From positions 6,634,001-6,698,000 of the forward strand of contig NZ_JBCJKP010000001.1 in the NCBI RefSeq assembly GCF_039503195.1: a stretch of DNA of 64,000 bases, written 5' to 3'. A program made the translations under genes and the position numbers. The DNA is from Streptomyces mirabilis (GTDB taxonomy: Bacteria; Actinomycetota; Actinomycetes; Streptomycetales; Streptomycetaceae). The notes beneath the pieces were generated by a model. The model had not been told where the DNA came from. It searched no databases and saw only the letters and a program-made list of their open reading frames with translations. Shown here in pieces: positions 1 through 64,000 of the stretch (position 1 is its first letter; each line of letters begins with the position of its first letter).

Positions 1-731
1 GCCGTCGTGGCCAACGTCCCCACCACCCGCTCCTTCACCGGCTTGTCGAGCGTCTCCCCGACGAAGTCCTTGTTGGAGAGGGAGACAAGCACGGGCCACC
101 CCGTCTCCACCATCTCGCCCAGCCGCCGCGTCGCCTCCAGGCTGTGCCGCGTGTTCTTCCCGAAGTCGTGCCCGGGGTCGATCAACACGGACTCCCGGGG
201 CACGCCCAGGGCCACCGCCCGCTCGGCCAGCCCCACGGTCACCCGCAGAATGTCGGCCACGACGTCGTCGTAGGCGATCCGATGCGGCCGCGTACGAGGC
301 TCGGCGCCCCCGGCATGGGTGCACACCAGCCCCACCCCGTACCGCGCGGCCACCTCCGCGAGCCGCGGATCCACGCCACCCCACGCGTCGTTGAGCAGAT
401 CCGCCCCCGCCTCGCAGACCGCCTCCCCGACCTCGTGCCGCCAGGTGTCGACGCTGATGATCACGTCCGGGAACCGCCGCCGCACCTCGGCGACGAAACC
501 GACCGTACGGCGCGCCTCCTCCTCGGCGGTCACCTCTTCCCCGGGCCCGGCCTTGACCCCGCCGATGTCGATGATGGCGGCGCCCTCGGCCACCGCCTGG
601 TCCACACGCGCGAGCGCGGGCTCGTCGCGGAAGGTGGCTCCCTGGTCGTAGAAGGAGTCGGGGGTCCGGTTCACGATGGCCATGATCACCGGCTCGTGCG
701 GGTCGAATTCGTGCCTGCCCAGCCTGAGCAT
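1..731 (-). CDS. folP2: FolP2-type dihydropteroate synthase paralogue (3' end cut off)
   Basis: The gene is read on the minus strand from an ATG at 731, with GGAGAGG (741-747) nine bases upstream, and runs off the left edge after about 243 codons. The protein opens with MAIVNRTPDSFYD and has GGVKAGPG, then ISVDTWR and LINDAWGG-like and DPGHDFGKN segments typical of the pterin-binding TIM barrel. Canonical folate-pathway DHPS has NVTPDSFSDGG and GGESTRPG at the first two places. The NRTPDSFYD and GVKAGPG variants match mycobacterial FolP2, which is reported to lack DHPS activity, so a folate role should not be assumed. The divergent DivIVA-domain and tag genes match the neighbourhood of mycobacterial folP2 (Rv1207-Rv1210). 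Family call is firm; function is uncertain. Confidence 0.85.
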   Translation of the reverse strand, partial: MLRLGRHEFDPHEPVIMAIVNRTPDSFYDQGATFRDEPALARVDQAVAEGAAIIDIGGVKAGPGEEVTAEEEARRTVGFVAEVRRRFPDVIISVDTWRHEVGEAVCEAGADLLNDAWGGVDPRLAEVAARYGVGLVCTHAGGAEPRTRPHRIAYDDVVADILRVTVGLAERAVALGVPRESVLIDPGHDFGKNTRHSLEATRRLGEMVETGWPVLVSLSNKDFVGETLDKPVKERVVGTLATT

Positions 732-923
732 CCCCTGTGACCTCTCCTATAAGTCCCGCTGCTTAGCCGCCTGCGACCTTAACTGTCAGACTCGCATGGC
801 ACGATCGGACCCTGACACTTTCAGCGCCGGACCGCTTCGGCACTCGTCAGACATTTTTCAGCAGCTTCAGTACTTTCGCGTCGGCGCCCAACGCGTCGGC
901 ACCAGAGCGTGGGGACCTCAGCG

Positions 924-1274
924 ATGTTCATGTTCTTGTTCCTGGTCGTCGCGCTCGCCGTCGTGGTCGCCGCGGTGACACTGTCCGTGGTGGGCGGCGG
1001 CGAGAGCGCCCCCCTTCCCGACGCCGAGCCCGATCGGCTGGTGGACCCGCTGCCCCAGGACCGGCCGGTGAACCGCGCGGACGTGGAGTCCGTGCGCTTC
1101 CCGCTCGTCGCCCGCGGCTACCGCATGGCGGACGTGGACGACGCCCTCGGCCGGCTCGGCGCCGAGCTCGCCGAGCGGGACGCCAGGATCGCCGACCTGG
1201 AGGCCGCGCTGGCCGGCGCCCGCGCCACCGCGACCATGTCGCTGCGCAAGCCGGCCGAGGGGGAGCAGCAGTGA
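924..1274 (+). CDS. DivIVA-domain membrane protein
   Basis: This 116-residue protein starts at the ATG at 924 with GGGGA (911-915) eight bases upstream. An in-frame GTG at 909 is possible but has no good ribosome binding site. Residues 1-25 form one hydrophobic segment, followed by a short acidic linker. A DivIVA-type segment (VRFPLVARGYRMADVDDAL) and a short heptad-like helix with LAERDARIADLEAAL then suggest coiled-coil self-association at the membrane. It corresponds in position to mycobacterial Rv1209. The stop overlaps the next gene (GTGA at 1271-1274), so translation with tag is probably coupled. The role is unknown; a scaffold function at the cell pole or septum is only inferred from the domain. 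Confidence 0.8.
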   Translation: MFMFLFLVVALAVVVAAVTLSVVGGGESAPLPDAEPDRLVDPLPQDRPVNRADVESVRFPLVARGYRMADVDDALGRLGAELAERDARIADLEAALAGARATATMSLRKPAEGEQQ

Positions 1275-1852
1275 GCGACGCGCTCGCCGGGCCCGACGGC
1301 GCGCTGCGCTGCCCCTGGGCCCTGTCCACCGAGGACTACGTCTCGTACCACGACAAGGAGTGGGGCCGCCCGGTCCACGGCGACGACGCGCTGTACGAGC
1401 GGCTCTGCCTGGAGGCCTTTCAGTCGGGCCTGTCCTGGATCACGATCCTGCGCCGCCGGCCGGGTTTCCGTGCCGCCTTCGCCGACTTCGAGATCGCCTC
1501 GGTGGCCGCGTTCACGGACGCCGACAAGGAGCGCCTCCTCGGCGACCCGGGCATCATCCGCAACCGCGCCAAGATCGAGGCGACCGTCGCGAACGCGCGC
1601 GTGCTGGCCGACTGGGCGCCGGGCGAGCTGGACGAGCTGATCTGGTCCTTCGCCCCCGACCCGGCCGCCCGCCCGGCCCCTAAGCGGCTGGCCGACGTCC
1701 CGGCCGTCACCGACGAGTCGACGGCCCTCTCCAAGACCCTCAAGAAGCGCGGCATCCGTTTCGTGGGTCCGACCACGGCGTACGCGCTCATGCAGGCGTG
1801 CGGCCTGGTCAACGACCACTTGGAGGATTGCGCGGCCCGGAGCGCCCCTTAA
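1271..1852 (+). CDS. tag: DNA-3-methyladenine glycosylase I
   Basis: This 193-residue protein is the usual length for TagI and removes 3-methyladenine from alkylated DNA as the first step of base excision repair. It shows the family opening CPW...YHDKEWGRP, the FEAFQ-like LEAFQSGLSW segment and the C-terminal NDHLEDC. C14, H27, H183 and C187 match the zinc-binding snap of E. coli TagI. The GTG start lies in the four-base overlap with the DivIVA-domain gene. The TAA stop lies in the loop of an inverted repeat (1842-1859) that can act as a terminator. Confidence 0.92.
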   Translation: MSDALAGPDGALRCPWALSTEDYVSYHDKEWGRPVHGDDALYERLCLEAFQSGLSWITILRRRPGFRAAFADFEIASVAAFTDADKERLLGDPGIIRNRAKIEATVANARVLADWAPGELDELIWSFAPDPAARPAPKRLADVPAVTDESTALSKTLKKRGIRFVGPTTAYALMQACGLVNDHLEDCAARSAP

Positions 1853-1875
1853 GGGGCGCGGGGAACTGCGCGACC
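1842..1875. repeat. Dispersed intergenic hairpin repeat, copy 1 (possible tag terminator)
   Basis: GCGCCCC (1842-1848) and GGGGCGC (1853-1859) pair around a TTAA loop and are followed by GGGGAACTGCGCGACC. The core GGGGCGCGGGGAACTG recurs near 9.66, 19.09, 23.28 and 23.37 kb in either orientation. It looks like a dispersed streptomycete intergenic element. Confidence 0.75.
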
Positions 1876-1933
1876 GTCCGCGGACGGCCCGCAGTTCCCG
1901 TACCGACCTCCGACCGCCGAAGCCGGCGAAGCG

Positions 1934-2737
1934 TCACCGCCCCAAGTACTTCGGCTTCTCCTTGTTGACGAACGCCTGCACCGCGATCACATGGTCCTCG
2001 GACGCCCCGGCCCGCGCCTGCAGCTCGTCCTCCTTCTCCAGCGTCTCGTCCAGAGAATGAGTGAGCCCGTACGCCACGGACTCCTTCAGCGCGGCGTACG
2101 CGACCGTCGGCCCCGCCGCCAGCGCCCGTGCCACCTTCTCCGCCTCGCCGCGCAGTTCGGACGACGGGACGAGCCGGTTGGCGATCCCGAGCTCGAAGGC
2201 CTCCTGCGCGGTGATGCTGCGCGGGAAGAGCAGCAGATCGGCGGCGCGGCCCGGTCCGATCACCCGCGGCAGGGTCCATGAGATGCCCGAGTCGGCGGTC
2301 AGCGCGACCCCGGCGAAGGACGTGTTGAAGGCGGCGGTGTCGGCGACGATCCGGTAGTCCGCGCAGAGGGCGAAGCCGAAGCCGGCCCCCGCGGCGACGC
2401 CGTTCACCGCGGCCACCACGGGCTTCGGGGCCCCGGTCAGGGCGCGCACGATCGGGTTGTAGTGCTCGCGCACGGTGCTCATCGTGTGTCGCGACCCCGA
2501 CTCCTTGTCGGCGGCCAGCAGCCCGATGTGCTCCTTGAGGTCCTGCCCGACGCAGAACGCCCGGTCACCTGCGGCGGTGAGCAGGATCGCCCGTACGCCG
2601 CCGTCCGCCGCGGCGGCCTGGGCCGCGTCCCGGAGGGCGACCTTGGTCTCGGTGTTCATCGCGTTCATCGCCTCGGGGCGGTTCAGCGTGATCGTCGCGA
2701 GTCCGTCGCTCACCTCGTAGAGCACGGTGTCGGCCAT
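1934..2737 (-). CDS. Enoyl-CoA hydratase/isomerase family protein
   Basis: This 267-residue protein has a crotonase fold. It has ITLNRPEAMNAM near the start, an oxyanion-hole region (AFCVGQDLKE, near 60-70), the GVAAGAGFGFALCADYRI helix near 110-130, and a C-terminal trimerisation helix. The ATG at 2737 has GGAGGAG about seven bases upstream. The pattern resembles PaaG/PaaB-type enoyl-CoA hydratases of aromatic or fatty acid breakdown, but no catabolic genes lie nearby and the substrate cannot be assigned. It interrupts the otherwise mycobacterial gene order between tag and the DUF3117 gene. It is convergent with tag. Confidence 0.85.
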   Translation of the reverse strand: MADTVLYEVSDGLATITLNRPEAMNAMNTETKVALRDAAQAAAADGGVRAILLTAAGDRAFCVGQDLKEHIGLLAADKESGSRHTMSTVREHYNPIVRALTGAPKPVVAAVNGVAAGAGFGFALCADYRIVADTAAFNTSFAGVALTADSGISWTLPRVIGPGRAADLLLFPRSITAQEAFELGIANRLVPSSELRGEAEKVARALAAGPTVAYAALKESVAYGLTHSLDETLEKEDELQARAGASEDHVIAVQAFVNKEKPKYLGR

Positions 2738-3112
2738 GGTGGGTCTCCTCCGGTGTCGCGGCTCCGACGTACCGGTCGGTACGTCCTGCGTACGAGGACA
2801 GCATGCAGGACAGCATGGCGGAGATCACGGTCCGGGGCGTGGACAGGACATGTGACCTGCGTCAAAGAATTCCACGCCCTGGAAGTCGATGCGGCGGCGC
2901 AGTATCGCAGTCACATCGCCGAATTGAGTGGTTTTGCTCAAGCGCGTTGCGCAAGCGATGCCGACTGATGTTGGTCATCGGGTCCTGAGATGCGGGATAA
3001 TGGCCTGGAAGCAATGTGTTCGATGCCGGTGACGTGTGTCCTATGAGGGGACGTGCGTGCCCTTCAAGGGGCCGTCGGCGACGATGAGCTGGTTTCAGGA
3101 AGGGGAACGAGC
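2738..3112. other. Intergenic region upstream of divergent genes
   Basis: No gene was recognised in these 375 bases. The part at 2890-3010 has lower GC than its surroundings and probably holds the promoters of the enoyl-CoA hydratase gene (leftward) and the DUF3117 gene (rightward). Confidence 0.5.
2971..3001 (+). promoter_or_regulatory. Possible promoter of the DUF3117 gene
   Basis: TTGGTC (2971-2976) and GATAAT (2996-3001) are separated by 19 bases. The -10 match is good, the -35 moderate and the spacing slightly long. It is the best sigma-70-like site ahead of the gene. Confidence 0.45.
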
Positions 3113-3280
3113 ATGGCGGCCATGAAGCCGCGGACGGGCGATGGCCCGCTCGAGGTGACCAAGGAGGGGCGGGGCATCGTCATGCGCGTTCCGCTCGAAG
3201 GCGGCGGTCGGCTCGTCGTCGAGCTGACCCCTGACGAGGCCGACGCGCTCGGCGACGCCCTCAAGAAGGTCGTCGGCTGA
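3113..3280 (+). CDS. DUF3117 small conserved protein
   Basis: This 55-residue protein begins MAAMKPRTGDGPLE and contains GRGIVMRVPLEGGGRLVVEL, nearly identical to actinobacterial DUF3117 proteins such as mycobacterial Rv1211. The ATG at 3113 follows AGGAAGGGG. It has no signal peptide or membrane segment and its function is unknown. It is monocistronic, with a strong terminator 26 bases after the stop. Very high conservation of such a short basic/acidic protein suggests an essential structural or regulatory partner, but nothing here identifies it. Confidence 0.88.
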   Translation: MAAMKPRTGDGPLEVTKEGRGIVMRVPLEGGGRLVVELTPDEADALGDALKKVVG

Positions 3281-3305
3281 CGCGGAACGCGACCATACCT
3301 TTCGG

Positions 3306-3337
3306 CTGCCCCGGCATCGTATTCGGTGCCGGGGCAG
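3306..3337. terminator. Bidirectional terminator
   Basis: CTGCCCCGGCA (3306-3316) and TGCCGGGGCAG (3327-3337) form an 11-base-pair stem with a ten-base loop. It lies between convergent DUF3117 and methyltransferase genes and can serve both. Confidence 0.8.
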
Positions 3338-3423
3338 TGGTCTTCCTGGAGTGCGACAGCGGTGTGCCTGTACGCATCGACGCAGGTCAGGCATGAATCG
3401 CGGGTACGAGGTCGAACGTGCGG

Positions 3424-4056
3424 TCAGCGCTTGACCCCGCACAGCAACCCGTCGCCCACCGGCAGCAGCGAGGGCACCAGGTCCTGGCTCTCGCGCACCG
3501 CGCGCAGCAGTTCGCGCAGCCGGCCGACCTCGGCGGGCTGCGGGCCCGATTCGACCGTGCGGCCGTCCGCGAAGACCCCCTCGAAGACGACCAGCCCGCC
3601 CGGACGCAGCAGGCGCAACGATTCAGCGAGGTAGTCCAGGCACTCCAGACGGTCGCCGTCGCAGAAGACGAGGTCGTAGCCCGCGTCCGCGAGCCGGGGC
3701 AGGACGTCCAGCGCGCGGCCGGGGATGAAGCGGGCGCGGTTGCTGGCGAAGCCCGCCGCGCGGAAGGCCTGGCGGGCGAACTGCTGGCGGTCCGGTTCCG
3801 GATCGACCGTGGTCAGTACCCCGTCCGGCCGCATGCCGTGCAGCAGATGAATTCCGGAGACGCCGGTCCCGGTCCCGATCTCCGCCACCGCTTTCGCGTC
3901 CACGGTGGCGGCGAGCAACCGCAGCGCGGCGCCCGTGCCGGGCGACACCGGGCGCAGCCCTGCCTCGTGGGCCCGGTCGCGGGCCCAGCGCAGCGCTTCG
4001 TCCTCGGCGACAAAGGCGTCGGCGAACGCCCAGCTCGTCTGCCGGTTGCCGGTAAT
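3424..4056 (-). CDS. SAM-dependent O-methyltransferase
   Basis: This protein of about 210 residues belongs to the catechol O-methyltransferase-like family (methyltransferase_3). The SAM-binding segment VAEIGTGTGVSGIHLL is followed by TTVDPEPD and DLVFCDGD, and by an LRPGGLVVFE strand. It matches mycobacterial Rv1220c in sequence pattern and in lying divergent to the sigE-like gene. The start is unclear. The conserved protein begins at about TGNRQTSWAF, and the only codon in range of the GGGAGAGG ribosome binding site is ATT at 4056. The next ATG in frame (4239) would overlap the sigma-factor promoter region and encode an atypical 61-residue extension. Substrate unknown. Confidence 0.82.
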   Translation of the reverse strand: MTGNRQTSWAFADAFVAEDEALRWARDRAHEAGLRPVSPGTGAALRLLAATVDAKAVAEIGTGTGVSGIHLLHGMRPDGVLTTVDPEPDRQQFARQAFRAAGFASNRARFIPGRALDVLPRLADAGYDLVFCDGDRLECLDYLAESLRLLRPGGLVVFEGVFADGRTVESGPQPAEVGRLRELLRAVRESQDLVPSLLPVGDGLLCGVKR

Positions 4057-4290
4057 GACCCTCTCCCTGTCCCCGTGGTTGCCTGGGCGTGACTGTATCC
4101 GTTGGTGCCGGGAACCCGCAGATGGGACCAGGCGTTTAGAAGGGTGCGGAAACAGAGCGGGGGGAAGTCGATGGAACAGTGCGCGGAGCGGTCCGGGGAG
4201 CGGGGTGGCGACCACATGCTGACGCAGGCATATGAGCACGTATCAAATTCTCGTAAAACCGCTTATCCGGAGCTAACGGGCGAGGTGGCT

Positions 4291-5063
4291 ATGGTAGGGG
4301 CTCCACTGGACACCACCAGAGCCGACAGGGGAGGTGCGGCTGCGCCTGCGGATCGGGGCGGGGTGCTGCGGCGCCTTCTCAGATCAGCGGGTGAGCCGAA
4401 ATCCGTGACCGACATCGCTGACAAGTTCCATGCTGCTGCCCCGGCGCAGACCGCGACGTTCACCACCGACGCGGAGTCGCAGGCGTGGACTCCGCCCACC
4501 TGGGAGGAGATCGTCAGCACGCACAGCGGCCGGGTCTACCGGCTCGCCTACCGCCTGACGGGCAACCAGCACGACGCCGAGGACCTCACACAGGAAGTCT
4601 TCGTCCGCGTCTTCCGCTCCCTGTCGACCTACACGCCCGGCACCTTCGAGGGCTGGCTGCACCGCATCACCACGAACCTCTTCCTCGACATGGTGCGCCG
4701 CAAGCAGCGCATCCGCTTCGACGCCCTCGGCGACGACGCCGCCGAGCGCCTGCCCAGCCGCGAGCCCTCCCCCAGCAGGTCTTCAACGACGCGCACTTCG
4801 ACGCGGACGTCCAGCAGGCGCTGGACACCCTCGCGCCCGAGTTCCGCGCCGCCGTCGTCCTCTGCGACATCGAGGGACTTTCGTACGAGGAGATCGCCGC
4901 GACCCTGGGCGTCAAGCTCGGTACGGTCCGCAGCCGGATCCACCGTGGCCGTTCGCAGCTGCGCAAGGCCCTGGCACACCGGTCTCCCGAGGCCCGTGCC
5001 GAGCGCCGCGGCTTCGCGATCACGGGAGTTCCCGCGCTGGGAGGAGGGGGCGCGACCGCGTGA
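4291..5063 (+). CDS. ECF sigma factor, mycobacterial SigE-like (frameshifted here)
   Basis: Region 2 ([20 protein letters not shown] and the following FRSL..., WLHRITTNL) is in one frame. Region 4 ([19 protein letters not shown] and [18 protein letters not shown]) is in another. The switch falls at the C run 4769-4773. One extra C would give an intact protein of 257 residues reading EPSPQQVFND. As written, the first frame continues to 5157 without region 4. I chose the ATG at 4291 (GAGG five bases upstream) because codons at 4216-4290 are atypical; ATGs at 4171 and 4216 are alternatives. It directs RNA polymerase to envelope-stress promoters in the mycobacterial counterpart. The downstream anti-sigma gene overlaps the stop (GTGA, 5060-5063). 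A sequencing error is the likeliest cause. Confidence 0.85.
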
Positions 5064-6040
5064 GTGGATCCCGGCCCGACTCTACGGAGCGGCGTGTTGC
5101 CGACCAGCATCTTGGGGACCGACTCTCCGCCCTGGTGGACGGAGAGCTCGGTCATGAGTCGCGTGATCGTGTCCTGGCCCACCTCGTCACCTGCGCGAAG
5201 TGCAAGGCCGAGGCGGACGCCCAGCGCCGACTGAAGAACGTCTTCGCGGAAGTCGCCCCGCCGCCCCCCTCCGAGAGCTTCCTGGCCCGTCTCCAGGGAC
5301 TGCCCGGGGGAGGTGACTTCGACGGCGGTGATGGCTCACCGTTCGGCGGGGGCGGATTCGGCGGAAGACTCCCCTCCGGCGCCCCGGTGACCGGTGTCTT
5401 CGGAGTGCGCGGAGAGCCCTTCGGGTACGTGCCCGCCGCGCCGCACGGCGACGTGCTGCCGCCCGCCTCCGGGCGCGGTTTCCGCATCCATGACGTCAGC
5501 CGTCACGAGACCGACCGATCGGCCTCGCGCGGGCTGCGCTTCGCCTTCGCCGCCGCCGGTGCGGTGTCGCTGGCCGCGGTCGCGCTCGGCGGGGTGTCGA
5601 CCGGAGTGCCGGCCGACACCACGGACGCGCGCGGGGGCTCCGGCGGCAGCAATGTGACGCCGGCGCGTACGCCGGGCTCGGGGCCCGCGACGGCCCCCGA
5701 GACACAGCGCCGCCGCTCCGACGGGCCGCTGCTCGCCCAGGGCGAGCGTGCGCTCGGCGTGGCGCCCGCGGTGCCGACCTCGGTGTCCGCGCCCCTGCTC
5801 CCCGGAGTCCCCGCTCCGGTGACCCGGGCAGACGACGTCATGCACACGCTGACCACCCCCGTGGTGGCCGGTGCCGCCGTGATGTCCCCGCTCATACATC
5901 CGCTCACCGAGACCCAGCCGATCGCGCAGACCTCCTGGTCGACGCCGCCCGGCCTCACGCCTCCGCGGCTCCTCGCCGCCCCGGCCACCTCCCCGTCCCC
6001 CTCTTCCTCCCCGTCCCCCTCCTCCCGTACCGCCCACTGA
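5060..6040 (+). CDS. Zinc-containing anti-sigma factor, membrane-bound (RseA-like)
   Basis: This 326-residue protein has an N-terminal ZAS domain with H41, C45 and C48 in HLVTCAKC. It is preceded by [13 protein letters not shown], typical of anti-sigma factors that hold an ECF sigma factor. A glycine- and proline-rich linker leads to one transmembrane segment near residues 160-180 ([18 protein letters not shown]) and a disordered extracytoplasmic region with a serine/proline tail. The GTG start overlaps the sigma-factor stop, so the pair is translationally coupled. With the HtrA gene next, the set matches sigE-rseA-htrA-tatB. The HtrA protease may act in its control by analogy, but that is not shown here. 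Confidence 0.87.
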
Positions 6041-6178
6041 CCGGCCCTCTGCGCCCCGGCCCCGGAACCTGGTTGAATCCAGGGTGGGCCGCGTCCGCCG
6101 GAGGGATTCCCGGACGCGGAGTCGGCAATCTGCGGTGACCGTCGGCGTGTTGTGCCGCGGGCCAGGTGTGGGGAGAGC

Positions 6179-8047
6179 ATGAACGAGGGGAAGCCCACGA
6201 AGGCGAAGTGGTGGAGTCGGCCCCGCCAGGTCCCTCCGGGGGTCGGCGAGGTGGGCCCGGTCGAGGACATCTCCGGACCCGGAGTGGACCGCGACTCCGA
6301 CGCGAACCACCACTCCGACCGGGACCACCGGCCCGAGAGGGATCACCAGTCCGACGGGGACTACGAACTGGACCGGCCGGCGACGGCCACGGCTCCGACG
6401 GGTGTGGCCGGTGCGGTCGATGCGGTCGGTGAGGCTTCGCCGTACGTCGCACCGGCGGGGTCCGGTGCCAGGAGTGGTGTCGGCGACGGTGACTTCGAGC
6501 TGGAGCGTCCTGCCGCGGCTCTTCAGGGAAGCGCGGCGGATGCGGAGGCGGTCGGAGGCCCTTGCGACGTCGTGCCCGCGGGCCGGGCCCCCGTCGCCGC
6601 CGTACCGGCGCAGCAGGCCCCCGAAGACCGCCCCCGGCCCCTGCACGACCCCGACCCCTACAGCACCCCGCCGTACGGCGAGCCGGGCCCCTGGGCGCCC
6701 GCCCCGCCCGTCCAGCACCCGGCGGCCACCCCCGCGCACGGCACCGCCATGCCCCCGGGCCCGCCTCCGCTTCCGGCCCCGGCGCCGCTCCCGGCCCCGC
6801 TCCCCGCCCCGGCGCCGCTCCCGGCCCCGTATCCGAGCAACCCCCACCCGGCCCCCGCCCCGTGGCAGAACTACGACCCGTGGGCCGCCCCGGGACCGCT
6901 CCAGCAGAACGGGGCGGCTGTCGAGACGAAGACCGAGCGGCGCAAGCGGGCGAGGAAGGCGCTGGTCCTCGGGGCCGTGGCGCTCGCCCTCGTCTCCGGA
7001 GGCGTCGGAGGCGCCGTAGGGGCCTATCTGGAGCGCAACGGCGGGGTCGGTGACATCACACTGCCCCAGGCCGCCAAGGAGGCGCCCGGGCGGGCCACGG
7101 ACAGCGTGGCCGGGATAGCGGCCCGCGCGCTGCCCAGCGTGGTCACCCTGCATGTGCGCGGCTCCGGCGAAGCGGACACCGGCACCGGGTTCGTGCTCGA
7201 CACCCGGGGTCACATCCTCACCAACAACCACGTGGTCGAGCCGGCCGGCAGCGGCGGTGAGATAACCGTGACGTTCAGTGGCGGCGAGAGCGCCAGGGCC
7301 ACCGTGGTCGGGCGCGACAGCGGCTACGACCTCGCCGTGGTCAAGGTGTCGGGAGTCGTCGGGCTGCGGCCCATGGCGCTGGGCAACTCCGACAGCGTCC
7401 AGGTGGGCGACCCCGTCGTCGCCATCGGCGCGCCCTTCGACCTCGCCAACACCGTCACCTCCGGGATCATCAGCGCCAAGGAGCGGCCCATCACGGCGGG
7501 CGGCGCGAAGGGCGACGGGAGCGACGTCTCGTACGTCGACGCGCTGCAGACCGACGCGCCCATCAATCCCGGCAACTCCGGCGGCCCCCTCCTCGACACC
7601 CGGGCCCGCGTCATCGGCATCAACAGCGCCATCCGCTCCGCCGACGGCGGCACCGACCTCCAGGGCGGCCAGGCCGGTTCCATCGGGCTCGGCTTCGCCA
7701 TCCCCGTCAACCAGGCCAGGCGCGTCGCCGAGGAGCTGATCAACACCGGCCGGGCGACCCACCCGGTGATCGGGGTCATGCTCGACATGGACTACCCGGG
7801 CGACGGCGCCCGGGTCGGGACGAAGGGCGGCGGCGCGCCGGTCACCGCGGGTGGCCCCGGGGCCAAGGCGGGCATCAAGGCCGGCGACGTCATCACCGAG
7901 GTCGACGGACAGCGCGTCCACTCCGGTGAGGAGCTGATCGTGAAGACACGCGCCCACCGTCCCGGCGACAGGCTCCGGCTGACCCTGCGGCGGGGCGGCT
8001 CGCAGCGGACGGTCACCCTGGTCCTCGGCTCCGCGAGCGGCGGCTGA
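6179..8047 (+). CDS. htrA: Membrane-anchored HtrA/DegP-like serine protease
   Basis: This 622-residue protein starts at the ATG at 6179 after GGGGAGAG. Residues 1-255 are a disordered acidic and then proline/alanine-rich cytoplasmic region. One transmembrane helix lies near 261-280. A trypsin-like domain has H351 (NNHVVEP), D384 (GYDLAVVKV) and S467 (GNSGGPLL), so the catalytic triad is intact. A C-terminal PDZ domain spans about 530-622 (AKAGIKAGDVITEVDG). It should degrade or refold damaged proteins outside the membrane. It follows the sigma/anti-sigma pair as in mycobacteria and is probably part of that stress regulon. An in-frame GTG at 6152 is a less likely start. Confidence 0.9.
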   Translation: MNEGKPTKAKWWSRPRQVPPGVGEVGPVEDISGPGVDRDSDANHHSDRDHRPERDHQSDGDYELDRPATATAPTGVAGAVDAVGEASPYVAPAGSGARSGVGDGDFELERPAAALQGSAADAEAVGGPCDVVPAGRAPVAAVPAQQAPEDRPRPLHDPDPYSTPPYGEPGPWAPAPPVQHPAATPAHGTAMPPGPPPLPAPAPLPAPLPAPAPLPAPYPSNPHPAPAPWQNYDPWAAPGPLQQNGAAVETKTERRKRARKALVLGAVALALVSGGVGGAVGAYLERNGGVGDITLPQAAKEAPGRATDSVAGIAARALPSVVTLHVRGSGEADTGTGFVLDTRGHILTNNHVVEPAGSGGEITVTFSGGESARATVVGRDSGYDLAVVKVSGVVGLRPMALGNSDSVQVGDPVVAIGAPFDLANTVTSGIISAKERPITAGGAKGDGSDVSYVDALQTDAPINPGNSGGPLLDTRARVIGINSAIRSADGGTDLQGGQAGSIGLGFAIPVNQARRVAEELINTGRATHPVIGVMLDMDYPGDGARVGTKGGGAPVTAGGPGAKAGIKAGDVITEVDGQRVHSGEELIVKTRAHRPGDRLRLTLRRGGSQRTVTLVLGSASGG

Positions 8048-8257
8048 CCTCTTTCGACAGCAATTGACATGAACTTCACAGGAGGGGCCCCGAAGTCCGT
8101 GCTGAGCGGCGAACATCCGCGGAAACTCGTCGTGTACACGAACCCGGAAGCCCCGGGACAGTTCCGGACGGACGGGATCGACGGGTACCGTGGACCCGGC
8201 CTGGACCACGGAAGAATCCCGAGGGCCGAGGACTGAGGACATCGCAAGGAGCTTCAG

Positions 8258-8701
8258 GTGTTCAATGACATAGGACCGCTCGAGCTGGTGACGCTCGTTG
8301 TCCTTGCCGTGCTCGTCTTCGGTCCGGAAAAGCTCCCGAAGATGATCCAGGACGTCACCCGCACCATCCGCAAGATCCGCGAGTTCTCGGAGAGCGCAAA
8401 GGCGGACATCCGCGAGGAACTCGGCCCGGAGTTCAAGGACTTCGAGTTCGAGGACCTCAACCCCAAGACGTTCATCCGCAAGCAGCTGGACAACGACGAG
8501 CTGGGGCTCAAGGAGATCCGCAACGGCTTCGACCTGAAGAAGGAGATGGCCGAGGTCACGGACGCGGTGCACAGCCGCGACACGGACTCCTCCTCGTCTT
8601 CCTCGTCCTCCGGTTCCTCCGGCGGCCCGATCGACATGACCAAGAAGCCCGAGAAGACCGATCCGGACGAGCGCCCGCCCTTCGACGCGGACGCCACCTG
8701 A
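8258..8701 (+). CDS. tatB: Sec-independent translocase subunit TatB
   Basis: This 147-residue protein has one N-terminal transmembrane helix and the family motif VFGPEKLP, then an amphipathic, charged helix region. A serine-rich linker (eight serines near residues 109-116) and an acidic tail follow. The GTG start has AAGGAG at 8246-8251, six bases away. TatB works with TatA and TatC in export of folded proteins; no tatA or tatC is in this window. Its place after htrA is the same as in mycobacteria. Confidence 0.9.
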   Translation: MFNDIGPLELVTLVVLAVLVFGPEKLPKMIQDVTRTIRKIREFSESAKADIREELGPEFKDFEFEDLNPKTFIRKQLDNDELGLKEIRNGFDLKKEMAEVTDAVHSRDTDSSSSSSSSGSSGGPIDMTKKPEKTDPDERPPFDADAT

Positions 8702-8761
8702 GTCGTACCCGCAGGCGTGTGACACGACCCGAGTCGTACCCGCAGGCGTGTGACACGGCCT
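8700..8761. repeat. 31-bp tandem direct repeat after tatB
   Basis: Two adjacent 31-base copies (8700-8730 and 8731-8761), each starting GAGTCGTACCCGCAGG, differ at two positions near the end. The tatB stop codon lies at the start of the first copy. Confidence 0.9.
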
Positions 8762-8912
8762 GAAAATGTCGCGTGCGCGCCCCACGCGCCGGGTGCTTTC
8801 CCTGCTGTTCGGAGCGGTGTGGCTATGCTGCCCAGTTGTTGTGCGGACCGCTGAGGACGCCCGAGGGGGGCGGGCCACCCGGTCCGACGAGAGCAAGGAG
8901 GCGTCCGGGCAG

Positions 8913-9569
8913 ATGGAGACGACAAGTCGGGTAGGCGCGCAGGCGCCGGCCGCGGAAGACGGACAGCAGGTCCCCTCCGCCCGCCGCACAGTAGACGGAT
9001 ACCTGCTGGCACCCTTCCCGTGGTACGGCCTCGACGAGGCCTTCACGGGGCCGCGCTGGCTGATGCAGGTCGGTACGTCGGCGGACGGTGCCGTCGAGCA
9101 CGGTTCGATCGGGCACGGGGAAGAGCCGTCGGTGCGCAGCGAGTCGACGGAGGACAAGGAGCGGTTCGCGGTCGTGGTGACCGTCGCCGCCAGCCCCTCG
9201 CGCCGCAGCGCGGACGGTACCGGGCTCCTCGAGGCCACGTCGGTGTCCTCGGCGGCCTGGCTGGCCGGTGTGGGGCTGCTGTCCTTCACCTGGCCCGGCC
9301 AGATGGACCACACCCGGCGGGACAACTGGCTGGACCAGCAGACCGAGACGGCGTGGGTCCTCGCGGACGACCTCGAAGGGCCCGACTGGTCCTCGCTGTC
9401 CCTCCCCGTGGACGGCGTCCCCACGCCGTTCCACTACCGCGAGTTGGAGTTCGGCTGGGTCCTCGCGGGTTCCACCCAGGAGGGGGTCCATCTGGGGGCG
9501 TACGGGCGGGGGATGAGCGCGTACGGGTTGGCCTTCGCCAAGATCAAGGACATCGCGGCGTACGAGTGA
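8913..9569 (+). CDS. Conserved hypothetical protein
   Basis: This soluble protein of about 218 residues belongs to no family I recognise. It contains WYGLDEAFTGPRWLMQVGT and further on LEFGWVLAGSTQEGVHLGAYGRGMSAYG, with several conserved-looking Trp and Gly residues. The ATG at 8913 has AAGGAGG at 8895-8901. An upstream ATG at 8766 would add a signal-peptide-like stretch but has no ribosome binding site, and GGCTATGCT near 8821 resembles a -10 box. The protein has no membrane segment from the chosen start. It lies between tatB and the convergent mrp. Function unknown. Confidence 0.65.
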   Translation: METTSRVGAQAPAAEDGQQVPSARRTVDGYLLAPFPWYGLDEAFTGPRWLMQVGTSADGAVEHGSIGHGEEPSVRSESTEDKERFAVVVTVAASPSRRSADGTGLLEATSVSSAAWLAGVGLLSFTWPGQMDHTRRDNWLDQQTETAWVLADDLEGPDWSSLSLPVDGVPTPFHYRELEFGWVLAGSTQEGVHLGAYGRGMSAYGLAFAKIKDIAAYE

Positions 9570-9652
9570 CGGTGCCCTGCCCTCCGGGCAGGGGACGGGA
9601 ACGCGGGCCGATGTGGGCGTCGGCTCGTTCGGCGGCTGCGGGCCGGTTCTGG

Positions 9653-9687
9653 CTGGTCGCGCAGTTCCCCGCGCCCCTTTGGGGCGC
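9653..9687. repeat. Dispersed intergenic hairpin repeat, copy 2
   Basis: This is the minus-orientation copy of the element at 1842-1875. It reads GCGCAGTTCCCCGCGCCCC, then TTTG and GGGCGC, forming a hairpin between convergent genes. Confidence 0.75.
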
Positions 9688-9730
9688 TCCTCAGCGGGGC
9701 GCCCCCGTCCACGTGCTGCCGGGGAATGGG

Positions 9731-10864
9731 CTAGAACTTGTTCCTCGGGGTGATGCCCAGGGACATGCCGGACAGGCCGCGCTGGCGGCCGCCGAGCTTG
9801 CCGGCGATGGCGCGCAGGGCGGAGCCCGCGGGGGACTCCGGGTCGGTCAGGACGACCGGCTCGCCCTCGTCTCCGCCCTCGCGGAGGCGGACGTCGATCG
9901 GGATGGAGCCGAGGACCGGAACGCTCGCGCCGGTGGTGCGGGTCAGGCCGTCGGCGACCGTCTGACCGCCGCCCGTGCCGAAGACGTCGACCATCTCGCC
10001 GCAGTGCGGGCACGGCAGGCCCGACATGTTCTCGACCACGCCCACGATCTTCTGGTGGGTCTGTACGGCGATGGAGCCCGCGCGCTCGGCGACCTCGGCC
10101 GCCGCCTGCTGCGGGGTGGTGACGACCAGGATCTCGGCGTTCGGGACCAGCTGGGCCACCGAGATCGCGATGTCGCCCGTACCCGGCGGGAGGTCGAGGA
10201 GCAGGACGTCCAGGTCGCCCCAGAAGACGTCCGCCAGGAACTGCTGGAGGGCGCGGTGGAGCATCGGGCCGCGCCAGACCACCGGTGCGTTGCCCGGGGT
10301 GAACATGCCGATGGAGATGACCTTCACGCCGTGCGCGGACGGCGGCATGATCATGTTCTCGACCTGGGTCGGACGGCCGTGCGCGCCGAGCATGCGGGGC
10401 ACCGAGTGGCCGTAGATGTCCGCGTCGACCACGCCGACCTTGAGGCCGTCGGCCGCCATCGCCGCCGCGAGGTTCACGGTCACCGAGGACTTGCCGACAC
10501 CGCCCTTGCCGGAGGCGACCGCGTACACGCGCGTGAGTGAGCCCGGCTTGGCGAAGGGCACCTCGCGCTCGGTCTGACCGCCGCGCAGCGCGGTCGCCAG
10601 TTCCTTGCGCTGCTCGTCGCTCATCACGTCCAGGGTCACGTCGACGCGGGTGACACCCTCGACCGCCGAGACCGCCTCCGTCACGTTCTTCGTGATGGTC
10701 TCGCGCATCGGGCAGCCGGAGACGGTCAGATACACGGTGACCGCGACCGCGCCATCCGCTCCGATCTCCACCGATTTGACCATCCCCAGCTCGGTGATGG
10801 GTCGCTGGATCTCGGGGTCGTTCACCGTCGCCAGTGCTTCACGCACCGCGTCTTCCGTAGCCAT
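9731..10864 (-). CDS. mrp: Mrp/ApbC-family Fe-S cluster carrier ATPase
   Basis: This 377-residue protein has an N-terminal DUF59/MIP18 domain (residues 1-90, with the conserved SGCPM) and a P-loop domain. The deviant Walker A SGKGGVGKSS is at 118-127, DLPPGTGD near 224-231, and a CPHC pair has C285 and C288 to bridge an Fe-S cluster between subunits. Mrp proteins carry and transfer Fe-S clusters to target enzymes in the cytoplasm. Its length and domain order are standard. It corresponds to mycobacterial mrp in the same gene neighbourhood. The downstream side has a dispersed repeat near 9660 that may end transcription. Confidence 0.92.
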   Translation of the reverse strand: MATEDAVREALATVNDPEIQRPITELGMVKSVEIGADGAVAVTVYLTVSGCPMRETITKNVTEAVSAVEGVTRVDVTLDVMSDEQRKELATALRGGQTEREVPFAKPGSLTRVYAVASGKGGVGKSSVTVNLAAAMAADGLKVGVVDADIYGHSVPRMLGAHGRPTQVENMIMPPSAHGVKVISIGMFTPGNAPVVWRGPMLHRALQQFLADVFWGDLDVLLLDLPPGTGDIAISVAQLVPNAEILVVTTPQQAAAEVAERAGSIAVQTHQKIVGVVENMSGLPCPHCGEMVDVFGTGGGQTVADGLTRTTGASVPVLGSIPIDVRLREGGDEGEPVVLTDPESPAGSALRAIAGKLGGRQRGLSGMSLGITPRNKF

Positions 10865-10907
10865 AGGACGATGGTACGGCGCCGGGCCCGGGGCCCGGAA
10901 AGCCCCG

Positions 10908-11492
10908 TCAGCGGTCGTCTACGTCACGTCGTGGCGGCCGTTCTGCCGGGAATACGACCCGGCCGTCGGCGCGGTGTTCCTCCAGCTCCCTGATCAGGTC
11001 CTGGAATTCGGAGCGGATCCAGTCGCGGGTGGCGACCTCGCCGAGGCCCATGCGCAGGGCGGCGATCTCGCGGGTGAGGTACTCGGTGTCCGCGATAGAG
11101 CGCTCGTTCTGCTTGCGGTCCTGTTCGAGGTTGACCCGGTCGCGGTCGTCCTGGCGGTTCTGCGCGAGGAGGATCAGCGGGGCGGCGTAGGAGGCCTGGA
11201 GCGAGAGCATCAGGGTCAGGAAGATGAACGGGTACGGGTCGAAGCGCAGATGGCGCGGTGCCGCGATGTTCCACATCAGCCACACGATGATGACGACCGT
11301 CATCCAGACGATGAACCGTCCGGTGCCGAGGAAACGCGCGATCCGCTCCGAGAGCCGCCCGAAGGCCTCCGGGTCCCACTCGGGCACCAGCCTGCGGCGC
11401 GGCGGCAGCGGCTGGTCGAGGCGGGTGCGGGGCCGGGTGGTGGCGGTCGCCCCGGTGGCGGCCCGTTCGCGGGTCTCGCGGTCAGGTCCCAT
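10908..11492 (-). CDS. DUF1003 membrane protein
   Basis: This 194-residue protein has a basic N-terminus and two adjacent transmembrane helices (FIVWMTVVIIVWLMWNIAA, then FIFLTLMLSLQASYAAPLILL), the DUF1003 signature. Its C-terminus is charged and helical. The start at 11492 overlaps the end of the MgtE-N gene by 11 bases (ATGGGACCTGA), so expression is probably coupled. Upstream in-frame ATGs would lie deeper within that gene. The role of DUF1003 is not established; close linkage to an MgtE-like sensor protein suggests a part in magnesium handling, which is an inference. Confidence 0.82.
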   Translation of the reverse strand: MGPDRETRERAATGATATTRPRTRLDQPLPPRRRLVPEWDPEAFGRLSERIARFLGTGRFIVWMTVVIIVWLMWNIAAPRHLRFDPYPFIFLTLMLSLQASYAAPLILLAQNRQDDRDRVNLEQDRKQNERSIADTEYLTREIAALRMGLGEVATRDWIRSEFQDLIRELEEHRADGRVVFPAERPPRRDVDDR

Positions 11493-12879
11493 CGCGCCCC
11501 CCTTCGTCCACGCCTTCACGGCCGTCTTTCTGGTCGCCTTCCTCGTCGTCTCCCCGGTCGTCCTCAGGTTCGCGAAGGCGCCCGTCCTGAGGTTCGTCCA
11601 GGTGTTCGTCCTGGGGGTCGTCCTCGCGCAGATGGAACTCGGTCTCGCGCCAGTCCTCCGGCAGCATGTGGTCCAGTACGTCGTCCACGGTCACCGCGCC
11701 GAGCAGTGAGCCGCTCTCGTCGACGACGGGCGCCGCGACCATGTCGTACGTGGCGAAGAAGCCCGCGACGACGGGCAGCGCCGCGTCCGGCGCGAGCGCC
11801 TGCAGATCGCCATCGAGGATCGAGCTGACCAGCGTGTACGGCGGATCGCGCAGCAGCCGCTGGAAGTGCACCGTGCCCAGGTACTTGCCGGTGGGTGTCT
11901 CGTCCGGCGGGCGGCACACGTACACCTGCGCGGCGAGCGCCGGGGACAGGTCGGGGTTGCGGACCCGGGCGAGCGCGTCGGCGACCGTGGCGTCGGGCCG
12001 CAGCACGATGGGCTCGGTCGTCATCAGACCGCCGGCGGTCCGCTCCTCGTACGACATCAGCCGTCGTACGTCGGCCGCGTCGTCGGGCCGCATCAGCGTC
12101 AGCAGTCGCTCCACGTCGTCCTCGGGCAGTTCGGCGAGCAGGTCGGCCGCGTCGTCGGGGTCCATCGCCTCCAGGACGTCGGCGGCGCGCTCCTCCTTGA
12201 GCTTGCCCAGGATCTCGATCTGGTCGTCCTCGGGGAGCTCCTCCAGGACGTCGGCGAGGCGGTCGTCGTCCAGGGCGGCGGCCACCTCCCCGCGCCGCTT
12301 CGGCGACAGGTGGTGCAGGACGTTGGCCAGGTCGGCGGCGCGCAGCTGCTCGAAGGTGGCGAGGAGGCTCTCGGCGCCCTGTCCGTGCTCCTCCAGCGAG
12401 AACCCGGTGACGGCGGACCAGTCGACGGTCAGCGTCTCGCCCTTGGTGCGCCGGAAGGTCCCGCTGCGGCCCTTGCGCACGAAGACGCGGCCGATCTCCC
12501 ACTCCCGGCGGGCCGGCAGCTGCTGCACGGACACGTCGAGCACGGTCACCTCCTCGTGGGTCTCGACGAGCTGGACCCGCCGGTCGAGCAGTTCGCCGAA
12601 GACGAGCCGCTCGGTGGGCCGCGGTTCGAAGCGGCGCACGTTCAGGACACCGGTGGTGATGACCTGGCCGGACTCGATGCCGATGACGCGGGTCATGGGC
12701 AGGAAGATGCGTCGCCGGGTGGAGAGTTCCACGACCAGCCCGAGCAACCGGGGCGGCCGGCGTCCGACACGGAGCATGGCGACCAGGTCCCGCACGCGGC
12801 CCACCTGGTCGCCGCTGGGGTCGAAGACGGCGACACCGGCGAGGTGCGAGACGAAGATCCGGGGGGCGCCTGCGGCCAT
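11482..12879 (-). CDS. PRC-barrel / MgtE-N / CBS-pair protein without a transport domain
   Basis: This 465-residue protein has two PRC-barrel-like segments (about 1-170), an MgtE_N superhelix (about 175-290, with repeated ADVLEELPEDD-type turns), and a CBS pair (about 290-415, TAGGLMTTEPIV and PVVDESGSLLGAVTVDDVL). A very acidic tail follows to the end. It ends where the MgtE transmembrane pore would begin, so it is a soluble magnesium-sensing module rather than a transporter. AAGGAGG lies eight bases before the ATG at 12879. It overlaps the DUF1003 membrane gene, which could be its membrane partner. A similar pair occurs in mycobacteria near mrp and corA. Confidence 0.85.
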   Translation of the reverse strand: MAAGAPRIFVSHLAGVAVFDPSGDQVGRVRDLVAMLRVGRRPPRLLGLVVELSTRRRIFLPMTRVIGIESGQVITTGVLNVRRFEPRPTERLVFGELLDRRVQLVETHEEVTVLDVSVQQLPARREWEIGRVFVRKGRSGTFRRTKGETLTVDWSAVTGFSLEEHGQGAESLLATFEQLRAADLANVLHHLSPKRRGEVAAALDDDRLADVLEELPEDDQIEILGKLKEERAADVLEAMDPDDAADLLAELPEDDVERLLTLMRPDDAADVRRLMSYEERTAGGLMTTEPIVLRPDATVADALARVRNPDLSPALAAQVYVCRPPDETPTGKYLGTVHFQRLLRDPPYTLVSSILDGDLQALAPDAALPVVAGFFATYDMVAAPVVDESGSLLGAVTVDDVLDHMLPEDWRETEFHLREDDPQDEHLDEPQDGRLREPEDDRGDDEEGDQKDGREGVDEGGRDGT

Positions 12880-13143
12880 GCCCGCGCCTCCTTCTTTCCG
12901 CGTTGCTCTTTCTTCCGTGTCGCTGGTCGTGTGTTGCGCGTCGTGTGCTGCTCCGGACGCGTGCCGACCTTCTCCGTACGGGCGTTTGGTCCCGACCTGT
13001 CCGCTCAGGTGGGCTTCAGGCTAGCCCGTCCCGGTCGGATACGCCCTGGTGAGCGGTCCGGACGGACTGGCTCCGCCGGGCACGTACGGCACCGGTACGC
13101 TGCCGTACGCCGTTGGGGACACCCGGCACGGCCACCCCGGCAT

Positions 13144-13203
13144 GGGCACCCGCACGGACACGCGCACGGACACGCGCTTGGACACCCGCATGGACCCCCG
13201 TAT
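13144..13203. repeat. Five 12-bp tandem repeats upstream of the lipoprotein gene
   Basis: Five imperfect units lie end to end: GGGCACCCGCAC, GGACACGCGCAC, GGACACGCGCTT, GGACACCCGCAT and GGACCCCCGTAT. They end 17 bases before the GTG at 13221, inside the 341-base gap between divergent genes (12880-13220). The rest of that gap shows no gene. Confidence 0.8.
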
Positions 13204-13220
13204 GAAAGGCAGCCCTACCT

Positions 13221-13982
13221 GTGACTGCGATTTCCCAGGGCCGTACCCGCAGGGCCGCATTGGTGGGCGCGCTGTGCGCACTGGTCGTGACGGGGACGGT
13301 GCTGACGGGGTGCGGTAGTGAGGATCCGGACGCGGGCACGAACGGGGTGGGGAAGCTGTCCGCCACCGAGATCCAGTCGAAGACGCGCAAGGCCGCCACG
13401 TCGGCCGAGGCGGTACGACTCGCCGGGACCGTGGTGTCGAACGGGCGCACGTACAAGCTCGACATGCGGCTGACGTCCGACGGCGGCACCGGTTCGGTCA
13501 CCTCGGAGGGGGCGAGCTTCCATCTGCTCCGGGTCGGCCGGCACCTCTTCCTCAAGGCCGGCGCCGAGTTCTGGAACCACCAGGGCGGCAAGAGCGGTGC
13601 CACCTCCTCGGCGGACACCGCGGCCGCCGACAAGCTCGACGGCAAGTACGTGAAGGTCCCGAGCGGCGACCCGGCCTACAAGCGCTTCATCAGCTTCACG
13701 GACAAGGACGTCCTGCTCGACGGTCTGCTGACCCTGCACGGTTCCCTCGCCACGGACGGCCACCACGAGCAGTCCGGCGTCCGCACCATCCGTATCACCG
13801 GCGACAAGGGCGCGGGCGGCACCCTGGACGTCTCCCTGAAGGGAACCCCGTACCCGCTGCTCCTGGTCCGCGCGGGCGACGCCGGCACGCTCAGCCTCAC
13901 CGACTGGGGCAAGAACTTCGCCCTCGCGGAGCCCGCCAAGGACGAGACCGTGGACTACGGCCAGCAGCTGCCGACGTCGTAG
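13221..13982 (+). CDS. Secreted lipoprotein, LppX/LprG-like
   Basis: This 253-residue protein has a basic start, a hydrophobic stretch and a lipobox LTGC with C31 as the lipidated residue. The mature part is beta-rich with alternating hydrophobic residues (VRLAGTVVSNGRTYKLDMRL, LLRVGRHLFLKAGAEFW), a pattern seen in LppX/LprAFG lipoproteins and similar half-barrel folds. It should sit on the outer face of the membrane. The GTG start has GAAAGG 11 bases upstream. The ligand is unknown. It lies between the magnesium-related MgtE-N and CorA genes, but no link is visible. Confidence 0.75.
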   Translation: MTAISQGRTRRAALVGALCALVVTGTVLTGCGSEDPDAGTNGVGKLSATEIQSKTRKAATSAEAVRLAGTVVSNGRTYKLDMRLTSDGGTGSVTSEGASFHLLRVGRHLFLKAGAEFWNHQGGKSGATSSADTAAADKLDGKYVKVPSGDPAYKRFISFTDKDVLLDGLLTLHGSLATDGHHEQSGVRTIRITGDKGAGGTLDVSLKGTPYPLLLVRAGDAGTLSLTDWGKNFALAEPAKDETVDYGQQLPTS

Positions 13983-14009
13983 CCCTGGGGCCTGTCCGCC
14001 GGACAGGCA

Positions 14010-14555
14010 CTAGCGGCGGCGTCCCCGCTTCCTGAAGAGCAGGCGCGGTACGGCGGCCGGGATCGGTTGGCGGGTGGTCGCGGGGGACGGGACCGGCGCG
14101 GCGGCCAGCGAGCCCTCCGGCAGCGGGAGGGTGCCCGCCCGGGGCTCCAGGCGCAGCACCCGGCACTCGCGGGCCCAGCGGGCCGGCATCTCCTCGCCGT
14201 CCGGCGCGTTCAGACGCTTGCCCTTGAGCTCGGCGACGGTCGCCTCCCACGCGGGGGAGCCGGGCGCGAGTTCGACCACCTTCGCGGTCCACGCGGCCAG
14301 CCGCCCGCCCTTGTCCTTGCTGCGGACGACGACGACCGCGTCGCCCCCGTCGACGAGCCCGGGCAGCGGCTGCTCTCCGGGCCCGTCGCCGACCAGGCAG
14401 GCCGCGCCGTCGTGCCACACGTGCCACAGCGCCCGGGTGGGCGCCTCGGCACCCGTCGCCTCGGGCGCCGGCACGCCGCCGCTCCGCACCCAGATCAGCC
14501 CGGACTTCTTCGTGGCCTCCTCGACGAGGGCCCGGTCGAGCAGCTGTTCCGTCAT
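14010..14555 (-). CDS. Conserved hypothetical protein, possible split-barrel fold
   Basis: This 181-residue soluble protein has LWHVWHDGAACLVGDGPGEQ and a VVVVRSKDKGGRLAAWTAKV strand pair. The beta-rich pattern is reminiscent of pyridoxamine-phosphate-oxidase-like split barrels, but no cofactor motif is clear and the assignment is weak. The C-terminus is basic (FRKRGRRR). The ATG at 14555 lies about 40 bases after the convergent lipoprotein's corA-side neighbour begins, in the same direction as corA, with corA ending 44 bases upstream. Coexpression with corA is possible. Confidence 0.65.
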   Translation of the reverse strand: MTEQLLDRALVEEATKKSGLIWVRSGGVPAPEATGAEAPTRALWHVWHDGAACLVGDGPGEQPLPGLVDGGDAVVVVRSKDKGGRLAAWTAKVVELAPGSPAWEATVAELKGKRLNAPDGEEMPARWARECRVLRLEPRAGTLPLPEGSLAAAPVPSPATTRQPIPAAVPRLLFRKRGRRR

Positions 14556-14598
14556 GGGCCCAGCCTATCCAGGGGCACCGGGCGGTCACCCGGTGCGC

Positions 14599-15711
14599 TC
14601 AGAGCCAGCCGTTGCGCTTCAGGATCCGGTGGATCGCCAGACACATCCCGACCGTGGCGCCCAGCACCAGCGGGTAGCCGAACTTCCAGTGCAGCTCCGG
14701 CATGTAGTCGAAGTTCATGCCGTACACGCCACAGACCATCGTCGGTACGGCGATGATCGCGGCCCAGGAAGTGATCTTGCGCATGTCCTCGTTCTGCGTC
14801 ACGGACGCCTGCGCGAGGTTGGCCTGGAGGATGGAGTTGAGCAGTTCGTCGAAGCCGAGGACCTGCTCCTGGACACGGGCGAGGTGGTCGGCGACGTCGC
14901 GGAAGTACTTCTGGATGTCCGGGTCGATCAGCCGCATCGGGCGCTCGCTGAGCAGCTGCATGGGGCGCAGCAGCGGGGACACGGCCCGCTTGAACTCCAG
15001 CACCTCGCGCTTGAGTTGGTAGATGCGGCCGGCGTCCGTGCCGCGCGGGGTGCCCTTGCGGCCCGGCGAGAAGACCTCGGTCTCCACCTCGTCGATGTCG
15101 TCCTGCACGGCGTCCGCGACCGCGATGTACCCGTCGACGACGTGGTCGGCGATGGCGTGCAGCACGGCGGAGGGGCCCTTGGCGAGCAGCTCGGGGTCGT
15201 CCTGCAGCCGGTGCCGCAGGGCCCGCAGCGAGCCCTGCCCGCCGTGCCGGACGGTGATGAAGAAGTCCCGCCCGGTGAAGCACATGACCTCGCCGGTCTC
15301 CACGATCTCGCTGGTGGCGGTGAGTTCGTCGTGCTCGACGTAGTGGATGGTCTTGAAGACGGTGAACAGGGAGTCGTCGTAGCGCTCCAGCTTGGGCCGC
15401 TGGTGGGCCTGGACGGCGTCCTCGACGGCCAGCGGGTGCAGCCCGAACTCGCCCGCGATACCGGCGAATTCGGCCTCCGTGGGCTCGTGCAGGCCGATCC
15501 ACACGAAGCCCCCGTCGCGATGCACCAGCCGCATCGCCTCCTGGGGCGTCAGCGGCTCGGGGGTCTGGACGCGGGCACCGTCGCGGTAGACGGCGCAGTC
15601 GACCACTGCGGAGTTGGTCCCGGGGGCGCGGGTGTGGTCGTACGAGCCACTGTCCTTGCGCAGCGAGGGACGGGGGCGGACCGCGGCACGCAGGTCACGA
15701 ATCATCGACAT
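14599..15711 (-). CDS. corA: CorA-family magnesium/cobalt transporter
   Basis: This 370-residue protein has a long cytoplasmic N-terminal funnel (QRPKLERYDDSLFTVFKTI and a long charged helix region) and two C-terminal transmembrane helices. The first is followed by the GMN selectivity motif at residues 331-333 (VYGMNFDYMPEL). The C-terminal tail KRNGWL is basic. It is a pentameric divalent-cation channel in known relatives. AAGGAG lies about seven bases before the ATG at 15711. Its position near mrp and an MgtE-N gene matches mycobacteria. Confidence 0.92.
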   Translation of the reverse strand: MSMIRDLRAAVRPRPSLRKDSGSYDHTRAPGTNSAVVDCAVYRDGARVQTPEPLTPQEAMRLVHRDGGFVWIGLHEPTEAEFAGIAGEFGLHPLAVEDAVQAHQRPKLERYDDSLFTVFKTIHYVEHDELTATSEIVETGEVMCFTGRDFFITVRHGGQGSLRALRHRLQDDPELLAKGPSAVLHAIADHVVDGYIAVADAVQDDIDEVETEVFSPGRKGTPRGTDAGRIYQLKREVLEFKRAVSPLLRPMQLLSERPMRLIDPDIQKYFRDVADHLARVQEQVLGFDELLNSILQANLAQASVTQNEDMRKITSWAAIIAVPTMVCGVYGMNFDYMPELHWKFGYPLVLGATVGMCLAIHRILKRNGWL

Positions 15712-16069
15712 GACGGGCTCCTTCGCAACGGAGGCGACCGACGACGGTTGGAACTACCCGGAATGGGGACGTCCTGACTGCGGATGTTTGGCACGTCCAC
15801 AAAGCGGGGAGCACCGCACCGTCGCGGTGGCAGCTTCGCTACTGATTCAGATCAGACAGATCGGATGGATCAGGCGGAAACGAAGCGCTCTTCCGTGGTG
15901 CACCGGGACAACGCTGACACGTATGCACACGTTTGCAGGAGGAAGCAGCCGACAGAGCTACAAGAGCCGGGGAGCGGCTGGAACCAGCTACGGAACTTCA
16001 GCGACCGGAAGAGCGGGTGGTACTGCCAGGTCGACTTCGGTCCATTGCAGCCCCACCTCCTCCGGTCGG

Positions 16070-16125
16070 TCCCCCGTGAGGGACGATCCATCCCCCGTGG
16101 GGGAGCTGGCTCCCCCCGTGGGGAA
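16070..16125. repeat. Three tandem short inverted repeats
   Basis: TCCCCCGTGAGGGA (16070-16083), TCCCCCGTGGGGGA (16091-16104) and TCCCCCCGTGGGGAA (16111-16125) are near-identical hairpins at about 20-base intervals. They lie 135-190 bases before the SUFU gene. Confidence 0.8.
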
Positions 16126-16248
16126 GACAGTCAGTCTCAGTGCGTCGGAGCTTGAGAGCGACGCTTCTGCGTGCTGCCCCGACCAGCGGCCAAGACTATC
16201 AGCGCACTGAAGCGTCAAGCCGCCGCTTTGCCCGTTGCTGACGAGTTC

Positions 16249-16254
16249 TATGCT
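16249..16254 (+). promoter_or_regulatory. -10 box placing the SUFU gene transcript start at its ATG
   Basis: TATGCT ends six bases before the ATG at 16261, so transcription would start at or beside the A of the start codon. TTGCCC at 16228-16233 is a candidate -35 with a short 15-base spacer. No ribosome binding site is present, which supports a leaderless message. Confidence 0.55.
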
Positions 16255-16260
16255 CGGCTC

Positions 16261-16845
16261 ATGGCTGATGTTCTTCCTTTGGTCGAGGCTCGGTTGCGCT
16301 CCGCGCTGGGCGAACCCGACGCCCGGGCCGCGGTCACCTTCCTCGGCACCGACCGTATCGAGGTGCTGCGCTTCACAGAGGGTGACGTCGTCCGCTACGC
16401 CACGCTGGGTATGTCCGCCCAGCCGATGGCGGACCCCACGGCGGTCCTCGCCGACCCGGTGAAGGGCCCGCGCGCGGAGCTGGTCCTGTCGGTCCGCCCC
16501 GGTACCGCCGACACCGACAAGGTGCTCCGCCCGCTCGCCGTGCTCGCCGCGTCCCCGCAGGTCGAGGGGCTGATCGTGGCCCCCGGTGCCTCGCTCGACG
16601 TGGGCGGGGCGCTGTGGCCCGGCGCGCCGTTCACCTCGGTCCTGGTCGCCGAGTCCGGTGGTCTGGTCGAGGACCTGGAGCTGGACGCGCCCGCCGATCC
16701 CGTACGGTTCCTGCCGCTGCTCCCGATGACGCCGAACGAGGCCGCGTGGAAGCGTGTGCACGGCGCCGGGGCCCTTCAGGAACGTTGGCTGAACGGCGGA
16801 ACGGACCTGCGCGATCCCTCGCGCAGGTCCGTTCCGCTGGATTGA
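16261..16845 (+). CDS. Suppressor-of-fused (SUFU) domain protein
   Basis: This 194-residue protein begins MADVLPLVEARLRSALGEPD and shows SUFU-like segments (IEVLRFTEGDVVRYATLGMS, RAELVLSV, LVVAPGASLDVGGALWP-like, LLPMTPNEAAW). Bacterial SUFU-domain proteins are often immunity proteins or of unknown role; no toxin gene lies nearby. The longer frame back to 16171 is disfavoured because the -10 box would fall inside it. The last 16 codons form a perfect 19-bp hairpin (16796-16837), so the coding end doubles as a terminator before the convergent MFS gene. Confidence 0.8.
   Translation: MADVLPLVEARLRSALGEPDARAAVTFLGTDRIEVLRFTEGDVVRYATLGMSAQPMADPTAVLADPVKGPRAELVLSVRPGTADTDKVLRPLAVLAASPQVEGLIVAPGASLDVGGALWPGAPFTSVLVAESGGLVEDLELDAPADPVRFLPLLPMTPNEAAWKRVHGAGALQERWLNGGTDLRDPSRRSVPLD
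16796..16837. terminator. Terminator inside the 3' end of the SUFU gene
   Basis: Arms 16796-16814 and 16819-16837 are perfect 19-base complements around a TCCC loop. The hairpin ends six bases before the TGA and can stop transcription from both convergent genes. Confidence 0.8.
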
Positions 16846-16903
16846 GTACTTCTCGCCCGGCTCCGCCGGCCTGAGACCAGGCCGGTCTCCTGGCCGAAAA
16901 CAG

Positions 16904-18157
16904 TCAGTTGGCGAACACGGTCACACTGTCCTCGGTGGCGTGCTTCGGCTGGAGCTCCTCGGCCTCGTGGGAGAGCGCGTTCCGGCGTACGAAGACCACG
17001 ACCGCTCCGATCACGGCGGTGATCGCGGCGACCACGAACGGGATGTGGATGTCGCTCCACTCCTCGATCTTCGGCGCGAAGTAGGGCGCGGCCGCGGCGG
17101 CGAACCACCGGACGAAGTTGTAGCCGGCGCTCGCCACCGGGCGCGGTGCGTCCGACACGCCGAGGGCCAGCTCGGTGTAGACGGTGTTGTTCACGCCGAT
17201 GAAGGCGCCCGACAGGATCGTGCAGACCACGGCCGCGGTGTGGTTGCCGTACCCGAGCACGAGCACGTCGGCGGCGAGCAGGACCAGGGAGCCGCCCAGC
17301 ACCTTGAGCGAGCCGAACCGTGCCTGCATCCGGGGCGCCACGATCACCGAGAAGACGGCGAGCAGCAGGCCCCAGCAGAAGAACACGGCGCCCGACTTGT
17401 AGGGAGTCATGTTCAGCACGAACGGGGTGAAGGCCAGCACGGTGAAGAACGTGTAGTTGTAGAAGAACGCCGACACGGCCGCCGAGGCGAGGCCGCCGTG
17501 GCCGAGCGCCTTGATCGGGTCGAGCAGTGAGGTCTTCTTCGCGGGCCTCGGCTGCTCCTTCAGGAACGCCGTGATGCACAGGAAGCCGACCGCCATCAGG
17601 AACGCGGTGCCGAAGAAGGGGTAGCGCCAGCTGGCGTTGCCGAGCAGGGCGCCGAGCAGCGGCCCGCACGCCATGCCGAGGCCGAGCGCGGACTCGTAGA
17701 GCAGGATCGCCGCGGCGCTGCCGCCGGCCGCCGCGCCGACGATGACGGCGAGGGCGGTGGAGACGAACAGCGCGTTGCCCAGACCCCAGCCGGCCCGGAA
17801 GCCGACGAGTTCGCCGACCGAGCCCGACGTGCCCGCGAGCCCCGCGAAGACCACGACGAGCGCGAGGCCGAGCAGCAGGGTCTTCTTGCCGCCGATGCGG
17901 CTGGAGACGAAGCCGGTCACCAGCATCGCGACCGCGGTGATCAGGAAGTACGAGGTGAACAGCAGCGAGACCTGGCTCGGGGTGGCGTCCAGGCCCTTGG
18001 CGATGGAGGGCAGGATCGGGTCGACGAGCCCGATGCCCATGAAGGCGACGACGGATGCGCCGGCGGTCGCCCAGACGGCCTTCGGCTGCCGCAGGATGCT
18101 GCCCGCGCCGGCGTCGAATGTGTCCCCCTCGGCGGGACCTCCCGTGGTGTTGGTCAT
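16904..18157 (-). CDS. Major facilitator superfamily transporter
   Basis: This 417-residue protein has 12 predicted membrane helices and the MFS loop motif (GFVSSRIGGKKTLLLG) between helices 2 and 3. A second conserved segment is RAGWGLGNALFVSTALAVI. The pattern fits drug/proton antiporters of the DHA1 class, but the substrate is unknown. The start at 18157 follows GAGGAGCG; an in-frame ATG at 18223 lies too close to the promoter. A near-consensus promoter with an overlapping inverted repeat (18222-18251) suggests repression by a MarR- or TetR-type protein not encoded next to it. Confidence 0.85.
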   Translation of the reverse strand: MTNTTGGPAEGDTFDAGAGSILRQPKAVWATAGASVVAFMGIGLVDPILPSIAKGLDATPSQVSLLFTSYFLITAVAMLVTGFVSSRIGGKKTLLLGLALVVVFAGLAGTSGSVGELVGFRAGWGLGNALFVSTALAVIVGAAAGGSAAAILLYESALGLGMACGPLLGALLGNASWRYPFFGTAFLMAVGFLCITAFLKEQPRPAKKTSLLDPIKALGHGGLASAAVSAFFYNYTFFTVLAFTPFVLNMTPYKSGAVFFCWGLLLAVFSVIVAPRMQARFGSLKVLGGSLVLLAADVLVLGYGNHTAAVVCTILSGAFIGVNNTVYTELALGVSDAPRPVASAGYNFVRWFAAAAAPYFAPKIEEWSDIHIPFVVAAITAVIGAVVVFVRRNALSHEAEELQPKHATEDSVTVFAN

Positions 18158-18221
18158 GCTCGCTCCTCGACTGCGTAGGGAGAGATCGGTGGATCGATGG
18201 CTAGATCGTTGGCGTATACAC

Positions 18222-18251
18222 ATAATAAGTTAGAAGGACTAATTAATGCAA
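18222..18251 (-). promoter_or_regulatory. Promoter and possible operator of the MFS gene
   Basis: Read on the minus strand, TTGCAT (18246-18251) and TATTAT (18222-18227) are 18 bases apart. The spacer holds the inverted repeat TTAG-AAGGA-CTAA. ATGCA-AGC-TGCAT overlaps the -35 side. The region is far more AT-rich than its surroundings. Confidence 0.65.
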
Positions 18252-18340
18252 GCTGCATCTAGTTCCATCGGGTGACCGGCGCCCTCCGGACGGGTGATCG
18301 TCCTTGACGCGGCGAAATACGGGGAGGACCGTGGGGCCCT

Positions 18341-18982
18341 ATGAGGGGCGAACCCAGTTGCCCGAAGTGTGGTGGCCGGGTCAGGGCTCCCGGCCTCTTT
18401 GCCGACTCCTGGCAGTGCGATGCGCACGGGGCCGTGTATCCGCTGCAGCCCGTGATCCCGCCCAGCGTCGAGGCCCTCGGTGTAGTGGTGCACCGTGCCC
18501 AGGTGCCGGTGTGGATGCCGTGGCCACTGCCGGTCGGCTGGCTGTTCACCGGTGCGGCCTTCGCCGGTGACGATCGCAGCGGAGGGCGCGCGACGGCCGT
18601 GGCCTGCTCGGGTCCCGGGCCGCTCGGCGGCATAGGGGAGCTGATCCTCGTCGCCGAGGAGCTCGGCGTCGGCCTCGGCGCGCGGTACGCGGGTATCGAC
18701 GGACCCGACCCGGGGCCGTACATGAACGTCGAGAAACCGCCCCAGGCGAAGGTCCTCGCGGCCGGCCGCCCGACCCCGCTCTGGCATGTGGCCGGCAGCC
18801 CCGACGACCGTGCCGTCTTCGCGGGCGAGGCGCTGGGGCTGTGGGTGTGGGCGGTGGTGTGGCCCGAGCAGTCGGGGCTGCTGATGTACGACGAGCTGGT
18901 GCTGACGGATCTGCGGGATGCGGGGGCGGAAGTGGATCTGTTGCCGTGCGGGGCGTTGTCGCCACGGATCCTGGAGCCGTAG
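18341..18982 (+). CDS. Zinc-ribbon conserved hypothetical protein (DUF6758-like)
   Basis: This 213-residue protein opens with a short zinc ribbon (CPKCGG at residues 7-12, then CDAHG). It continues with a conserved Trp-rich and Gly-rich body (PVWMPWPLPVGWLFTGAAFAGDD, GPGPLGGIGELILVAEELGVG). I recognise it as a conserved streptomycete family but know no function. The ATG at 18341 has GGGGAGG at 18321-18327, 13 bases away, a long spacing. It is divergent from the MFS gene and shares its upstream region. Confidence 0.72.
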   Translation: MRGEPSCPKCGGRVRAPGLFADSWQCDAHGAVYPLQPVIPPSVEALGVVVHRAQVPVWMPWPLPVGWLFTGAAFAGDDRSGGRATAVACSGPGPLGGIGELILVAEELGVGLGARYAGIDGPDPGPYMNVEKPPQAKVLAAGRPTPLWHVAGSPDDRAVFAGEALGLWVWAVVWPEQSGLLMYDELVLTDLRDAGAEVDLLPCGALSPRILEP

Positions 18983-19081
18983 CGCTCCGCTGGGGTGTGC
19001 GGTGCCTCGGGTTCTGGGGTTCTTGGGTCCTCGGGTTTGGGTCCTTGGGTGGTTGCGTGGAGGCGTGCGGGTTTGCTCTGG

Positions 19082-19118
19082 GCTGAGCGCGCGGTTCCCC
19101 GCGCCCCTGACGGGGCGC
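19082..19118. repeat. Dispersed intergenic hairpin repeat, copy 3
   Basis: GCGCGGTTCCCCGCGCCCC is followed by TGAC and GGGGCGC, the minus-orientation form of the element at 1842-1875. Confidence 0.75.
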
Positions 19119-19160
19119 TTCGCGCAGGGTGGTTGTAGGGGGCGCCCGGTACTTGCGGCT

Positions 19161-19191
19161 GTGACAAGGCGCTCGGAAATCCCGTTATGCT
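19161..19191 (+). promoter_or_regulatory. Promoter of the PHP-domain gene
   Basis: GTGACA (19161-19166) and TATGCT (19186-19191) are 19 bases apart. This gives a leader of about 36 bases before the GTG at 19234. Confidence 0.55.
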
Positions 19192-19233
19192 TGAGCGTCC
19201 CCTGTCACCCCGTCATCGCCTGGAGTCCGCGTC

Positions 19234-20091
19234 GTGCGCATCGATCTGCACACCCACTCCACCGCGTCGGACGGTACGGACACCCCGGCCGAGCTGGTGC
19301 GCAACGCCGGCGCCGCCGGTCTCGACGTCGTCGCGCTGACCGATCACGACACGACCCGCGGGTACGCGGAGGCGCTGGCCGCGCTGCCCGAGGGGCTCAC
19401 CCTCGTCACGGGCGCCGAGCTCTCCTGCCGCCTCGACGGCATCAGCATGCACGTGCTGGCCTACCTCTTCGACCCCGAGGAGCCCGGGCTGCTCGCCGAG
19501 CGCGAGCTGGTGCGCGACGATCGCGTGCCGCGCGCCCGGGCCATGGTCGCCAAGCTCCAGGAGCTCGGTGTGCCGGTCACCTGGGAGCAGGTCGCGCGCA
19601 TCGCGGGCGACGGATCCGTCGGGCGACCGCACGTCGCCTCCGCCCTGGTCGAGCTGGGGGTCGTGGACAGCGTCTCCGACGCCTTCACGCAGGACTGGCT
19701 GGCCGACGGCGGCCGGGCCTACGTCCCCAAGCACGAGACCGACCCCTTCGAGGCGATCCGTCTCGTCAAGGCCGCGGGCGGCGTGACCGTGTTCGCGCAC
19801 CCGGCCGCCGCCAAGCGCGGCCGGACCGTGCCGGAGTCCGCGATCGCCGACCTGGCCGCCGCCGGGCTCGACGGCATCGAGGTGGACCACATGGACCATG
19901 AGCCGGCCACCCGCGCCCGGCTGCGCGGCCTCGCCGCCGACCTGGGACTGCTCGCCACCGGATCCAGCGACTACCACGGCAGCCGCAAGACCTGCGTGCT
20001 CGGGGAGTTCACCACCGACCCCGAGGTGTACGGCGAGATCACCCGGCGTGCGACCGGGGCGTTCCCCGTGCCGGGCGCCGGCGGAGTCTGA
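19234..20091 (+). CDS. PHP-domain phosphoesterase
   Basis: This 285-residue protein has the PHP metal-binding motifs HTHS (near residue 6), TDHDT (near 38), GRPHVA, FAHPAA and SSDYHG in order. Length and motif set match the YciV/RnmA-like group, which acts on 3',5'-nucleoside bisphosphates or 5' ends of RNA. Which substrate this one uses cannot be told. The start is the GTG at 19234 giving VRIDLHTHSTASDGT. It has no membrane segments and should be cytoplasmic. It is followed by the MarC-family gene in the same direction. Confidence 0.87.
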   Translation: MRIDLHTHSTASDGTDTPAELVRNAGAAGLDVVALTDHDTTRGYAEALAALPEGLTLVTGAELSCRLDGISMHVLAYLFDPEEPGLLAERELVRDDRVPRARAMVAKLQELGVPVTWEQVARIAGDGSVGRPHVASALVELGVVDSVSDAFTQDWLADGGRAYVPKHETDPFEAIRLVKAAGGVTVFAHPAAAKRGRTVPESAIADLAAAGLDGIEVDHMDHEPATRARLRGLAADLGLLATGSSDYHGSRKTCVLGEFTTDPEVYGEITRRATGAFPVPGAGGV

Positions 20092-20297
20092 CGCCCGCCT
20101 TCACGCCCCAGGTTCCTTGAAGCACCCGACAGGGCACCTGACGAAGCGCCTGCCCAAGCGCCTGCCCAAGGCCTCGGCAACGTACCCGACGCCGGCCGTC
20201 GTGTGCCCCCGTTCCGCCCGGCGGAACGCCCTTCCCCAGCGGTGGCGGCAGATCTCGCCGCGCCGGTTTCCCCACCTCCGCAAGGCCTCACTCACTC

Positions 20298-20903
20298 ATG
20301 TTCGACGTCGCCGTCTTCGGCTCCCTCTTCCTCACCCTCTTCGTCATCATGGATCCCCCCGGGATCACCCCGATCTTCCTCGCGCTCACCGCGGGACGCC
20401 CCGCCAAGGTGCAGAAGCGGATGGCCCTCCAGGCCGTCTGCGTGGCCGGCGGCGTGATCGCCGTCTTCGGCCTCCTCGGCCACCAGATCCTCGACTACCT
20501 GCATGTGTCCGTGCCCGCGCTGATGATCGCGGGCGGGCTGCTGCTCCTGCTGATCGCCCTCGACCTGCTGACCGGCAAGACCGACGAGCCCAAGCAGACC
20601 AAGGACGTCAACGTCGCCCTCGTACCGCTCGGCATGCCGCTGCTCGCGGGCCCCGGCGCGATCGTGTCGGTGATCCTCGCGGTCCAGAAGGCCGACACCG
20701 TCGCCACCCAGGTGTCCGTGTGGGCCGCGATCCTCGCCATCCACGTCGTGCTGTGGCTGGTCATGCGCTACTCGCTGCTGATCATCCGCGTCATCAAGGA
20801 CGGCGGTGTCGTGCTGGTGACGCGGCTGGCGGGCATGATGCTGTCCGCGATCGCCGTGCAGCAGATCATCAACGGGATCACCCAGGTGATCCGGGCGAGC
20901 TGA
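20298..20903 (+). CDS. MarC-family integral membrane protein
   Basis: This 201-residue protein has six predicted transmembrane helices. Family motifs are present: FVIMDPPGITPIFLALT near the start, ALVPLGMPLLAGPGAI in the centre and RLAGMMLSAIAVQQIINGI at the end. The MarC family was once linked to multiple antibiotic resistance in E. coli, but that link has been withdrawn and the function is unknown. The ATG at 20298 is 206 bases after the PHP gene; the gap has only short direct repeats of AAGCGCCTGCCC. A strong terminator follows. Confidence 0.87.
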   Translation: MFDVAVFGSLFLTLFVIMDPPGITPIFLALTAGRPAKVQKRMALQAVCVAGGVIAVFGLLGHQILDYLHVSVPALMIAGGLLLLLIALDLLTGKTDEPKQTKDVNVALVPLGMPLLAGPGAIVSVILAVQKADTVATQVSVWAAILAIHVVLWLVMRYSLLIIRVIKDGGVVLVTRLAGMMLSAIAVQQIINGITQVIRAS

Positions 20904-20924
20904 TCGTGAGCCGGTGAGAACGTG

Positions 20925-20961
20925 CAAAGCCCCGTACGGCGTCGTGCCGTACGGGGCTTTG
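20925..20961. terminator. Bidirectional terminator after the MarC gene
   Basis: CAAAGCCCCGTACGGC (20925-20940) pairs perfectly with GCCGTACGGGGCTTTG (20946-20961) around a five-base loop. The A and T flanks give a U tract on both strands. Confidence 0.88.
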
Positions 20962-21022
20962 AAAGCTGAAGGCGTCCCCCGGAGGTGAACTGCTCCGTGA
21001 TGCTTCGAACTGCTCTGAGATG

Positions 21023-21175
21023 TTATGAAGCGGACGATTCGGTCGGGCGGATCCACAGTCGCTGCCCGATGGCGGCGGCCTGCTGAACGATCCGGTTGAC
21101 GGAGGCGGCGTCTACAACGGTGGTGTCCACGGGCGTGCCGTCGACATCGTCGAGTCGCATGATTTCGAAGCGCAT
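21023..21175 (-). CDS. Small conserved hypothetical protein, 50 residues
   Basis: The ATG at 21175 is preceded by AAGGGAGAAG. The protein runs MRFEIMRLDDVDGTPVDTTV to a VNRIVQQAAAIGQRLWIRP end. It has no signal peptide, membrane helix or metal motif. I recognise it as a short, strongly conserved streptomycete protein without a known role. It is convergent with the MarC gene, from which the terminator at 20925 separates it, and divergent from the NYN gene across an AT-rich promoter region (21250-21340). Confidence 0.7.
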   Translation of the reverse strand: MRFEIMRLDDVDGTPVDTTVVDAASVNRIVQQAAAIGQRLWIRPTESSAS

Positions 21176-21377
21176 GGGCTTCTCCCTTCGTCTGGTCATC
21201 CTCCTGAGGAGAACTACTGGCGTGCGGTGCGCGAGACGTCGGTGCTCGCGCTTCCGTTCGTATTCAACGGGGTGCGTGTTACAAACATTCCCTACGCTAA
21301 GGAAATTTTTCGAGAACCTAATTACTGTCCGGTAAGAAGTCTGGAGGAGACTGAACGGGACCGGTTGTGTTCGCAGC

Positions 21378-22298
21378 GTGACCGCCGGGACAATGGAGGT
21401 GATGAACGACGACCACGCGGCGCTCGGCGCCCGCATCGACCGCACGAACGAGCTGCTCCAGCGCATGCTCGCCGAGGTGGCGAAGACGCCCTCGACCCAT
21501 GCGATCTTCGTCGACGCCGGATACCTGTACGCGGCCGCGGGGCGGCTCGTCGCCGGGACCGAGGACCGCCGCGCCTTCGACCTCGACGCCGAAGGTCTCA
21601 TCGACGCGCTCATCGACAGGGCCCGCACCATCTTCGCCGACAGCAGGCTGCTGCGCGTCTACTGGTACGACGGCGCACGCCGCCGTATCCACACCGCGGA
21701 ACAGCAGACGATCGCCGAACTCCCGGACGTGAAGGTCCGGTTGGGCAACCTCAACGCCAACAACCAGCAAAAGGGCGTCGATTCCCTCATCCGCTCCGAC
21801 CTGGAGTCCCTCGCCCGGCACCGCGCCATCAGCGACGCCGCACTGCTCGGCGGCGACGAGGACCTGGTGTCGGCGGTCGAGGCGGCGCAGGGGTACGGGG
21901 CGCGGGTCCACCTCTGGGGTATCGAGGCGCCCGAGGGCCGCAACCAGGCCGAGCCGCTGCTGTGGGAGGTCGACAGCCAGCGCACGTTCGACCTCGAATT
22001 CTTCAAGCCCTACGTGTCCCGGCGCACCTCCGCGACCTACGACCCGACGGCGGCGAGCCGGCCCTCCCGCGAGGACGTGCGGTTCGTGGGCGCCCAGATC
22101 GCCGCGAAGTGGCTGGCCGCGCGGGGTCGCGAGGCGCTGGTGGAACTGCTGCCGGGCCACCCCTACCTGCCCGGCTCGGTCGACCAGGATCTGCTGGTCG
22201 AGGCCGAGGGGCTGCTGCAGTACTCCCTGCGGGGCCAGGCGGACCTGCGCCGCGCGCTCCGGGACGGCTTCTGGGAGCACTTGCAGGCGCAGTACTAG
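21378..22298 (+). CDS. NYN-domain (PIN-like) RNase family protein
   Basis: This protein of about 298-306 residues has a LabA/NYN core with IFVDAGYLYAAAGRL (first catalytic Asp), RVYWYDGARRR, and ALLGGDEDLVSAVEAAQGYGARVHLWG (later acidic residues). NYN proteins are PIN-like and are predicted metal-dependent RNases. A C-terminal extension after residue 200 contains no motif I know. The start is uncertain: GTG 21378, ATG 21393 and ATG 21402 are all in frame, and GGAGG at 21395-21399 is too close to the last. An AT-rich region upstream likely holds the promoter. Confidence 0.8.
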   Translation: MTAGTMEVMNDDHAALGARIDRTNELLQRMLAEVAKTPSTHAIFVDAGYLYAAAGRLVAGTEDRRAFDLDAEGLIDALIDRARTIFADSRLLRVYWYDGARRRIHTAEQQTIAELPDVKVRLGNLNANNQQKGVDSLIRSDLESLARHRAISDAALLGGDEDLVSAVEAAQGYGARVHLWGIEAPEGRNQAEPLLWEVDSQRTFDLEFFKPYVSRRTSATYDPTAASRPSREDVRFVGAQIAAKWLAARGREALVELLPGHPYLPGSVDQDLLVEAEGLLQYSLRGQADLRRALRDGFWEHLQAQY

Positions 22299-22320
22299 CT
22301 GCTACCGGGCCGCCCCCGGA

Positions 22321-23190
22321 TCACTCCTGCGTCTGATCCCAGAACTTGGCGAGGGCGAGGGCCGTCTGCTCGGGCTGGTCCGTGTTCGGGGAGTGCTCGG
22401 CTCCCCGTACGACCGTGCGCCGGGCCTTGAGACGTACGGCCATGTCGTCCAGGAGCGGCACCGGCCAGGTGTCGTCGAACGCACCCGACAGCACATGCTT
22501 GGGCAGGTGTACGGCGGCCAGCTCGGCGACGCGGTCCGGCTCCGTGCACAGCTGACGGCCGGTCGCGATCAGCTGGGCCGGTCGGGTGAGCAGCCAGCGG
22601 CGCCGCAGGTCCTCGCGGTCGTCCAGCCCACCGTCGAGATCGGCCGTGTCGATCTCCTCCGGCGGTTCCATCGCCTGGATGGCGTCCCACACCTGGGCCA
22701 TGTCCATCACGGCGAGGGCGTCCCGGAGCAGTTCGACGCGCTGTTGCTGGGAGGCGGAGATCTGGGCGGGGCCCGAGGCCATGAGGGTGAGTGAGGCGAA
22801 GGGGGTCGGGTCGAGGAGGACGGCGGCGCGGGCGACCAGTCCGCCGAGGGAGTGGCCGACAATGTGCACGGGAGTGCCGACGGCTGCCGCCTGGGCGAGC
22901 GCGTCCTTCGCCAACTCGGCCTGCGCGTACGCCGATTCGTCGTGCTCGGGACCGTCGCTCTCGTACTGCCCGCGGCCGTCCACGGCGACGGTACGGTACC
23001 CGCGCGCCGCGAGCGGCTCGTGCAGCGCGATGAAGTCTTCCTTGCTGCCGGTGAAACCCGGCAGCAGCAGCACGGTTCCCTTCAGCCGCGCCTGCGGCGC
23101 GGCGTCGAGCGCGGCGAACTCGCCGCGGTCGGTGCGGAGACGGTAGGCACGGACACCGGCGGGCGGCGCGAAGGAGGGGGGCCTGCTCAT
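22321..23190 (-). CDS. Alpha/beta-hydrolase
   Basis: This 289-residue cytoplasmic protein has the alpha/beta-hydrolase order: LLLPGFTGSKEDF (oxyanion hole), VAVDGRGQYES, GHSLGGLVARAAV with the nucleophile Ser, a lid segment, a late acidic residue (SGAFDDTWP), and AEHSPN with the catalytic His. The substrate is unknown. The ATG at 23190 is the only good start. It is convergent with the NYN gene, with only 22 bases between stops. No mobile or operon partner is evident. Confidence 0.85.
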   Translation of the reverse strand: MSRPPSFAPPAGVRAYRLRTDRGEFAALDAAPQARLKGTVLLLPGFTGSKEDFIALHEPLAARGYRTVAVDGRGQYESDGPEHDESAYAQAELAKDALAQAAAVGTPVHIVGHSLGGLVARAAVLLDPTPFASLTLMASGPAQISASQQQRVELLRDALAVMDMAQVWDAIQAMEPPEEIDTADLDGGLDDREDLRRRWLLTRPAQLIATGRQLCTEPDRVAELAAVHLPKHVLSGAFDDTWPVPLLDDMAVRLKARRTVVRGAEHSPNTDQPEQTALALAKFWDQTQE

Positions 23191-23265
23191 GCCCCGAGGC
23201 TATCGGGCGGGGCTGCGCCCCGGCTCCCCGCCCGCCCGTAGTTGTCCGGCTGACGGCCGGTGGGG

Positions 23266-23387
23266 GCTGAGCGCGCAGTTCCCCGCGCCCCTGAAAGCCC
23301 CCAGCTCGTCCGGCGTGTGAGGACGAGGCCGTCAGGCCGATGGGGCGCCGGCGCGCAGCCCCGTGCCCCAGGGGCGCGGGGAACTGC
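23266..23387. repeat. Composite of dispersed intergenic repeats (copies 4 and 5 plus a second type)
   Basis: Copy 4 (GCGCAGTTCCCCGCGCCCC, 23271-23289) and copy 5 (GGGGCGCGGGGAACTG, 23371-23386 approx.) face each other. Between them, near 23303-23345, is a second element with CTCGTCC and GGACGAG arms followed by GGCCGTCAGGCC. This explains much of the 305-base gap 23191-23495, which holds no gene. Confidence 0.75.
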
Positions 23388-23443
23388 CCTCCCAGCCCCC
23401 ACCCACCCGCAGCCGATGAACCCACCCGGGGGGTCGGGAGAAC

Positions 23444-23489
23444 GCCGATGGCCCGGCCCCACTGCGTGTTGTGGGACCGGGCCATCGGC
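23444..23489 (-). terminator. Terminator of the DEAD-box helicase gene
   Basis: GCCGATGGCCCGG (23444-23456) pairs with CCGGGCCATCGGC (23477-23489), with further pairing inside (CCCAC/GTGGG). It lies just after the helicase stop at 23496. Confidence 0.8.
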
Positions 23490-23495
23490 TGAGAA

Positions 23496-26057
23496 TCAGC
23501 TCTCCGCGGCAGCCGCCGCCTTGCGCGTACGCCGACGCGGCGCTGCCGCCTCGGGCGCGGCCTCCGCGGCGACCGCGGGCTCCACGACCTTGCGGGCACG
23601 CCGACGCGGCTTGGCCTCCGGCTCGTCACCGGCGGCCGGCTGAGCGGGGATCGCCGCCTCTACGGGCTCCGCGACGGGCTCCGCGACGGCCTTGCGGGTC
23701 CGGCGACGGACGGGCTTGGCGGTGGCTTCGGCGCTGTCCACGGCCGCTTCGGCGGGCGCCTCGGCCGTGGCCTTGGCCCGCGTACGCCGCGGCTTGGTGG
23801 CGGGGGCCTCCGGCGCGGCCTCGACCGCGTCGACCACGGCCACCGCCGCCTTGCGCGTACGCCGCGGCTTGGCGACCGGCGCCTCGGCGACACCCTCCGC
23901 CGTGTCGACCGCGACCTCCGCGGCCTCGGCGGCCTTGCGGGTACGGCGACGAACCGGCTTGGCCGGAGCCTCCGCGACGGCCTCGACGACGGCGGCGGTC
24001 TGCGCCGGAATCCCGGCCTCTACGGGCGCCACGGCCTCGACAGTCGCGACGGGCTCCGCGACGGCCTTGCGAGTGCGGCGACGGACGGGCTTGGCGGTGG
24101 CTTCGGCGCTGTCCACGGCCGCTTCGGCGGGCGCCTCGGCCGTGGCCTTGGCCCGCGTACGCCGCGGCTTGGCGGCGGGGGCCTCCGGCGCGGCCTCGAC
24201 CACGCCCTCGGCCGCGTCGACGACGGCCTCGGCGGCCTTGCGGGTACGGCGACGAACCGGCTTGGCCGGAGCCTCCGCGACGGCCTCGACGACAGCCTCG
24301 GTGACGGCTTCCACGACGGGCGCGGATTCCGCCACGACGGCCACGGTCTCGACCGGGGCAGGAGCGGCCTCCGCCGTCTTACGGGTCCGACGTCGACGCT
24401 GCTTCGCGACCGCGTCCTCCGGCGTGGCCTCGACCGCGCCCTCGGCCGCGGAGACCGCGGTCTCCGCGGCCTGCGAGGTCTCGCTCACCGACGGCTCGGA
24501 GACCGTAGCGGCAGCCGCCACTGTCTCCGCCGTACCCCCGGCGCGCGTACGGCGACGGCGACGCGGGGTGCGGGGCTCGGTGGCCTCCACGGCGGCGGGC
24601 TCGGTGGTCGCCTCCGGAGTCGGCGTCGTGGACGTCTCCTCCAGCGCGGCACCGTTGCGCGTACGGCGACGGCGGCGGGGCGTGCGCGCCGGGCGCTCAT
24701 GCTCGCGCTCGCGCTCCACGGGCGCCGGCGCCGACGAACGGCCGCCGCGACCGCGCGGACCGCCACGCCCGCCGGTCTCGCCGAGGTCCTCGACCTCTTC
24801 GGCCGCGAGGCCGGCGCGGGTGCGCTCGGACCGCGGCAGGACACCCTTGGTGCCGGCCGGGATGTTCAGTTCCTCGAAGAGGTGCGGGGACGTGGAGTAC
24901 GTCTCCGGCGGGTTGCCGAAGCCGAGGTCCAGTGCCTTGTTGATGAGCTGCCAGCGCGGGATGTCGTCCCAGTCGACGAGGGTGATCGCGATGCCCTTGG
25001 CGCCCGCGCGACCCGTACGGCCGATGCGGTGCAGGTACGTCTTCTCGTCCTCGGGGGACTGGTAGTTGATGACGTGGGTGACACCCTCGACGTCGATGCC
25101 GCGGGCGGCGACGTCGGTGCAGACGAGGACGTCCACCTTGCCGTTGCGGAACGCGCGCAGTGCCTGCTCGCGGGCGCCCTGGCCGAGGTCGCCATGGACC
25201 GCGCCGGAGGCGAAGCCGCGCTGCTGGAGCTGGTCGGCGAGGTCCGCCGCCGTCCGCTTGGTGCGGCAGAACACCATCGCGAGCCCGCGACCGTCGGCCT
25301 GCAGTATGCGTGCGACCAGCTCGGGCTTGTCCATGTTGTGCGCGCGGTAGATGAACTGCGCGGTGTTGCGGACCGTCGCGCCCTCGTCGTCCGGCGCCGT
25401 GGCGCGGATGTGCGTGGGCTGCGACATGTAGCGGCGCGCGAGACCGATGACCGCACCCGGCATGGTCGCCGAGAACAGCATGGTCTGACGGCGGGCCGGC
25501 AGCATGTTCATGATCTTCTCGACGTCGGGCAGGAAACCCAGGTCGAGCATCTCGTCGGCCTCGTCGAGGACGAGCGCCCTGATGTGCTTGAGGTTGAGCT
25601 TCTTCTGGCCCGCGAGGTCCAGCAGTCGGCCCGGGGTGCCGACGATGACGTCGACGCCCTTCTTGAGGGCCTCGACCTGCGGCTCGTACGCCCGGCCGCC
25701 GTAGATGGCGAGAACGCGTACGTTGCGGACCTTGCCGGCGGTCAGCAGGTCGTTGGTCACCTGGGTGCACAGCTCGCGCGTCGGGACGACGACGAGGGCC
25801 TGCGGGGCGTCGGTGAGCTGCTCGGGCTGGGCCCGGCCCGCTTCGACGTCCGCGGGGACGGTGACACGCTCGAGGAGCGGGAGGCCGAAGCCGAGCGTCT
25901 TGCCGGTGCCGGTCTTGGCCTGGCCGATGACGTCGGAGCCCGAGAGGGCTACGGGGAGCGTCATCTCCTGGATGGGGAAGGGAGTGATGATGCCGACGGC
26001 TTCAAGGGCTTCGGCCGTCTCGGGAAGGATTCCGAGCTCTCGGAAAGTCGTAGTCAG
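23496..26057 (-). CDS. DEAD-box RNA helicase with long repetitive basic tail (RhlE-like)
   Basis: This protein of about 853 residues has a complete helicase core in residues 1-400: AKTGTGKT (47-54), PTRELCTQV, GTPGRLLDL, LDEADEML, SATMP, then VFCRTKRTA, VHGDLGQ and HRIGRTGRAG. The remaining 450 residues are low complexity, with KPVRRRTRKAAEA-type blocks repeated about ten times, like histone-H1 tails; they probably bind RNA. It should unwind structured RNA or act in ribosome assembly. Conserved sequence begins at TTTFRELG, and the only start with a ribosome binding site (AGAAGAGG) is CTG at 26057; ATG 26168 would add an atypical 37-residue arginine-rich extension. Position matches mycobacterial Rv3211. 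Confidence 0.87.
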   Translation of the reverse strand: MTTTFRELGILPETAEALEAVGIITPFPIQEMTLPVALSGSDVIGQAKTGTGKTLGFGLPLLERVTVPADVEAGRAQPEQLTDAPQALVVVPTRELCTQVTNDLLTAGKVRNVRVLAIYGGRAYEPQVEALKKGVDVIVGTPGRLLDLAGQKKLNLKHIRALVLDEADEMLDLGFLPDVEKIMNMLPARRQTMLFSATMPGAVIGLARRYMSQPTHIRATAPDDEGATVRNTAQFIYRAHNMDKPELVARILQADGRGLAMVFCRTKRTAADLADQLQQRGFASGAVHGDLGQGAREQALRAFRNGKVDVLVCTDVAARGIDVEGVTHVINYQSPEDEKTYLHRIGRTGRAGAKGIAITLVDWDDIPRWQLINKALDLGFGNPPETYSTSPHLFEELNIPAGTKGVLPRSERTRAGLAAEEVEDLGETGGRGGPRGRGGRSSAPAPVEREREHERPARTPRRRRRTRNGAALEETSTTPTPEATTEPAAVEATEPRTPRRRRRTRAGGTAETVAAAATVSEPSVSETSQAAETAVSAAEGAVEATPEDAVAKQRRRRTRKTAEAAPAPVETVAVVAESAPVVEAVTEAVVEAVAEAPAKPVRRRTRKAAEAVVDAAEGVVEAAPEAPAAKPRRTRAKATAEAPAEAAVDSAEATAKPVRRRTRKAVAEPVATVEAVAPVEAGIPAQTAAVVEAVAEAPAKPVRRRTRKAAEAAEVAVDTAEGVAEAPVAKPRRTRKAAVAVVDAVEAAPEAPATKPRRTRAKATAEAPAEAAVDSAEATAKPVRRRTRKAVAEPVAEPVEAAIPAQPAAGDEPEAKPRRRARKVVEPAVAAEAAPEAAAPRRRTRKAAAAAES
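23671..24200. repeat. Long internal repeats in the helicase tail
   Basis: A block of about 155 bases at 23671-23825 recurs at 24046-24200 with a handful of differences, 375 bases (125 codons) apart. A separate 70-base identical block at 23921-23990 recurs at 24224-24293, 303 bases apart. Both distances keep the reading frame. Confidence 0.85.
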
Positions 26058-26436
26058 GGTGCTGCCTCTTCTGTGTACGCGGCGCGAGGCGAGCGCGGGG
26101 GTCGTGTCGGGGACCGTGCCGGGGACGTCGGCCGCTCTTGACGGGCTGGCCGAGTGGCATGGGACCACTGCCGACGCTCGAGCTCTCGTACCGCTGAGGG
26201 TTCCCTCCGGATGTCGTACGCAATGTGCCGTACGGACGAGGAGGGCTGTCGGGTCGGAGCCGATCGGGCCACCGACCGGGCATCCTCATTCGTGCGGCCC
26301 GTCGAATACTCGCCGGGCGCATTACCACCATACCCCGGAATCGCGCATATGCGATGGCCGATTTGGTCACGTAGTCGTCGTCACACTGATTGACCAGGGA
26401 CTTCCCTGGTGCGTTGAGCGGGCTATTGTGCGCTTC
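26058..26436. other. Divergent intergenic region with promoters
   Basis: This 379-base gap between the helicase and the ferritin-like gene has no recognisable gene. Its right half (26300-26420) has lower GC and holds an 18-bp palindrome and a -10 box for the rightward gene. Confidence 0.5.
26393..26429 (+). promoter_or_regulatory. Palindromic operator and leaderless -10 box of the ferritin-like gene
   Basis: ACCAGGGA-CT-TCCCTGGT (26393-26410) is a perfect palindrome with eight-base arms. TATTGT (26424-26429) ends seven bases before the ATG at 26437. The palindrome covers the position of the -35 box, so a bound protein would block or activate this promoter. Confidence 0.6.
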
Positions 26437-27198
26437 ATGACGACGCCTGACAACGCCGCTGACCGGTCCGCCGAGGCCACCGACAAGACCACCCCCGCGG
26501 CCACCGGAGTCGCCGCGCAGAACTGGGACACGGCCGCCGCCGACCCCCAGTACCGCGCCGCGGTCGTGGACCTGCTCGGAGCGCTCGCTTACGGCGAGTT
26601 GGCGGCGTTCGAGCGGCTCGCGGAGGACGCCAAGCTGGCCCCGACGCTCAGTGACAAGGCCGAGCTGGCGAAGATGGCGTCGGCCGAGTTCCACCACTTC
26701 GAGCGGCTGCGGGACCGGCTCGCCTCGGTCGGCGCGGAGCCGACCGAGGCGATGGAACCGTTCGTCGCCGCGCTCGACGGCTTCCACCGGCAGACGGCTC
26801 CCTCGGACTGGCTGGAGGGCCTCGTCAAGGCGTTCGTCGGCGACTCGATCGCCAGCGACTTCTACCGTGAGGTCGCCGCGCGCCTCGACGCCGACACGCG
26901 CGGGCTCGTGCTCAGCGTCCTCGACGACACCGGGCACGCGAGCTTCGCCGTCGAGAAGGTGCGCGCCGCCATCGACGCGGACCCGCGCGTGGGCGGTCGG
27001 CTCGCGCTGTGGGCGCGGCGGCTGATGGGCGAGGCGCTGTCGCAGTCGCAGCGGGTCGTCGCGGACCGTGACGCGCTGTCGACGATGCTCGTGGGCGGTG
27101 TGGCGGACGGGTTCGACCTCGCGGAGGTCGGCCGGATGTTCTCGCGGATCACCGAGGCCCACACCAAGCGGATGGCGGCACTGGGCCTGGCGGCCTAG
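26437..27198 (+). CDS. Ferritin-like fold protein
   Basis: This 253-residue protein is all helical, with GELAAFERLAEDAKLAPTL, SAEFHHFERLRDRL, and a second helix pair including GDSIASDFYREVAARLD and LDDTGHASFAVEKV. The Glu and Glu-x-x-His placement fits a diiron ferritin-like/MiaE-type bundle, though not all ligands are certain. Mycobacterial Rv3210c has the same character and position next to the DEAD-box gene. No ribosome binding site precedes the ATG; a -10 box seven bases upstream implies a leaderless mRNA. Reaction unknown. Confidence 0.78.
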   Translation: MTTPDNAADRSAEATDKTTPAATGVAAQNWDTAAADPQYRAAVVDLLGALAYGELAAFERLAEDAKLAPTLSDKAELAKMASAEFHHFERLRDRLASVGAEPTEAMEPFVAALDGFHRQTAPSDWLEGLVKAFVGDSIASDFYREVAARLDADTRGLVLSVLDDTGHASFAVEKVRAAIDADPRVGGRLALWARRLMGEALSQSQRVVADRDALSTMLVGGVADGFDLAEVGRMFSRITEAHTKRMAALGLAA

Positions 27199-27280
27199 AC
27201 CCGGTTTCCTCGGTTTCCTTGGTTCCCTTGGTTCCCTTGGTGCTTGTCGGCCTCAGGAGTTTTGCCGTCGCCCGCTTCGG

Positions 27281-27550
27281 TCACGCCGTCGCCGAGCGGC
27301 GGCGAAATCTTTCCGCGGGGCGCAGCAGAAGCGACAGCAGCGCGGCGGAGACGATCACGGCGCCGGCGAGGATGACCAGGAAGTGACCGGAGCCCAGGGC
27401 CGTGTGCGTCAGGAAGGCCCCGAACAGGGCTCCGGCGACACCGGTCGACAGGACCAGGCCGCGGCTCGGCAGACGGTGCGGCAGTCGGTACGCCGCCCCC
27501 CATGCCAGCGCGAGACCGAGCATCGCGGCGCCGAGCGCTTCCAAGAACAT
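27281..27550 (-). CDS. Small three-helix membrane protein
   Basis: This 89-residue protein starts at the ATG at 27550 with GGAGGG nine bases upstream. It has three hydrophobic segments (FLEALGAAMLGLALAWGAAY, GLVLSTGVAGALFGAFLTHT, FLVILAGAVIVSAALLSLLL) and a basic C-terminus. Size and Gly/Ala-rich helices resemble GlsB/YeaQ-type proteins, but similarity is only general. It is convergent with the ferritin-like gene. Function unknown. Confidence 0.68.
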   Translation of the reverse strand: MFLEALGAAMLGLALAWGAAYRLPHRLPSRGLVLSTGVAGALFGAFLTHTALGSGHFLVILAGAVIVSAALLSLLLRPAERFRRRSATA

Positions 27551-27718
27551 GGTGGGGGTCCCTCCCGCACGGCCGGTGCAAATCGGTCGTAGCGGGTCTA
27601 CCCCCGAGGTGCGGAACGCAATCCTCCCCTGTGGATGTGCTGTGCTCCATCCGTGGTGGTGAGACCAGGGGTACGGGCCCGGCGCGACGCGCGCGGAGGA
27701 TGCGGTTCCGCGCATGCG

Positions 27719-27753
27719 AAGGGGGCCCGGCGACAGTGTCACCGGGCCCCCTT
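27719..27753 (-). terminator. Terminator of the DUF3107 gene
   Basis: AAGGGGGCCCGG (27719-27730) pairs with CCGGGCCCCCTT (27742-27753), with GACA/TGTC pairing further in. It lies 14 bases past the DUF3107 stop. Confidence 0.82.
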
Positions 27754-27766
27754 TCGCTCGCCTGAA

Positions 27767-27994
27767 CTACAGCGCGCTGAATCCCACCTTGCGCTGCGTG
27801 GGCTCGCCGAGCTCCACGTACGCGAGGCGGTCGGCCGGAACCAGGACCTTGCGGCCGTGGTCGTCCACGAGGCTCAGCAGCTGCGACTTGCCGGCCAGCG
27901 CCTCGGACACCGCGCGCTCGACCTCTTCCGGGGTCTGACCGCTCTCCAGAACGATCTCGCGGGGCGCGTGCTGCACGCCGATCTTGACCTCCAC
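27767..27994 (-). CDS. DUF3107 protein (TB9.4-like)
   Basis: This 75-residue protein begins VEVKIGVQHAPREIVLESGQ and ends ELGEPTQRKVGFSAL, matching actinobacterial DUF3107 (mycobacterial Rv3208A/TB9.4). The GTG at 27994 has GGAGGG eight bases upstream; an ATG at 28018 is less likely because the family begins at the GTG. It is a short alpha/beta protein without motif or membrane segment. As in mycobacteria it sits beside a TetR regulator and the DEAD-box/ferritin-like genes, in the same direction as the TetR gene here. Function unknown. Confidence 0.87.
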   Translation of the reverse strand: MEVKIGVQHAPREIVLESGQTPEEVERAVSEALAGKSQLLSLVDDHGRKVLVPADRLAYVELGEPTQRKVGFSAL

Positions 27995-28163
27995 GGCTTT
28001 GTCCCTCCGACGGTCAGTCATGTGCGCGTCTCTCCGCGCCGTACGCTGCACACATTAGCCCGGTGAGGGGACGTGCACGTTCCGGCCGAGAACGCCAAGA
28101 GCGAACAGCGGACGGGAACAAAGACACGGTCGGGGCGGTCGGGCGTGAGGCGTCGGGCGTGAG

Positions 28164-28805
28164 TCAGTGGTGATCGGTGCCGTGCAGCGGGAACCCCGCG
28201 ATACCCCGCCAGGCCAGTGACGTCAGCAGCTGCACCGCCTGGTCGCGCGGGACGCTGCGGTCGCTGTGCAGCCAGGAGCGGGCCACCACCTGTGCGAGGC
28301 CGCCCAGGCCCGAGGCGAGGAGCATCGACTCGGCGCGCGAGAGACCGGTGTCCTCCGCGATGACCTCGCAGATCGCCTCCGCGCACTCGTGCGTGACCTT
28401 GTCGACGCGCTCGCGGACCGCGGGCTCGTTCGTCAGGTCGGACTCGAAGACGAGCCGGAAGGCACCGCCGTCGTCCTCGACGTACGCGAAGTAGGCGTCC
28501 ATCGTGGCGCGGACGCGCAGCGAGTTGTCCGTGGTGGACGCGAGCGCCGTCCGCACCGCATGCAGCAGGGACTCGCAGTGCTGGTCCAGCAGCGCGAGGT
28601 AGAGGTCGAGCTTGCCCGGGAAGTGCTGGTAGAGAACCGGCTTGCTGACGCCCGCGCGCTCGGCGATGTCGTCCATGGCGGCCGAGTGATACCCCTGCGC
28701 AACGAATACTTCCTGGGCGGCGCCGAGGAGCTGGTTGCGTCGGGCACGGCGCGGCAGGCGAGTGCCCCGCGGGCGTGCCGCCTCTGTCTGCTCGATGGCT
28801 GTCAC
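28164..28805 (-). CDS. TetR-family transcriptional regulator
   Basis: This 213-residue protein has an N-terminal TetR helix-turn-helix (DDIAERAGVSKPVLYQHFPGK, about residues 50-70) after a basic extension. A helical ligand-binding and dimerisation domain includes LRVRATMDAYFAYVEDDGGAFRL. The GTG at 28805 follows GGGAGGC; ORFs opening further upstream are not supported. It corresponds to mycobacterial Rv3208. The target genes are unknown; the nearby DUF3107 gene reads in the same direction after 169 bases and could be cotranscribed or separately driven. Confidence 0.87.
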   Translation of the reverse strand: MTAIEQTEAARPRGTRLPRRARRNQLLGAAQEVFVAQGYHSAAMDDIAERAGVSKPVLYQHFPGKLDLYLALLDQHCESLLHAVRTALASTTDNSLRVRATMDAYFAYVEDDGGAFRLVFESDLTNEPAVRERVDKVTHECAEAICEVIAEDTGLSRAESMLLASGLGGLAQVVARSWLHSDRSVPRDQAVQLLTSLAWRGIAGFPLHGTDHH

Positions 28806-29003
28806 GCCGCCTCCCAAAATTGTCCACATGCGGTGTGCGCCGCGCCGCCATCGTACTTTTCGGTAACCCCACTGTGCGCGGTGCGAGCGCAGAATTTCAC
28901 GGACCGGACGCGTGCGATAACGACACAGAGGGTGACGAACGGGGCGAGAAGGGCGTGAAGCCGCGCCGGATACCGCTGGTCGGCGGGGTCCGGTCACATG
29001 GGG

Positions 29004-29225
29004 TCATCCCCTGTAGTCGTCCTCGTTGAGTCGGACGACCCTGGCCTGCTCGGCGAGGTCGGCCTCGTTGGCGTTGAGGGGGTCACCGGGGGGTTCGGGG
29101 TCGATGTCGTCCACCGGATCCAGTTCGCTGAGCTGCTCGGCGAGGTCCGCCTCCGGGGCTTCCGGGTCAAGGATCTCCCGGAACCGGTCGTTGAAGGTCT
29201 CGGGGTCTGTCGGGTCGACTGTCAT
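29004..29225 (-). CDS. Small acidic protein with repeated EADLAEQ motif
   Basis: This 73-residue protein starts MTVDPTDPETFNDRFREILD from the ATG at 29225 after GAAGAGGAA. It is strongly acidic, with EADLAEQ occurring twice (near residues 24-30 and 55-61) and a C-terminus ARVVRLNEDDYRG. Similar short acidic actinobacterial proteins ending in a DEDDYR-type motif exist as far as I recall, without a known role. No helix or metal motif is seen and it is likely disordered. It is divergent from the hydrolase gene at 29427. Confidence 0.62.
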   Translation of the reverse strand: MTVDPTDPETFNDRFREILDPEAPEADLAEQLSELDPVDDIDPEPPGDPLNANEADLAEQARVVRLNEDDYRG

Positions 29226-29264
29226 GATTCCTCTTCCCGAGCGGTGCGAGTGCGCTCCTGATGT

Positions 29265-29306
29265 ACGGATCCCTGGGTGCGGATCCCTGGGTAGGGATCC
29301 TGGTGT
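29265..29306. repeat. 14-bp tandem repeats
   Basis: ACGGATCCCTGGGT (29265-29278), GCGGATCCCTGGGT (29279-29292) and a degenerate third unit AGGGATCCTGGTGT (29293-29306) lie end to end upstream of the acidic-protein gene. Confidence 0.8.
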
Positions 29307-29318
29307 ACGTACGAGTGC

Positions 29319-29352
29319 CCTCGATCGAAGCCTAGGAGACACCCGATCGAGG
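29319..29352. promoter_or_regulatory. Inverted repeat between divergent genes (possible operator)
   Basis: CCTCGATCG (29319-29327) and CGATCGAGG (29344-29352) are perfect nine-base arms around a 16-base spacer that contains CCTAGG. The site lies in the shared upstream region of the acidic protein and the hydrolase. Confidence 0.5.
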
Positions 29353-29414
29353 CGCTAGACGATCCGCGCACGATCTGTGACAGCGAACACATGAACCACT
29401 GCGTGATCGTCTCG

Positions 29415-29420
29415 TAACAT
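29415..29420 (+). promoter_or_regulatory. -10 box of the hydrolase gene, leaderless
   Basis: TAACAT ends six bases before the ATG at 29427. TGAACC (29392-29397) is a candidate -35 with 17-base spacing. No ribosome binding site precedes the ATG. Confidence 0.5.
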
Positions 29421-29426
29421 TGCCGC

Positions 29427-30416
29427 ATGTCTTCGACCGAGCTGCCCGCCGTGCTGGCCACCACCGTCACGCCGAGGGTCGGGACCGTCCGGGTCGCGGA
29501 GGGGGAGCGTCTGCGATCGGTCGGGCTGCCCGGGATCACCCTGACCGTGCGTTCGAGACCGCCCGCGCGAGAGGGACTGCCGGCCGCCCTGTACGTCCAT
29601 GGACTGGGCGGTTCGTCGCAGAACTGGTCGGCGCTGATGCCGCTGCTCGACGGGCTCGTGGACAGCGAGGCGGTCGATCTGCCCGGCTTCGGGGACTCGC
29701 CGCCGCCCGACGACGGCAACTACTCGGTGACCGGGCACGCGCGCGCGGTCATCCGTTATCTCGACGCGGCCGAGCGTGGCCCCGTGCACCTCTTCGGGAA
29801 CTCGCTCGGCGGAGCGGTCGCCACGCGCGTCGCCGCGGTACGGCCCGACCTGGTCGAGACGCTCACCCTGATCTCGCCCGCGCTCCCGGAGATCCGCGCG
29901 CAGCGCACCGCGTGGCCGACGGCGCTGCTCTCGGTGCCGGGTGTGGCGCGGCTGTTCACCCGGCTCACCAAGGACTGGAGTGCCGAGCAGCGCGTTCGCG
30001 GGGTCATGGCGCTCTGTTACGGCGATCCCGGCATGGTGACGCCCGAGGGGTTCCGCGACGCGGTCGAGGAGATGGAGCGGCGGCTCGCGCTGCCCTACTT
30101 CTGGGACGCCATGGCGCGTTCGTCGCGCGGTCTGGTGAACGCGTACACGCTGGGCGGCCAGCACGGGCTGTGGCGCCAGGCCGAGCGGGTGCTCGCGCCG
30201 ACGCTGCTCGTCTACGGCGGCCGTGACCAGCTCGTCGCGTACCGTATGGCCCGACGCGCGGCGCGCGCCTTCCGCGACTCCCGGCTGCTGTCGCTGCCGG
30301 ACGCGGGGCATGTCGCGATGATGGAGTATCCGGAGACGGTGGCCTCGGCGTTCCGCGAACTCCTCGCGGAAACGGGCGAGTTGACCTCCCCGGCCGGTGC
30401 GGACGCGGGGAGCTGA
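29427..30416 (+). CDS. Alpha/beta-hydrolase
   Basis: This 329-residue protein has ALYVHGLGGSSQNW (oxyanion hole), VDLPGFGDS, FGNSLGGAVATRVA with the nucleophile Ser, LLVYGGRDQLVAY with the acid, and LPDAGHVAMMEYP with the catalytic His, all in order. It should be a cytoplasmic esterase, lipase-like or C-C hydrolase; substrate unknown. The start appears leaderless. The DUF3152 gene begins eight bases after its stop, so the two are probably one transcript. Confidence 0.85.
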   Translation: MSSTELPAVLATTVTPRVGTVRVAEGERLRSVGLPGITLTVRSRPPAREGLPAALYVHGLGGSSQNWSALMPLLDGLVDSEAVDLPGFGDSPPPDDGNYSVTGHARAVIRYLDAAERGPVHLFGNSLGGAVATRVAAVRPDLVETLTLISPALPEIRAQRTAWPTALLSVPGVARLFTRLTKDWSAEQRVRGVMALCYGDPGMVTPEGFRDAVEEMERRLALPYFWDAMARSSRGLVNAYTLGGQHGLWRQAERVLAPTLLVYGGRDQLVAYRMARRAARAFRDSRLLSLPDAGHVAMMEYPETVASAFRELLAETGELTSPAGADAGS

Positions 30417-30424
30417 GGCGGGGC

Positions 30425-31999
30425 GTGGGACGTCACAGTCGCCGGGGGCGGGCCGGTAGGAGCGACACGGGGGAGATGCCGAGGGTTCCGGCACCCGGTG
30501 CCGCACCGGGCACGGCTCAAGGGATGGCGCCGGGTACGGGCCCTGCGGCGACCTCGCCGCAGGGGGCCACGCGCGGCCCCCTGGGCCCACAACCACCAGG
30601 ACCTCGACGCCCCACACCGACCGGCACTCCCCGCCCCCAAGTGGGGACTCCGGTGCAGGGTGTTCCGCGTCTTCCGGACGGGACTCCGGCGCACGGTTTC
30701 CCGCGTCTTCCTGATGGGACTCCGGCGCACGGTTTCCCGCGGATGGCGAGCGGGGCGCCGGTGCAGGGTGTTCCGCGTCTTCCGGACGGGACTCCGGCGC
30801 ACGGTTTCCCGCGTCTTCCTGAGGGCACGCCGGCCCACGGTGTTCCGCGGTTCGCCGATGGCACCCCCGCGCGTGGTGTGCCCCAGGCGCGTGCGGGGCA
30901 CCCCGAGCAGCGTGAACCCGGCGGTGGCTGGGGCGCGTTCAGGGGTGGCCCGCGGACGGCGGGGACCACGGACGGCGGGCCGCAGGCCATGCCGCAGGGG
31001 GCGCCGCAAGGCATGCCCCAGGGGGCACCCGGACCGCGGATCCCCCGGCAGCGGCAGGAGACCGATGCCGGGCTCGGGCCCGGCCCGGGGCTCCGGCAGG
31101 CCTACGTGGACGCCTTCGACGAGAGCGAGGGCAGCGGCGGCGAGGGGCCGGGGACCGACGAGTCGGGGACCGAGGAGGCGGAGAAGGGCAAGGGCGCCAA
31201 GGGGCGGGCGTTCACCGGAATCGCCGCGGCCGCCGTCACCACCGTGCTCGCCGTGGTGGTGGCGGGACAGGTGGCCGCCGGGCGGCACGACGCCACCGCG
31301 CAGACGCAGTCCGCCGCCGGTGGCGGACTGGACGCCCGCGCGTCCGCCTCGCCCGGGGACACCGGGTCGACCCCGTCCGTGACGCCGAGCGCGACACCGC
31401 TGACGTACGACCAGAAGATGGCGGTGAGGTACCCGCTCAGTGCCACCCTCAAGGCCTCGGGGAAGTTCGACGCCGTCCCCGGGTTCGACAAGGCGCCCGG
31501 AAAGGGTCAGAAGTACACATACCGGGTGGACGTGGAGAAGGGCCTCGGCCTCGACGTCGCCCTCTTCGCGCAGGCAGTCCAGAAGACGCTGAACGACAAA
31601 CGGAGTTGGGCCCACAACGGCGCCCGTACCTTCGAGCGGATCTCCTCCGGCAAGCCCGACTTCGTGATCACGCTGGCGAGTCCCGGCACCACCGCCGAGT
31701 GGTGCGCCAAGTCCGGGCTGGACACGACCGAGGACAACGTGTCGTGCGACTCGGCCTCCACCGAGCGCGTGATGATCAACGCGTACCGCTGGGCGCAGGG
31801 CTCCAAGACCTACGGTGACGCGATTCACCCGTACCGGCAGATGCTCATCAACCACGAGGTCGGCCACCGCCTCGGATACGGCCATGTCACCTGCGACAAG
31901 GACGGCGAGCTCGCGCCCGTCATGCAGCAGCAGACGAAGTTCCTCGACCATGACGGAATTCACTGCCGGGCCAACCCCTGGCCCTACCCTGGGAGTTGA
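30425..31999 (+). CDS. DUF3152 membrane-anchored putative metalloprotease
   Basis: This 524-residue protein has a proline/glycine-rich cytoplasmic N-terminus with seven 12-residue repeats at about 68-151. One transmembrane helix follows near 262-284 (FTGIAAAAVTTVLAVVVAGQ), then an extracytoplasmic DUF3152 domain from about 330. That domain contains HEVGHRLGYGH, a zinc-metalloprotease HExxH-type motif, and four cysteines likely to form disulfides. The GTG at 30425 has GAGGCGGGG upstream. It corresponds to mycobacterial Rv3207c. Proteolytic activity is inferred from the motif only. Confidence 0.85.
   Translation: MGRHSRRGRAGRSDTGEMPRVPAPGAAPGTAQGMAPGTGPAATSPQGATRGPLGPQPPGPRRPTPTGTPRPQVGTPVQGVPRLPDGTPAHGFPRLPDGTPAHGFPRMASGAPVQGVPRLPDGTPAHGFPRLPEGTPAHGVPRFADGTPARGVPQARAGHPEQREPGGGWGAFRGGPRTAGTTDGGPQAMPQGAPQGMPQGAPGPRIPRQRQETDAGLGPGPGLRQAYVDAFDESEGSGGEGPGTDESGTEEAEKGKGAKGRAFTGIAAAAVTTVLAVVVAGQVAAGRHDATAQTQSAAGGGLDARASASPGDTGSTPSVTPSATPLTYDQKMAVRYPLSATLKASGKFDAVPGFDKAPGKGQKYTYRVDVEKGLGLDVALFAQAVQKTLNDKRSWAHNGARTFERISSGKPDFVITLASPGTTAEWCAKSGLDTTEDNVSCDSASTERVMINAYRWAQGSKTYGDAIHPYRQMLINHEVGHRLGYGHVTCDKDGELAPVMQQQTKFLDHDGIHCRANPWPYPGS
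30626..30877. repeat. 36-bp coding minisatellite in the DUF3152 gene
   Basis: Seven in-frame 36-base units encode variants of FPRLPDGTPAHG. Several units are nearly identical at the DNA level, including the synonymous positions. Confidence 0.85.
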
Positions 32000-32031
32000 C
32001 GGAGGGTTCGCGGGGGGCCACTGGGGCCACG

Positions 32032-32060
32032 TTGACATGCTCCGAAAGTTCGTTCATATT
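32032..32060 (+). promoter_or_regulatory. Promoter of the leader peptide and ABC transporter operon
   Basis: TTGACA (32032-32037) and CATATT (32055-32060) are 17 bases apart. Transcription would start at about 32067-32068, the first base of the leader ORF. Confidence 0.75.
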
Positions 32061-32067
32061 TCTGCGC

Positions 32068-32160
32068 ATGTGGTCTAGTCATGTCGTCCGTCGCGCCGCC
32101 ATCGAGCTGGCGCTGATCGGCGTGACCGCGCTCTGCGTCGCAGACATCCACTGTCGCTGA
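32068..32160 (+). CDS. Putative leader peptide of the ABC transporter operon
   Basis: This 30-residue ORF starts at an ATG seven bases after the -10 box, so it is read from the very 5' end of the message. It begins MWSSHVVRRAAIEL and ends ALCVADIHCR. The peptide resembles short streptomycete leader peptides that precede transport and sulfur genes. The next 182 bases (32161-32342) are pyrimidine-rich and contain no gene before the substrate-binding protein. Control of the operon by translation of this peptide is an inference. The two cysteines may be meaningful if cysteine availability is sensed. Confidence 0.65.
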   Translation: MWSSHVVRRAAIELALIGVTALCVADIHCR

Positions 32161-32342
32161 CGCCCGCCCTTGGCGTGTGCGTCGTGCTTCCGCTTCCGTC
32201 GTGACCGTGGGTGACCTTTTTCTGGTCCCTGGTTCTCCGACTTCGCGACCTCTTTTCGACGACCTGACGCCGGGGCAGACGTCCGTTCACTTCCGTCTCA
32301 CTCCTCGTCAATCTGTCTCATCATTCGAGAGGTCGTCTTCCG

Positions 32343-34061
32343 ATGCGTCAACCGTCCGTCATAGCCCGCCGCGTGGCCGCGGCATCCGTCACCCTGGTCG
32401 TGGCAGCGGGCGCGGCCGCCTGCGGGCCGAAGGACAACGATGCCAAGGGCGCCGGTGGCGACTCCAAGCCGCAGAAGGGAGGCACGCTCACCGTCCTCAA
32501 CGCGAGTCCGCAGGAGGACTTCGACCCGGCGCGCCTCTACACCTCCGGCGGCGGCAACGTCCCCTCCCTCGTCTTCCGTACGCTGACCACGCGCAACCGC
32601 GAGAGCGGGGCCGCCGGCGCCAAGGTCGTCCCCGATCTCGCCACCGACACCGGCCGCCCGAGCGAGAACGCGACCGTGTGGACGTACACCCTGAAGAAGG
32701 GCCTCAAGTACGAGGACGGTACGCCGATCACCTCCGCCGACATCAAGTACGGCATCGAGCGTTCCTTCGCGGCCGAGCTCTCCGGCGGCGCGCCCTACCT
32801 GCGGGACTGGCTCATCGGCGGAGCCGACTACCAGGGGCCGTACAAGGACAAGAAGGGCCTCGCCTCGATCGAGACCCCGGACGACCTGACCCTCGTCTTC
32901 CACCTGAACAAGCCCGAGGGCGAGTTCCCCTACCTCGCCACGCAGACCCAGTTCACGCCGGTCCCGAAGGCCAAGGACAACGGCACGAAGTACGAGGAGC
33001 ACCCGATCTCCTCCGGTCCGTACAAGGTCGTCAAGAACGAGAACGACGGCGAGCGGATCACCCTGGAGCGCAACCCGTACTGGTCCGCGGCGACCGACGC
33101 CGAGCGCAAGGCCTACCCGGACAAGATCGACGTACGGTCGGGCCTGGACTCCTCCGTGATCAACCAGCGGCTGTCCGCGTCCCAGGGGGCGGATGCCACC
33201 GCCGTCACCACGGACACCAACCTCGGCCCGGCCGAGCTCGCCAAGGTGACGGGTGACAAGGCGCTGGCGGCACGCGTCGGCACCGGCCACTTCGGCTACA
33301 CCAACTACATCGCCTTCAACCCGAAGGTGAAGCCGTTCGACGACCCGAAGGTGCGGCAGGCGATCGCGTACGCCGTCGACCGTTCGTCGGTGATCAACGC
33401 GGCCGGTGGTTCGTCGCTGGCCGAGGCCGCGACCACGTATCTGCCGAATCAGAAGTCCTTCGGCTACACGCCCTACGACCAGTTCCCGGCGGGCGCGTCC
33501 GGCAACCCGGCGAAGGCCAAGGAGCTGCTGAAGGAGGCCGGTCACCCGAACGGGATCACCGTCACCCTCACGCACTCCAACGACAAGAACTTCGAGACCA
33601 GCCCGGAGATCGCGACCGCCCTCCAGGACGCCCTGAAGAAGGCCGGCATCACGGTCAAGCTCCAGGGCCTGGAGGACAACGACTACCGGGACAAGATCCA
33701 CGGCGTGAAGACCGAGCCCGGCTTCTTCCTCGCCCACTGGGGTGCCGACTGGCCTTCCGGCGGCCCGTTCCTGGCCCCGATCTTCGACGGCCGCCAGATC
33801 GTCAAGGACGGCGCGAACTTCAACACCGGCTTCCTCGACGACAAGTCCGTCAATGACGAGATCGACGCGATCAACAAGTTGACGAATCTTGACGAGGCCG
33901 CCAAGCGCTGGGGCGCACTGGACAAGAAGATCGGCCAGCAGGCCCTGACCGTGCCGCTGTTCCACCCCGTCTACAAGCGCCTGTACGGCAGCGCGGTCAA
34001 GAACATCGTGATCAGCGACTGGACCGGCGTGCTGGACATCTCCCAGGTCGCGGTGAAGTAG
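32343..34061 (+). CDS. ABC transporter substrate-binding lipoprotein, family 5 (oligopeptide type)
   Basis: This 572-residue protein has a signal peptide ending in the lipobox GAAAC with C27. A family 5 solute-binding fold follows, with GGTLTVLNASPQEDFDPA, a KYGIERSF segment, and HPISSGPYKVVKNE near 215-230. Family 5 proteins bind oligopeptides, dipeptides, nickel or sugars; the ligand here cannot be assigned. It should be tethered to the outer membrane face and deliver ligand to the two permeases encoded next. Five bases separate it from the first permease. The ATG at 32343 has GAGAGG 11 bases upstream. Confidence 0.9.
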   Translation: MRQPSVIARRVAAASVTLVVAAGAAACGPKDNDAKGAGGDSKPQKGGTLTVLNASPQEDFDPARLYTSGGGNVPSLVFRTLTTRNRESGAAGAKVVPDLATDTGRPSENATVWTYTLKKGLKYEDGTPITSADIKYGIERSFAAELSGGAPYLRDWLIGGADYQGPYKDKKGLASIETPDDLTLVFHLNKPEGEFPYLATQTQFTPVPKAKDNGTKYEEHPISSGPYKVVKNENDGERITLERNPYWSAATDAERKAYPDKIDVRSGLDSSVINQRLSASQGADATAVTTDTNLGPAELAKVTGDKALAARVGTGHFGYTNYIAFNPKVKPFDDPKVRQAIAYAVDRSSVINAAGGSSLAEAATTYLPNQKSFGYTPYDQFPAGASGNPAKAKELLKEAGHPNGITVTLTHSNDKNFETSPEIATALQDALKKAGITVKLQGLEDNDYRDKIHGVKTEPGFFLAHWGADWPSGGPFLAPIFDGRQIVKDGANFNTGFLDDKSVNDEIDAINKLTNLDEAAKRWGALDKKIGQQALTVPLFHPVYKRLYGSAVKNIVISDWTGVLDISQVAVK

Positions 34062-34065
34062 CGCT

Positions 34066-35145
34066 GTGAGCGAGGCAATCGTCGCCTCTCAGGCCCCCGG
34101 GACGGACCTCGTGTCCGTCCCGGGGGCCTCGGGGGCCCGTCAGTTCTGGCGGCGGCTGCGCACGCAGCGCGCCGCCCTCGTCGCGGCGGGCGTCGTCGCG
34201 CTGCTCGTCCTGCTCGCGCTCGCCGCCCCGCTTCTCACCGCGATCGAGGGCCAGGACCCGACCACCTACCACCCGTCCCTCATCGACTCGGCGCGCGGTG
34301 GTGTGCCCGTGGGCTCGTTCGGCGGCGTCAGCGGCGACCACTGGCTCGGCGTCGAACCGCAGACCGGCCGCGACCTCTTCGCCCGGCTCGTGTACGGCGC
34401 CCGGGTCTCGCTGGGAGTCGCGCTGGGGGCGACCGTCGTACAGGTCCTCGTCGGTGTCGTGGTGGGCGTCGCGGCCGCACTCGGCAACCGATGGATCGAT
34501 CAACTGTTGAGCCGGATCACCGACATCTTCGTCGCGATGCCCTTGATGATCATGTCGCTGGCCCTGCTGGCGATCGTGCCCAGCAGCTTCCCGCGGCCCC
34601 TGCTGGTCGCGCTCGTCATCGGCCTGATCGCCTGGGGCAACACCGCGAAGATCGTGCGCGCCCAGACCCTCACCCTCAAGGGGCTGGACTACGTCTCCGC
34701 CGCGCGGCTCAGCGGCTGGAACACGTGGCGCATCGCCCGCCGCGAACTCCTGCCCGGACTGGCCGCCCCCGTCATCACCTACGCCGCGCTCCTCGTGCCG
34801 ATGAACATCTCCGCCGAGGCCGCGCTGTCCTTCCTCGGCGTCGGAGTGAAACCCCCGACGCCGTCCTGGGGGCAGATGCTCACGGCCGCCAACGTCTGGT
34901 ACCAGGCGGCCCCGCAGTACCTGCTGCTGCCCGCCGGGGCGCTCTTGGTGACCGTGCTGGCCCTGACCGTCCTCGGCGACGGCGTCCGCACGGCCCTGGA
35001 CCCACGCGCCGCCTCGCGCCTGCGCGTCGGCACGGGCCGCAAACGGGAGGCCAAGGCGGCCGCGGACTCCAAGAAGGCCGCGGCGGACGCGAGCGCCGAG
35101 AAGGCCGCGGTGGACGCGAGCACCAATAAGGAGGCCAAGGCATGA
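34066..35145 (+). CDS. ABC transporter permease, OppC/DppC type
   Basis: This 359-residue protein has an OppC N-terminal segment with one membrane helix (AALVAAGVVALLVLLALAAPLL), the GRDLFARLVYGARVSL segment, and a five-helix permease domain. The EAA coupling loop is near ALDYVSAARLSGWNTWRI (residues 205-225). The C-terminus carries an unusual Lys/Ala-rich tail (EAKAAADSKKAAADASAEKA). The GTG start is five bases after the binding-protein stop. It forms the channel with the OppB-type permease that overlaps it by four bases (ATGA). Confidence 0.9.
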   Translation: MSEAIVASQAPGTDLVSVPGASGARQFWRRLRTQRAALVAAGVVALLVLLALAAPLLTAIEGQDPTTYHPSLIDSARGGVPVGSFGGVSGDHWLGVEPQTGRDLFARLVYGARVSLGVALGATVVQVLVGVVVGVAAALGNRWIDQLLSRITDIFVAMPLMIMSLALLAIVPSSFPRPLLVALVIGLIAWGNTAKIVRAQTLTLKGLDYVSAARLSGWNTWRIARRELLPGLAAPVITYAALLVPMNISAEAALSFLGVGVKPPTPSWGQMLTAANVWYQAAPQYLLLPAGALLVTVLALTVLGDGVRTALDPRAASRLRVGTGRKREAKAAADSKKAAADASAEKAAVDASTNKEAKA

Positions 35146-36140
35146 GCGGCTTCGGAGGATTCGTCCTGCGCCGCGCCGTCGGCACCGTGATCACCCTGCT
35201 CGCCATCTCGGTGATCGTCTACGTGGTGTTCTACGCCACCCCCGGCAACGTCGCCCAGATCACCTGCGGCCCGCGCTGCTCTCCGGAACAAGTGCACCAG
35301 GTCGCCCAGCAGTTGAGGCTCGACGACCCGCTGTACGTGCGCTACTGGCACTTCCTGCAGGGCATCCTCGTCGGGCAGGACTTCTCCACCGGCACCTCGG
35401 TGGAGCACTGCTCGGCGCCCTGCCTCGGCCTGTCGTACCAGGGCGACACCCAGGTCACCCAGCTGATCCTGGCGAAGCTGCCGGTCAGCCTGTCCCTGGT
35501 GTTCGGCGCGATGGTGCTGTGGCTGATCCTCGGCGTCGGCACCGGCATCCTCTCCGCGTGGCGGCGCGGTCGGCTCACCGAGCGCGTGCTGACCGGCATC
35601 ACCCTCGCGGGCGTCGCCACACCGGTCTTCGTGATCGGCCTGGTGCTCATGATCGTCGTCTGCGGCCAGCTGCAACTGCTGCCCTTCCCGCAGTACGTCG
35701 GCCTCACCGACGATCCCGAACAGTGGGCCTGGAACCTGCTGCTGCCCTGGCTCTCCCTCGCCCTCATCGAAGCCGCCGCGTTCGCCCGGCTGACCAGGGC
35801 CGCGATGCTGGAGACCCTCGCCGAGGACCACATCCGGACCTTCCGGGCGTACGGCGTCGGTGAGCGGTCGATCATCGGGCGGCACGCGCTGCGCGGGGCG
35901 TTCGCGCCGATCATCGCGCTGAACGCCAACAACGTCGGCTCGGCGGTCGGCGGCGCGGTGCTCACCGAGACGCTCTTCGGACTGCCCGGCATCGGACAGG
36001 AGCTGGTGCACGCGGTGAACGTCGTCGACCTGCCGGTGGTCGTCGGCATGGTCCTGGTCATCGGCTTCTTCGTGGTCATCGCCAACGCCGTCGCGGACGT
36101 GCTGTACGCGGTGGCCGACCGACGGGTGGTGCTCGTATGA
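35142..36140 (+). CDS. ABC transporter permease, OppB/DppB type
   Basis: This 332-residue protein has an N-terminal helix (VGTVITLLAISVIVYVVFYA), an external region with cysteine pairs (CGPRC, CSAPC), and a permease domain. The domain contains GVATPVFVIGLVLM and the EAA loop EDHIRTFRAYGVGERSIIGRH-like sequence at about residues 228-248. Both its start and its stop overlap neighbours by four bases (ATGA), so expression of the four transporter genes is tightly coupled. The cysteines are unusual for OppB and may form disulfides outside. Confidence 0.9.
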   Translation: MSGFGGFVLRRAVGTVITLLAISVIVYVVFYATPGNVAQITCGPRCSPEQVHQVAQQLRLDDPLYVRYWHFLQGILVGQDFSTGTSVEHCSAPCLGLSYQGDTQVTQLILAKLPVSLSLVFGAMVLWLILGVGTGILSAWRRGRLTERVLTGITLAGVATPVFVIGLVLMIVVCGQLQLLPFPQYVGLTDDPEQWAWNLLLPWLSLALIEAAAFARLTRAAMLETLAEDHIRTFRAYGVGERSIIGRHALRGAFAPIIALNANNVGSAVGGAVLTETLFGLPGIGQELVHAVNVVDLPVVVGMVLVIGFFVVIANAVADVLYAVADRRVVLV

Positions 36141-37717
36141 GCTTGGTGGAAGTCACCGACCTGACGGTCGGGTTCGGATCGCTGCGCGCCGTCGACGGCC
36201 TGTCCTTCCGGCTGGCGAAGGGCGCCGCGCTGGGCCTGGTCGGTGAGTCCGGCTCGGGCAAGTCCACGGTCGCCTCGGCCCTCCTGGGGCTGCACCGCGG
36301 CACGGGAGCCGACGTCGGCGGCTCGGTGCGCGTGGCCGGCATCGACGTACAGGAGGCGTCCGACGCCGAACTGCGGCGGCTGCGCGGCGGGAAGGCCGCC
36401 ATGGTCTTCCAGGACCCCCTGTCGTCCCTCGACCCGTACTACGCGGTCGGCGACCAGATCGCCGAGGTGTACCGGGTGCACGTGAAGACCTCCCGGCGTG
36501 CCGCACGCGCGCGTGCCGTCGAGGTGCTCGACCGCGTCGGCATCCCGGACGCCGCGCGCCGGGCGCGCTCCCGCCCGCACGAGTTCAGCGGCGGTATGCG
36601 CCAGCGCGCGCTGATCGCGATGGCGCTGGCCTGCGAACCCGACCTGCTGATCGCCGACGAGCCGACCACGGCCCTCGACGTGACCGTCCAGGCCCAGATC
36701 CTCGACCTGCTGCACACCCTGCGCGAGGAGACCGGAATGGGCCTGCTCCTCGTCACGCACGACGTGGGCGTCGCCGCCGAGAGCGTCGACGAGATCCTGG
36801 TCATGCGGCACGGGCGGGCCGTCGAGCACGGCCTCGTCGGTGCCGTCCTCGGGGCGCCCGCGCAGGCGTACACCCAAGAGCTCCTCGGTGCGGTGCCCCG
36901 TGTGGACGCGCCGCGCACCGCCTCCGCGGTGACGGAGGAGGTCGTTCTCGAGGCGAGCGGCCTGCGGCGCGAATTCGGGCGCGGGAAGAAGGCGTTCGCG
37001 GCCGTCGACGACGTGTCGCTGACGATCCACCGGGGCGAGACCCTCGGAATCGTGGGCGAGAGCGGCAGCGGCAAGACCACCCTGGGACGGATGCTCGTGG
37101 GGCTGCTGGAGCCCACGGCGGGGGAGATCAAGCCCGGCGGAGGCGTGCGCCCGGACGTCCAGATGGTCTTCCAGGACCCCGTCTCCTCCCTCAACCCGCG
37201 CCGCAGCGTGGGCGAGTCGATCGCCGATCCGCTGCGCGCGCAGGGGGAACGGGACGAGGCGCGCATTCGGGGGCGCGTACGGGAACTGTTGGAGCGTGTG
37301 GGGCTCGAAGCGGCGCACTACGACCGCTACCCGCACGAGTTCAGCGGCGGACAGCGCCAGCGTGTGGGCATCGCCCGGGCGCTCGCCGCCGATCCACGTG
37401 TCATCGTCTGCGACGAACCGGTCTCCGCGCTCGACGTGACCACCCAGGCCCAGGTGATCGCCCTGCTCGCCGAACTGCAGCGGGAACTCGGGCTCGCGCT
37501 CGTGTTCGTGGCGCACGACCTCGCGGTGGTCCGCCAGGTCAGCGACCGGGTCGCGGTGATGCGACGCGGCCGGATCGTCGAGTACGGGCCCGCCGACGAG
37601 GTGTACGAGTCGCCGCGCGACCCGTACACCAAGCAGCTGCTGGCCGCCGTACCGGCGTTGGATCCGGAGGTCGCGGCGCAGCGACGGACGGCTCGGAGGC
37701 AGCTGACGGCGGTGTGA
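36137..37717 (+). CDS. Fused ABC transporter ATPase, OppD-OppF type
   Basis: This 526-residue protein holds two complete ATPase domains in tandem. The first has GESGSGKST at 36-44, the signature EFSGGMRQR and Walker [14 protein letters not shown]. The second has GESGSGKTT at 307-315, EFSGGQRQR and [12 protein letters not shown]. It powers the transporter made by the two upstream permeases, where many relatives use separate D and F subunits. The ATG overlaps the OppB-type gene by four bases. A hairpin at 37794-37827 ends the operon. Confidence 0.92.
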
Positions 37718-37793
37718 TGCAACGTGACTGGTTGATCTCGTAGCGCGACGGAACGCGACCCGCACGGGAAAGTTACGACCGTTCACCCCTTTT

Positions 37794-37827
37794 GGTGGCG
37801 CGATGGACAACCGTCCGTCGCGCCACC
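37794..37827 (+). terminator. Terminator of the ABC transporter operon
   Basis: GGTGGCGCGA (37794-37803) pairs with TCGCGCCACC (37818-37827), and GGAC pairs with GTCC inside, around an AACC loop. Confidence 0.72.
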
Positions 37828-37906
37828 GCCATGTGCGCATACGTTCTTCCCGCTGCGAGCCGCCGGGTCAACGGCGGCTCCCCATAGGGAGATCGGGGGT
37901 GCACTG

Positions 37907-39649
37907 GTGCGCATCGGACTGCTTACGGAGGGTGGCTATCCGTATGTGAGCGGTGACGCCAGACTCTGGTGCGACCGGCTCGTGCGCGGGCTCGGGCAGC
38001 ACGAGTTCGACATCTACGCGCTCAGTCGCAGCGAGCGGCAGGAGGACGAGGGCTGGATCCAGCTGCCGCCGCAGGTCAGCCGGGTGCGGACGGCTCCGCT
38101 GTGGACGGCCGAGGACGACGGCGTGGTACACGGGCGACGGGCGCGCCGGCGGTTCGCCGAGTGCTTCGGGGAGTTGGCGGCGGCGGTGTGTACCGCGCCC
38201 GCGGTCCTCGACGGATCGGAGGTCTCTGGCGGTGTGACGGCGTCGGAGGCCTCTCGCGGAGTGGTGGCGGACCGTTTCGGCAGTGCGCTGTACGGCCTCG
38301 CGGAACTGGCCCGCGACGAGGGCGGGCTGGTCGGGGCGCTGCGCTCCGAGGGGGCCGTGCGCGCCCTGGAGCGCGCCTGCCGTGCGCCCGGCGCATTGCG
38401 CGCCGCGCGTACCGCGCGTGTGCCCGACCTGCTGTGCGTCGCCGCTCACGTCGAGCGCGCGCTGCGCCCCCTCTCGCTGGACTGGTACGAGGACGACGGG
38501 CTCGGCTCGGTCGACCTCTGCCACGCGGCGGCCGGCGGCGAGGCCGCTCTGCCCGGCCTGCTCGCCCTGCACTTCGCCGGGGTGCCCCTGCTGGTGACGG
38601 AGTACGGCGTGCAGCTGCGGGCGCACTACCTCGCCTCCTCCGCCGCCGAGGAGTCCCCCGCGGTACGGGCGCTGCTCGCGGCCTTCCACGGCGCGCTGGC
38701 CGCCGAGGTCTACCGCCGGGCCGCGCTCATCACGCCCGGCAACACCCACGCGCGCCGCTGGCAGGAGCGCTGCGGCGCCGACCGCGCCAAACTGCGCACC
38801 GTCTACCCCGGCATGGAGGCCGCCCGCTTCGCGGAGGTGGGCGAGCGGGCCGACGGCTCCGGGTGCGTGGCCCCGGACACCCTGGTCTGGGTCGGCCGCA
38901 TCGAACCGGCCAAGGACCTGATCTCACTGCTGCACTCCTTCGCCGAGGTCCGCAAGGAGGCACCGAAGACGCGGCTGCGGATCGTCGGCGCGCCCGCCGA
39001 CGGGCCGGAGGGCGCGCCGTACCTGGCCCACTGCAAGGCGCTGGCCGCTCAACTCTTCCCCGACGAGGCGGAGGGCGTGCACGCGGTCGGCGACAACCCG
39101 GTGTCTTTCGAGGAGATCGGCGGCCCGGAGGTCCCGAGCCTCGCGGAGGCGTACGCGTCCGGCGCCGTGGTCGTCCTCTCCAGCGTCGTCGAAGGCTTCC
39201 CGATCAGCCTGGTCGAGGCCATGTTCTGCGGCCGTGCCACCGTGTCCACGGACGTCGGCGCGGTCGTCGAAGTCATCGGCGGTACGGGGCTGGTGGTGCC
39301 GCCGCGCAATCCGCGGGCGCTCGCCGAGGCGTGCGTAGCACTGCTGCGCGACCCCGAACGGCGTGCGCGCCTGGGCGCGGCGGCCCGCGCGCGAGCCCTC
39401 GAACTCTTCACGGTCGAGCAGAACATCACGGCATTTCACGGCATTTACCTGGAGATCGTCTCGCGTGCGCCGGTCCGGCGGCTCGTCGTGGACGACGCGG
39501 GGGATCCCCTGCCGTTCGGCGTGCCGGCCGAGGCCCACGTACCCGGTCGCTGGACCGAGGCCCGCCTCATGGCCATGGGACGCCCGCGCTGGGCGGCGGG
39601 GGCGCCGGTGCGTGCCACAGTTCCGCTGCCCGCGGGGGAGGGCGCGTGA
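37907..39649 (+). CDS. GT4 glycosyltransferase with DUF3492 domain (PelF-like)
   Basis: This 580-residue cytoplasmic enzyme opens MRIGLLTEGGYPYVSGDARL and WCDRLVRGL, characteristic of DUF3492/PelF glycosyltransferases. The C-terminal GT4 half has VWVGRIEPAKDLISLLHSF, then SVVEGFPISLVEAM with the EX7E pair and GAVVEVIGGTGLVVPP. PelF in Pseudomonas polymerises N-acetylgalactosamine from UDP-GalNAc. The N-terminal part carries a streptomycete-type insert near residues 80-200. The GTG at 37907 is nine bases from a GGGGG. It heads a run of closely linked genes to 42680, and its stop overlaps the next start by one base (TGATG). Confidence 0.85.
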   Translation: MRIGLLTEGGYPYVSGDARLWCDRLVRGLGQHEFDIYALSRSERQEDEGWIQLPPQVSRVRTAPLWTAEDDGVVHGRRARRRFAECFGELAAAVCTAPAVLDGSEVSGGVTASEASRGVVADRFGSALYGLAELARDEGGLVGALRSEGAVRALERACRAPGALRAARTARVPDLLCVAAHVERALRPLSLDWYEDDGLGSVDLCHAAAGGEAALPGLLALHFAGVPLLVTEYGVQLRAHYLASSAAEESPAVRALLAAFHGALAAEVYRRAALITPGNTHARRWQERCGADRAKLRTVYPGMEAARFAEVGERADGSGCVAPDTLVWVGRIEPAKDLISLLHSFAEVRKEAPKTRLRIVGAPADGPEGAPYLAHCKALAAQLFPDEAEGVHAVGDNPVSFEEIGGPEVPSLAEAYASGAVVVLSSVVEGFPISLVEAMFCGRATVSTDVGAVVEVIGGTGLVVPPRNPRALAEACVALLRDPERRARLGAAARARALELFTVEQNITAFHGIYLEIVSRAPVRRLVVDDAGDPLPFGVPAEAHVPGRWTEARLMAMGRPRWAAGAPVRATVPLPAGEGA

Positions 39650-40827
39650 TGAGCGACCTCGTACGGGACGGCTCGGGTGCTGCGCGCGGCGACGCCGGGG
39701 GCGATCCGGGGAGTGCCTCGGGGGGCGCGCGCACGTCCCTCGGCGGTGGTCGCCGCGGTGCCGTGGACCCCGTGAAGGCGCTGATGCACCGGCATCGTGA
39801 ACTCTGCGAGCGTGCCGTCGACCCCCTGGAGATCGCGGCGGGCCTGGAGGCACACGGGGTGACCGACCGCACGGCCGCACGGTTCCGGCACCGGGACGTG
39901 TTCTCGCTGGCCGAGGAGATGTACGCGCGCGCGGCCCGCGACTCGGACCCGGCGCCGCGGCCCGCGGCCCCCGAACACCCCGGCGCGCGCGCCGACTGGG
40001 CCGTGCTCTCCCTGCTACCGGGCGCGCTGTGCGCGGCGACCGTGGCCGGGCTGCGGCTCACCGAAGGGCAGCCGCGCCTCGCGGTCGCCGCCGGCGGCAC
40101 CCTCGCGGTGACGCTCGGCCTGCGTGCCGCGCTGCGCCGAGGTCCCCTCGGCACCACGCACCGCACGACGAGCGGCACCCTTGCCTGGACCTGCTGGCTG
40201 ATCGCGTACGCCCTGCTCGGCGACGGACTGCTGAGCGTCGGCATCGAAGGCGGCCCCGACGGCCCGTGGCCCCCCGCCACCGCACCCGTGCTGGCCCTCG
40301 CCCTGGCGTGCGCCCCCGCGGTCTGGTGCGCCCACCTCTTCACTGCGGGCGCCCGCCGCAAACTGACCACGAGCCGAGGACTGGAGGAGTTCGCCGTCTC
40401 CGTGCGGCCCCTGCTCCTGGGAGTCTTCGCCCTCTTCCTCTGCGCCCTGGGCGCGCTGCTCGCACTGTGCCGGGCGGCGCCGAGCGACGGCGCCTACAAC
40501 GGGCCCGGCGCGTACGTCGGAGCGGGCGCCCTCGGCGCGCTGCTCCTGCTCGCGCGCCTGCTCACGACGCGCGGCTTCACCCACGCCCCGGCCGTCGTCC
40601 TCGGCGCCGCGGGCGCGGCCGAAGTGACCGCCCTCACCACGGTCTTCGCGGCCCGCCTGCCCGGCTGCTCGTTCGTCGCCACCCCCGTCGAGACCGTCGC
40701 CGACGCCTGGGGTCCGGGTGCCGTCCCGGCCCTGGTGTGCGGCGCGGCGGCGCTCGTCCTCCTGATTCACGCGACCCGCACCCTGACCCGGGCCTCGGCC
40801 CACGCCACACCGGGCGGGACGCCATGA
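39649..40827 (+). CDS. Polytopic membrane protein of the PelF-like operon
   Basis: This 392-residue protein has a cytoplasmic N-terminal region with ALMHRHRELCERAVDPLEIA and FRHRDVFSLAEEMYAR. About eight transmembrane helices follow (from ADWAVLSLLPGALCAATVAG to GAAALVLLIHATRTL). I do not recognise a family. In Pel loci the gene next to pelF is pelG, a larger membrane exporter; this could be a shortened or unrelated functional counterpart. It overlaps the glycosyltransferase by one base and the next small ORF by four, so it is expressed with them. Confidence 0.75.
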   Translation: MSDLVRDGSGAARGDAGGDPGSASGGARTSLGGGRRGAVDPVKALMHRHRELCERAVDPLEIAAGLEAHGVTDRTAARFRHRDVFSLAEEMYARAARDSDPAPRPAAPEHPGARADWAVLSLLPGALCAATVAGLRLTEGQPRLAVAAGGTLAVTLGLRAALRRGPLGTTHRTTSGTLAWTCWLIAYALLGDGLLSVGIEGGPDGPWPPATAPVLALALACAPAVWCAHLFTAGARRKLTTSRGLEEFAVSVRPLLLGVFALFLCALGALLALCRAAPSDGAYNGPGAYVGAGALGALLLLARLLTTRGFTHAPAVVLGAAGAAEVTALTTVFAARLPGCSFVATPVETVADAWGPGAVPALVCGAAALVLLIHATRTLTRASAHATPGGTP

Positions 40828-40943
40828 GCCGCGACCGGCGCCCGAGGGTCCAGCCCTCGTGCCGGGCGCACCCTCCCGCGGGGCCGACACCGCGGGCGCT
40901 CCGTCCGACACACGGCACCACCCCGAAGGAGAACGCCAGATGA
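40824..40943 (+). CDS. Small ORF, 39 codons, in a chain of ATGA overlaps
   Basis: The ATG overlaps the membrane-protein stop (ATGA at 40824-40827), and GGGCGGGA lies just upstream. The peptide MSRDRRPRVQPSCRAHPPAG... is basic and proline-rich without a known motif. Its stop overlaps the next small ORF (ATGA at 40940-40943). It may be a real peptide or only a relay that keeps ribosomes coupled to the epimerase. Confidence 0.4.
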   Translation: MSRDRRPRVQPSCRAHPPAGPTPRALRPTHGTTPKENAR

Positions 40944-40987
40944 TCACCTCCCGAACCGGAGAATCCGCCCCGGGAGCCGCCCGATGA
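40940..40987 (+). CDS. Small ORF, 15 codons, with strong ribosome binding site
   Basis: The ATG has AAGGAG (40925-40930 approx.) at ideal spacing, the best site in this operon. The peptide is MITSRTGESAPGAAR, and its stop overlaps the epimerase ATG (40984-40987). It probably loads ribosomes for the epimerase, which has no site of its own. Confidence 0.45.
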   Translation: MITSRTGESAPGAAR

Positions 40988-41943
40988 GGGTCCTGCTGAT
41001 CGGAGCCAACGGATACCTCGGCCGTTTCGTCGCCGACAGACTGCTCGCCGATCCGGCCGTGCAGCTCACCGCCCTCGGCCGGGGCGACGACGCCGACGTA
41101 CGGTTCGACCTCGCCTCGGGCAGCCCCGGCGCCCTCACCCGCTTCCTGGACGCGGTGCACCCCGGGGTCGTCATCAACTGCGCGGGCGCCACCCGCGGCG
41201 GAGCCCGCGAACTGACCCGGCACAACACCGTCGCCGTCGCCACCGTCTGCGAGGCCCTGCGCCGCAGCGGCTGCGGTGCCCGCCTGGTGCAGATCGGCTG
41301 CGGCGCCGAGTACGGGCCCAGCCAGCCCGGCTCCTCCACGGCCGAGGACGCCGTACCGCGCCCCGGCGGCCCGTACGGCGTCAGCAAGCTCGCCGCCACC
41401 GAACTGGTCCTCGGTTCCGGCCTCGACGCCGTCGTCCTGCGCGTCTTCTCGCCCGCGGGCCCCGGCACCCCCGCCGGATCCCCGCTCGGCCGCCTCGCCG
41501 AGGCCCTGCGCCGCGCCATGCAGTCCGGCGACGGCGAACTCAAACTCGGCGGACTCGGCGTCCAGCGCGACTTCATCGACGTCCGCGATGTCGCCCGCGC
41601 CGTGCACGCCGCCTCGCTCTCCGCCGCGCAGGGCGTCATCAACATCGGCTCGGGCCGCGCCGTCCGCCTGCGCGACGCCGCCGCCGTCCTCGCCCGCGTG
41701 GCCGGCTACGGAGGCACGCTGCACGAACTCGACGGCCCACCCGGACCGATGAGGTCGGCCATCGGCCATCCCCGCACCGAAGCGGATCACGGGGCGCCGG
41801 TCGCGTACCCCTACCCGGACGGCTGCGGCAGCTGGCAGCAGGCCGATGTGCGCACCGCACGCGACCGGCTCGGCTGGCGGCCCCGGATCAACCTCGAGGA
41901 ATCCCTCGCCGATATCTGGATGGAGGCGGCATGCCGCATCTGA
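40984..41943 (+). CDS. NAD-dependent sugar epimerase/dehydratase (extended SDR)
   Basis: This 319-residue protein has the Rossmann motif LLIGANGYLGRF (residues 4-15), NCAGATRGG, an active-site YGVSK (near residue 133) and RDFIDVRDVARAV near 198, all in the order of extended SDR nucleotide-sugar epimerases. In a Pel-like setting it would supply UDP-GalNAc from UDP-GlcNAc, as PelX does in some bacteria; this is inference. Its start lies in the ATGA overlap with a 15-codon ORF, and its end overlaps the next gene by 13 bases. Confidence 0.82.
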   Translation: MRVLLIGANGYLGRFVADRLLADPAVQLTALGRGDDADVRFDLASGSPGALTRFLDAVHPGVVINCAGATRGGARELTRHNTVAVATVCEALRRSGCGARLVQIGCGAEYGPSQPGSSTAEDAVPRPGGPYGVSKLAATELVLGSGLDAVVLRVFSPAGPGTPAGSPLGRLAEALRRAMQSGDGELKLGGLGVQRDFIDVRDVARAVHAASLSAAQGVINIGSGRAVRLRDAAAVLARVAGYGGTLHELDGPPGPMRSAIGHPRTEADHGAPVAYPYPDGCGSWQQADVRTARDRLGWRPRINLEESLADIWMEAACRI

Positions 41944-42680
41944 CCAGCGCCGCGACGGACATCGCGAGCACGGACTTAAGGGTCGGCCTCGGCGTCCCCG
42001 GCTATGCGCACCCCCTCGTCGCTCCGGCCGAGTGGGGCGAACTCACCCGCCCCGGGACCCCCGTGCACTGGGCCGTCCTGAACGTGGCCAACGGTCCCGG
42101 CATCCGCCCCGACCCGCACTGCCTGGAGGCCGCCGGCCGACTCCGCAACGCGGGTGTGCGCGTCCTGGGGCACCTGGACGTGACGTACGGCGCACGCGCC
42201 TTCGCCGAGGTGATCTCCGACGCACACCGGTATCTCGACTGGTACCGGGTCGGTGGCTTCCTCCTGCACCGCTGCCCCACCGAGCGCGCCGCGCTCCCCG
42301 AGGTCCGCCGGGCGGCCACCGCGCTGCGCACGCTCCTCGACGACGCGCACCTCGTCTTCGGTCACGGCACCCACCCCTACCCCGGCTATGCCGAAAGCGC
42401 CGACCAACTGGTGACCTTCTCCGGCACCTGGAGCGATTACCGCTGGTCGCAGGTGGCCGAGTGGACCGCCGACTATCCGCCCGAGCGCTTCTGCCACTTC
42501 GTGCACGGGGTACCGCGCGGTCATCTCGACGAAGCGCTGCGCATCGCCCGCTGGCAGGGCGCCGCGACGATCTACTTCACCGACCGCACGGATCACGGTG
42601 GACGGGCCGACCCCTGGGAGACGATGCCCGGCTACTGGGACGAGATCGTCTCGCGGATCGGAACGGGTGTCTCGGAATGA
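41931..42680 (+). CDS. Spherulin-4-type protein (spherulation-specific family 4)
   Basis: This 249-residue protein matches spherulation-specific family 4, a TIM-barrel family. It has VGLGVPGYAHPL, WAVLNVANGPG, GVRVLGHLDVTYGARAF, FLLHRCP and FGHGTHPYPGYAE in the family order. The family includes Sph3 and the hydrolase part of PelA, enzymes that cut galactosamine-containing polymers. No signal peptide is visible, so it may act inside the cell or be exported by another route, which is odd for a glycan hydrolase. It ends the operon 63 bases before moeZ. Confidence 0.82.
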   Translation: MPHLTSAATDIASTDLRVGLGVPGYAHPLVAPAEWGELTRPGTPVHWAVLNVANGPGIRPDPHCLEAAGRLRNAGVRVLGHLDVTYGARAFAEVISDAHRYLDWYRVGGFLLHRCPTERAALPEVRRAATALRTLLDDAHLVFGHGTHPYPGYAESADQLVTFSGTWSDYRWSQVAEWTADYPPERFCHFVHGVPRGHLDEALRIARWQGAATIYFTDRTDHGGRADPWETMPGYWDEIVSRIGTGVSE

Positions 42681-42743
42681 AGAAGGGCGTGGCAGTGTTA
42701 CGGGGAGAACAACTGTAGTGATTGACCGACCAACGGAGTCCCC

Positions 42744-43922
42744 GTGTCGCTGCCACCCCTGGTTGAGCCAGCTGCTGAGCTCACCGTAGACGAGGTCCGC
42801 AGGTACTCCCGCCACCTGATCATCCCCGATGTGGGCATGGACGGGCAGAAGCGGCTGAAGAACGCCAAGGTGCTGTGTGTGGGCGCTGGCGGCCTCGGAT
42901 CGCCGGCGCTGATGTACCTGGCCGCCGCGGGCGTGGGCACGCTCGGCATCGTGGAGTTCGACGAGGTCGACGAGTCGAACCTGCAGCGCCAGATCATCCA
43001 CAGTCAGGCGGACATCGGCCGCTCCAAGGCCGTGTCGGCCCGTGACTCCGTGCTGGGCATCAACCCGTACGTGAACGTGGTCCTTCACGAAGAGCGGCTC
43101 GAGGCCGAGAACGTGATGGACATCTTCAGCCAGTACGACCTGATCGTCGACGGCACGGACAACTTCGCGACCCGCTACCTGGTCAACGACGCGTGCGTCC
43201 TGCTCAACAAGCCGTACGTGTGGGGTTCGATCTACCGCTTCGACGGCCAGGCCTCCGTCTTCTGGTCCGAGCACGGTCCCTGCTACCGCTGCCTCTACCC
43301 GGAGCCCCCGCCGCCGGGCATGGTCCCCTCCTGCGCCGAGGGCGGCGTGCTGGGCGTGCTGTGCGCGTCCATCGGCTCCATCCAGGTCAACGAAGCGATC
43401 AAGCTTCTCGCGGGCATCGGTGAGCCGCTCGTCGGCCGCCTGATGATCTACGACGCCCTCGAGATGCAGTACCGCCAGGTCAAGGTCCGCAAGGACCCGG
43501 ACTGCGCGGTCTGCGGCGAGAACCCGACCGTCACCGAGCTCATCGACTACGAGGCCTTCTGCGGTGTCGTGTCCGAGGAGGCCCAGGAGGCGGCGGCCGG
43601 CTCGACGATCACTCCCAAGCAGCTCAAGGAGTGGATCGACGACGGCGAGAACATCGAGATCATCGACGTCCGCGAGATCAACGAGTACGAGATCGTCTCG
43701 ATCCCCGGCGCCAAGCTGATCCCGAAGAACGAGTTCCTCATGGGCACCGCCCTGGAGACCCTTCCGCAGGACAAGAAGATCGTCCTGCACTGCAAGACGG
43801 GCGTCCGCAGTGCGGAGGTGCTCGCCGTGCTGAAGTCCGCGGGCTTCTCGGACGCGGTGCACGTCGGCGGCGGTGTGATCGGCTGGGTCCATCAGATCGA
43901 GCCGGAGAAGCCGGTGTACTAG
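42744..43922 (+). CDS. moeZ: Adenylyltransferase/sulfurtransferase MoeZ
   Basis: This 392-residue protein has an E1-like adenylation domain with VGAGGLGSP (46-54) and R/N segment ESNLQRQIIH, two zinc pairs (C180/C183 and C254/C257), and a C-terminal rhodanese domain with the persulfide Cys C350 in HCKTGVR. MoeZ adenylates and thiolates ubiquitin-like sulfur carriers for molybdopterin, cysteine and thiosulfated products. It corresponds to mycobacterial Rv3206c (moeB1/moeZ). The GTG at 42744 has GGAG just upstream. A terminator follows at 43956. Confidence 0.93.
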   Translation: MSLPPLVEPAAELTVDEVRRYSRHLIIPDVGMDGQKRLKNAKVLCVGAGGLGSPALMYLAAAGVGTLGIVEFDEVDESNLQRQIIHSQADIGRSKAVSARDSVLGINPYVNVVLHEERLEAENVMDIFSQYDLIVDGTDNFATRYLVNDACVLLNKPYVWGSIYRFDGQASVFWSEHGPCYRCLYPEPPPPGMVPSCAEGGVLGVLCASIGSIQVNEAIKLLAGIGEPLVGRLMIYDALEMQYRQVKVRKDPDCAVCGENPTVTELIDYEAFCGVVSEEAQEAAAGSTITPKQLKEWIDDGENIEIIDVREINEYEIVSIPGAKLIPKNEFLMGTALETLPQDKKIVLHCKTGVRSAEVLAVLKSAGFSDAVHVGGGVIGWVHQIEPEKPVY

Positions 43923-43955
43923 GCGCCGGCGCACCACGTGAACGGCTTTTCGGGA

Positions 43956-43984
43956 GGGGCTCGGCACCGTGCGTGCCGGGCCCC
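43956..43984 (+). terminator. Terminator of moeZ
   Basis: GGGGCTCGGCAC (43956-43967) pairs with GTGCCGGGCCCC (43973-43984), with one G-U pair and loop CGTGC. TTT follows. Confidence 0.78.
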
Positions 43985-44004
43985 TTTCCGTTGACCGGTC
44001 ACTC

Positions 44005-44125
44005 GCGGGCCGCGGGTTCGCCGAACGGGCGTCCGTGAGCCGGGTCTTCGCCGGCGGGGGGTTCGCCCGCCGGTTGCTCGTCGGCCCGGGGTTCGCCGGC
44101 CGAGTGCTCGTCGGCCGTGTGGGCG
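44005..44125. repeat. Degenerate GC-rich repeats downstream of moeZ
   Basis: Units sharing GGTTCGCCGGCC and GTGCTCGTCGGCC recur at roughly 25-30 base spacing. Both strands are open, but no plausible protein is encoded. The stretch fills the gap between the moeZ terminator and the convergent peptidase gene. Confidence 0.4.
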
Positions 44126-44161
44126 CGGGTACAGGCCCGCGCCCGTCGGCCGCACCCGCCA

Positions 44162-45709
44162 CTACGACGCGCAGACCTTTCCGTCCTTCGGCACCGTCCC
44201 GTCCAGCAGATAGCTGTTCACCGTGGAGTCGACACACTCGCTCCCGCTCCCATAGGCGCCATGGCCCTCGCCCTTCCAGGTGAGCTCCACTCCGACGCCC
44301 TGGCCCAGCTCGTCGGCCATTCTGCGGGCGCCCTCGTAAGGAGTCGCGGGGTCCCCGGTGTTGCCGACGATCAGGATGGGCGCGGCTCCGGGCGCGCTGA
44401 CCTCCGGGTTCTCGTACTGGCCGGCGACCGGCCAGTCGTGGCACCAGCCCGCGGTGTCCCAGCCCATGAAGTCCCCGAAGACGGGCGAGATCTTCTCGAA
44501 CTCGGGCAGCAGCTTCTTCGTCTCCGCGGGGGTCGGCCGCTGCTTGTCGTCCAAGCACGATATGACCCGTTGGGAGTGGGTCGTCGTGCCGTAGTGTCCC
44601 GAGGAATCGCGGTCGTTGTAGCCGTCGGCGAGGGCCAGCAGTCCCGAACCGTCACCGCCCTCGGCGCCCTTGAGAGCGCTGGTCAGGCGGGGCCAGCCCT
44701 CCTTGCTGTACAGGGGCAGGACGATGCCGGTGAGCGCCAGCGTCTGGGTGAGCTTGCGGCCGTCGGCCGTCGGCAGGGGGTTCGCGTCGATGCGCTTCAG
44801 CAGGTCCACGATCTTCTGGGAGCCCTGCTTGGGGTCCTGGCCGGTGGACTTGAGGTAGTCGTCCAGGGCGCGCTGGAAGCCCAGGGTCTGGTTCTTGGCG
44901 TGGCCGACCGTGTCGGCGCTCGGGTCGACGACGGCGTCCAGCACCAGACGGCCCACGTTCTTGGGGAACAAGTGGGCGTACACGCCGCCGAGTTCGGTCC
45001 CGTACGAAAAGCCGAGGTAGTGCATCGTCCCGTCGCCGAGGACCTGGCGCATCAGGTCCATGTCGCGGGCCGTGTCGGTCGTGGAGACGTGTGACAGCAG
45101 CTTTCCGGCGGCCTTCGCGCAGCCCTTGCCGAAGTCGGCGGCGTCCTTGAAGTACGCGGTCTCCTCGGCCGCGTCGTCCGGGGTGGCGTCCACGGACTCG
45201 GCTGCCTGGATCGCCTTGTCACTGCGGCAGCGCACGCCCTCGCTGGCGGCGACGCCGCGCGGGTCCCAGCTCACGAGGTCGTAGCGCTCGTGGAGCGGGC
45301 CGACGGCACTCTCGTACGACGGCATCGTGTCGACGCCCGAGCCGCCGGGGCCGCCGAAGTTGAACAGGAGTGAGCCGATGCGCTTGCTCTGGCCGCCGGT
45401 CGCCTTCGAGCGGATCAGCGCCAGGCCGATCGTCTCGCCGTCCGGCTTCGCGTAGTCCAGCGGCACCTTGAGTGTCGCGCACTGCCAGCCGCTGCCCGGC
45501 GCGGAGGAGCTCTTGCAGTGGCCCCAGTCGAGCTTCTGCGAGGTGAGCGAGGCGGGCAGCCCCGAGGCGGTGCCGGAGGAAGGCGCCCCGGTCGACGGCC
45601 GGCCGCTGTTCTTCCCCTCGTCCTTGCCGTCCCCCGACGAGCCGCTGCCGCAGCCCGCCACCAGCAACGCGGCGGCCGCCGCGGCCGTCCACCGTGCGAA
45701 ACGCGTCAT
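44162..45709 (-). CDS. Secreted tripeptidyl-aminopeptidase-like lipoprotein, copy A
   Basis: This 515-residue protein has a lipobox LVAGC with C20, a short Gly/Ser linker, and an alpha/beta-hydrolase fold of the streptomycete Tap/SlpD/SlpE group. It has LFNFGGPGGSGV (oxyanion hole), the nucleophile elbow GFSYGTELG, a late Asp region (IVGNTGDPATPYEGA) and GEGHGAYGSG with the catalytic His. It should release tripeptides or dipeptides from extracellular proteins. The ATG at 45709 follows GGGGGGAAG; the frame extends to 45754 without a better start. It is a paralogue of the next gene on the same strand. Confidence 0.87.
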   Translation of the reverse strand: MTRFARWTAAAAAALLVAGCGSGSSGDGKDEGKNSGRPSTGAPSSGTASGLPASLTSQKLDWGHCKSSSAPGSGWQCATLKVPLDYAKPDGETIGLALIRSKATGGQSKRIGSLLFNFGGPGGSGVDTMPSYESAVGPLHERYDLVSWDPRGVAASEGVRCRSDKAIQAAESVDATPDDAAEETAYFKDAADFGKGCAKAAGKLLSHVSTTDTARDMDLMRQVLGDGTMHYLGFSYGTELGGVYAHLFPKNVGRLVLDAVVDPSADTVGHAKNQTLGFQRALDDYLKSTGQDPKQGSQKIVDLLKRIDANPLPTADGRKLTQTLALTGIVLPLYSKEGWPRLTSALKGAEGGDGSGLLALADGYNDRDSSGHYGTTTHSQRVISCLDDKQRPTPAETKKLLPEFEKISPVFGDFMGWDTAGWCHDWPVAGQYENPEVSAPGAAPILIVGNTGDPATPYEGARRMADELGQGVGVELTWKGEGHGAYGSGSECVDSTVNSYLLDGTVPKDGKVCAS

Positions 45710-45847
45710 GAACTTCCCCCCCTCGCCCGTGGTCCGCCGGATGTCGCGGATCACATGCAGGCCATGGTAGGCGTCCGCGGCCGACGCCGCGGACGCCTGT
45801 GGATAACCCTTTGACCTGCGCTTTTCTCGGTGGGGATGGCGTTGGTT

Positions 45848-47401
45848 CTAGGTGCAGACGGTTCCCGCGGGCGGCACGGTCCCGTCCAGCAGATAGCCGT
45901 TCACCGCGTTGTGCACGCACTTGTTCCCGCTGTCGTACGCGCCGTGCCCCTGGCCCTTGTAGGTCACCTCGACGCCGACGCCTTTGCCCAGCGCGTCCAC
46001 CATCTTCTTCGCGCCCTGGTACGGCGTGGCCGGGTCGCCGGTGTTGCCGACCACGAGGATCGGCGCCGCACCGGTGGCGCTGACGTCCGGGTGGTCGGCG
46101 GCGCCCGGGACGGCCCAGTTGGTGCAGCTGAGCATGCCCCAGGCCAGATAGTCGCCGAAGAGCGGTGAGGCGGCCCGGAACGCCGGCAGACCGGCTTGCA
46201 CGTCGGAGATCGTGTACCGCGGTTTCTCGTCGGCGCAGTTGATGGAGACGTTGGCCGCGTAGAGGTTGCTGTACTGGCCGTTCTGGCTGCGCCCGTTCAT
46301 CGAGTCGGACAGCAGCATCAATACCTTGCCGTCACCGCTGTATGCCTGGTCCAGACCCTCCGTCAGGTACTCCCAGAAGTCCTTGGAGTACAGGGCCTGC
46401 GCGATGCCGTTGGTGGCCTCGGTCTGGGTGAGCTGGCGTGGGAAGACGCCGGGGATGGGCTTGCTGTCCAGGTCCTTGAAGAGTTTGGCGATGCGGTTCT
46501 TGACGTCCTGCGGAGTGTCGCCGATCGGGCAGGGCTCGGTCTTCGAGGTGCAGTCGGTGGCGAAGTTGTCGAGCGCGAGCTGGAAGCCCCTGGCCTGCCC
46601 GAGCGCGCTCTGTTCCGGGTTCTGCGTCGGGTCGACGACCGCGTCGAAGACGGCGCGCCCCACCTTCTTGGGGAACAAGTGGGCGTAGACGCCGCCGAGT
46701 TCGGTGCCGTACGAAATGCCGAAGTAGTGCAGTTTGGCGTCGCCGAGCACCTGGCGCATGAGGTCGATGTCGCGGGCCGCGTCGGTGGTGCGCACGTGGG
46801 GGAGGGTCCGCCCGGAGTTCTTCTCGCAGGCCGCGTTGAACGTCTTCGTGGTGTTGAGGAGGTTCTTCTGCTCGGCGGTGTCGTCGGGGGTGGCGTCCTG
46901 CTGGAAGAACACGTCGAGCCTGCTGTCGTCCTCGCACTGCACGCCCGCGCTGCGGCCGACCCCACGCGGGTCGAAGCTCACCAGGTCGTAGCGGGTGCGC
47001 AGCTTCGCGTAGTCCTCGCCGAAGGCGGGCAGCGTGGTGACGCCGGAGCCTCCGGGGCCGCCGAAGTTGAAGATGAGGGAGCCGATGCGTTTGCTCTGGT
47101 CGCCGCTCGTCCGCGCACGGATCAGCGCGATCCCGATGGTGTCGCCCTTGGGATCGGCCCAGTCGAGGGGTGCCTTCATGGTGGCGCACTGCCACTGTGT
47201 GCCACCCGGCAGGGGAGAGGGGGCGTTGCCGCCGCCCTCGGACTCGGCGGGGGCCGGGCAGTCCTTCCAGCTCAGCTTCTGGGCCGGCAGGTCCTCGCTT
47301 TTCGAGTCGTCGCTGCAACCCGTCAGCACGGTGGACAGCACAGCGACGGAGAGCACCAGCGCAGCGGCGCGCGGCGGAGACGGGTTCGGCATGCTCCCCA
47401 T
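45848..47401 (-). CDS. Secreted tripeptidyl-aminopeptidase-like lipoprotein, copy B
   Basis: This 517-residue protein has the same layout as its neighbour: lipobox VLTGC with C29, IFNFGGPGGSGV, nucleophile elbow GISYGTELGGVYAHLFPK, VGNTGDPATPYQGA and GQGHGAYDSG. The two share long matching blocks and are a tandem duplication. It has extra cysteines (TDCTSKTEPC) absent from copy A. The start may be ATG 47401 or ATG 47392. The 138-base gap to copy A has no strong terminator, but each may have its own promoter. Combined with the oligopeptide transporter, these could feed peptide uptake. Confidence 0.86.
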   Translation of the reverse strand: MGSMPNPSPPRAAALVLSVAVLSTVLTGCSDDSKSEDLPAQKLSWKDCPAPAESEGGGNAPSPLPGGTQWQCATMKAPLDWADPKGDTIGIALIRARTSGDQSKRIGSLIFNFGGPGGSGVTTLPAFGEDYAKLRTRYDLVSFDPRGVGRSAGVQCEDDSRLDVFFQQDATPDDTAEQKNLLNTTKTFNAACEKNSGRTLPHVRTTDAARDIDLMRQVLGDAKLHYFGISYGTELGGVYAHLFPKKVGRAVFDAVVDPTQNPEQSALGQARGFQLALDNFATDCTSKTEPCPIGDTPQDVKNRIAKLFKDLDSKPIPGVFPRQLTQTEATNGIAQALYSKDFWEYLTEGLDQAYSGDGKVLMLLSDSMNGRSQNGQYSNLYAANVSINCADEKPRYTISDVQAGLPAFRAASPLFGDYLAWGMLSCTNWAVPGAADHPDVSATGAAPILVVGNTGDPATPYQGAKKMVDALGKGVGVEVTYKGQGHGAYDSGNKCVHNAVNGYLLDGTVPPAGTVCT

Positions 47402-47491
47402 CCTGCGGTCGTGCGGGGCGGGGCGCTCGGGGCGCGGGCCGTGCGGGTGAGGGCGCGCGGGGGGCTCGTACGGGAGGGTCGGCGCGGGGTT

Positions 47492-50290
47492 CTAGAGGGC
47501 GCCCTTGCGGGTCAGGTGATTGAAGAACAGCCAGCCCGGAAGCACCGGAAGCCATAGTGTCAGCAGCCGGTACAGCAGCACCGCGGGAGCGGCGACCTCC
47601 TTGGGGAGCCCCACGGCGATCAGACCGACCGTGAGGGTCGCCTCGACGGCGCCGACACCGCCGGGGGTCGGCGCCGCGGAGCCGAGCGCGTTACCGGCGA
47701 GGAAGACGACGGCGACGCTGGCGAGGCTGAGCGTGGTGGGCTGCTGGTGGCCGAAGGCGCGGATCGACGCGTCCAGGCACATCACGAAGCAGGCGGTCAG
47801 CAGCAGCATGCCGCCGATGCCGGTGATCAGCTTCTGGGGTCGCTGGAGCACGTCGAGCATGCGCGGTACGACGCCCGCGAACAGCGACCTCACGCGCGTG
47901 CTGACGAATTTGCGCATGAACGGCACCGACGTCACGACGAGCACCAGTACGGCGACCGTCAGCAGACCGGCGATGACCGTGCGGGAGGGCGACAGGGACG
48001 GCGTCTTCTCGGTACCGGTCAGATAGCCGAAGGACAGCAGCATCAGGATGTGGCAGCCGAGCCCGAACAGCTGGGACGCGCCGACACTCGCCACCGCGAG
48101 CCCCGGCCGCACCCCCGCACGCTGCAGGAAGCGCGTGTTGAGGGCCACACCGCCGACCGCGGCGGGCGCCACGATCTTCACGAACGAGCCGGCGACCTGC
48201 GCCCCGACGGCCCGCATGAACGGCACCCGCTCCGGTACGAAGCCGAGCAGCGCCATCGCCGCCGCGAAGTAGCTCACCGCGGAGAACAGCGCGGCCGCGG
48301 CGACCCAGCCCCACTGGGCGTTGTCGAAGAGGGGCCCGAACTCGATGTGGGTGAGCTGCGTCAGCAGGAAGTACCCGCCGATGGCACCGGCGATGAAACT
48401 GATCAGTGTGCGTGGCCGCACTCGCTCCAGGCGGGCCGGTTCGACCGGCGCCTGTGGGCGGATCAGCAGTACCTGGTGGCGGATCTGGGTGAGGAGATCC
48501 TCCTCGCGTGCTTCGTCCAGTGCCTCGTCGATCGCCCGCTTCTCGGCCCGCTGCTCCGCGCGAACGGCCTTCTTGCCGGGCTTTTCCACCGCGGCCTCGG
48601 CGTGCTGGGTCTGTTCCGCGCGGGCGAGCTTGTTCTGCCGGGAGGCGTCCAGGACGGCGTCGCGTTCTCGCTGGGCGCGCTCCCGGGCCAGCTTGCGCAG
48701 CGTCGCGCGGGTGGAGCGGGTCAGTGCGATGGGCTGCAGCAGCGGCAGGCAGTCGGCGATCGCGTCCGGGCCGAGCACACCGACGGCCGACGCCACCGTG
48801 CGCTCGGCGCCTACGCGCAGCCCCAGTGTGGTCAGCAACTGGGCGATGTCCATGCGCAGCAGCAGATCACCGGCCGCGATCTCACCGCCGCGAAGGTCGG
48901 TGAGGATCACCATGCCGGAACGATCCACCAAGATCGCGTCACCCGCGAGCCTGCGGTGTGCGATGCGTCGCGACTGCAAGGCCTGCACCTGATGCCAGGT
49001 GTCGCGCAGGAGATCGTCGGTGATGAGTTCGTCGGGCAGCGAGTCCAGTGTGCGCCCGCCGGTGTGCTCGTAGACGAGCATCACGGCGTCCGGGCCGAGC
49101 TCGGAGGTCGCGATCAGCTTCGGGGCGTTGGCCCCGGCCGCGATGGCCGCGTACGCGAGGAGCGCCTCCTGCTCCAGGGCCTGGCGCAGCGACTGGAGAC
49201 TGCGACGGGTGGCGAGACCGCGCAGCGTCAGGTTGCGCCACACTCGGTAGAAGAAGCCCTGTGCCTGCTGCTCACGGTCGACCACTGTGACGTCCAGGGG
49301 CGGGCCGTCCTCCAGGGTGACGAAGTAGCGCCGCCCGCGGTCGCCGTTCTCGGTGGTGTCGGGCGTGTCCTCGCGGGCCGCGCTGACGGGGTGGAAACCG
49401 ACGTGCCGCAGGCCCGCCATCAGCGTCCGCCCGGTCGGACGCACATTCGGTGAGCCGACCGCGTACAGCGTCCCGTACGCGACGCTCCAGCCGATCAGCA
49501 CCGTCAGGATGATCGAGAACGGCGTGGTGTAGCCGGTGACCAGCATGGAGAAGGCGTCGAGGAGCAGCACCACCCACAGCACCGCGCGCCAACGCGGTCT
49601 GCGGGACATCCCGACGGCAGTCATGTACGCGATGACCGGCGCCAGATAGCCGTGCACCGGATCGGTCAGGGCGTGGATGTCACCCGGCGAGGGCTGGGTG
49701 AGTGCCTCCTGGATGGAGTTCGGGGCGCCCTTGGCGACCCACAGGTCCGTGGCGAGTGTCACTCCGTGCGCGAGGACCGCGGCCAGCACGCCGTCGGCGA
49801 TGCGCAGCCCGTCCCGCTTGATCAGTCGCTCGATCGCGAAGGCGACCGGCACCAGGAGGATCGCGATGCTCGACGCCAGACCCGCGATCTTGATCAGCAG
49901 ATCGGGTGCCTGGCCGGTGCCCTTGTTGATGTCCTGTTCGAGCCCCGAGGTGGTGCCGTGCGCGAACGCGGCGACGGCCAGCAGCACGACGATGGCGAGG
50001 ACGCCGACCATGAGCCGCATCAGATCGGACGGACGGTGCACACGCGCGGGCAGCAGCGGTTCGTCGCCCTCGACCTCGTCGTTGTGGACCTCGTCGCCGC
50101 AGTCGTCCGCCGGATCGAGTCGCTTCTGGGCTCGTCCGTGGGTGTCAGGAACGGGTTCTTCGTCCACCGTCGTGGTGGGCTCGTCCGCAGCCTCGCCCGG
50201 GTCCTTCGGGTCGCTGTCGCCGGTGTCCGGACGCGACGAGGCCGCGGAGGTGCTCTCCGCGTCTTCGGGGTGCACGCCCTGCTGCCTCAT
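47492..50290 (-). CDS. Large membrane protein: LPG-synthase-like TM domain with kinase-like insert
   Basis: This protein of about 932 residues has an acidic disordered N-terminus (1-85), about six transmembrane helices (91-300), a soluble kinase-like segment (about 305-545), a charged helical linker rich in Glu/Arg (545-620), and a C-terminal flippase-like domain of the LPG_synthase_TM/UPF0104 family (620-925). The C-terminal domain contains GGVGAVEATLTVGLIAVG. In the kinase-like segment, VYEHTGGRTLDSLP and RIAHRRLAGDAILVD replace the usual HRDLxxxN with HRRLxxxA, and TDLRGGE replaces DFG. Activity is therefore doubtful. The ATG at 50290 follows AAGAAGAG; GTG 50314 is an alternative. Lipid or polyprenol substrate unknown. 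Confidence 0.82.
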   Translation of the reverse strand: MRQQGVHPEDAESTSAASSRPDTGDSDPKDPGEAADEPTTTVDEEPVPDTHGRAQKRLDPADDCGDEVHNDEVEGDEPLLPARVHRPSDLMRLMVGVLAIVVLLAVAAFAHGTTSGLEQDINKGTGQAPDLLIKIAGLASSIAILLVPVAFAIERLIKRDGLRIADGVLAAVLAHGVTLATDLWVAKGAPNSIQEALTQPSPGDIHALTDPVHGYLAPVIAYMTAVGMSRRPRWRAVLWVVLLLDAFSMLVTGYTTPFSIILTVLIGWSVAYGTLYAVGSPNVRPTGRTLMAGLRHVGFHPVSAAREDTPDTTENGDRGRRYFVTLEDGPPLDVTVVDREQQAQGFFYRVWRNLTLRGLATRRSLQSLRQALEQEALLAYAAIAAGANAPKLIATSELGPDAVMLVYEHTGGRTLDSLPDELITDDLLRDTWHQVQALQSRRIAHRRLAGDAILVDRSGMVILTDLRGGEIAAGDLLLRMDIAQLLTTLGLRVGAERTVASAVGVLGPDAIADCLPLLQPIALTRSTRATLRKLARERAQRERDAVLDASRQNKLARAEQTQHAEAAVEKPGKKAVRAEQRAEKRAIDEALDEAREEDLLTQIRHQVLLIRPQAPVEPARLERVRPRTLISFIAGAIGGYFLLTQLTHIEFGPLFDNAQWGWVAAAALFSAVSYFAAAMALLGFVPERVPFMRAVGAQVAGSFVKIVAPAAVGGVALNTRFLQRAGVRPGLAVASVGASQLFGLGCHILMLLSFGYLTGTEKTPSLSPSRTVIAGLLTVAVLVLVVTSVPFMRKFVSTRVRSLFAGVVPRMLDVLQRPQKLITGIGGMLLLTACFVMCLDASIRAFGHQQPTTLSLASVAVVFLAGNALGSAAPTPGGVGAVEATLTVGLIAVGLPKEVAAPAVLLYRLLTLWLPVLPGWLFFNHLTRKGAL

Positions 50291-50476
50291 CGTCTCTTCT
50301 TGATCTCGTATCACCAGTCACCGCCCGCACGATGGTGGCATGCCCCACCGACACACGGGGGCATCAGGGTGCAAATACGGGGGCGCACAGTCTGCCCCAA
50401 GTGCGCCTTCGTGGCGAGGGATACGCACAGTCACCGAATCGTCGCACTGTCGGTGGGATGGGGCAGGATGGGGCGG

Positions 50477-50842
50477 ATGAGCGAGGAGAGCCTTCCGACG
50501 GATGCCCTGCCGGAGTACGCGGAGCGCGTCCTTGAGGTCGCCGAGTCGATCCCGCCCGGGCGCGTGATGACGTACGGGGACGTCGCCGAGTGGCTGGAGG
50601 AGGGCGGACCGCGCCAGGTGGGCCGGGTGATGGCCCTCTATGGAGGAGCGGTCCCGTGGTGGCGGGTCGTCCGCGCGGACGGCGCGCTGCTCCCGGGCCA
50701 CGAACTCGATGCGCTGGGCCACTACCGCGACGAGGGCACGCCCCTGAAGGAGGCGAGCAGGGCCTCCGAGGGGCATCTGCCGCGCATCGACATGAGACGG
50801 GCACGATGGGACGGCGGCGAACGCGCGCAGGGTCACACCTGA
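50477..50842 (+). CDS. Alkyltransferase-like protein (ATL), no reactive cysteine
   Basis: This 121-residue protein has the MGMT C-terminal fold: VAESIPPGRVMTYGDVAEWL, then GGPRQVGRVMALYGG and PWWRVVRADGALL. MGMT has the reactive Cys in PCHRV; here it is Trp (PWWRV), as in ATL proteins, which bind O6-alkylguanine and hand it to nucleotide excision repair. It therefore marks damage rather than repairing it. The ATG at 50477 has no clear ribosome binding site. It corresponds to mycobacterial Rv3204 and lies just before adnAB. Confidence 0.86.
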   Translation: MSEESLPTDALPEYAERVLEVAESIPPGRVMTYGDVAEWLEEGGPRQVGRVMALYGGAVPWWRVVRADGALLPGHELDALGHYRDEGTPLKEASRASEGHLPRIDMRRARWDGGERAQGHT

Positions 50843-50944
50843 CAGCTTCCGGCATCGGACGGGGCGAGGGGGAACCTGTGGCCCGTACGGGGGAAACGGG
50901 GCACGCCCGTGACATGCCGTACGTTCGAGAGCCGGGGGACGCAC

Positions 50945-51148
50945 GTGGTGCGAGGGAAGAAGGGGAAGCCCTCCTTCCACGCTGCCCACCGGCGTAGCGT
51001 CGACGGCACGCATCCCCCTCACCCCGCGGCCACCGCCCTGAACGCGCGGCGCTCCTCCCACCCGTCGCCCGACCACCACCCCTCAACGACGGCGCTCCGC
51101 GCCGGCAGTGATATCCCGCACAACCTCCAGGACCGGCGAACCACGTGA
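50945..51148 (+). CDS. Possible small hypothetical protein coupled to adnA
   Basis: A GTG at 50945 (or 50948) follows GGGGGA at six-base spacing, and the frame runs 67 codons to a TGA that overlaps the adnA GTG (GTGA 51145-51148). Third-position G/C is high and better than in the other frames. The product is rich in His, Pro and Ser (HPSPDHHPSTTALRAG), with no domain. It explains part of the 302-base gap 50843-51144. It may instead be non-coding. Confidence 0.35.
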   Translation: MVRGKKGKPSFHAAHRRSVDGTHPPHPAATALNARRSSHPSPDHHPSTTALRAGSDIPHNLQDRRTT

Positions 51149-54100
51149 GCTCCTCTTCTTCCACCCGGCGCCTGTCGCACCCCCAGGTGCGGCAGGGGAC
51201 CCGCGGCGCGTACCGACTGGTACGTACCGCGCCGGTCCGAGTGGGGCCCCCTCGTCTGGACGCAGAGCAGCGCGCGGTGGTTGACCATGACACGGGACCG
51301 CTGCTCGTGCTCGCCGGCCCCGGCACCGGCAAGACGACCACGCTCGTCGAGTCCGTCGCGGCGCGGATCACGCGGGGCGGCGACCCTGAACGCATCCTGG
51401 TGCTGACGTTCAGCCGCAAGGCGGCCGTCGAACTGCGCGACCGCATGGCGCTGCGCATAGGGGCCGCCCGCGCTCCCCGGGCGACCACCTTCCACTCGTT
51501 CTGCTACGCCCTGGTCCGCGCCCACCAGGACAGTGACCTGTTCGTGGAGCCCCTGCGGCTGCTGTCCGGACCCGAACAGGACGTGGCGGTGCGCGAACTG
51601 CTCGCCGGCCAGCCCGACCTGGAGCGGCTCGGCCTCGCCCATGTCCGCTGGCCGGACGAGCTGCGCGCCTGCCTGACCACGCGAGGCTTCGCCGACGAGG
51701 TCCGCGCGGTACTGGCGCGCAGCCGCGAACTGGGCCTGAGCCCCGACGCCCTCACCGCCTTCGCCCGGCGCATCGGCCGCCCGGACTGGGGCGCGGCTGC
51801 CGCCTTCCTCGCCGAGTACCTGGACGTTCTCGACCTCCAAGGAGTGCTCGACTACGCGGAACTCGTCCACCGCGCGGTCCTGCTCGCCGGGCGTCGGGGC
51901 GTCGCCGAACGCCTCGCCGCGCAGTACGACGCCGTCTACGTGGACGAGTACCAGGACACCGATCCCGCGCAGGTCCGGCTGCTGCGCGCCCTCGCCGGCG
52001 GCGGCCGCAACCTGGTCGCCTTCGGTGACCCCGACCAGTCGATCTACGCCTTCCGGGGCGCGGACGTGAACGGCATCCTGGACTTCCCCGACGCCTTCCC
52101 GCGTGCGGACGGCCGCCCCGCGCCGGTCGAGGTGCTGCGCACCTCCCGCCGCTCCGGCGCCGCCCTGCTGACCGCCACGCGTCTGATCACCCAGCGCATG
52201 CCGCTGACCCGCCTTCCGGCGGAGAAGGTACGCGCCCACCGCCAGTTGTCTCCGGTACGGGACGGCGGCGCCGTCGAGGTCTACACGTACCCGACGGCGG
52301 GCACGGAGCTGGACAACATCGCGGACCTCCTGCGTCGCGCCCATCTGGAGGACGGCGTCCCCTGGGGCGACATGGCCGTCCTGGTGCGCGCCGGTTCCCG
52401 CACGATCCCGACGATCAGGCGGGCGCTCACCGCGGCGGGTGTGCCGCTCGACATCGACGGCGACGACCTGCCGCTGCGGCACGAACCGGCGGTGACGCCC
52501 TTGCTGACGGCACTGCGGGCGGTGGCGCGCGCGGAGTCGGGTACGGCCACGCCCTCCGGCGGCGACGCCGACGCACCTGAAGACGCCGACGCACCTGAAG
52601 ACGCCGACGCACCTGAGGATGCCGACCCGCAAGCCGCGCCCTGGCTCGACACCGAAACCGCGCTCACCCTGCTCGCCTCGCCCCTCGCGAGCATGGACGC
52701 GGCCGATCTGCGGCGTCTGGGGCGCGCGCTGCGCGAGGAGGAGCGCGCCGCGGGCAACCACGTACCGCAGCCCTCCGACGAACTGCTCACCCGCGCGCTG
52801 GCCGAGCCGGAGCGGCTCGTCGCGCACGACCCGGCGTACGCCCGGGGAGCCCAGCGCCTCGGCGCGCTGCTGCGCAAGGCACGGGAGCGCCTGGCGGGCG
52901 GCGGGACGGCCGAGGAGGCGCTCTGGGACCTCTGGGAGGGAACACCGTGGCCGCAGCGCCTGGAGCGGGCCGCCCGGCGTGGTGGCGCGGCCGGACGCAA
53001 CGCCGACCGCGACCTCGACGCCGTCTGCGCGCTGTTCGCGACCGCGGCCCGCGCCGAGGAACGCACAGGCGGGCGCGGCGCCCTCAACTTCCTGGAGGAG
53101 ATCGAGGCCCAGGACATCGCCGCCGACACGCTCACCCGCAGGGCGGTGCGCCCCGCAGCCGTACGCCTGATGACCGCGCACCGCTCCAAGGGCCTGGAGT
53201 GGCGCCTGGTCGTCGTCGCGGGCGTTCAGGAGGGCCTGTGGCCGGACCTGCGCCGCCGCGGCTCCCTGCTGGAGGCCGACCGCATCGGACGCGACGGCCT
53301 CGCCGAACCCCTCACCCCCGGAGCGCTCCTCTCCGAAGAGCGCCGTCTGTTCTACGTGGCCGCCACGCGCGCGCGTGAACGCCTGATCGTCACCGCCGTG
53401 AAGGCCCCCGCCGACGACGGAGACCAGCCCTCCCGCTTCCTCACCGAACTCGGCGTCGAACCCAGGGACGTCACCGGCCGCCCCCGCCGCCCGCTGTCCG
53501 TCGCCGCCCTGGTCGCCGAACTGCGCGCCACCACGGTCGACCCGCGGGTCTCGGACACCCTCCGGCAGGCCGCGGCCCACCGCCTGGCCAAGCTCGCCGC
53601 CCTCGGCGACGAGGACGGCCGCCCGCTCGTGCCGTCCGCGCACCCCTACCGCTGGTGGGGCATGTACGAGCCGACCGAGAGCAAGGTGCCGCTGCGCGAC
53701 CGCGACCAGCCCGTCGTGCTCTCCGGAAGCGCCCTCGACCAACTCGCCAACACCTGCGCCCTGCAGTGGTTCCTGGGCCGCGAGGTCAAGGCCGACGCGC
53801 CCGCGACCGCCGCCCAGGGCTTCGGCAACGTGGTGCACGTCCTCGCCGACGAGGTCGCCTCCGGACGCACCCCCGCCGACCTCGCCGTCCTCATGGAACG
53901 TCTGGACTCCGTGTGGAACGCGCTCGCCTTCGACGCGCCCTGGAAGTCCGCACAGGAGAAGGAGCACGCGCGTGTGGCGCTCGAACGCTTCCTGAAGTGG
54001 CACGTCGACTCCAACGGCGTCCGTGCGGGACGCGTGCCGGTGGCCAGTGAGCACGACTTCGACGTGACCCTGGAGGCGGGCGACTACGAGGTGCGCATCC

Positions 54101-54522
54101 GGGGCTCCATGGACCGCGTCGAGACGGACACCGAGGGCCGCGCCTACGTGGTCGACTTCAAGACCGGCAAACACGCGCCCAGCGCCGCGGAGGTGGCGCA
54201 CCACCCGCAGCTCGCCGTCTACCAGCTCGCCGTCCGCGAGGGGGCCGTCGACGACACCTTCGACGGCGTACGCCCCGAGCCGGGCGGCGCGGAACTCGTC
54301 CAGCTGCGTCAGGGCGCCGCCAAGAAGAACGGCGGCGAGACCCTCCCCAAGGTGCAGGCCCAGGAGCCCCTCGAAGGCGAGTGGGTCGGCGACCTGCTGG
54401 CCACCGCGGCCGGGAAGGTCCTCGACGAACGGTTCTCACCGACCACGGGACAACACTGCACACACTGTGCTTTCCGGGCATCGTGCAGTGCTCGGCCCGA
54501 GGGACGCCACGTGGTCGAGTGA
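51145..54522 (+). CDS. adnA: AdnA-type helicase-nuclease subunit
   Basis: This 1125-residue protein has a UvrD-like motor with LAGPGTGKTTT (near 56-65), TFSRKAAVEL, VDEYQDT, GDPDQSIYAFRG, TAHRSKGLEWRLV and YVAATRARERL. The C-terminal RecB-like nuclease has VVDFKTGKHAP and PQLAVYQLA, plus four cysteines (CALQWFLGRE near 860, and CTHCAFRASC near the end) that can hold an Fe-S cluster. With AdnB it resects double-strand breaks, replacing RecBCD/AddAB in actinobacteria. An acidic three-unit repeat is inserted at 52567-52620. It corresponds to mycobacterial Rv3202c. The GTG start has weak ribosome binding. Confidence 0.88.
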   Translation: MSSSSSTRRLSHPQVRQGTRGAYRLVRTAPVRVGPPRLDAEQRAVVDHDTGPLLVLAGPGTGKTTTLVESVAARITRGGDPERILVLTFSRKAAVELRDRMALRIGAARAPRATTFHSFCYALVRAHQDSDLFVEPLRLLSGPEQDVAVRELLAGQPDLERLGLAHVRWPDELRACLTTRGFADEVRAVLARSRELGLSPDALTAFARRIGRPDWGAAAAFLAEYLDVLDLQGVLDYAELVHRAVLLAGRRGVAERLAAQYDAVYVDEYQDTDPAQVRLLRALAGGGRNLVAFGDPDQSIYAFRGADVNGILDFPDAFPRADGRPAPVEVLRTSRRSGAALLTATRLITQRMPLTRLPAEKVRAHRQLSPVRDGGAVEVYTYPTAGTELDNIADLLRRAHLEDGVPWGDMAVLVRAGSRTIPTIRRALTAAGVPLDIDGDDLPLRHEPAVTPLLTALRAVARAESGTATPSGGDADAPEDADAPEDADAPEDADPQAAPWLDTETALTLLASPLASMDAADLRRLGRALREEERAAGNHVPQPSDELLTRALAEPERLVAHDPAYARGAQRLGALLRKARERLAGGGTAEEALWDLWEGTPWPQRLERAARRGGAAGRNADRDLDAVCALFATAARAEERTGGRGALNFLEEIEAQDIAADTLTRRAVRPAAVRLMTAHRSKGLEWRLVVVAGVQEGLWPDLRRRGSLLEADRIGRDGLAEPLTPGALLSEERRLFYVAATRARERLIVTAVKAPADDGDQPSRFLTELGVEPRDVTGRPRRPLSVAALVAELRATTVDPRVSDTLRQAAAHRLAKLAALGDEDGRPLVPSAHPYRWWGMYEPTESKVPLRDRDQPVVLSGSALDQLANTCALQWFLGREVKADAPATAAQGFGNVVHVLADEVASGRTPADLAVLMERLDSVWNALAFDAPWKSAQEKEHARVALERFLKWHVDSNGVRAGRVPVASEHDFDVTLEAGDYEVRIRGSMDRVETDTEGRAYVVDFKTGKHAPSAAEVAHHPQLAVYQLAVREGAVDDTFDGVRPEPGGAELVQLRQGAAKKNGGETLPKVQAQEPLEGEWVGDLLATAAGKVLDERFSPTTGQHCTHCAFRASCSARPEGRHVVE
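52567..52620. repeat. Three 18-bp in-frame repeats in adnA
   Basis: GCCGACGCACCTGAAGAC is present at 52567 and 52585, with a slightly changed third copy at 52603. The units encode ADAPED and lie in a surface loop of the motor domain. Confidence 0.9.
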
Positions 54523-54632
54523 GGGGCCCAAGGGGACGTCACGTCAGCGAGTGACGTACGGCACCACACGTGTTGACCAGCACTTCTATTGTCCCGGCGG
54601 CCGATGTGGCCTCCGCTGTCAGTGGGCGCCGC

Positions 54633-54638
54633 TAGCCT
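54633..54638 (+). promoter_or_regulatory. -10 box of adnB, leaderless
   Basis: TAGCCT ends seven bases before the ATG at 54646, with no ribosome binding site in between. The -35 region is poor, so this may be a secondary promoter inside an adnAB transcript. Confidence 0.4.
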
Positions 54639-54645
54639 CTCCGAC

Positions 54646-57600
54646 ATGCCCGCCCGTATCACCGACCCCGAGCAGCTCAAGGAGCTCCTCGGCATCCCGT
54701 TCACCCCGGAGCAGACGGTCTGCATCACCGCACCGCCCGCCCCGCAGGTGATCGTGGCCGGAGCCGGATCGGGCAAGACCACGGTGATGGCGGCTCGTGT
54801 GGTGTGGCTCGTCGGCACCGGACAGGTCGCCCCCGAACAGGTCCTCGGTCTCACGTTCACCAACAAGGCGGCGGGCGAACTCGCCGAGCGCGTCCGCAAG
54901 GCGCTGATCAAGGCCGGAGTCACCGACCCGGACGTGATCGACCCCGACAACCCGCCCGGCGAGCCGGTGATCTCCACCTACCACGCCTTCGCAGGCCGCC
55001 TGCTGACCGACCACGGCCTGCGCATCGGACTCGAACCGACCTCCCGCCTGCTCGCCGACGCCACCCGCTACCAGCTCGCCGCCCGCGTACTGCGCGAGGC
55101 CCCGGGACCGTACCCGGCGCTGACCCGCTCCTTCCCGGACCTCGTCGGTGATCTCCTCACACTCGACTCCGAGCTCGCCGAACACCTCGTACGGCCCGAG
55201 GATCTGCGCGCCTACGACGCCGAGCTGCTGCGCTCCCTGGAGGGCGCCAAACTCACCAACGCCGACCTGCGGAAAGTCCCCGAGGCGGCCGCGGCCCGGC
55301 GTGAACTGGCCGAGCTGGTGGGCCGCTACCGATCGGCCAAGCGCGAGCGCGACCTCCTCGACTTCGGCGACCAGATCGCCCTCTCGGCCACCCTGGCCCG
55401 CACCCGCCCCGAGGTCGGGGAAATCCTCCGCGACGAGTTCCGGGTGGTGCTGCTGGACGAGTACCAGGACACCTCGGTGGCCCAGCGCATCCTGCTCGCG
55501 GGACTCTTCGGCGGCGGCACCGGCCATCCCGTGACCGCGGTCGGCGACCCCTGCCAGGCCATCTACGGCTGGCGCGGCGCCTCCGTCGCCAACCTCGACG
55601 ACTTCCCCGAGCACTTCGCACACGCCGACGGCCGCCCCGCGGCCCGCCAGGCGCTCAGCGAGAACCGTCGCAGCGGCGGCCGCCTCCTCGACCTCGCCAA
55701 CGGCCTCGCGGAGCCCCTGCGCGCCATGCACGAGGGCGTGGAGGCCCTGCGCCCGGCCCCAGGAGCCGAGCACGAAGGCCAGGTCCGCTGCGCGCTGCTG
55801 CGCACCCACGCCGAGGAGATCGACTGGCTCGCCGATTCCATCGCCCACCTGGTGCGCACCGGAAAGGCACCCGGCGAGATCGCCGTGCTGTGCCGTACGG
55901 CGGGCGACTTCGCCGAGATCCAGGGCGCGCTCGTCGCCCGGGACATCCCCGTCGAGGTGGTGGGCCTCTCCGGCCTGCTGCACCTGCCCGAGGTCGCCGA
56001 CCTCGTCGCCGTCTGCGAAGTCCTCCAGGACCCCGGGGCGAACGCCTCCCTGGTCCGTCTGCTCACCGGCCCCCGCTGGCGTATCGGCCCGCGCGACCTC
56101 GCCCTTCTGGGGCGGCGCGCCCGCCTGCTCGTGTCCCACGCGCGCGTGGGCGCCGACGAGGACCCGGACCGCCGGCTCGCGGCGGCCGTGGAGGGGGTCG
56201 ACCCGGCCGAGGTGGTATCGCTCGCCGACGCCCTCGACACGTTCCTGGAGATGCCCATCGAGGCCGAAGGGGACGACGACGGGCTGCCCTTCTCGCCGGA
56301 CGCGCGGGTGCGGTTCGCGCGGCTCGCCGCCGAGCTGCGCGACCTGCGCCGCTCGCTCGCCGACCCCCTGATGGACGTCCTGCACCGGGTGCTCGCCGTC
56401 ACCGGCCTCGAGGTCGAGCTCTCCGCGTCCCCGCACGCGCTGGCCGCCCGCCGCCGAGAGACCCTGTCGAACTTCCTCGACGTCGCCGCGTCCTTCGCCG
56501 CGGGCGACGGCGAGGCCACGCTGCTGGCCTTCCTCGGCTTCCTGCGCACCGCCGCCCAGTACGAGAAGGGCCTCGACAACGCCCTGCCCGGCGGCGAGAA
56601 CACCGTCAAGGTGCTCACCGCGCACAAGTCCAAGGGCCTGGAGTGGGACGTCGTCGTGGTCCCCGGACTCGTCACCGGCACCTTTCCCAGCGGCCAGGGC
56701 CGCGAGAAGTGGACCGCCCAGGGCAAGGTCCTGCCGCACGAGCTGCGCGGCGACGCCGACACGCTCCCCGAGATCGGCACCTGGGACGCCAAGGGCATCA
56801 AGGCCTTCCACGAGGCCATGAAGGACCACCAGCACACCGAAGAGCTCCGCCTCGGCTACGTCACCTTCACCCGCCCCCGCTCGCTCCTGCTCGGTTCCGG
56901 CCACTGGTGGGGCCCCTCCCAGAAGAAGCCGCGCGGCCCCTCGGACTTCCTGGACGCCCTCTACGAGCACTGCGCCGCCGGACACGGCGAGATCGAGGTC
57001 TGGGCCGAGGAGCCCGCCGAGGACGAGGAGAACCCCGCCCTGCGCGAGGCGGCCGCCGACCACGCGTGGCCGCTCCCGCTCGACGACGCGGCACTGGCCC
57101 GCCGCCGCGCCGCCGCCGAGACCGTACTCGCCCACCTGGAGCGCGCGGCGTCCCACGAAGAGCCCCACCCCGGGGCGGAGGGAGCCCGGCACACGGCCGA
57201 CCACGACCCCACCCCGTACCTCGATCCGGACTGGCCACCTCCGCCCGAGGACGACGATCCCGCGTACGACGACGTGCCCTACGGGGACGACGACTTCCCC
57301 GACGACGGCTTCCCCGACGGGGACGCCTCCGACTGGGACTCCTGGTCGGTCGACCGCCCGGAGGACCGTCCGACGCGCCCCGCGCAGGACCGCCCGACGA
57401 TCCCGCACCAGGCGCCGGCTCCGGGGGCTCGCCCGCACCCTGCGAAACCGCACCCTGAGCAACCGCACCTTCCTGAGCAACCGCACCTTGAGGAACCCGC
57501 GCACCTCACCCCGGAGGAGGCCCGCACCCTCGCCTCCTGGGACCGCGACCTCGACGCCCTGACCGGAGAGCTCCTGCGCGCCCGCGCGAGCGTCACCGAC

Positions 57601-58254
57601 GTCCCCCTGCCTGCCTCGCTCACCGTGACGCAGCTCATGCGCCTGGCCACCGATCCGGACGGCTTCGCGCAGGAGCTCGCACGCCCCATGCCACGCCCCC
57701 CACAGCCCGCCGCGCGCCGCGGAACACGCTTCCACGCCTGGCTGGAGTCCCGCTTCGAAGAGCTGCGGCTGCCGATGCTGGAACCGGAGGAGCTCCCCGG
57801 CAGCGACGCCGAGATCGCCGACGAACGCGACCTGGAGGAGCTCAAGGACGCCTTCGAACGCACTCCCTACGCGCACCGCACCCCCCACCGCGTCGAGGCA
57901 CCGTTCCAGCTCGCCATCGCGGGACGCGTCGTACGGGGCCGGATCGACGCCGTCTACCGGGCGCAGGACGACGCCGGCACGACGTACGAGATCGTCGACT
58001 GGAAGACCAGCCGCACCGGTACCGCCGACCCCCTCCAGCTCGCCCTGTACCGCCTCGCCTGGGCCGAACAGCAAGGCGTGCCCCTGGAGTCCGTCAAGGC
58101 CGCGTTCCTGTACGTCCGCAGCGGGGAGGTGGTCCACCCGGACGGGCTCCCGGACCGCGCGGCACTGGAACGACTGCTCACCCAGGACCCGGCGGACCCA
58201 CAGCAAGCTTCCGCCGGGGATCCGCCGGACGAACACGCCTCCGTGGGCGGATAG
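54646..58254 (+). CDS. adnB: AdnB-type helicase-nuclease subunit
   Basis: This 1202-residue protein has a UvrD-like motor with AGAGSGKTT (38-46), TFTNKAAGEL, LDEYQDTS, GDPCQAIYGWRGA, TAHKSKGLEWDVV and YVTFTRPR. A RecB-like nuclease at the end has IVDWKTSRTG and QLALYRLAW. It lacks the four-cysteine cluster of AdnA. Between motor and nuclease (about residues 855-960) is a long acidic and proline-rich linker with repeated DD, PHPEQPHLPE stretches. In mycobacteria the AdnB motor is reported to lead translocation. It corresponds to Rv3201c. The ATG at 54646 is chosen because an upstream frame (54589) lacks a site and the -10 box would be inside it. Confidence 0.88.
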   Translation: MPARITDPEQLKELLGIPFTPEQTVCITAPPAPQVIVAGAGSGKTTVMAARVVWLVGTGQVAPEQVLGLTFTNKAAGELAERVRKALIKAGVTDPDVIDPDNPPGEPVISTYHAFAGRLLTDHGLRIGLEPTSRLLADATRYQLAARVLREAPGPYPALTRSFPDLVGDLLTLDSELAEHLVRPEDLRAYDAELLRSLEGAKLTNADLRKVPEAAAARRELAELVGRYRSAKRERDLLDFGDQIALSATLARTRPEVGEILRDEFRVVLLDEYQDTSVAQRILLAGLFGGGTGHPVTAVGDPCQAIYGWRGASVANLDDFPEHFAHADGRPAARQALSENRRSGGRLLDLANGLAEPLRAMHEGVEALRPAPGAEHEGQVRCALLRTHAEEIDWLADSIAHLVRTGKAPGEIAVLCRTAGDFAEIQGALVARDIPVEVVGLSGLLHLPEVADLVAVCEVLQDPGANASLVRLLTGPRWRIGPRDLALLGRRARLLVSHARVGADEDPDRRLAAAVEGVDPAEVVSLADALDTFLEMPIEAEGDDDGLPFSPDARVRFARLAAELRDLRRSLADPLMDVLHRVLAVTGLEVELSASPHALAARRRETLSNFLDVAASFAAGDGEATLLAFLGFLRTAAQYEKGLDNALPGGENTVKVLTAHKSKGLEWDVVVVPGLVTGTFPSGQGREKWTAQGKVLPHELRGDADTLPEIGTWDAKGIKAFHEAMKDHQHTEELRLGYVTFTRPRSLLLGSGHWWGPSQKKPRGPSDFLDALYEHCAAGHGEIEVWAEEPAEDEENPALREAAADHAWPLPLDDAALARRRAAAETVLAHLERAASHEEPHPGAEGARHTADHDPTPYLDPDWPPPPEDDDPAYDDVPYGDDDFPDDGFPDGDASDWDSWSVDRPEDRPTRPAQDRPTIPHQAPAPGARPHPAKPHPEQPHLPEQPHLEEPAHLTPEEARTLASWDRDLDALTGELLRARASVTDVPLPASLTVTQLMRLATDPDGFAQELARPMPRPPQPAARRGTRFHAWLESRFEELRLPMLEPEELPGSDAEIADERDLEELKDAFERTPYAHRTPHRVEAPFQLAIAGRVVRGRIDAVYRAQDDAGTTYEIVDWKTSRTGTADPLQLALYRLAWAEQQGVPLESVKAAFLYVRSGEVVHPDGLPDRAALERLLTQDPADPQQASAGDPPDEHASVGG

Positions 58255-58264
58255 GCTCGTGAGC

Positions 58265-59677
58265 ATGAGCAAGCCCGTTGACAACGCCGTCAGCACCGTC
58301 CGCACGTACATCCAGAACCACCGCACGGCCTTCCTCGACGACCTCGCGGAGTGGCTGCGCATCCCTTCGGTGTCGGCCCAGCCCGACCATGCCGCGGACG
58401 TGGCACGCAGCGCCGACTGGCTCGCCGCCAAGCTGCAGGAGACCGGTTTCCCGATCACCGAGGTCTGGGCGACCGAGGGCGCCCCCGCCGTCTTCGCCGA
58501 ATGGCCCGCCGAGGACCCCGGGGCCCCCACGGTTCTCGTCTACGGACACCACGACGTGCAGCCCGCAGCCCGCGAGGACGGCTGGGACACCGACCCCTTC
58601 GAACCGGTGATCCGCGGAAACCGCCTCCACGCGCGCGGTGCCGCCGACGACAAGGGTCAGGTGTTCTTCCACACACTCGGAGTCCGCGCGCACCTCGCCG
58701 CCACCGGGCGCGGCGCACCGGCCGTGAACCTCAAGCTCCTGATCGAGGGCGAGGAGGAGTCCGGCTCCCCGCACTTCCGCGACCTCGTCGAAAGCCACGC
58801 CGACCGGCTCACCGCCGACGCGGTGATCGTCTCCGACACCGGCATGTGGTCCGAGGACACCCCCACCGTGTGCACCGGCATGCGTGGCCTCGCCGAATGC
58901 GAGATCGAGCTGTACGGGCCGCGACAGGACATCCACTCCGGCTCCTTCGGCGGTGCCGTGCCCAACCCGGCCACCGCCGCCGCCCGCCTTGTGGCGGCCC
59001 TTCACGACGAGCACGCGCGCGTAGCCGTCCCCGGCTTCTACGAAGGCATCACCGAACTCACCGAACGCGAGCGTGAGCTCTTCGCCGAACTGCCCTTCGA
59101 CGAGGAGCGCTGGCTGAGCACGGCCAAGTCGACGGCCACCTACGGAGAGGCCGGACACACCACCCTGGAGCGCATCTGGGCCCGCCCCACCGCCGAGGTC
59201 AACGGCATCGGCGGCGGTTACCAGGGCCCCGGCAGCAAGACGATCATCCCGTCCTCGGCCACCGTGAAACTCTCGTTCCGGCTGGTGGCGGGCCAGGACC
59301 CGGACCACATCGAGAAGGCAGTCCGCGCCTGGGCCGCCGACCGGCTGCCCGCCGGCATCCGGCACGAGATCACGTTCGGCGCCGCCACCCGCCCCTGCCT
59401 CACACCGCTGGACCACCCCGCCCTGCAGTCCGTCGTACGCGCCATGAGCCGCGCCTTCGAACAGCCGATCCGTTTCACCCGCGAGGGTGGCTCGGGACCC
59501 GCGGCCGACCTCCAGGAAGTCCTCGGCGCTCCCGTGCTCTTCCTGGGCATCTCCGTCCCCTCCGACGGCTGGCACGCCCCCAACGAGAAGGTCGAACTCG
59601 ACCTCCTCATGAAGGGCGTCGAAACCAGCGCCTACCTGTGGGGCGACCTGGCCGAGAACTGGCGCGAGGCACACTGA
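58265..59677 (+). CDS. M20-family metallopeptidase (dipeptidase)
   Basis: This 470-residue protein has the M20 metal and active-site segments YGHHDVQPA, RGAADDKGQVF, and IEGEEESGSP, then SGSFGGAVPNPA of the dimerisation lid domain and the final His region (GWHAPNEKVEL). The motif set suits dipeptidases such as carnosinase-like enzymes acting in the cytoplasm. The ATG at 58265 is seven bases after a -10 box TAGGCT (58252-58257), pointing to a leaderless mRNA; a GTG at 58259 would leave only one base. It is not part of the mycobacterial order at this place. Confidence 0.88.
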   Translation: MSKPVDNAVSTVRTYIQNHRTAFLDDLAEWLRIPSVSAQPDHAADVARSADWLAAKLQETGFPITEVWATEGAPAVFAEWPAEDPGAPTVLVYGHHDVQPAAREDGWDTDPFEPVIRGNRLHARGAADDKGQVFFHTLGVRAHLAATGRGAPAVNLKLLIEGEEESGSPHFRDLVESHADRLTADAVIVSDTGMWSEDTPTVCTGMRGLAECEIELYGPRQDIHSGSFGGAVPNPATAAARLVAALHDEHARVAVPGFYEGITELTERERELFAELPFDEERWLSTAKSTATYGEAGHTTLERIWARPTAEVNGIGGGYQGPGSKTIIPSSATVKLSFRLVAGQDPDHIEKAVRAWAADRLPAGIRHEITFGAATRPCLTPLDHPALQSVVRAMSRAFEQPIRFTREGGSGPAADLQEVLGAPVLFLGISVPSDGWHAPNEKVELDLLMKGVETSAYLWGDLAENWREAH

Positions 59678-59796
59678 AAGAGCCCGTCTCCACCCTTCTT
59701 GAAAAGTCCGTCCCCACCCCGAACAGCGCCCTTCGCACCCGCCCTGCTGAACCGCCCGCCGAAATAACCGTTCCACCGGGGGAGTTGGAAGCACCC

Positions 59797-60747
59797 GTGA
59801 CCACCTGGACCGACCGAACCGCCGACCGCCCCATCTCGCTCACCGCCCCGAGCGGCATCGACAGGGCCGCCCACCACCGGCTCGACGAGGCCTGGCTCGC
59901 GGCGGCCTGGAGCCACCCCACCACCCGCGTCTTCGTGGTCTCCGGCGGTCAGGTGCTCATCGACGAGACGACGGACGGCACCACCGAACTCGTCATGACC
60001 CCCTCCTTCGAGGCCCCGCTCACCGAGGCGCACCGCTACTTCCTCGGCACGGACGACGACGGTGTGAGCTATTTCGCACTCCAGAAGGACGCCCTCCCCG
60101 GCCGCATCGACCAGTCCGCCCGCGCGGCGGGCCTGCGCGAGGCGGGACTCCTGCTCTCACCCCGCGACGCGGGTCTGATGGTGCACGCCGTCGCCCTGGA
60201 GAACTGGCAGCGGCTGCACCGCTTCTGCTCACGCTGCGGCGAGCGCACCGTGATCGCGGCGGCCGGACACATCCGCCGCTGCCCCGCCTGCGGCGCCGAG
60301 CACTACCCGCGCACCGACCCGGCCGTGATCATGGCGGTGACGGACGACGAGGACCGCATCCTGCTCGGCCGCCAGGTGCACTGGCCCGAGGGCCGCTTCT
60401 CCACGCTCGCCGGCTTCGTCGAACCCGGCGAGTCCATCGAGCAGTCCGTGCGCCGCGAGGTCTTCGAGGAGGCGGGGGTCACGGTCGGCGAGGTCGACTA
60501 CGTCGCCAGCCAGCCCTGGCCGTTCCCCTCCAGCCTCATGCTCGGCTTCATGGCCCGCGCCACCTCGTCCGAGATCAACGTCGACGGCGAGGAGATCCAC
60601 GAGGCCCGCTGGTTCTCCCGCGAGGACCTGCGCACCGCCTTCGAGTCCGGCGAGGTACTGCCTCCGTTCGGCATCTCCATCGCCGCCCGCCTGATCGAGC
60701 TCTGGTACGGCAAGCCCCTGCCGCGCCCGGGAGCGGTAGCCGCCTGA
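59797..60747 (+). CDS. nudC: NADH pyrophosphatase / NAD-RNA decapping hydrolase
   Basis: This 316-residue protein has the NudC zinc ribbon (C144, C147, then a CPAC pair near 162-165) and a Nudix box from about residue 206 (GFVEPGESIEQSVRREVFEE, continuing AGV). It also has the NudC signature SQPWPFPSSLM. NudC hydrolyses NAD(H) to NMN and AMP and removes NAD caps from RNA. The GTG at 59797 has GGAAG seven bases upstream; the frame opens at 59638 without a better start. It corresponds to mycobacterial Rv3199c. The bidirectional terminator at 60791 ends it. Confidence 0.92.
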   Translation: MTTWTDRTADRPISLTAPSGIDRAAHHRLDEAWLAAAWSHPTTRVFVVSGGQVLIDETTDGTTELVMTPSFEAPLTEAHRYFLGTDDDGVSYFALQKDALPGRIDQSARAAGLREAGLLLSPRDAGLMVHAVALENWQRLHRFCSRCGERTVIAAAGHIRRCPACGAEHYPRTDPAVIMAVTDDEDRILLGRQVHWPEGRFSTLAGFVEPGESIEQSVRREVFEEAGVTVGEVDYVASQPWPFPSSLMLGFMARATSSEINVDGEEIHEARWFSREDLRTAFESGEVLPPFGISIAARLIELWYGKPLPRPGAVAA

Positions 60748-60790
60748 CCGACACACCACACCACTCGGGCGAGTGGCGCAAGTCACACAA

Positions 60791-60829
60791 CGGGGGCGGT
60801 CCTTGAGTCTGACTCAAGGACCGCCCCCG
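60791..60829. terminator. Bidirectional terminator between nudC and mycoredoxin
   Basis: The arms 60791-60809 (CGGGGGCGGTCCTTGAGTC) and 60811-60829 (GACTCAAGGACCGCCCCCG) are perfect complements with a single central base, giving an 18-bp stem in practice. It separates the convergent genes. Confidence 0.88.
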
Positions 60830-60874
60830 TCACTGCCCGCGGCAACCGCCGGGGGCGCTCCGATGATGATCCGC

Positions 60875-61117
60875 TTACGCGCCGATCTTCTGCTTGACCT
60901 GCGCCAGCGAAGGGTTGGTGAGCGTCGAGCCGTCCGCGAACAGCACGGTCGGAACCGTCTGGTTTCCGCCATTCGCCTTCTCCACGAAGGCCGCGGACTC
61001 CGGGTCCTGCTCGATGTTGATCTCGTTGTACGCGATGCCCGCGCGGTCCATCTGGCCCTTCAGTCGCGTGCAGTAGCCGCACCACGTGGTGCTGTACATC
61101 GTCACAGTGCCCGGCAT
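60875..61117 (-). CDS. mrx1: Mycoredoxin (glutaredoxin-like)
   Basis: This 80-residue protein has a thioredoxin-fold core with the active site WCGYC (residues 12-16), as in mycoredoxin-1, and TVPTVLFADGS for the cis-Pro loop. In actinobacteria it reduces mycothiol-protein mixed disulfides. It corresponds to mycobacterial Rv3198A and sits between nudC and uvrD2 in the same way. AAAGGAG lies 11 bases before the ATG at 61117. Confidence 0.92.
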   Translation of the reverse strand: MPGTVTMYSTTWCGYCTRLKGQMDRAGIAYNEINIEQDPESAAFVEKANGGNQTVPTVLFADGSTLTNPSLAQVKQKIGA

Positions 61118-61343
61118 GTGTCTCGCGCTCCTTTGCTGCTGGGGGTGCGTTGTCGCAGAGGTGGAACGTACGCGAGCGGGCCACCATTCCCGTGCCCGGG
61201 TACCCCGGCCCGGTACACGAGTGCACCTCGCGGGGGACGGGTGAGCAAGAGCACGCCCAGCGCCTGCCGCATTAGTACGACTGCAAGGGCCTCCCTGTGG
61301 ACAACCGGCTCATGCGTCCCCGCCGACCTGGCAGCATGGCGGG

Positions 61344-63539
61344 GTGACAGCAGCAACGCACTCCACCCTCTTCCCGCAGGCACCGGACACGGCCGACGCG
61401 GTGCTCGACGGGCTCGACCCCGAGCAGCGCGAGGTCGCCACCGCCCTGCACGGTCCGGTGTGCGTGCTGGCAGGCGCCGGCACGGGCAAGACACGAGCGA
61501 TCACCCACCGCATCGCCTACGGGGTGCGTGCCGGGATCCTCCAGCCCTCCAGTGTGCTCGCCGTCACGTTCACCAACAGGGCCGCGGGCGAGATGCGCGG
61601 CCGGCTCCGCCAGCTCGGCGCTGGTGGTGTCCAGGCCCGCACGTTCCACTCCGCCGCGCTGCGCCAACTCCAGTACTTCTGGCCGAAAGCGGTCGGTGGC
61701 GGCCTGCCCCGGCTCATCGACCGCAAGATCCAGCTCGTCGCCGACGCGGCAGCCGCCTGCCGCATCCGCCTCGACCGGGGCGAGCTGCGCGATGTCACGG
61801 CCGAGATCGAATGGTCCAAGGTCACCCAGACCGTACCCGCCGACTACGCGGCCGCCGCGGCCAAGACCGGCCGTCTCTCGCCCCGCGACCCGGCCGAGAT
61901 CGCCCAGCTCTACGCCACGTACGAGGACCTCAAGCGCGACCGCGCCGTCATCGACTTCGAGGACGTCCTGCTGCTGACCGTCGCGATCCTCCAGGACCGT
62001 CACGACATCGCCGAGCAGGTCCGCTCCCAGTATCAGCACTTCGTGGTCGACGAGTACCAGGACGTCAGCCCCCTGCAGCAGCGTCTCCTGGAACTGTGGC
62101 TCGGCGAGCGCGACAGCCTCTGCGTCGTCGGCGACGCCAGCCAGACGATCTATTCGTTCACCGGTGCAACTCCCGACCACCTGCTCGACTTCCGCACCCG
62201 CCACCCCGGGGCCACCGTCGTCAAGCTCGTCCGCGACTACCGCTCCTCACCCCAGGTGGTGCGCCTCGCCAACGGCCTGCTCTCCCAGGCCCGCGGCCGG
62301 GCCGCCGACCACCGCCTGGAACTGATCTCCCAGCGCGCCCCGGGCCCCGAGCCCGTCTACGCCGAATACACGGACGAACCCGCCGAGGCCGAGGGTGCCG
62401 CCGGCCGCATCCGCGACCTCATCGCCTCCGGCATCCCCGCGGGCGAGATCGCGATCCTCTTCCGCACGAACTCCCAGTCCGAGATCTACGAACAGGCCCT
62501 CGCCGACGCCGGAGTGCCCTACCAGCTGCGTGGCGCCGAGCGGTTCTTCGACCGCCCTGAGGTGCGCAAAGCAGGCGCCGCCCTGCGCGCGGCCGCCCGC
62601 TTCGGCGCCAACGACTCCCTCCTCGACGACGCCGTCGACCTGCCCTCCCAGGTCCGAGCGGTGCTCTCCGGCGAGGGCTGGACCAGCCAACCCCCGGCCG
62701 GATCCGGCGCCGTCAGAGAGCGCTGGGAGTCACTGGCCGCCCTCGTCCATCTCGCCCAGGACTTCGCCGCCGCCAAACAGGGCGCCACCCTCGGTGACCT
62801 GGTGGCCGAACTCGACGAGCGTGCGAGTGCCCAGCACGCCCCGACCGTCCAGGGCGTCACCCTCGCCTCCCTGCACTCCGCCAAGGGACTGGAGTGGGAC
62901 GTCGTCTTCCTGGTCGGCGTCGCGGAGGGGATGATGCCGATCACCTACGCAAAGACCGACGAGCAGATCGAGGAAGAACGCCGACTCCTCTACGTCGGAG
63001 TCACCCGCGCCAGAGAACACCTCCTCGTCTCCTGGGCCCTGTCCCGCTCACCCGGCGGCCGACCCAACCGCCGGCCCAGCCGCTTCCTCGACGGGCTGCG
63101 CCCCGGCTCCGTCGCCACCGCGGGCCGCAGCGCCGGCGGCGGCCCAGGAGGCATCGAGCGCGGCATCGGAAGCAGCGGAGGCACGATCGTACGGCGGACG
63201 AGCCGGACCCCGGCCCGCTGCCGGGTCTGCGGGCGCACGCTGACCGACGCCGGTGAGATGAAACTGATGCGTTGTGAGGACTGCCCCTCCGACATGGACG
63301 AAGGCCTCTACGAGCGGCTGCGGGAGTGGCGGGCGGTACAGGCGCAGCGCAGTGGGCAGCCCGCGTTCTGCGTCTTCACCGACAAGACACTCATGGCGAT
63401 CGCCGAGGCCGCGCCGGACGACGAGGGCGAGTTGGCGCGGATCCCCGGGGTCGGCGTGCGCAAGTTCAACCGCTTCGGGGCCGATGTTCTGGCCATCTGT
63501 GCAGGTCAAGAGCCTACGGAGGGCCGCGAGGGTGACTGA
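61344..63539 (+). CDS. uvrD2: UvrD2-type DNA helicase with tetracysteine and HRDC domains
   Basis: This 731-residue protein has a UvrD-like motor with LAGAGTGKT (42-50), TFTNRAAGEM, VDEYQDVSP, GDASQTIYSFTGA, SLHSAKGLEWDVV and YVGVTRARE. A zinc-type pair CRVCG and CEDC (about residues 627-648) and a C-terminal HRDC domain (LMAIAEAAPDDEGELARIPG, near 690) follow. This arrangement is specific to UvrD2 and matches mycobacterial Rv3198c, beside whiB7. It unwinds DNA in repair or replication. The GTG at 61344 has no ribosome binding site; CAGCAT six bases upstream could be a weak -10 of a leaderless message. Confidence 0.92.
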   Translation: MTAATHSTLFPQAPDTADAVLDGLDPEQREVATALHGPVCVLAGAGTGKTRAITHRIAYGVRAGILQPSSVLAVTFTNRAAGEMRGRLRQLGAGGVQARTFHSAALRQLQYFWPKAVGGGLPRLIDRKIQLVADAAAACRIRLDRGELRDVTAEIEWSKVTQTVPADYAAAAAKTGRLSPRDPAEIAQLYATYEDLKRDRAVIDFEDVLLLTVAILQDRHDIAEQVRSQYQHFVVDEYQDVSPLQQRLLELWLGERDSLCVVGDASQTIYSFTGATPDHLLDFRTRHPGATVVKLVRDYRSSPQVVRLANGLLSQARGRAADHRLELISQRAPGPEPVYAEYTDEPAEAEGAAGRIRDLIASGIPAGEIAILFRTNSQSEIYEQALADAGVPYQLRGAERFFDRPEVRKAGAALRAAARFGANDSLLDDAVDLPSQVRAVLSGEGWTSQPPAGSGAVRERWESLAALVHLAQDFAAAKQGATLGDLVAELDERASAQHAPTVQGVTLASLHSAKGLEWDVVFLVGVAEGMMPITYAKTDEQIEEERRLLYVGVTRAREHLLVSWALSRSPGGRPNRRPSRFLDGLRPGSVATAGRSAGGGPGGIERGIGSSGGTIVRRTSRTPARCRVCGRTLTDAGEMKLMRCEDCPSDMDEGLYERLREWRAVQAQRSGQPAFCVFTDKTLMAIAEAAPDDEGELARIPGVGVRKFNRFGADVLAICAGQEPTEGREGD

Positions 63540-63540
63540 T

Positions 63541-63592
63541 GCAAACTCGTCGAAAAAATAGTTTGCGCATGCCCCAGCAATCCCCATAGGTT
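63541..63592 (+). promoter_or_regulatory. WblC/WhiB7-type promoter for the next gene (beyond the window)
   Basis: GAAAAAATA (63552-63560) is an AT-rich block just ahead of TTGCGC (63563-63568). TAGGTT (63587-63592) is 18 bases further. WhiB7-family regulators bind AT-rich DNA beside the -35 box through an AT-hook, and whiB7 follows uvrD2 in mycobacteria. GCAAACT (63541-63547) and AGTTTGC (63560-63566) form an inverted repeat around the AT-rich block. Confidence 0.6.
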
Positions 63593-63610
63593 CTTAACCA
63601 CGGCAGCAGC

Positions 63611-63675
63611 GGCCTTCTCCAAGGCCCTGGTTCCGTGCTGTACTTAATAGCCGTCGGACTGGCTCACCCCAGTCC
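63611..63675 (+). promoter_or_regulatory. Two hairpins in the leader RNA
   Basis: GGCCTT-CTCC-AAGGCC (63611-63626) and GGACTGG-CTCACC-CCAGTCC (63656-63675) are perfect stems upstream of the leader ORF ribosome binding site (GGAGG, 63691-63695). They may take part in attenuation. Confidence 0.55.
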
Positions 63676-63703
63676 CCCAAGACGCCGAGAGGAGGCGATT
63701 CCA

Positions 63704-64000
63704 GTGATCAGCATCAACATCAGCTCCATCAGCACCGCCAAAATGACCGATCGCTCGGTCGTCTCCACGTGCCTGCTCGGCGTCTCGAACCTGGGCACCG
63801 GTCTGTCCGGCATCGCTGCCGTCCGGCCGGCCTCCCCTCTGTCTCTCGCGGTTCTTCCCATCCGTGAGCGCAATGAGCGACCGATGAAGGCACTGGAAGC
63901 GGCAGTAGTGGCAGAGGCCCAGGCCTATGCCTTTGCGGCAGCCGGTGCCGGATCCCTGAAGCAGACGAAGCAGCACCACACGATGTGGGCCTTCCGTGGG
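63704..64000 (+). CDS. Leader ORF upstream of probable wblC (open at the window edge)
   Basis: A GTG at 63704 has GAGAGGAGG eight bases upstream, and the frame is open for 99 codons to the edge. The product begins VISINISSISTAKMTDRSVV and does not resemble WblC, which should start later. Its second half uses several codons that are rare in this genome (GCA, GTA, TAT, TTT). In actinobacteria whiB7-type genes have a long leader with an upstream ORF and a terminator that is relieved by ribosome-targeting drugs; this ORF is the candidate. It could also be an independent small gene. Confidence 0.55.
   Translation, partial: MISINISSISTAKMTDRSVVSTCLLGVSNLGTGLSGIAAVRPASPLSLAVLPIRERNERPMKALEAAVVAEAQAYAFAAAGAGSLKQTKQHHTMWAFRG

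Follow-up and report, generated by a model that had tools for sequence, protein, structure and literature searches.

The four-gene cassette found in the window, i.e., the 64,000-nucleotide stretch of Streptomyces mirabilis DNA analyzed here, is most likely, as judged by sequence comparison, a form specific to the Streptomycetaceae that was inherited vertically and derives from an exopolysaccharide operon of the Agd3 (GAG-like) type of actinobacteria; it is not a Pel locus. We propose, in a reading that we regard as evenly balanced between right and wrong, that its products make up a repurposed, largely non-catalytic membrane complex derived from such an operon.

Layout of the cassette

All features described here lie on the forward strand. 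The first gene (GT, 37907..39649, 580 aa) encodes a DUF3492/GT4 glycosyltransferase homologous to PelF, with 99 bits to PF11997 plus GT4 domains. It has one base in common (TGATG) with the second gene (MEM, 39649..40827 in the best reading, 392 aa), which encodes a membrane protein of about 8 TM helices, apparently a shortened homologue of the 12-TM MATE/MOP-fold exporters. A nucleotide-sugar epimerase homologue (SDR, 40984..41943, 319 aa; PF01370, 125.5 bits) follows and overlaps by 13 bases the gene for a GH135-like spherulin-4 protein (SPH, 41931..42680, 249 aa; PF12138, 82.2 bits with a cut-off of 30.2). The neighbouring moeZ gene (ThiF-rhodanese, 42744..43922) serves as the syntenic anchor and lies outside the cassette proper. 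A sequence-only reading of this DNA had already named the four gene identities, and these agree with the Pfam matches of GT, SDR and SPH and with MEM being a membrane protein; its description of the genes as joined by overlaps or tiny gaps is right for the GT/MEM and SDR/SPH junctions but not for MEM and SDR, which are 156 bases apart. Profile searches of the genome gave one spherulin-4 match and one DUF3492 match. In annotations, relatives are named "spherulation-specific family 4 protein" and in some cases "phage tail protein".

Descent from Agd3-type operons

The other DUF3492 loci, which are the fuller Agd3-type operons and are referred to here as class A, carry in order a deacetylase of ~750 aa, a GT, a MATE-fold exporter, in part of the loci an SDR–nucleotidyltransferase–SDR block, a spherulin and sometimes a GH114. 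The ~750-aa protein shows Agd3 deacetylase and CBM87 signals, which are clear in one locus, L098 (43.5 and 53.4 bits, respectively), and under the cut-off in the other three such proteins tested. An Agd3-like match is present in 76 of 80 class A loci by our tally, the nucleotidyltransferase, usually flanked by two SDRs, in 34 of 80 named loci, and an added GH114 in two annotated actinobacterial plasmid copies. These loci match the bacterial Agd3 operons of Bamford et al. 2020 (PMC7229062), which according to that paper encode a GT located in the cytoplasm and a membrane protein with several spans, joined in some Actinobacteria by spherulin-4 genes. Agd3-type operons have been likened by others to galactosaminogalactan (GAG) clusters, and they seem to produce a sticky polymer of amino sugars.

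The window's cassette type, i.e., GT-MEM-SDR(-SPH) beside moeZ, is referred to as class B. A quick maximum-likelihood tree was built from 92 of the 132 GT rows. In it, the 31 class B GTs form one clade with a support of 100 and a stem of 1.35 changes per column, nested in class A, and the class A/B group excludes the five PelF proteins that adjoin PelG; the exact sister of the class B GTs is unsure because of the long branches. The class B SDRs likewise form one clade (100/100 in a tree of 47 rows) within the second SDR of the long class A operons, with the exact sister supported at 85/68 only, and the MEM profile matches that of the class A membrane proteins at 99.5% (E 1.6e-22). The two trees and the MEM profile suggest that the cassette most likely descends from a long class A operon by gene loss, in which the deacetylase, the first SDR, the nucleotidyltransferase and GH114 disappeared.

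Compared with the Agd3 (CE18) operons as presented in PMC7229062, the cassette encodes homologues of the GT, the membrane protein, the SDR and the spherulin with their order unchanged, so that common descent and gene order place it among the Agd3-type loci, but it lacks Agd3, GH114, the nucleotidyltransferase and the first SDR, its catalytic residues are replaced and its exporter homologue is shortened. No Agd3-like deacetylase was found in the window's genome, in a search that found one in 5 of 7 genomes, and there is no GH114 in the cluster, the sole match in the genome being ~3.1 Mb away (C1:9824073).

Loss of catalytic features

With the active-site roles assigned by motif position rather than by structural superposition, the glycine-rich loop of the GT changes from GGVS in the fuller operons to GDAR in the window and is replaced in 31/31 class B rows, and the N-domain His, which is Tyr in the window, is replaced in 28/31 rows; it survives in the other 3/31, and in 4/40 of an enlarged set made up of the 31 rows and 9 more. 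These GT positions, like the SDR Ser and the SPH Glu considered below, are invariant in the fuller operons. The function of this GT4 loop and His is covered in PMC9883506 and PMC4506291. The window GT keeps E-x7-E (E429, E437), R331 and K336. Among the class B rows, E383 is kept in 31/31 and E375 in 29/31, the Arg is lost in 12/40, and E-x7-E is altered in the moeZ-adjacent GTs of two loci (L217 and L219). In the reading proposed here, the C-terminal half of the GT would still bind nucleotide sugars.

The SDR of the window keeps GxxGxxG and YxxxK, and in the proposed reading would still bind NAD(P). The Ser/Thr of SDR enzymes is a member of the catalytic triad; this Ser is Cys in the window and in 30/30 class B loci (31/31 rows), in comparison with Ser in 36/36 class A rows. 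A Cys in place of Ser may leave an SDR active, and Tyr and Lys are intact here. The replacements at catalytic positions of both GT and SDR make it doubtful that the operon makes a polymer, as had been proposed from the sequence alone.

SPH is homologous to Sph3 (GH135; PDB 5c5g, 5d6t) with an E value of 8.5e-7, but Sph3 Asp166, Glu167 and Glu222 correspond to His, Arg and Ser in the window. The catalytic Asp and Glu of spherulin-4 hydrolases are named in PMC10485009 and PMC12054363, and SPH has neither of these acids (Asp to His, Glu to Ser); across class B, the Glu is lost in 148/148 and the Asp kept in 115/148. Since the acid pair of Sph3/PelA is missing, the earlier suggestion that SPH trims a polymer is unsupported and is contradicted by the very residues on which it was said to depend. 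The absence of a signal peptide, which the same reading had noticed, agrees with the hydropathy of SPH, and four SPH relatives from fuller operons show no clear signal peptide by hydropathy either. Fungal Sph3, in contrast, is described in PMC12054363 as an active, membrane-bound hydrolase, whereas SPH is without both signal and acids.

MEM has a conserved N-terminal cytosolic helical domain, and its count of about 8 helices comes from a poor structural model (pLDDT 62.6), hydropathy and alignment. The class A membrane proteins are 414–568 aa long (75 called), and MEM seems to be an exporter homologue in which about 8 of the 12 helices are left.

Regulatory elements and barrel-less loci

A leader element (37768..37827) upstream of GT reads GAAAGTYACG-N5-TTCACCCCTT and continues as a 15-bp stem that carries an AACC loop (37794-37827); the GT start lies about 80 bases further on. 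The pattern is matched in 29/31 upstream regions, with close variants in the other two (L087 and L090), occurs once in the genome and has no match to an Rfam family. Pairing holds for 96% of the stem cells in a 28-row alignment. The covariation score of 0.152 is above that of shuffled alignments (0.117, with 1 of 500 reaching the observed value) and of slid partners (0.074 or less). However, the 3 pairs changed on both sides and the 11 further pair types do not exceed what shuffling yields (231 and 244 of 500), and the case for the hairpin being a selected RNA structure is therefore moderate.

Upstream of moeZ, a promoter-like site, GGAAT-N18-GTT (42674..42699), overlaps the SPH stop codon; its sequence is of the sigmaR type. 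A GGAAT/GGAAC site with a spacer of 17–19 is present upstream of moeZ in 43/43 loci, in comparison with 202/20000 random windows. Six Streptomyces loci without the spherulin barrel, L087, L220, L222, L223, L224 and L226, retain an open frame of 62, 60, 41, 42, 41 and 93 aa, respectively, each with the original start and the C-terminal tail (LPGYWD..VSRIG.GVSE or close). The idea that this tail is a selected microprotein was rejected, as the conservation of the tail extends to silent positions of its DNA (summed pS 0.17, pN 0.09); this conservation, together with the GGAAT of the sigmaR-like site lying in the tail, makes promoter retention the ordinary explanation. When the 40-aa frame was searched across the genus, it gave matches in 295/295 genomes at the loose limit of E<=1, and no further barrel-less case was found among the 30 matched loci inspected, all of which are full length.

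Distribution, selection and expression

GT, MEM, SDR and moeZ occur in this order in 30/30 fetched Streptomyces loci, which were picked by having a spherulin or GT match, showing that the gene set is no chance association; the spherulin barrel is present in 27/30. Spherulin matches were found in 228/245 genomes of the order and, by our tally of the order-wide table, in 220/227 genomes of the window's genus, where some of the 220 match through other spherulin copies and four are positive only through the short tail (G055, G088, G178 and G209). A second search used the SDR against 26 genomes, i.e., 11 Streptomyces with no or almost no spherulin, 3 other genera of the family and 12 genomes of other families; the SDR was matched in 11/11 and 3/3 of the former two groups, and only weakly in 2/12 of the last. 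It adjoins moeZ in 12/12 fetched loci (nine from spherulin-poor Streptomyces and three from the other family genera).

By the Nei-Gojobori method, with the window compared to five close relatives, dN/dS is 0.17-0.24 for GT, 0.26-0.32 for MEM, 0.05-0.09 for SDR, 0.19-0.34 for SPH and 0.04-0.11 for moeZ. All four cassette genes are therefore under purifying selection, with dN/dS well below 1, and the SDR is the slowest-evolving among them.

In S. coelicolor, SCO5178 is moeB, a sulfurylase (PMC4340878), so that SCO5174-SCO5177 should correspond to GT, MEM, SDR and SPH, an assignment made by synteny with moeB and not by sequence. The induction table of PMC3610822 lists SCO5174, SCO5175 and SCO5177 as up by 2.2-3.8 log2 units in multinucleated (differentiating) mycelium, and SCO5176 is absent from that table. 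In PMC6585502, SCO5174 is termed a putative glycosyl-transferase and its mutants have reduced actinorhodin.

Proposed role and alternative explanations

The cassette has retained four genes beside moeZ, those for the GT, the exporter homologue, the second of the SDRs and the spherulin, with the ancestral order unchanged. Gone are the deacetylase, the nucleotidyltransferase, the first of the SDRs and GH114, and the proteins that remain have lost features that synthesis, export and cleavage of a polymer normally require. The usual catalytic residues are lost and yet the genes are kept by evolution, which suggests that they probably do a different job. The resulting pseudo-enzymes, whose loss of catalysis we infer from their replaced residues, would most likely form a membrane-attached cytoplasmic complex in which nucleotide sugars would be bound by the C-terminal half of the GT and NAD(P) by the SDR, and which could have a sensing or scaffolding role while the hyphae differentiate. 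Some observations speak against a non-catalytic cassette: the window GT retains E-x7-E together with Arg and Lys, more than a pure pseudo-enzyme would require, and the GT His in a few rows, the intact SDR Tyr and Lys and the common SPH Asp point the same way.

The main rival is a GT that is still active with a changed donor or acceptor, because the window copy keeps E-x7-E, Arg331 and Lys336. It would make a short or different surface glycan, with the SDR supplying the nucleotide sugar, MEM anchoring or moving the product and the dead barrel only binding the chain; the motifs and slow evolution of the SDR and the listing of SCO5174 among cell-envelope genes speak for this. However, the loss of the glycine loop in every row and of the His in most, the Arg missing from part of class B, the altered E-x7-E in two loci and an exporter homologue short by about four helices count against it, and we rate it a serious possibility that nevertheless falls short of even. 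A decaying, functionless relic, kept solely since the moeZ promoter sits at the 3′ end of the cassette, would account for the sigmaR-like site in every locus and for the spherulin gene being absent or shrunken in 11 Streptomyces genomes, which were picked for lacking a good match. This is improbable given the GT, MEM and SDR matches in 39/39 fetched class B Streptomyces loci (at match level, with frame intactness checked in part), the low dN/dS, the conserved leader hairpin and the strong developmental induction that PMC3610822 tabulates for the synteny-placed S. coelicolor genes.

The original proposal, in which a reduced Pel-like operon would both synthesize and trim a polymer of the galactosamine type, drew on the DUF3492 and spherulin-4 families, which are present, and kinship to Agd3-type operons with active-looking spherulin and GH114 agrees with it. 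Yet the window GT reaches 97.5 bits where NCBIfam sets its PelF cut-off at 100, a near miss, and sits inside the Agd3-type group rather than with the PelG-adjacent PelF proteins, so that calling it PelF does not hold; two class A GTs exceed this cut-off (149 and 173 bits) and count as PelF there. Nor does the membrane protein said to occupy the pelG place carry a PelG signal: no family of either Pfam or NCBIfam matches MEM at E<=1, its profile compares to five PelG proteins at 0.03% by hhalign (0.2% for the class A membrane proteins), and the genome holds no PelG above the cut-off (best 19.9 bits vs 29). Relative to the Gram-positive operon pelDEADAFG as outlined by Whitfield et al. 2020 (PMC7112168), a DUF3492/PelF-type GT is common to both, as is a nearby epimerase and, in bacilli, a nearby PelAH-like hydrolase, but the cassette is without pelD, pelE, pelADA and pelG. 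The activity set of the Aspergillus GAG cluster uge3-gtb3-agd3-ega3-sph3, as given in PMC4817252, equals that of the class A relatives. Thus the idea of a reduced, divergent Pel version was sound as to kinship with Pel/GAG-type amino-sugar genes and as to reduction and divergence, but not as to Pel itself; with no Agd3-like gene in the genome and no catalytic acids in the spherulin, we consider a polymer-making and -trimming operon highly improbable.

Implications

A broader form of the repurposing can be put forward tentatively, although we lean against its holding in full: a whole exopolysaccharide synthase operon would have been turned, across the Streptomycetaceae, into interacting pseudo-enzymes. 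Nucleotide sugars and NAD(P) would be detected at the membrane by the inactive GT and SDR, which would adjust the programmes for envelope or antibiotics as the hyphae differentiate, and the spherulin barrel would be a subunit that is optional. The family labels make the cassette resemble a Pel-type or spherulin hydrolase locus, and the present analysis sets it apart from the genuine Agd3-type operons that streptomycetes carry, where a galactosamine polymer should be sought. If the repurposing is true, the cassette would be a genus-wide, developmentally induced polysaccharide machine without its chemistry, whose parts are still under selection, and the evolution of pseudo-enzyme complexes would become testable in a model organism through S. 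coelicolor SCO5174-SCO5177.

Relatives of the cassette

Streptomyces, Actinomadura, Actinoplanes and others host fuller operons of the Agd3 type with a spherulin-4 protein in which both the catalytic Asp and Glu are present (among loci L102-L181). No clear signal peptide was found on the few spherulins examined from these operons, which is odd for a hydrolase if it acts on an exported polymer. A third, very divergent group of DUF3492-type glycosyltransferases was also observed (L100, L101 and L190, the last from Paenarthrobacter plasmid pTC2), whose pTC2 copy adjoins galE and a putative membrane protein gene. Two cassette homologues from other genera (L217, genus g2; L219, genus g4) adjoin moeZ and lack the spherulin; their glycosyltransferases have lost most of the GT4 motifs checked, and their epimerase-like SDR proteins have the catalytic Ser.

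Regulatory elements of the cassette

Upstream of the glycosyltransferase gene lies a conserved hairpin leader (37768-37827). It may act as a regulatory RNA or as an operator, or it may terminate transcription of the upstream ABC gene. At the other end, a pattern scan of the examined loci placed a sigmaR-like site before moeZ in all 43 of 43. In the window, this pattern match (GGAAT-N18-GTT, 42674-42699) overlaps the spherulin stop codon, and the 3′ end of the spherulin gene is therefore constrained. Six loci (L087, L220, L222, L223, L224 and L226) have lost the spherulin barrel, leaving open frames of 41-93 aa that keep the original start and the C-terminal tail; these short frames probably reflect promoter retention.
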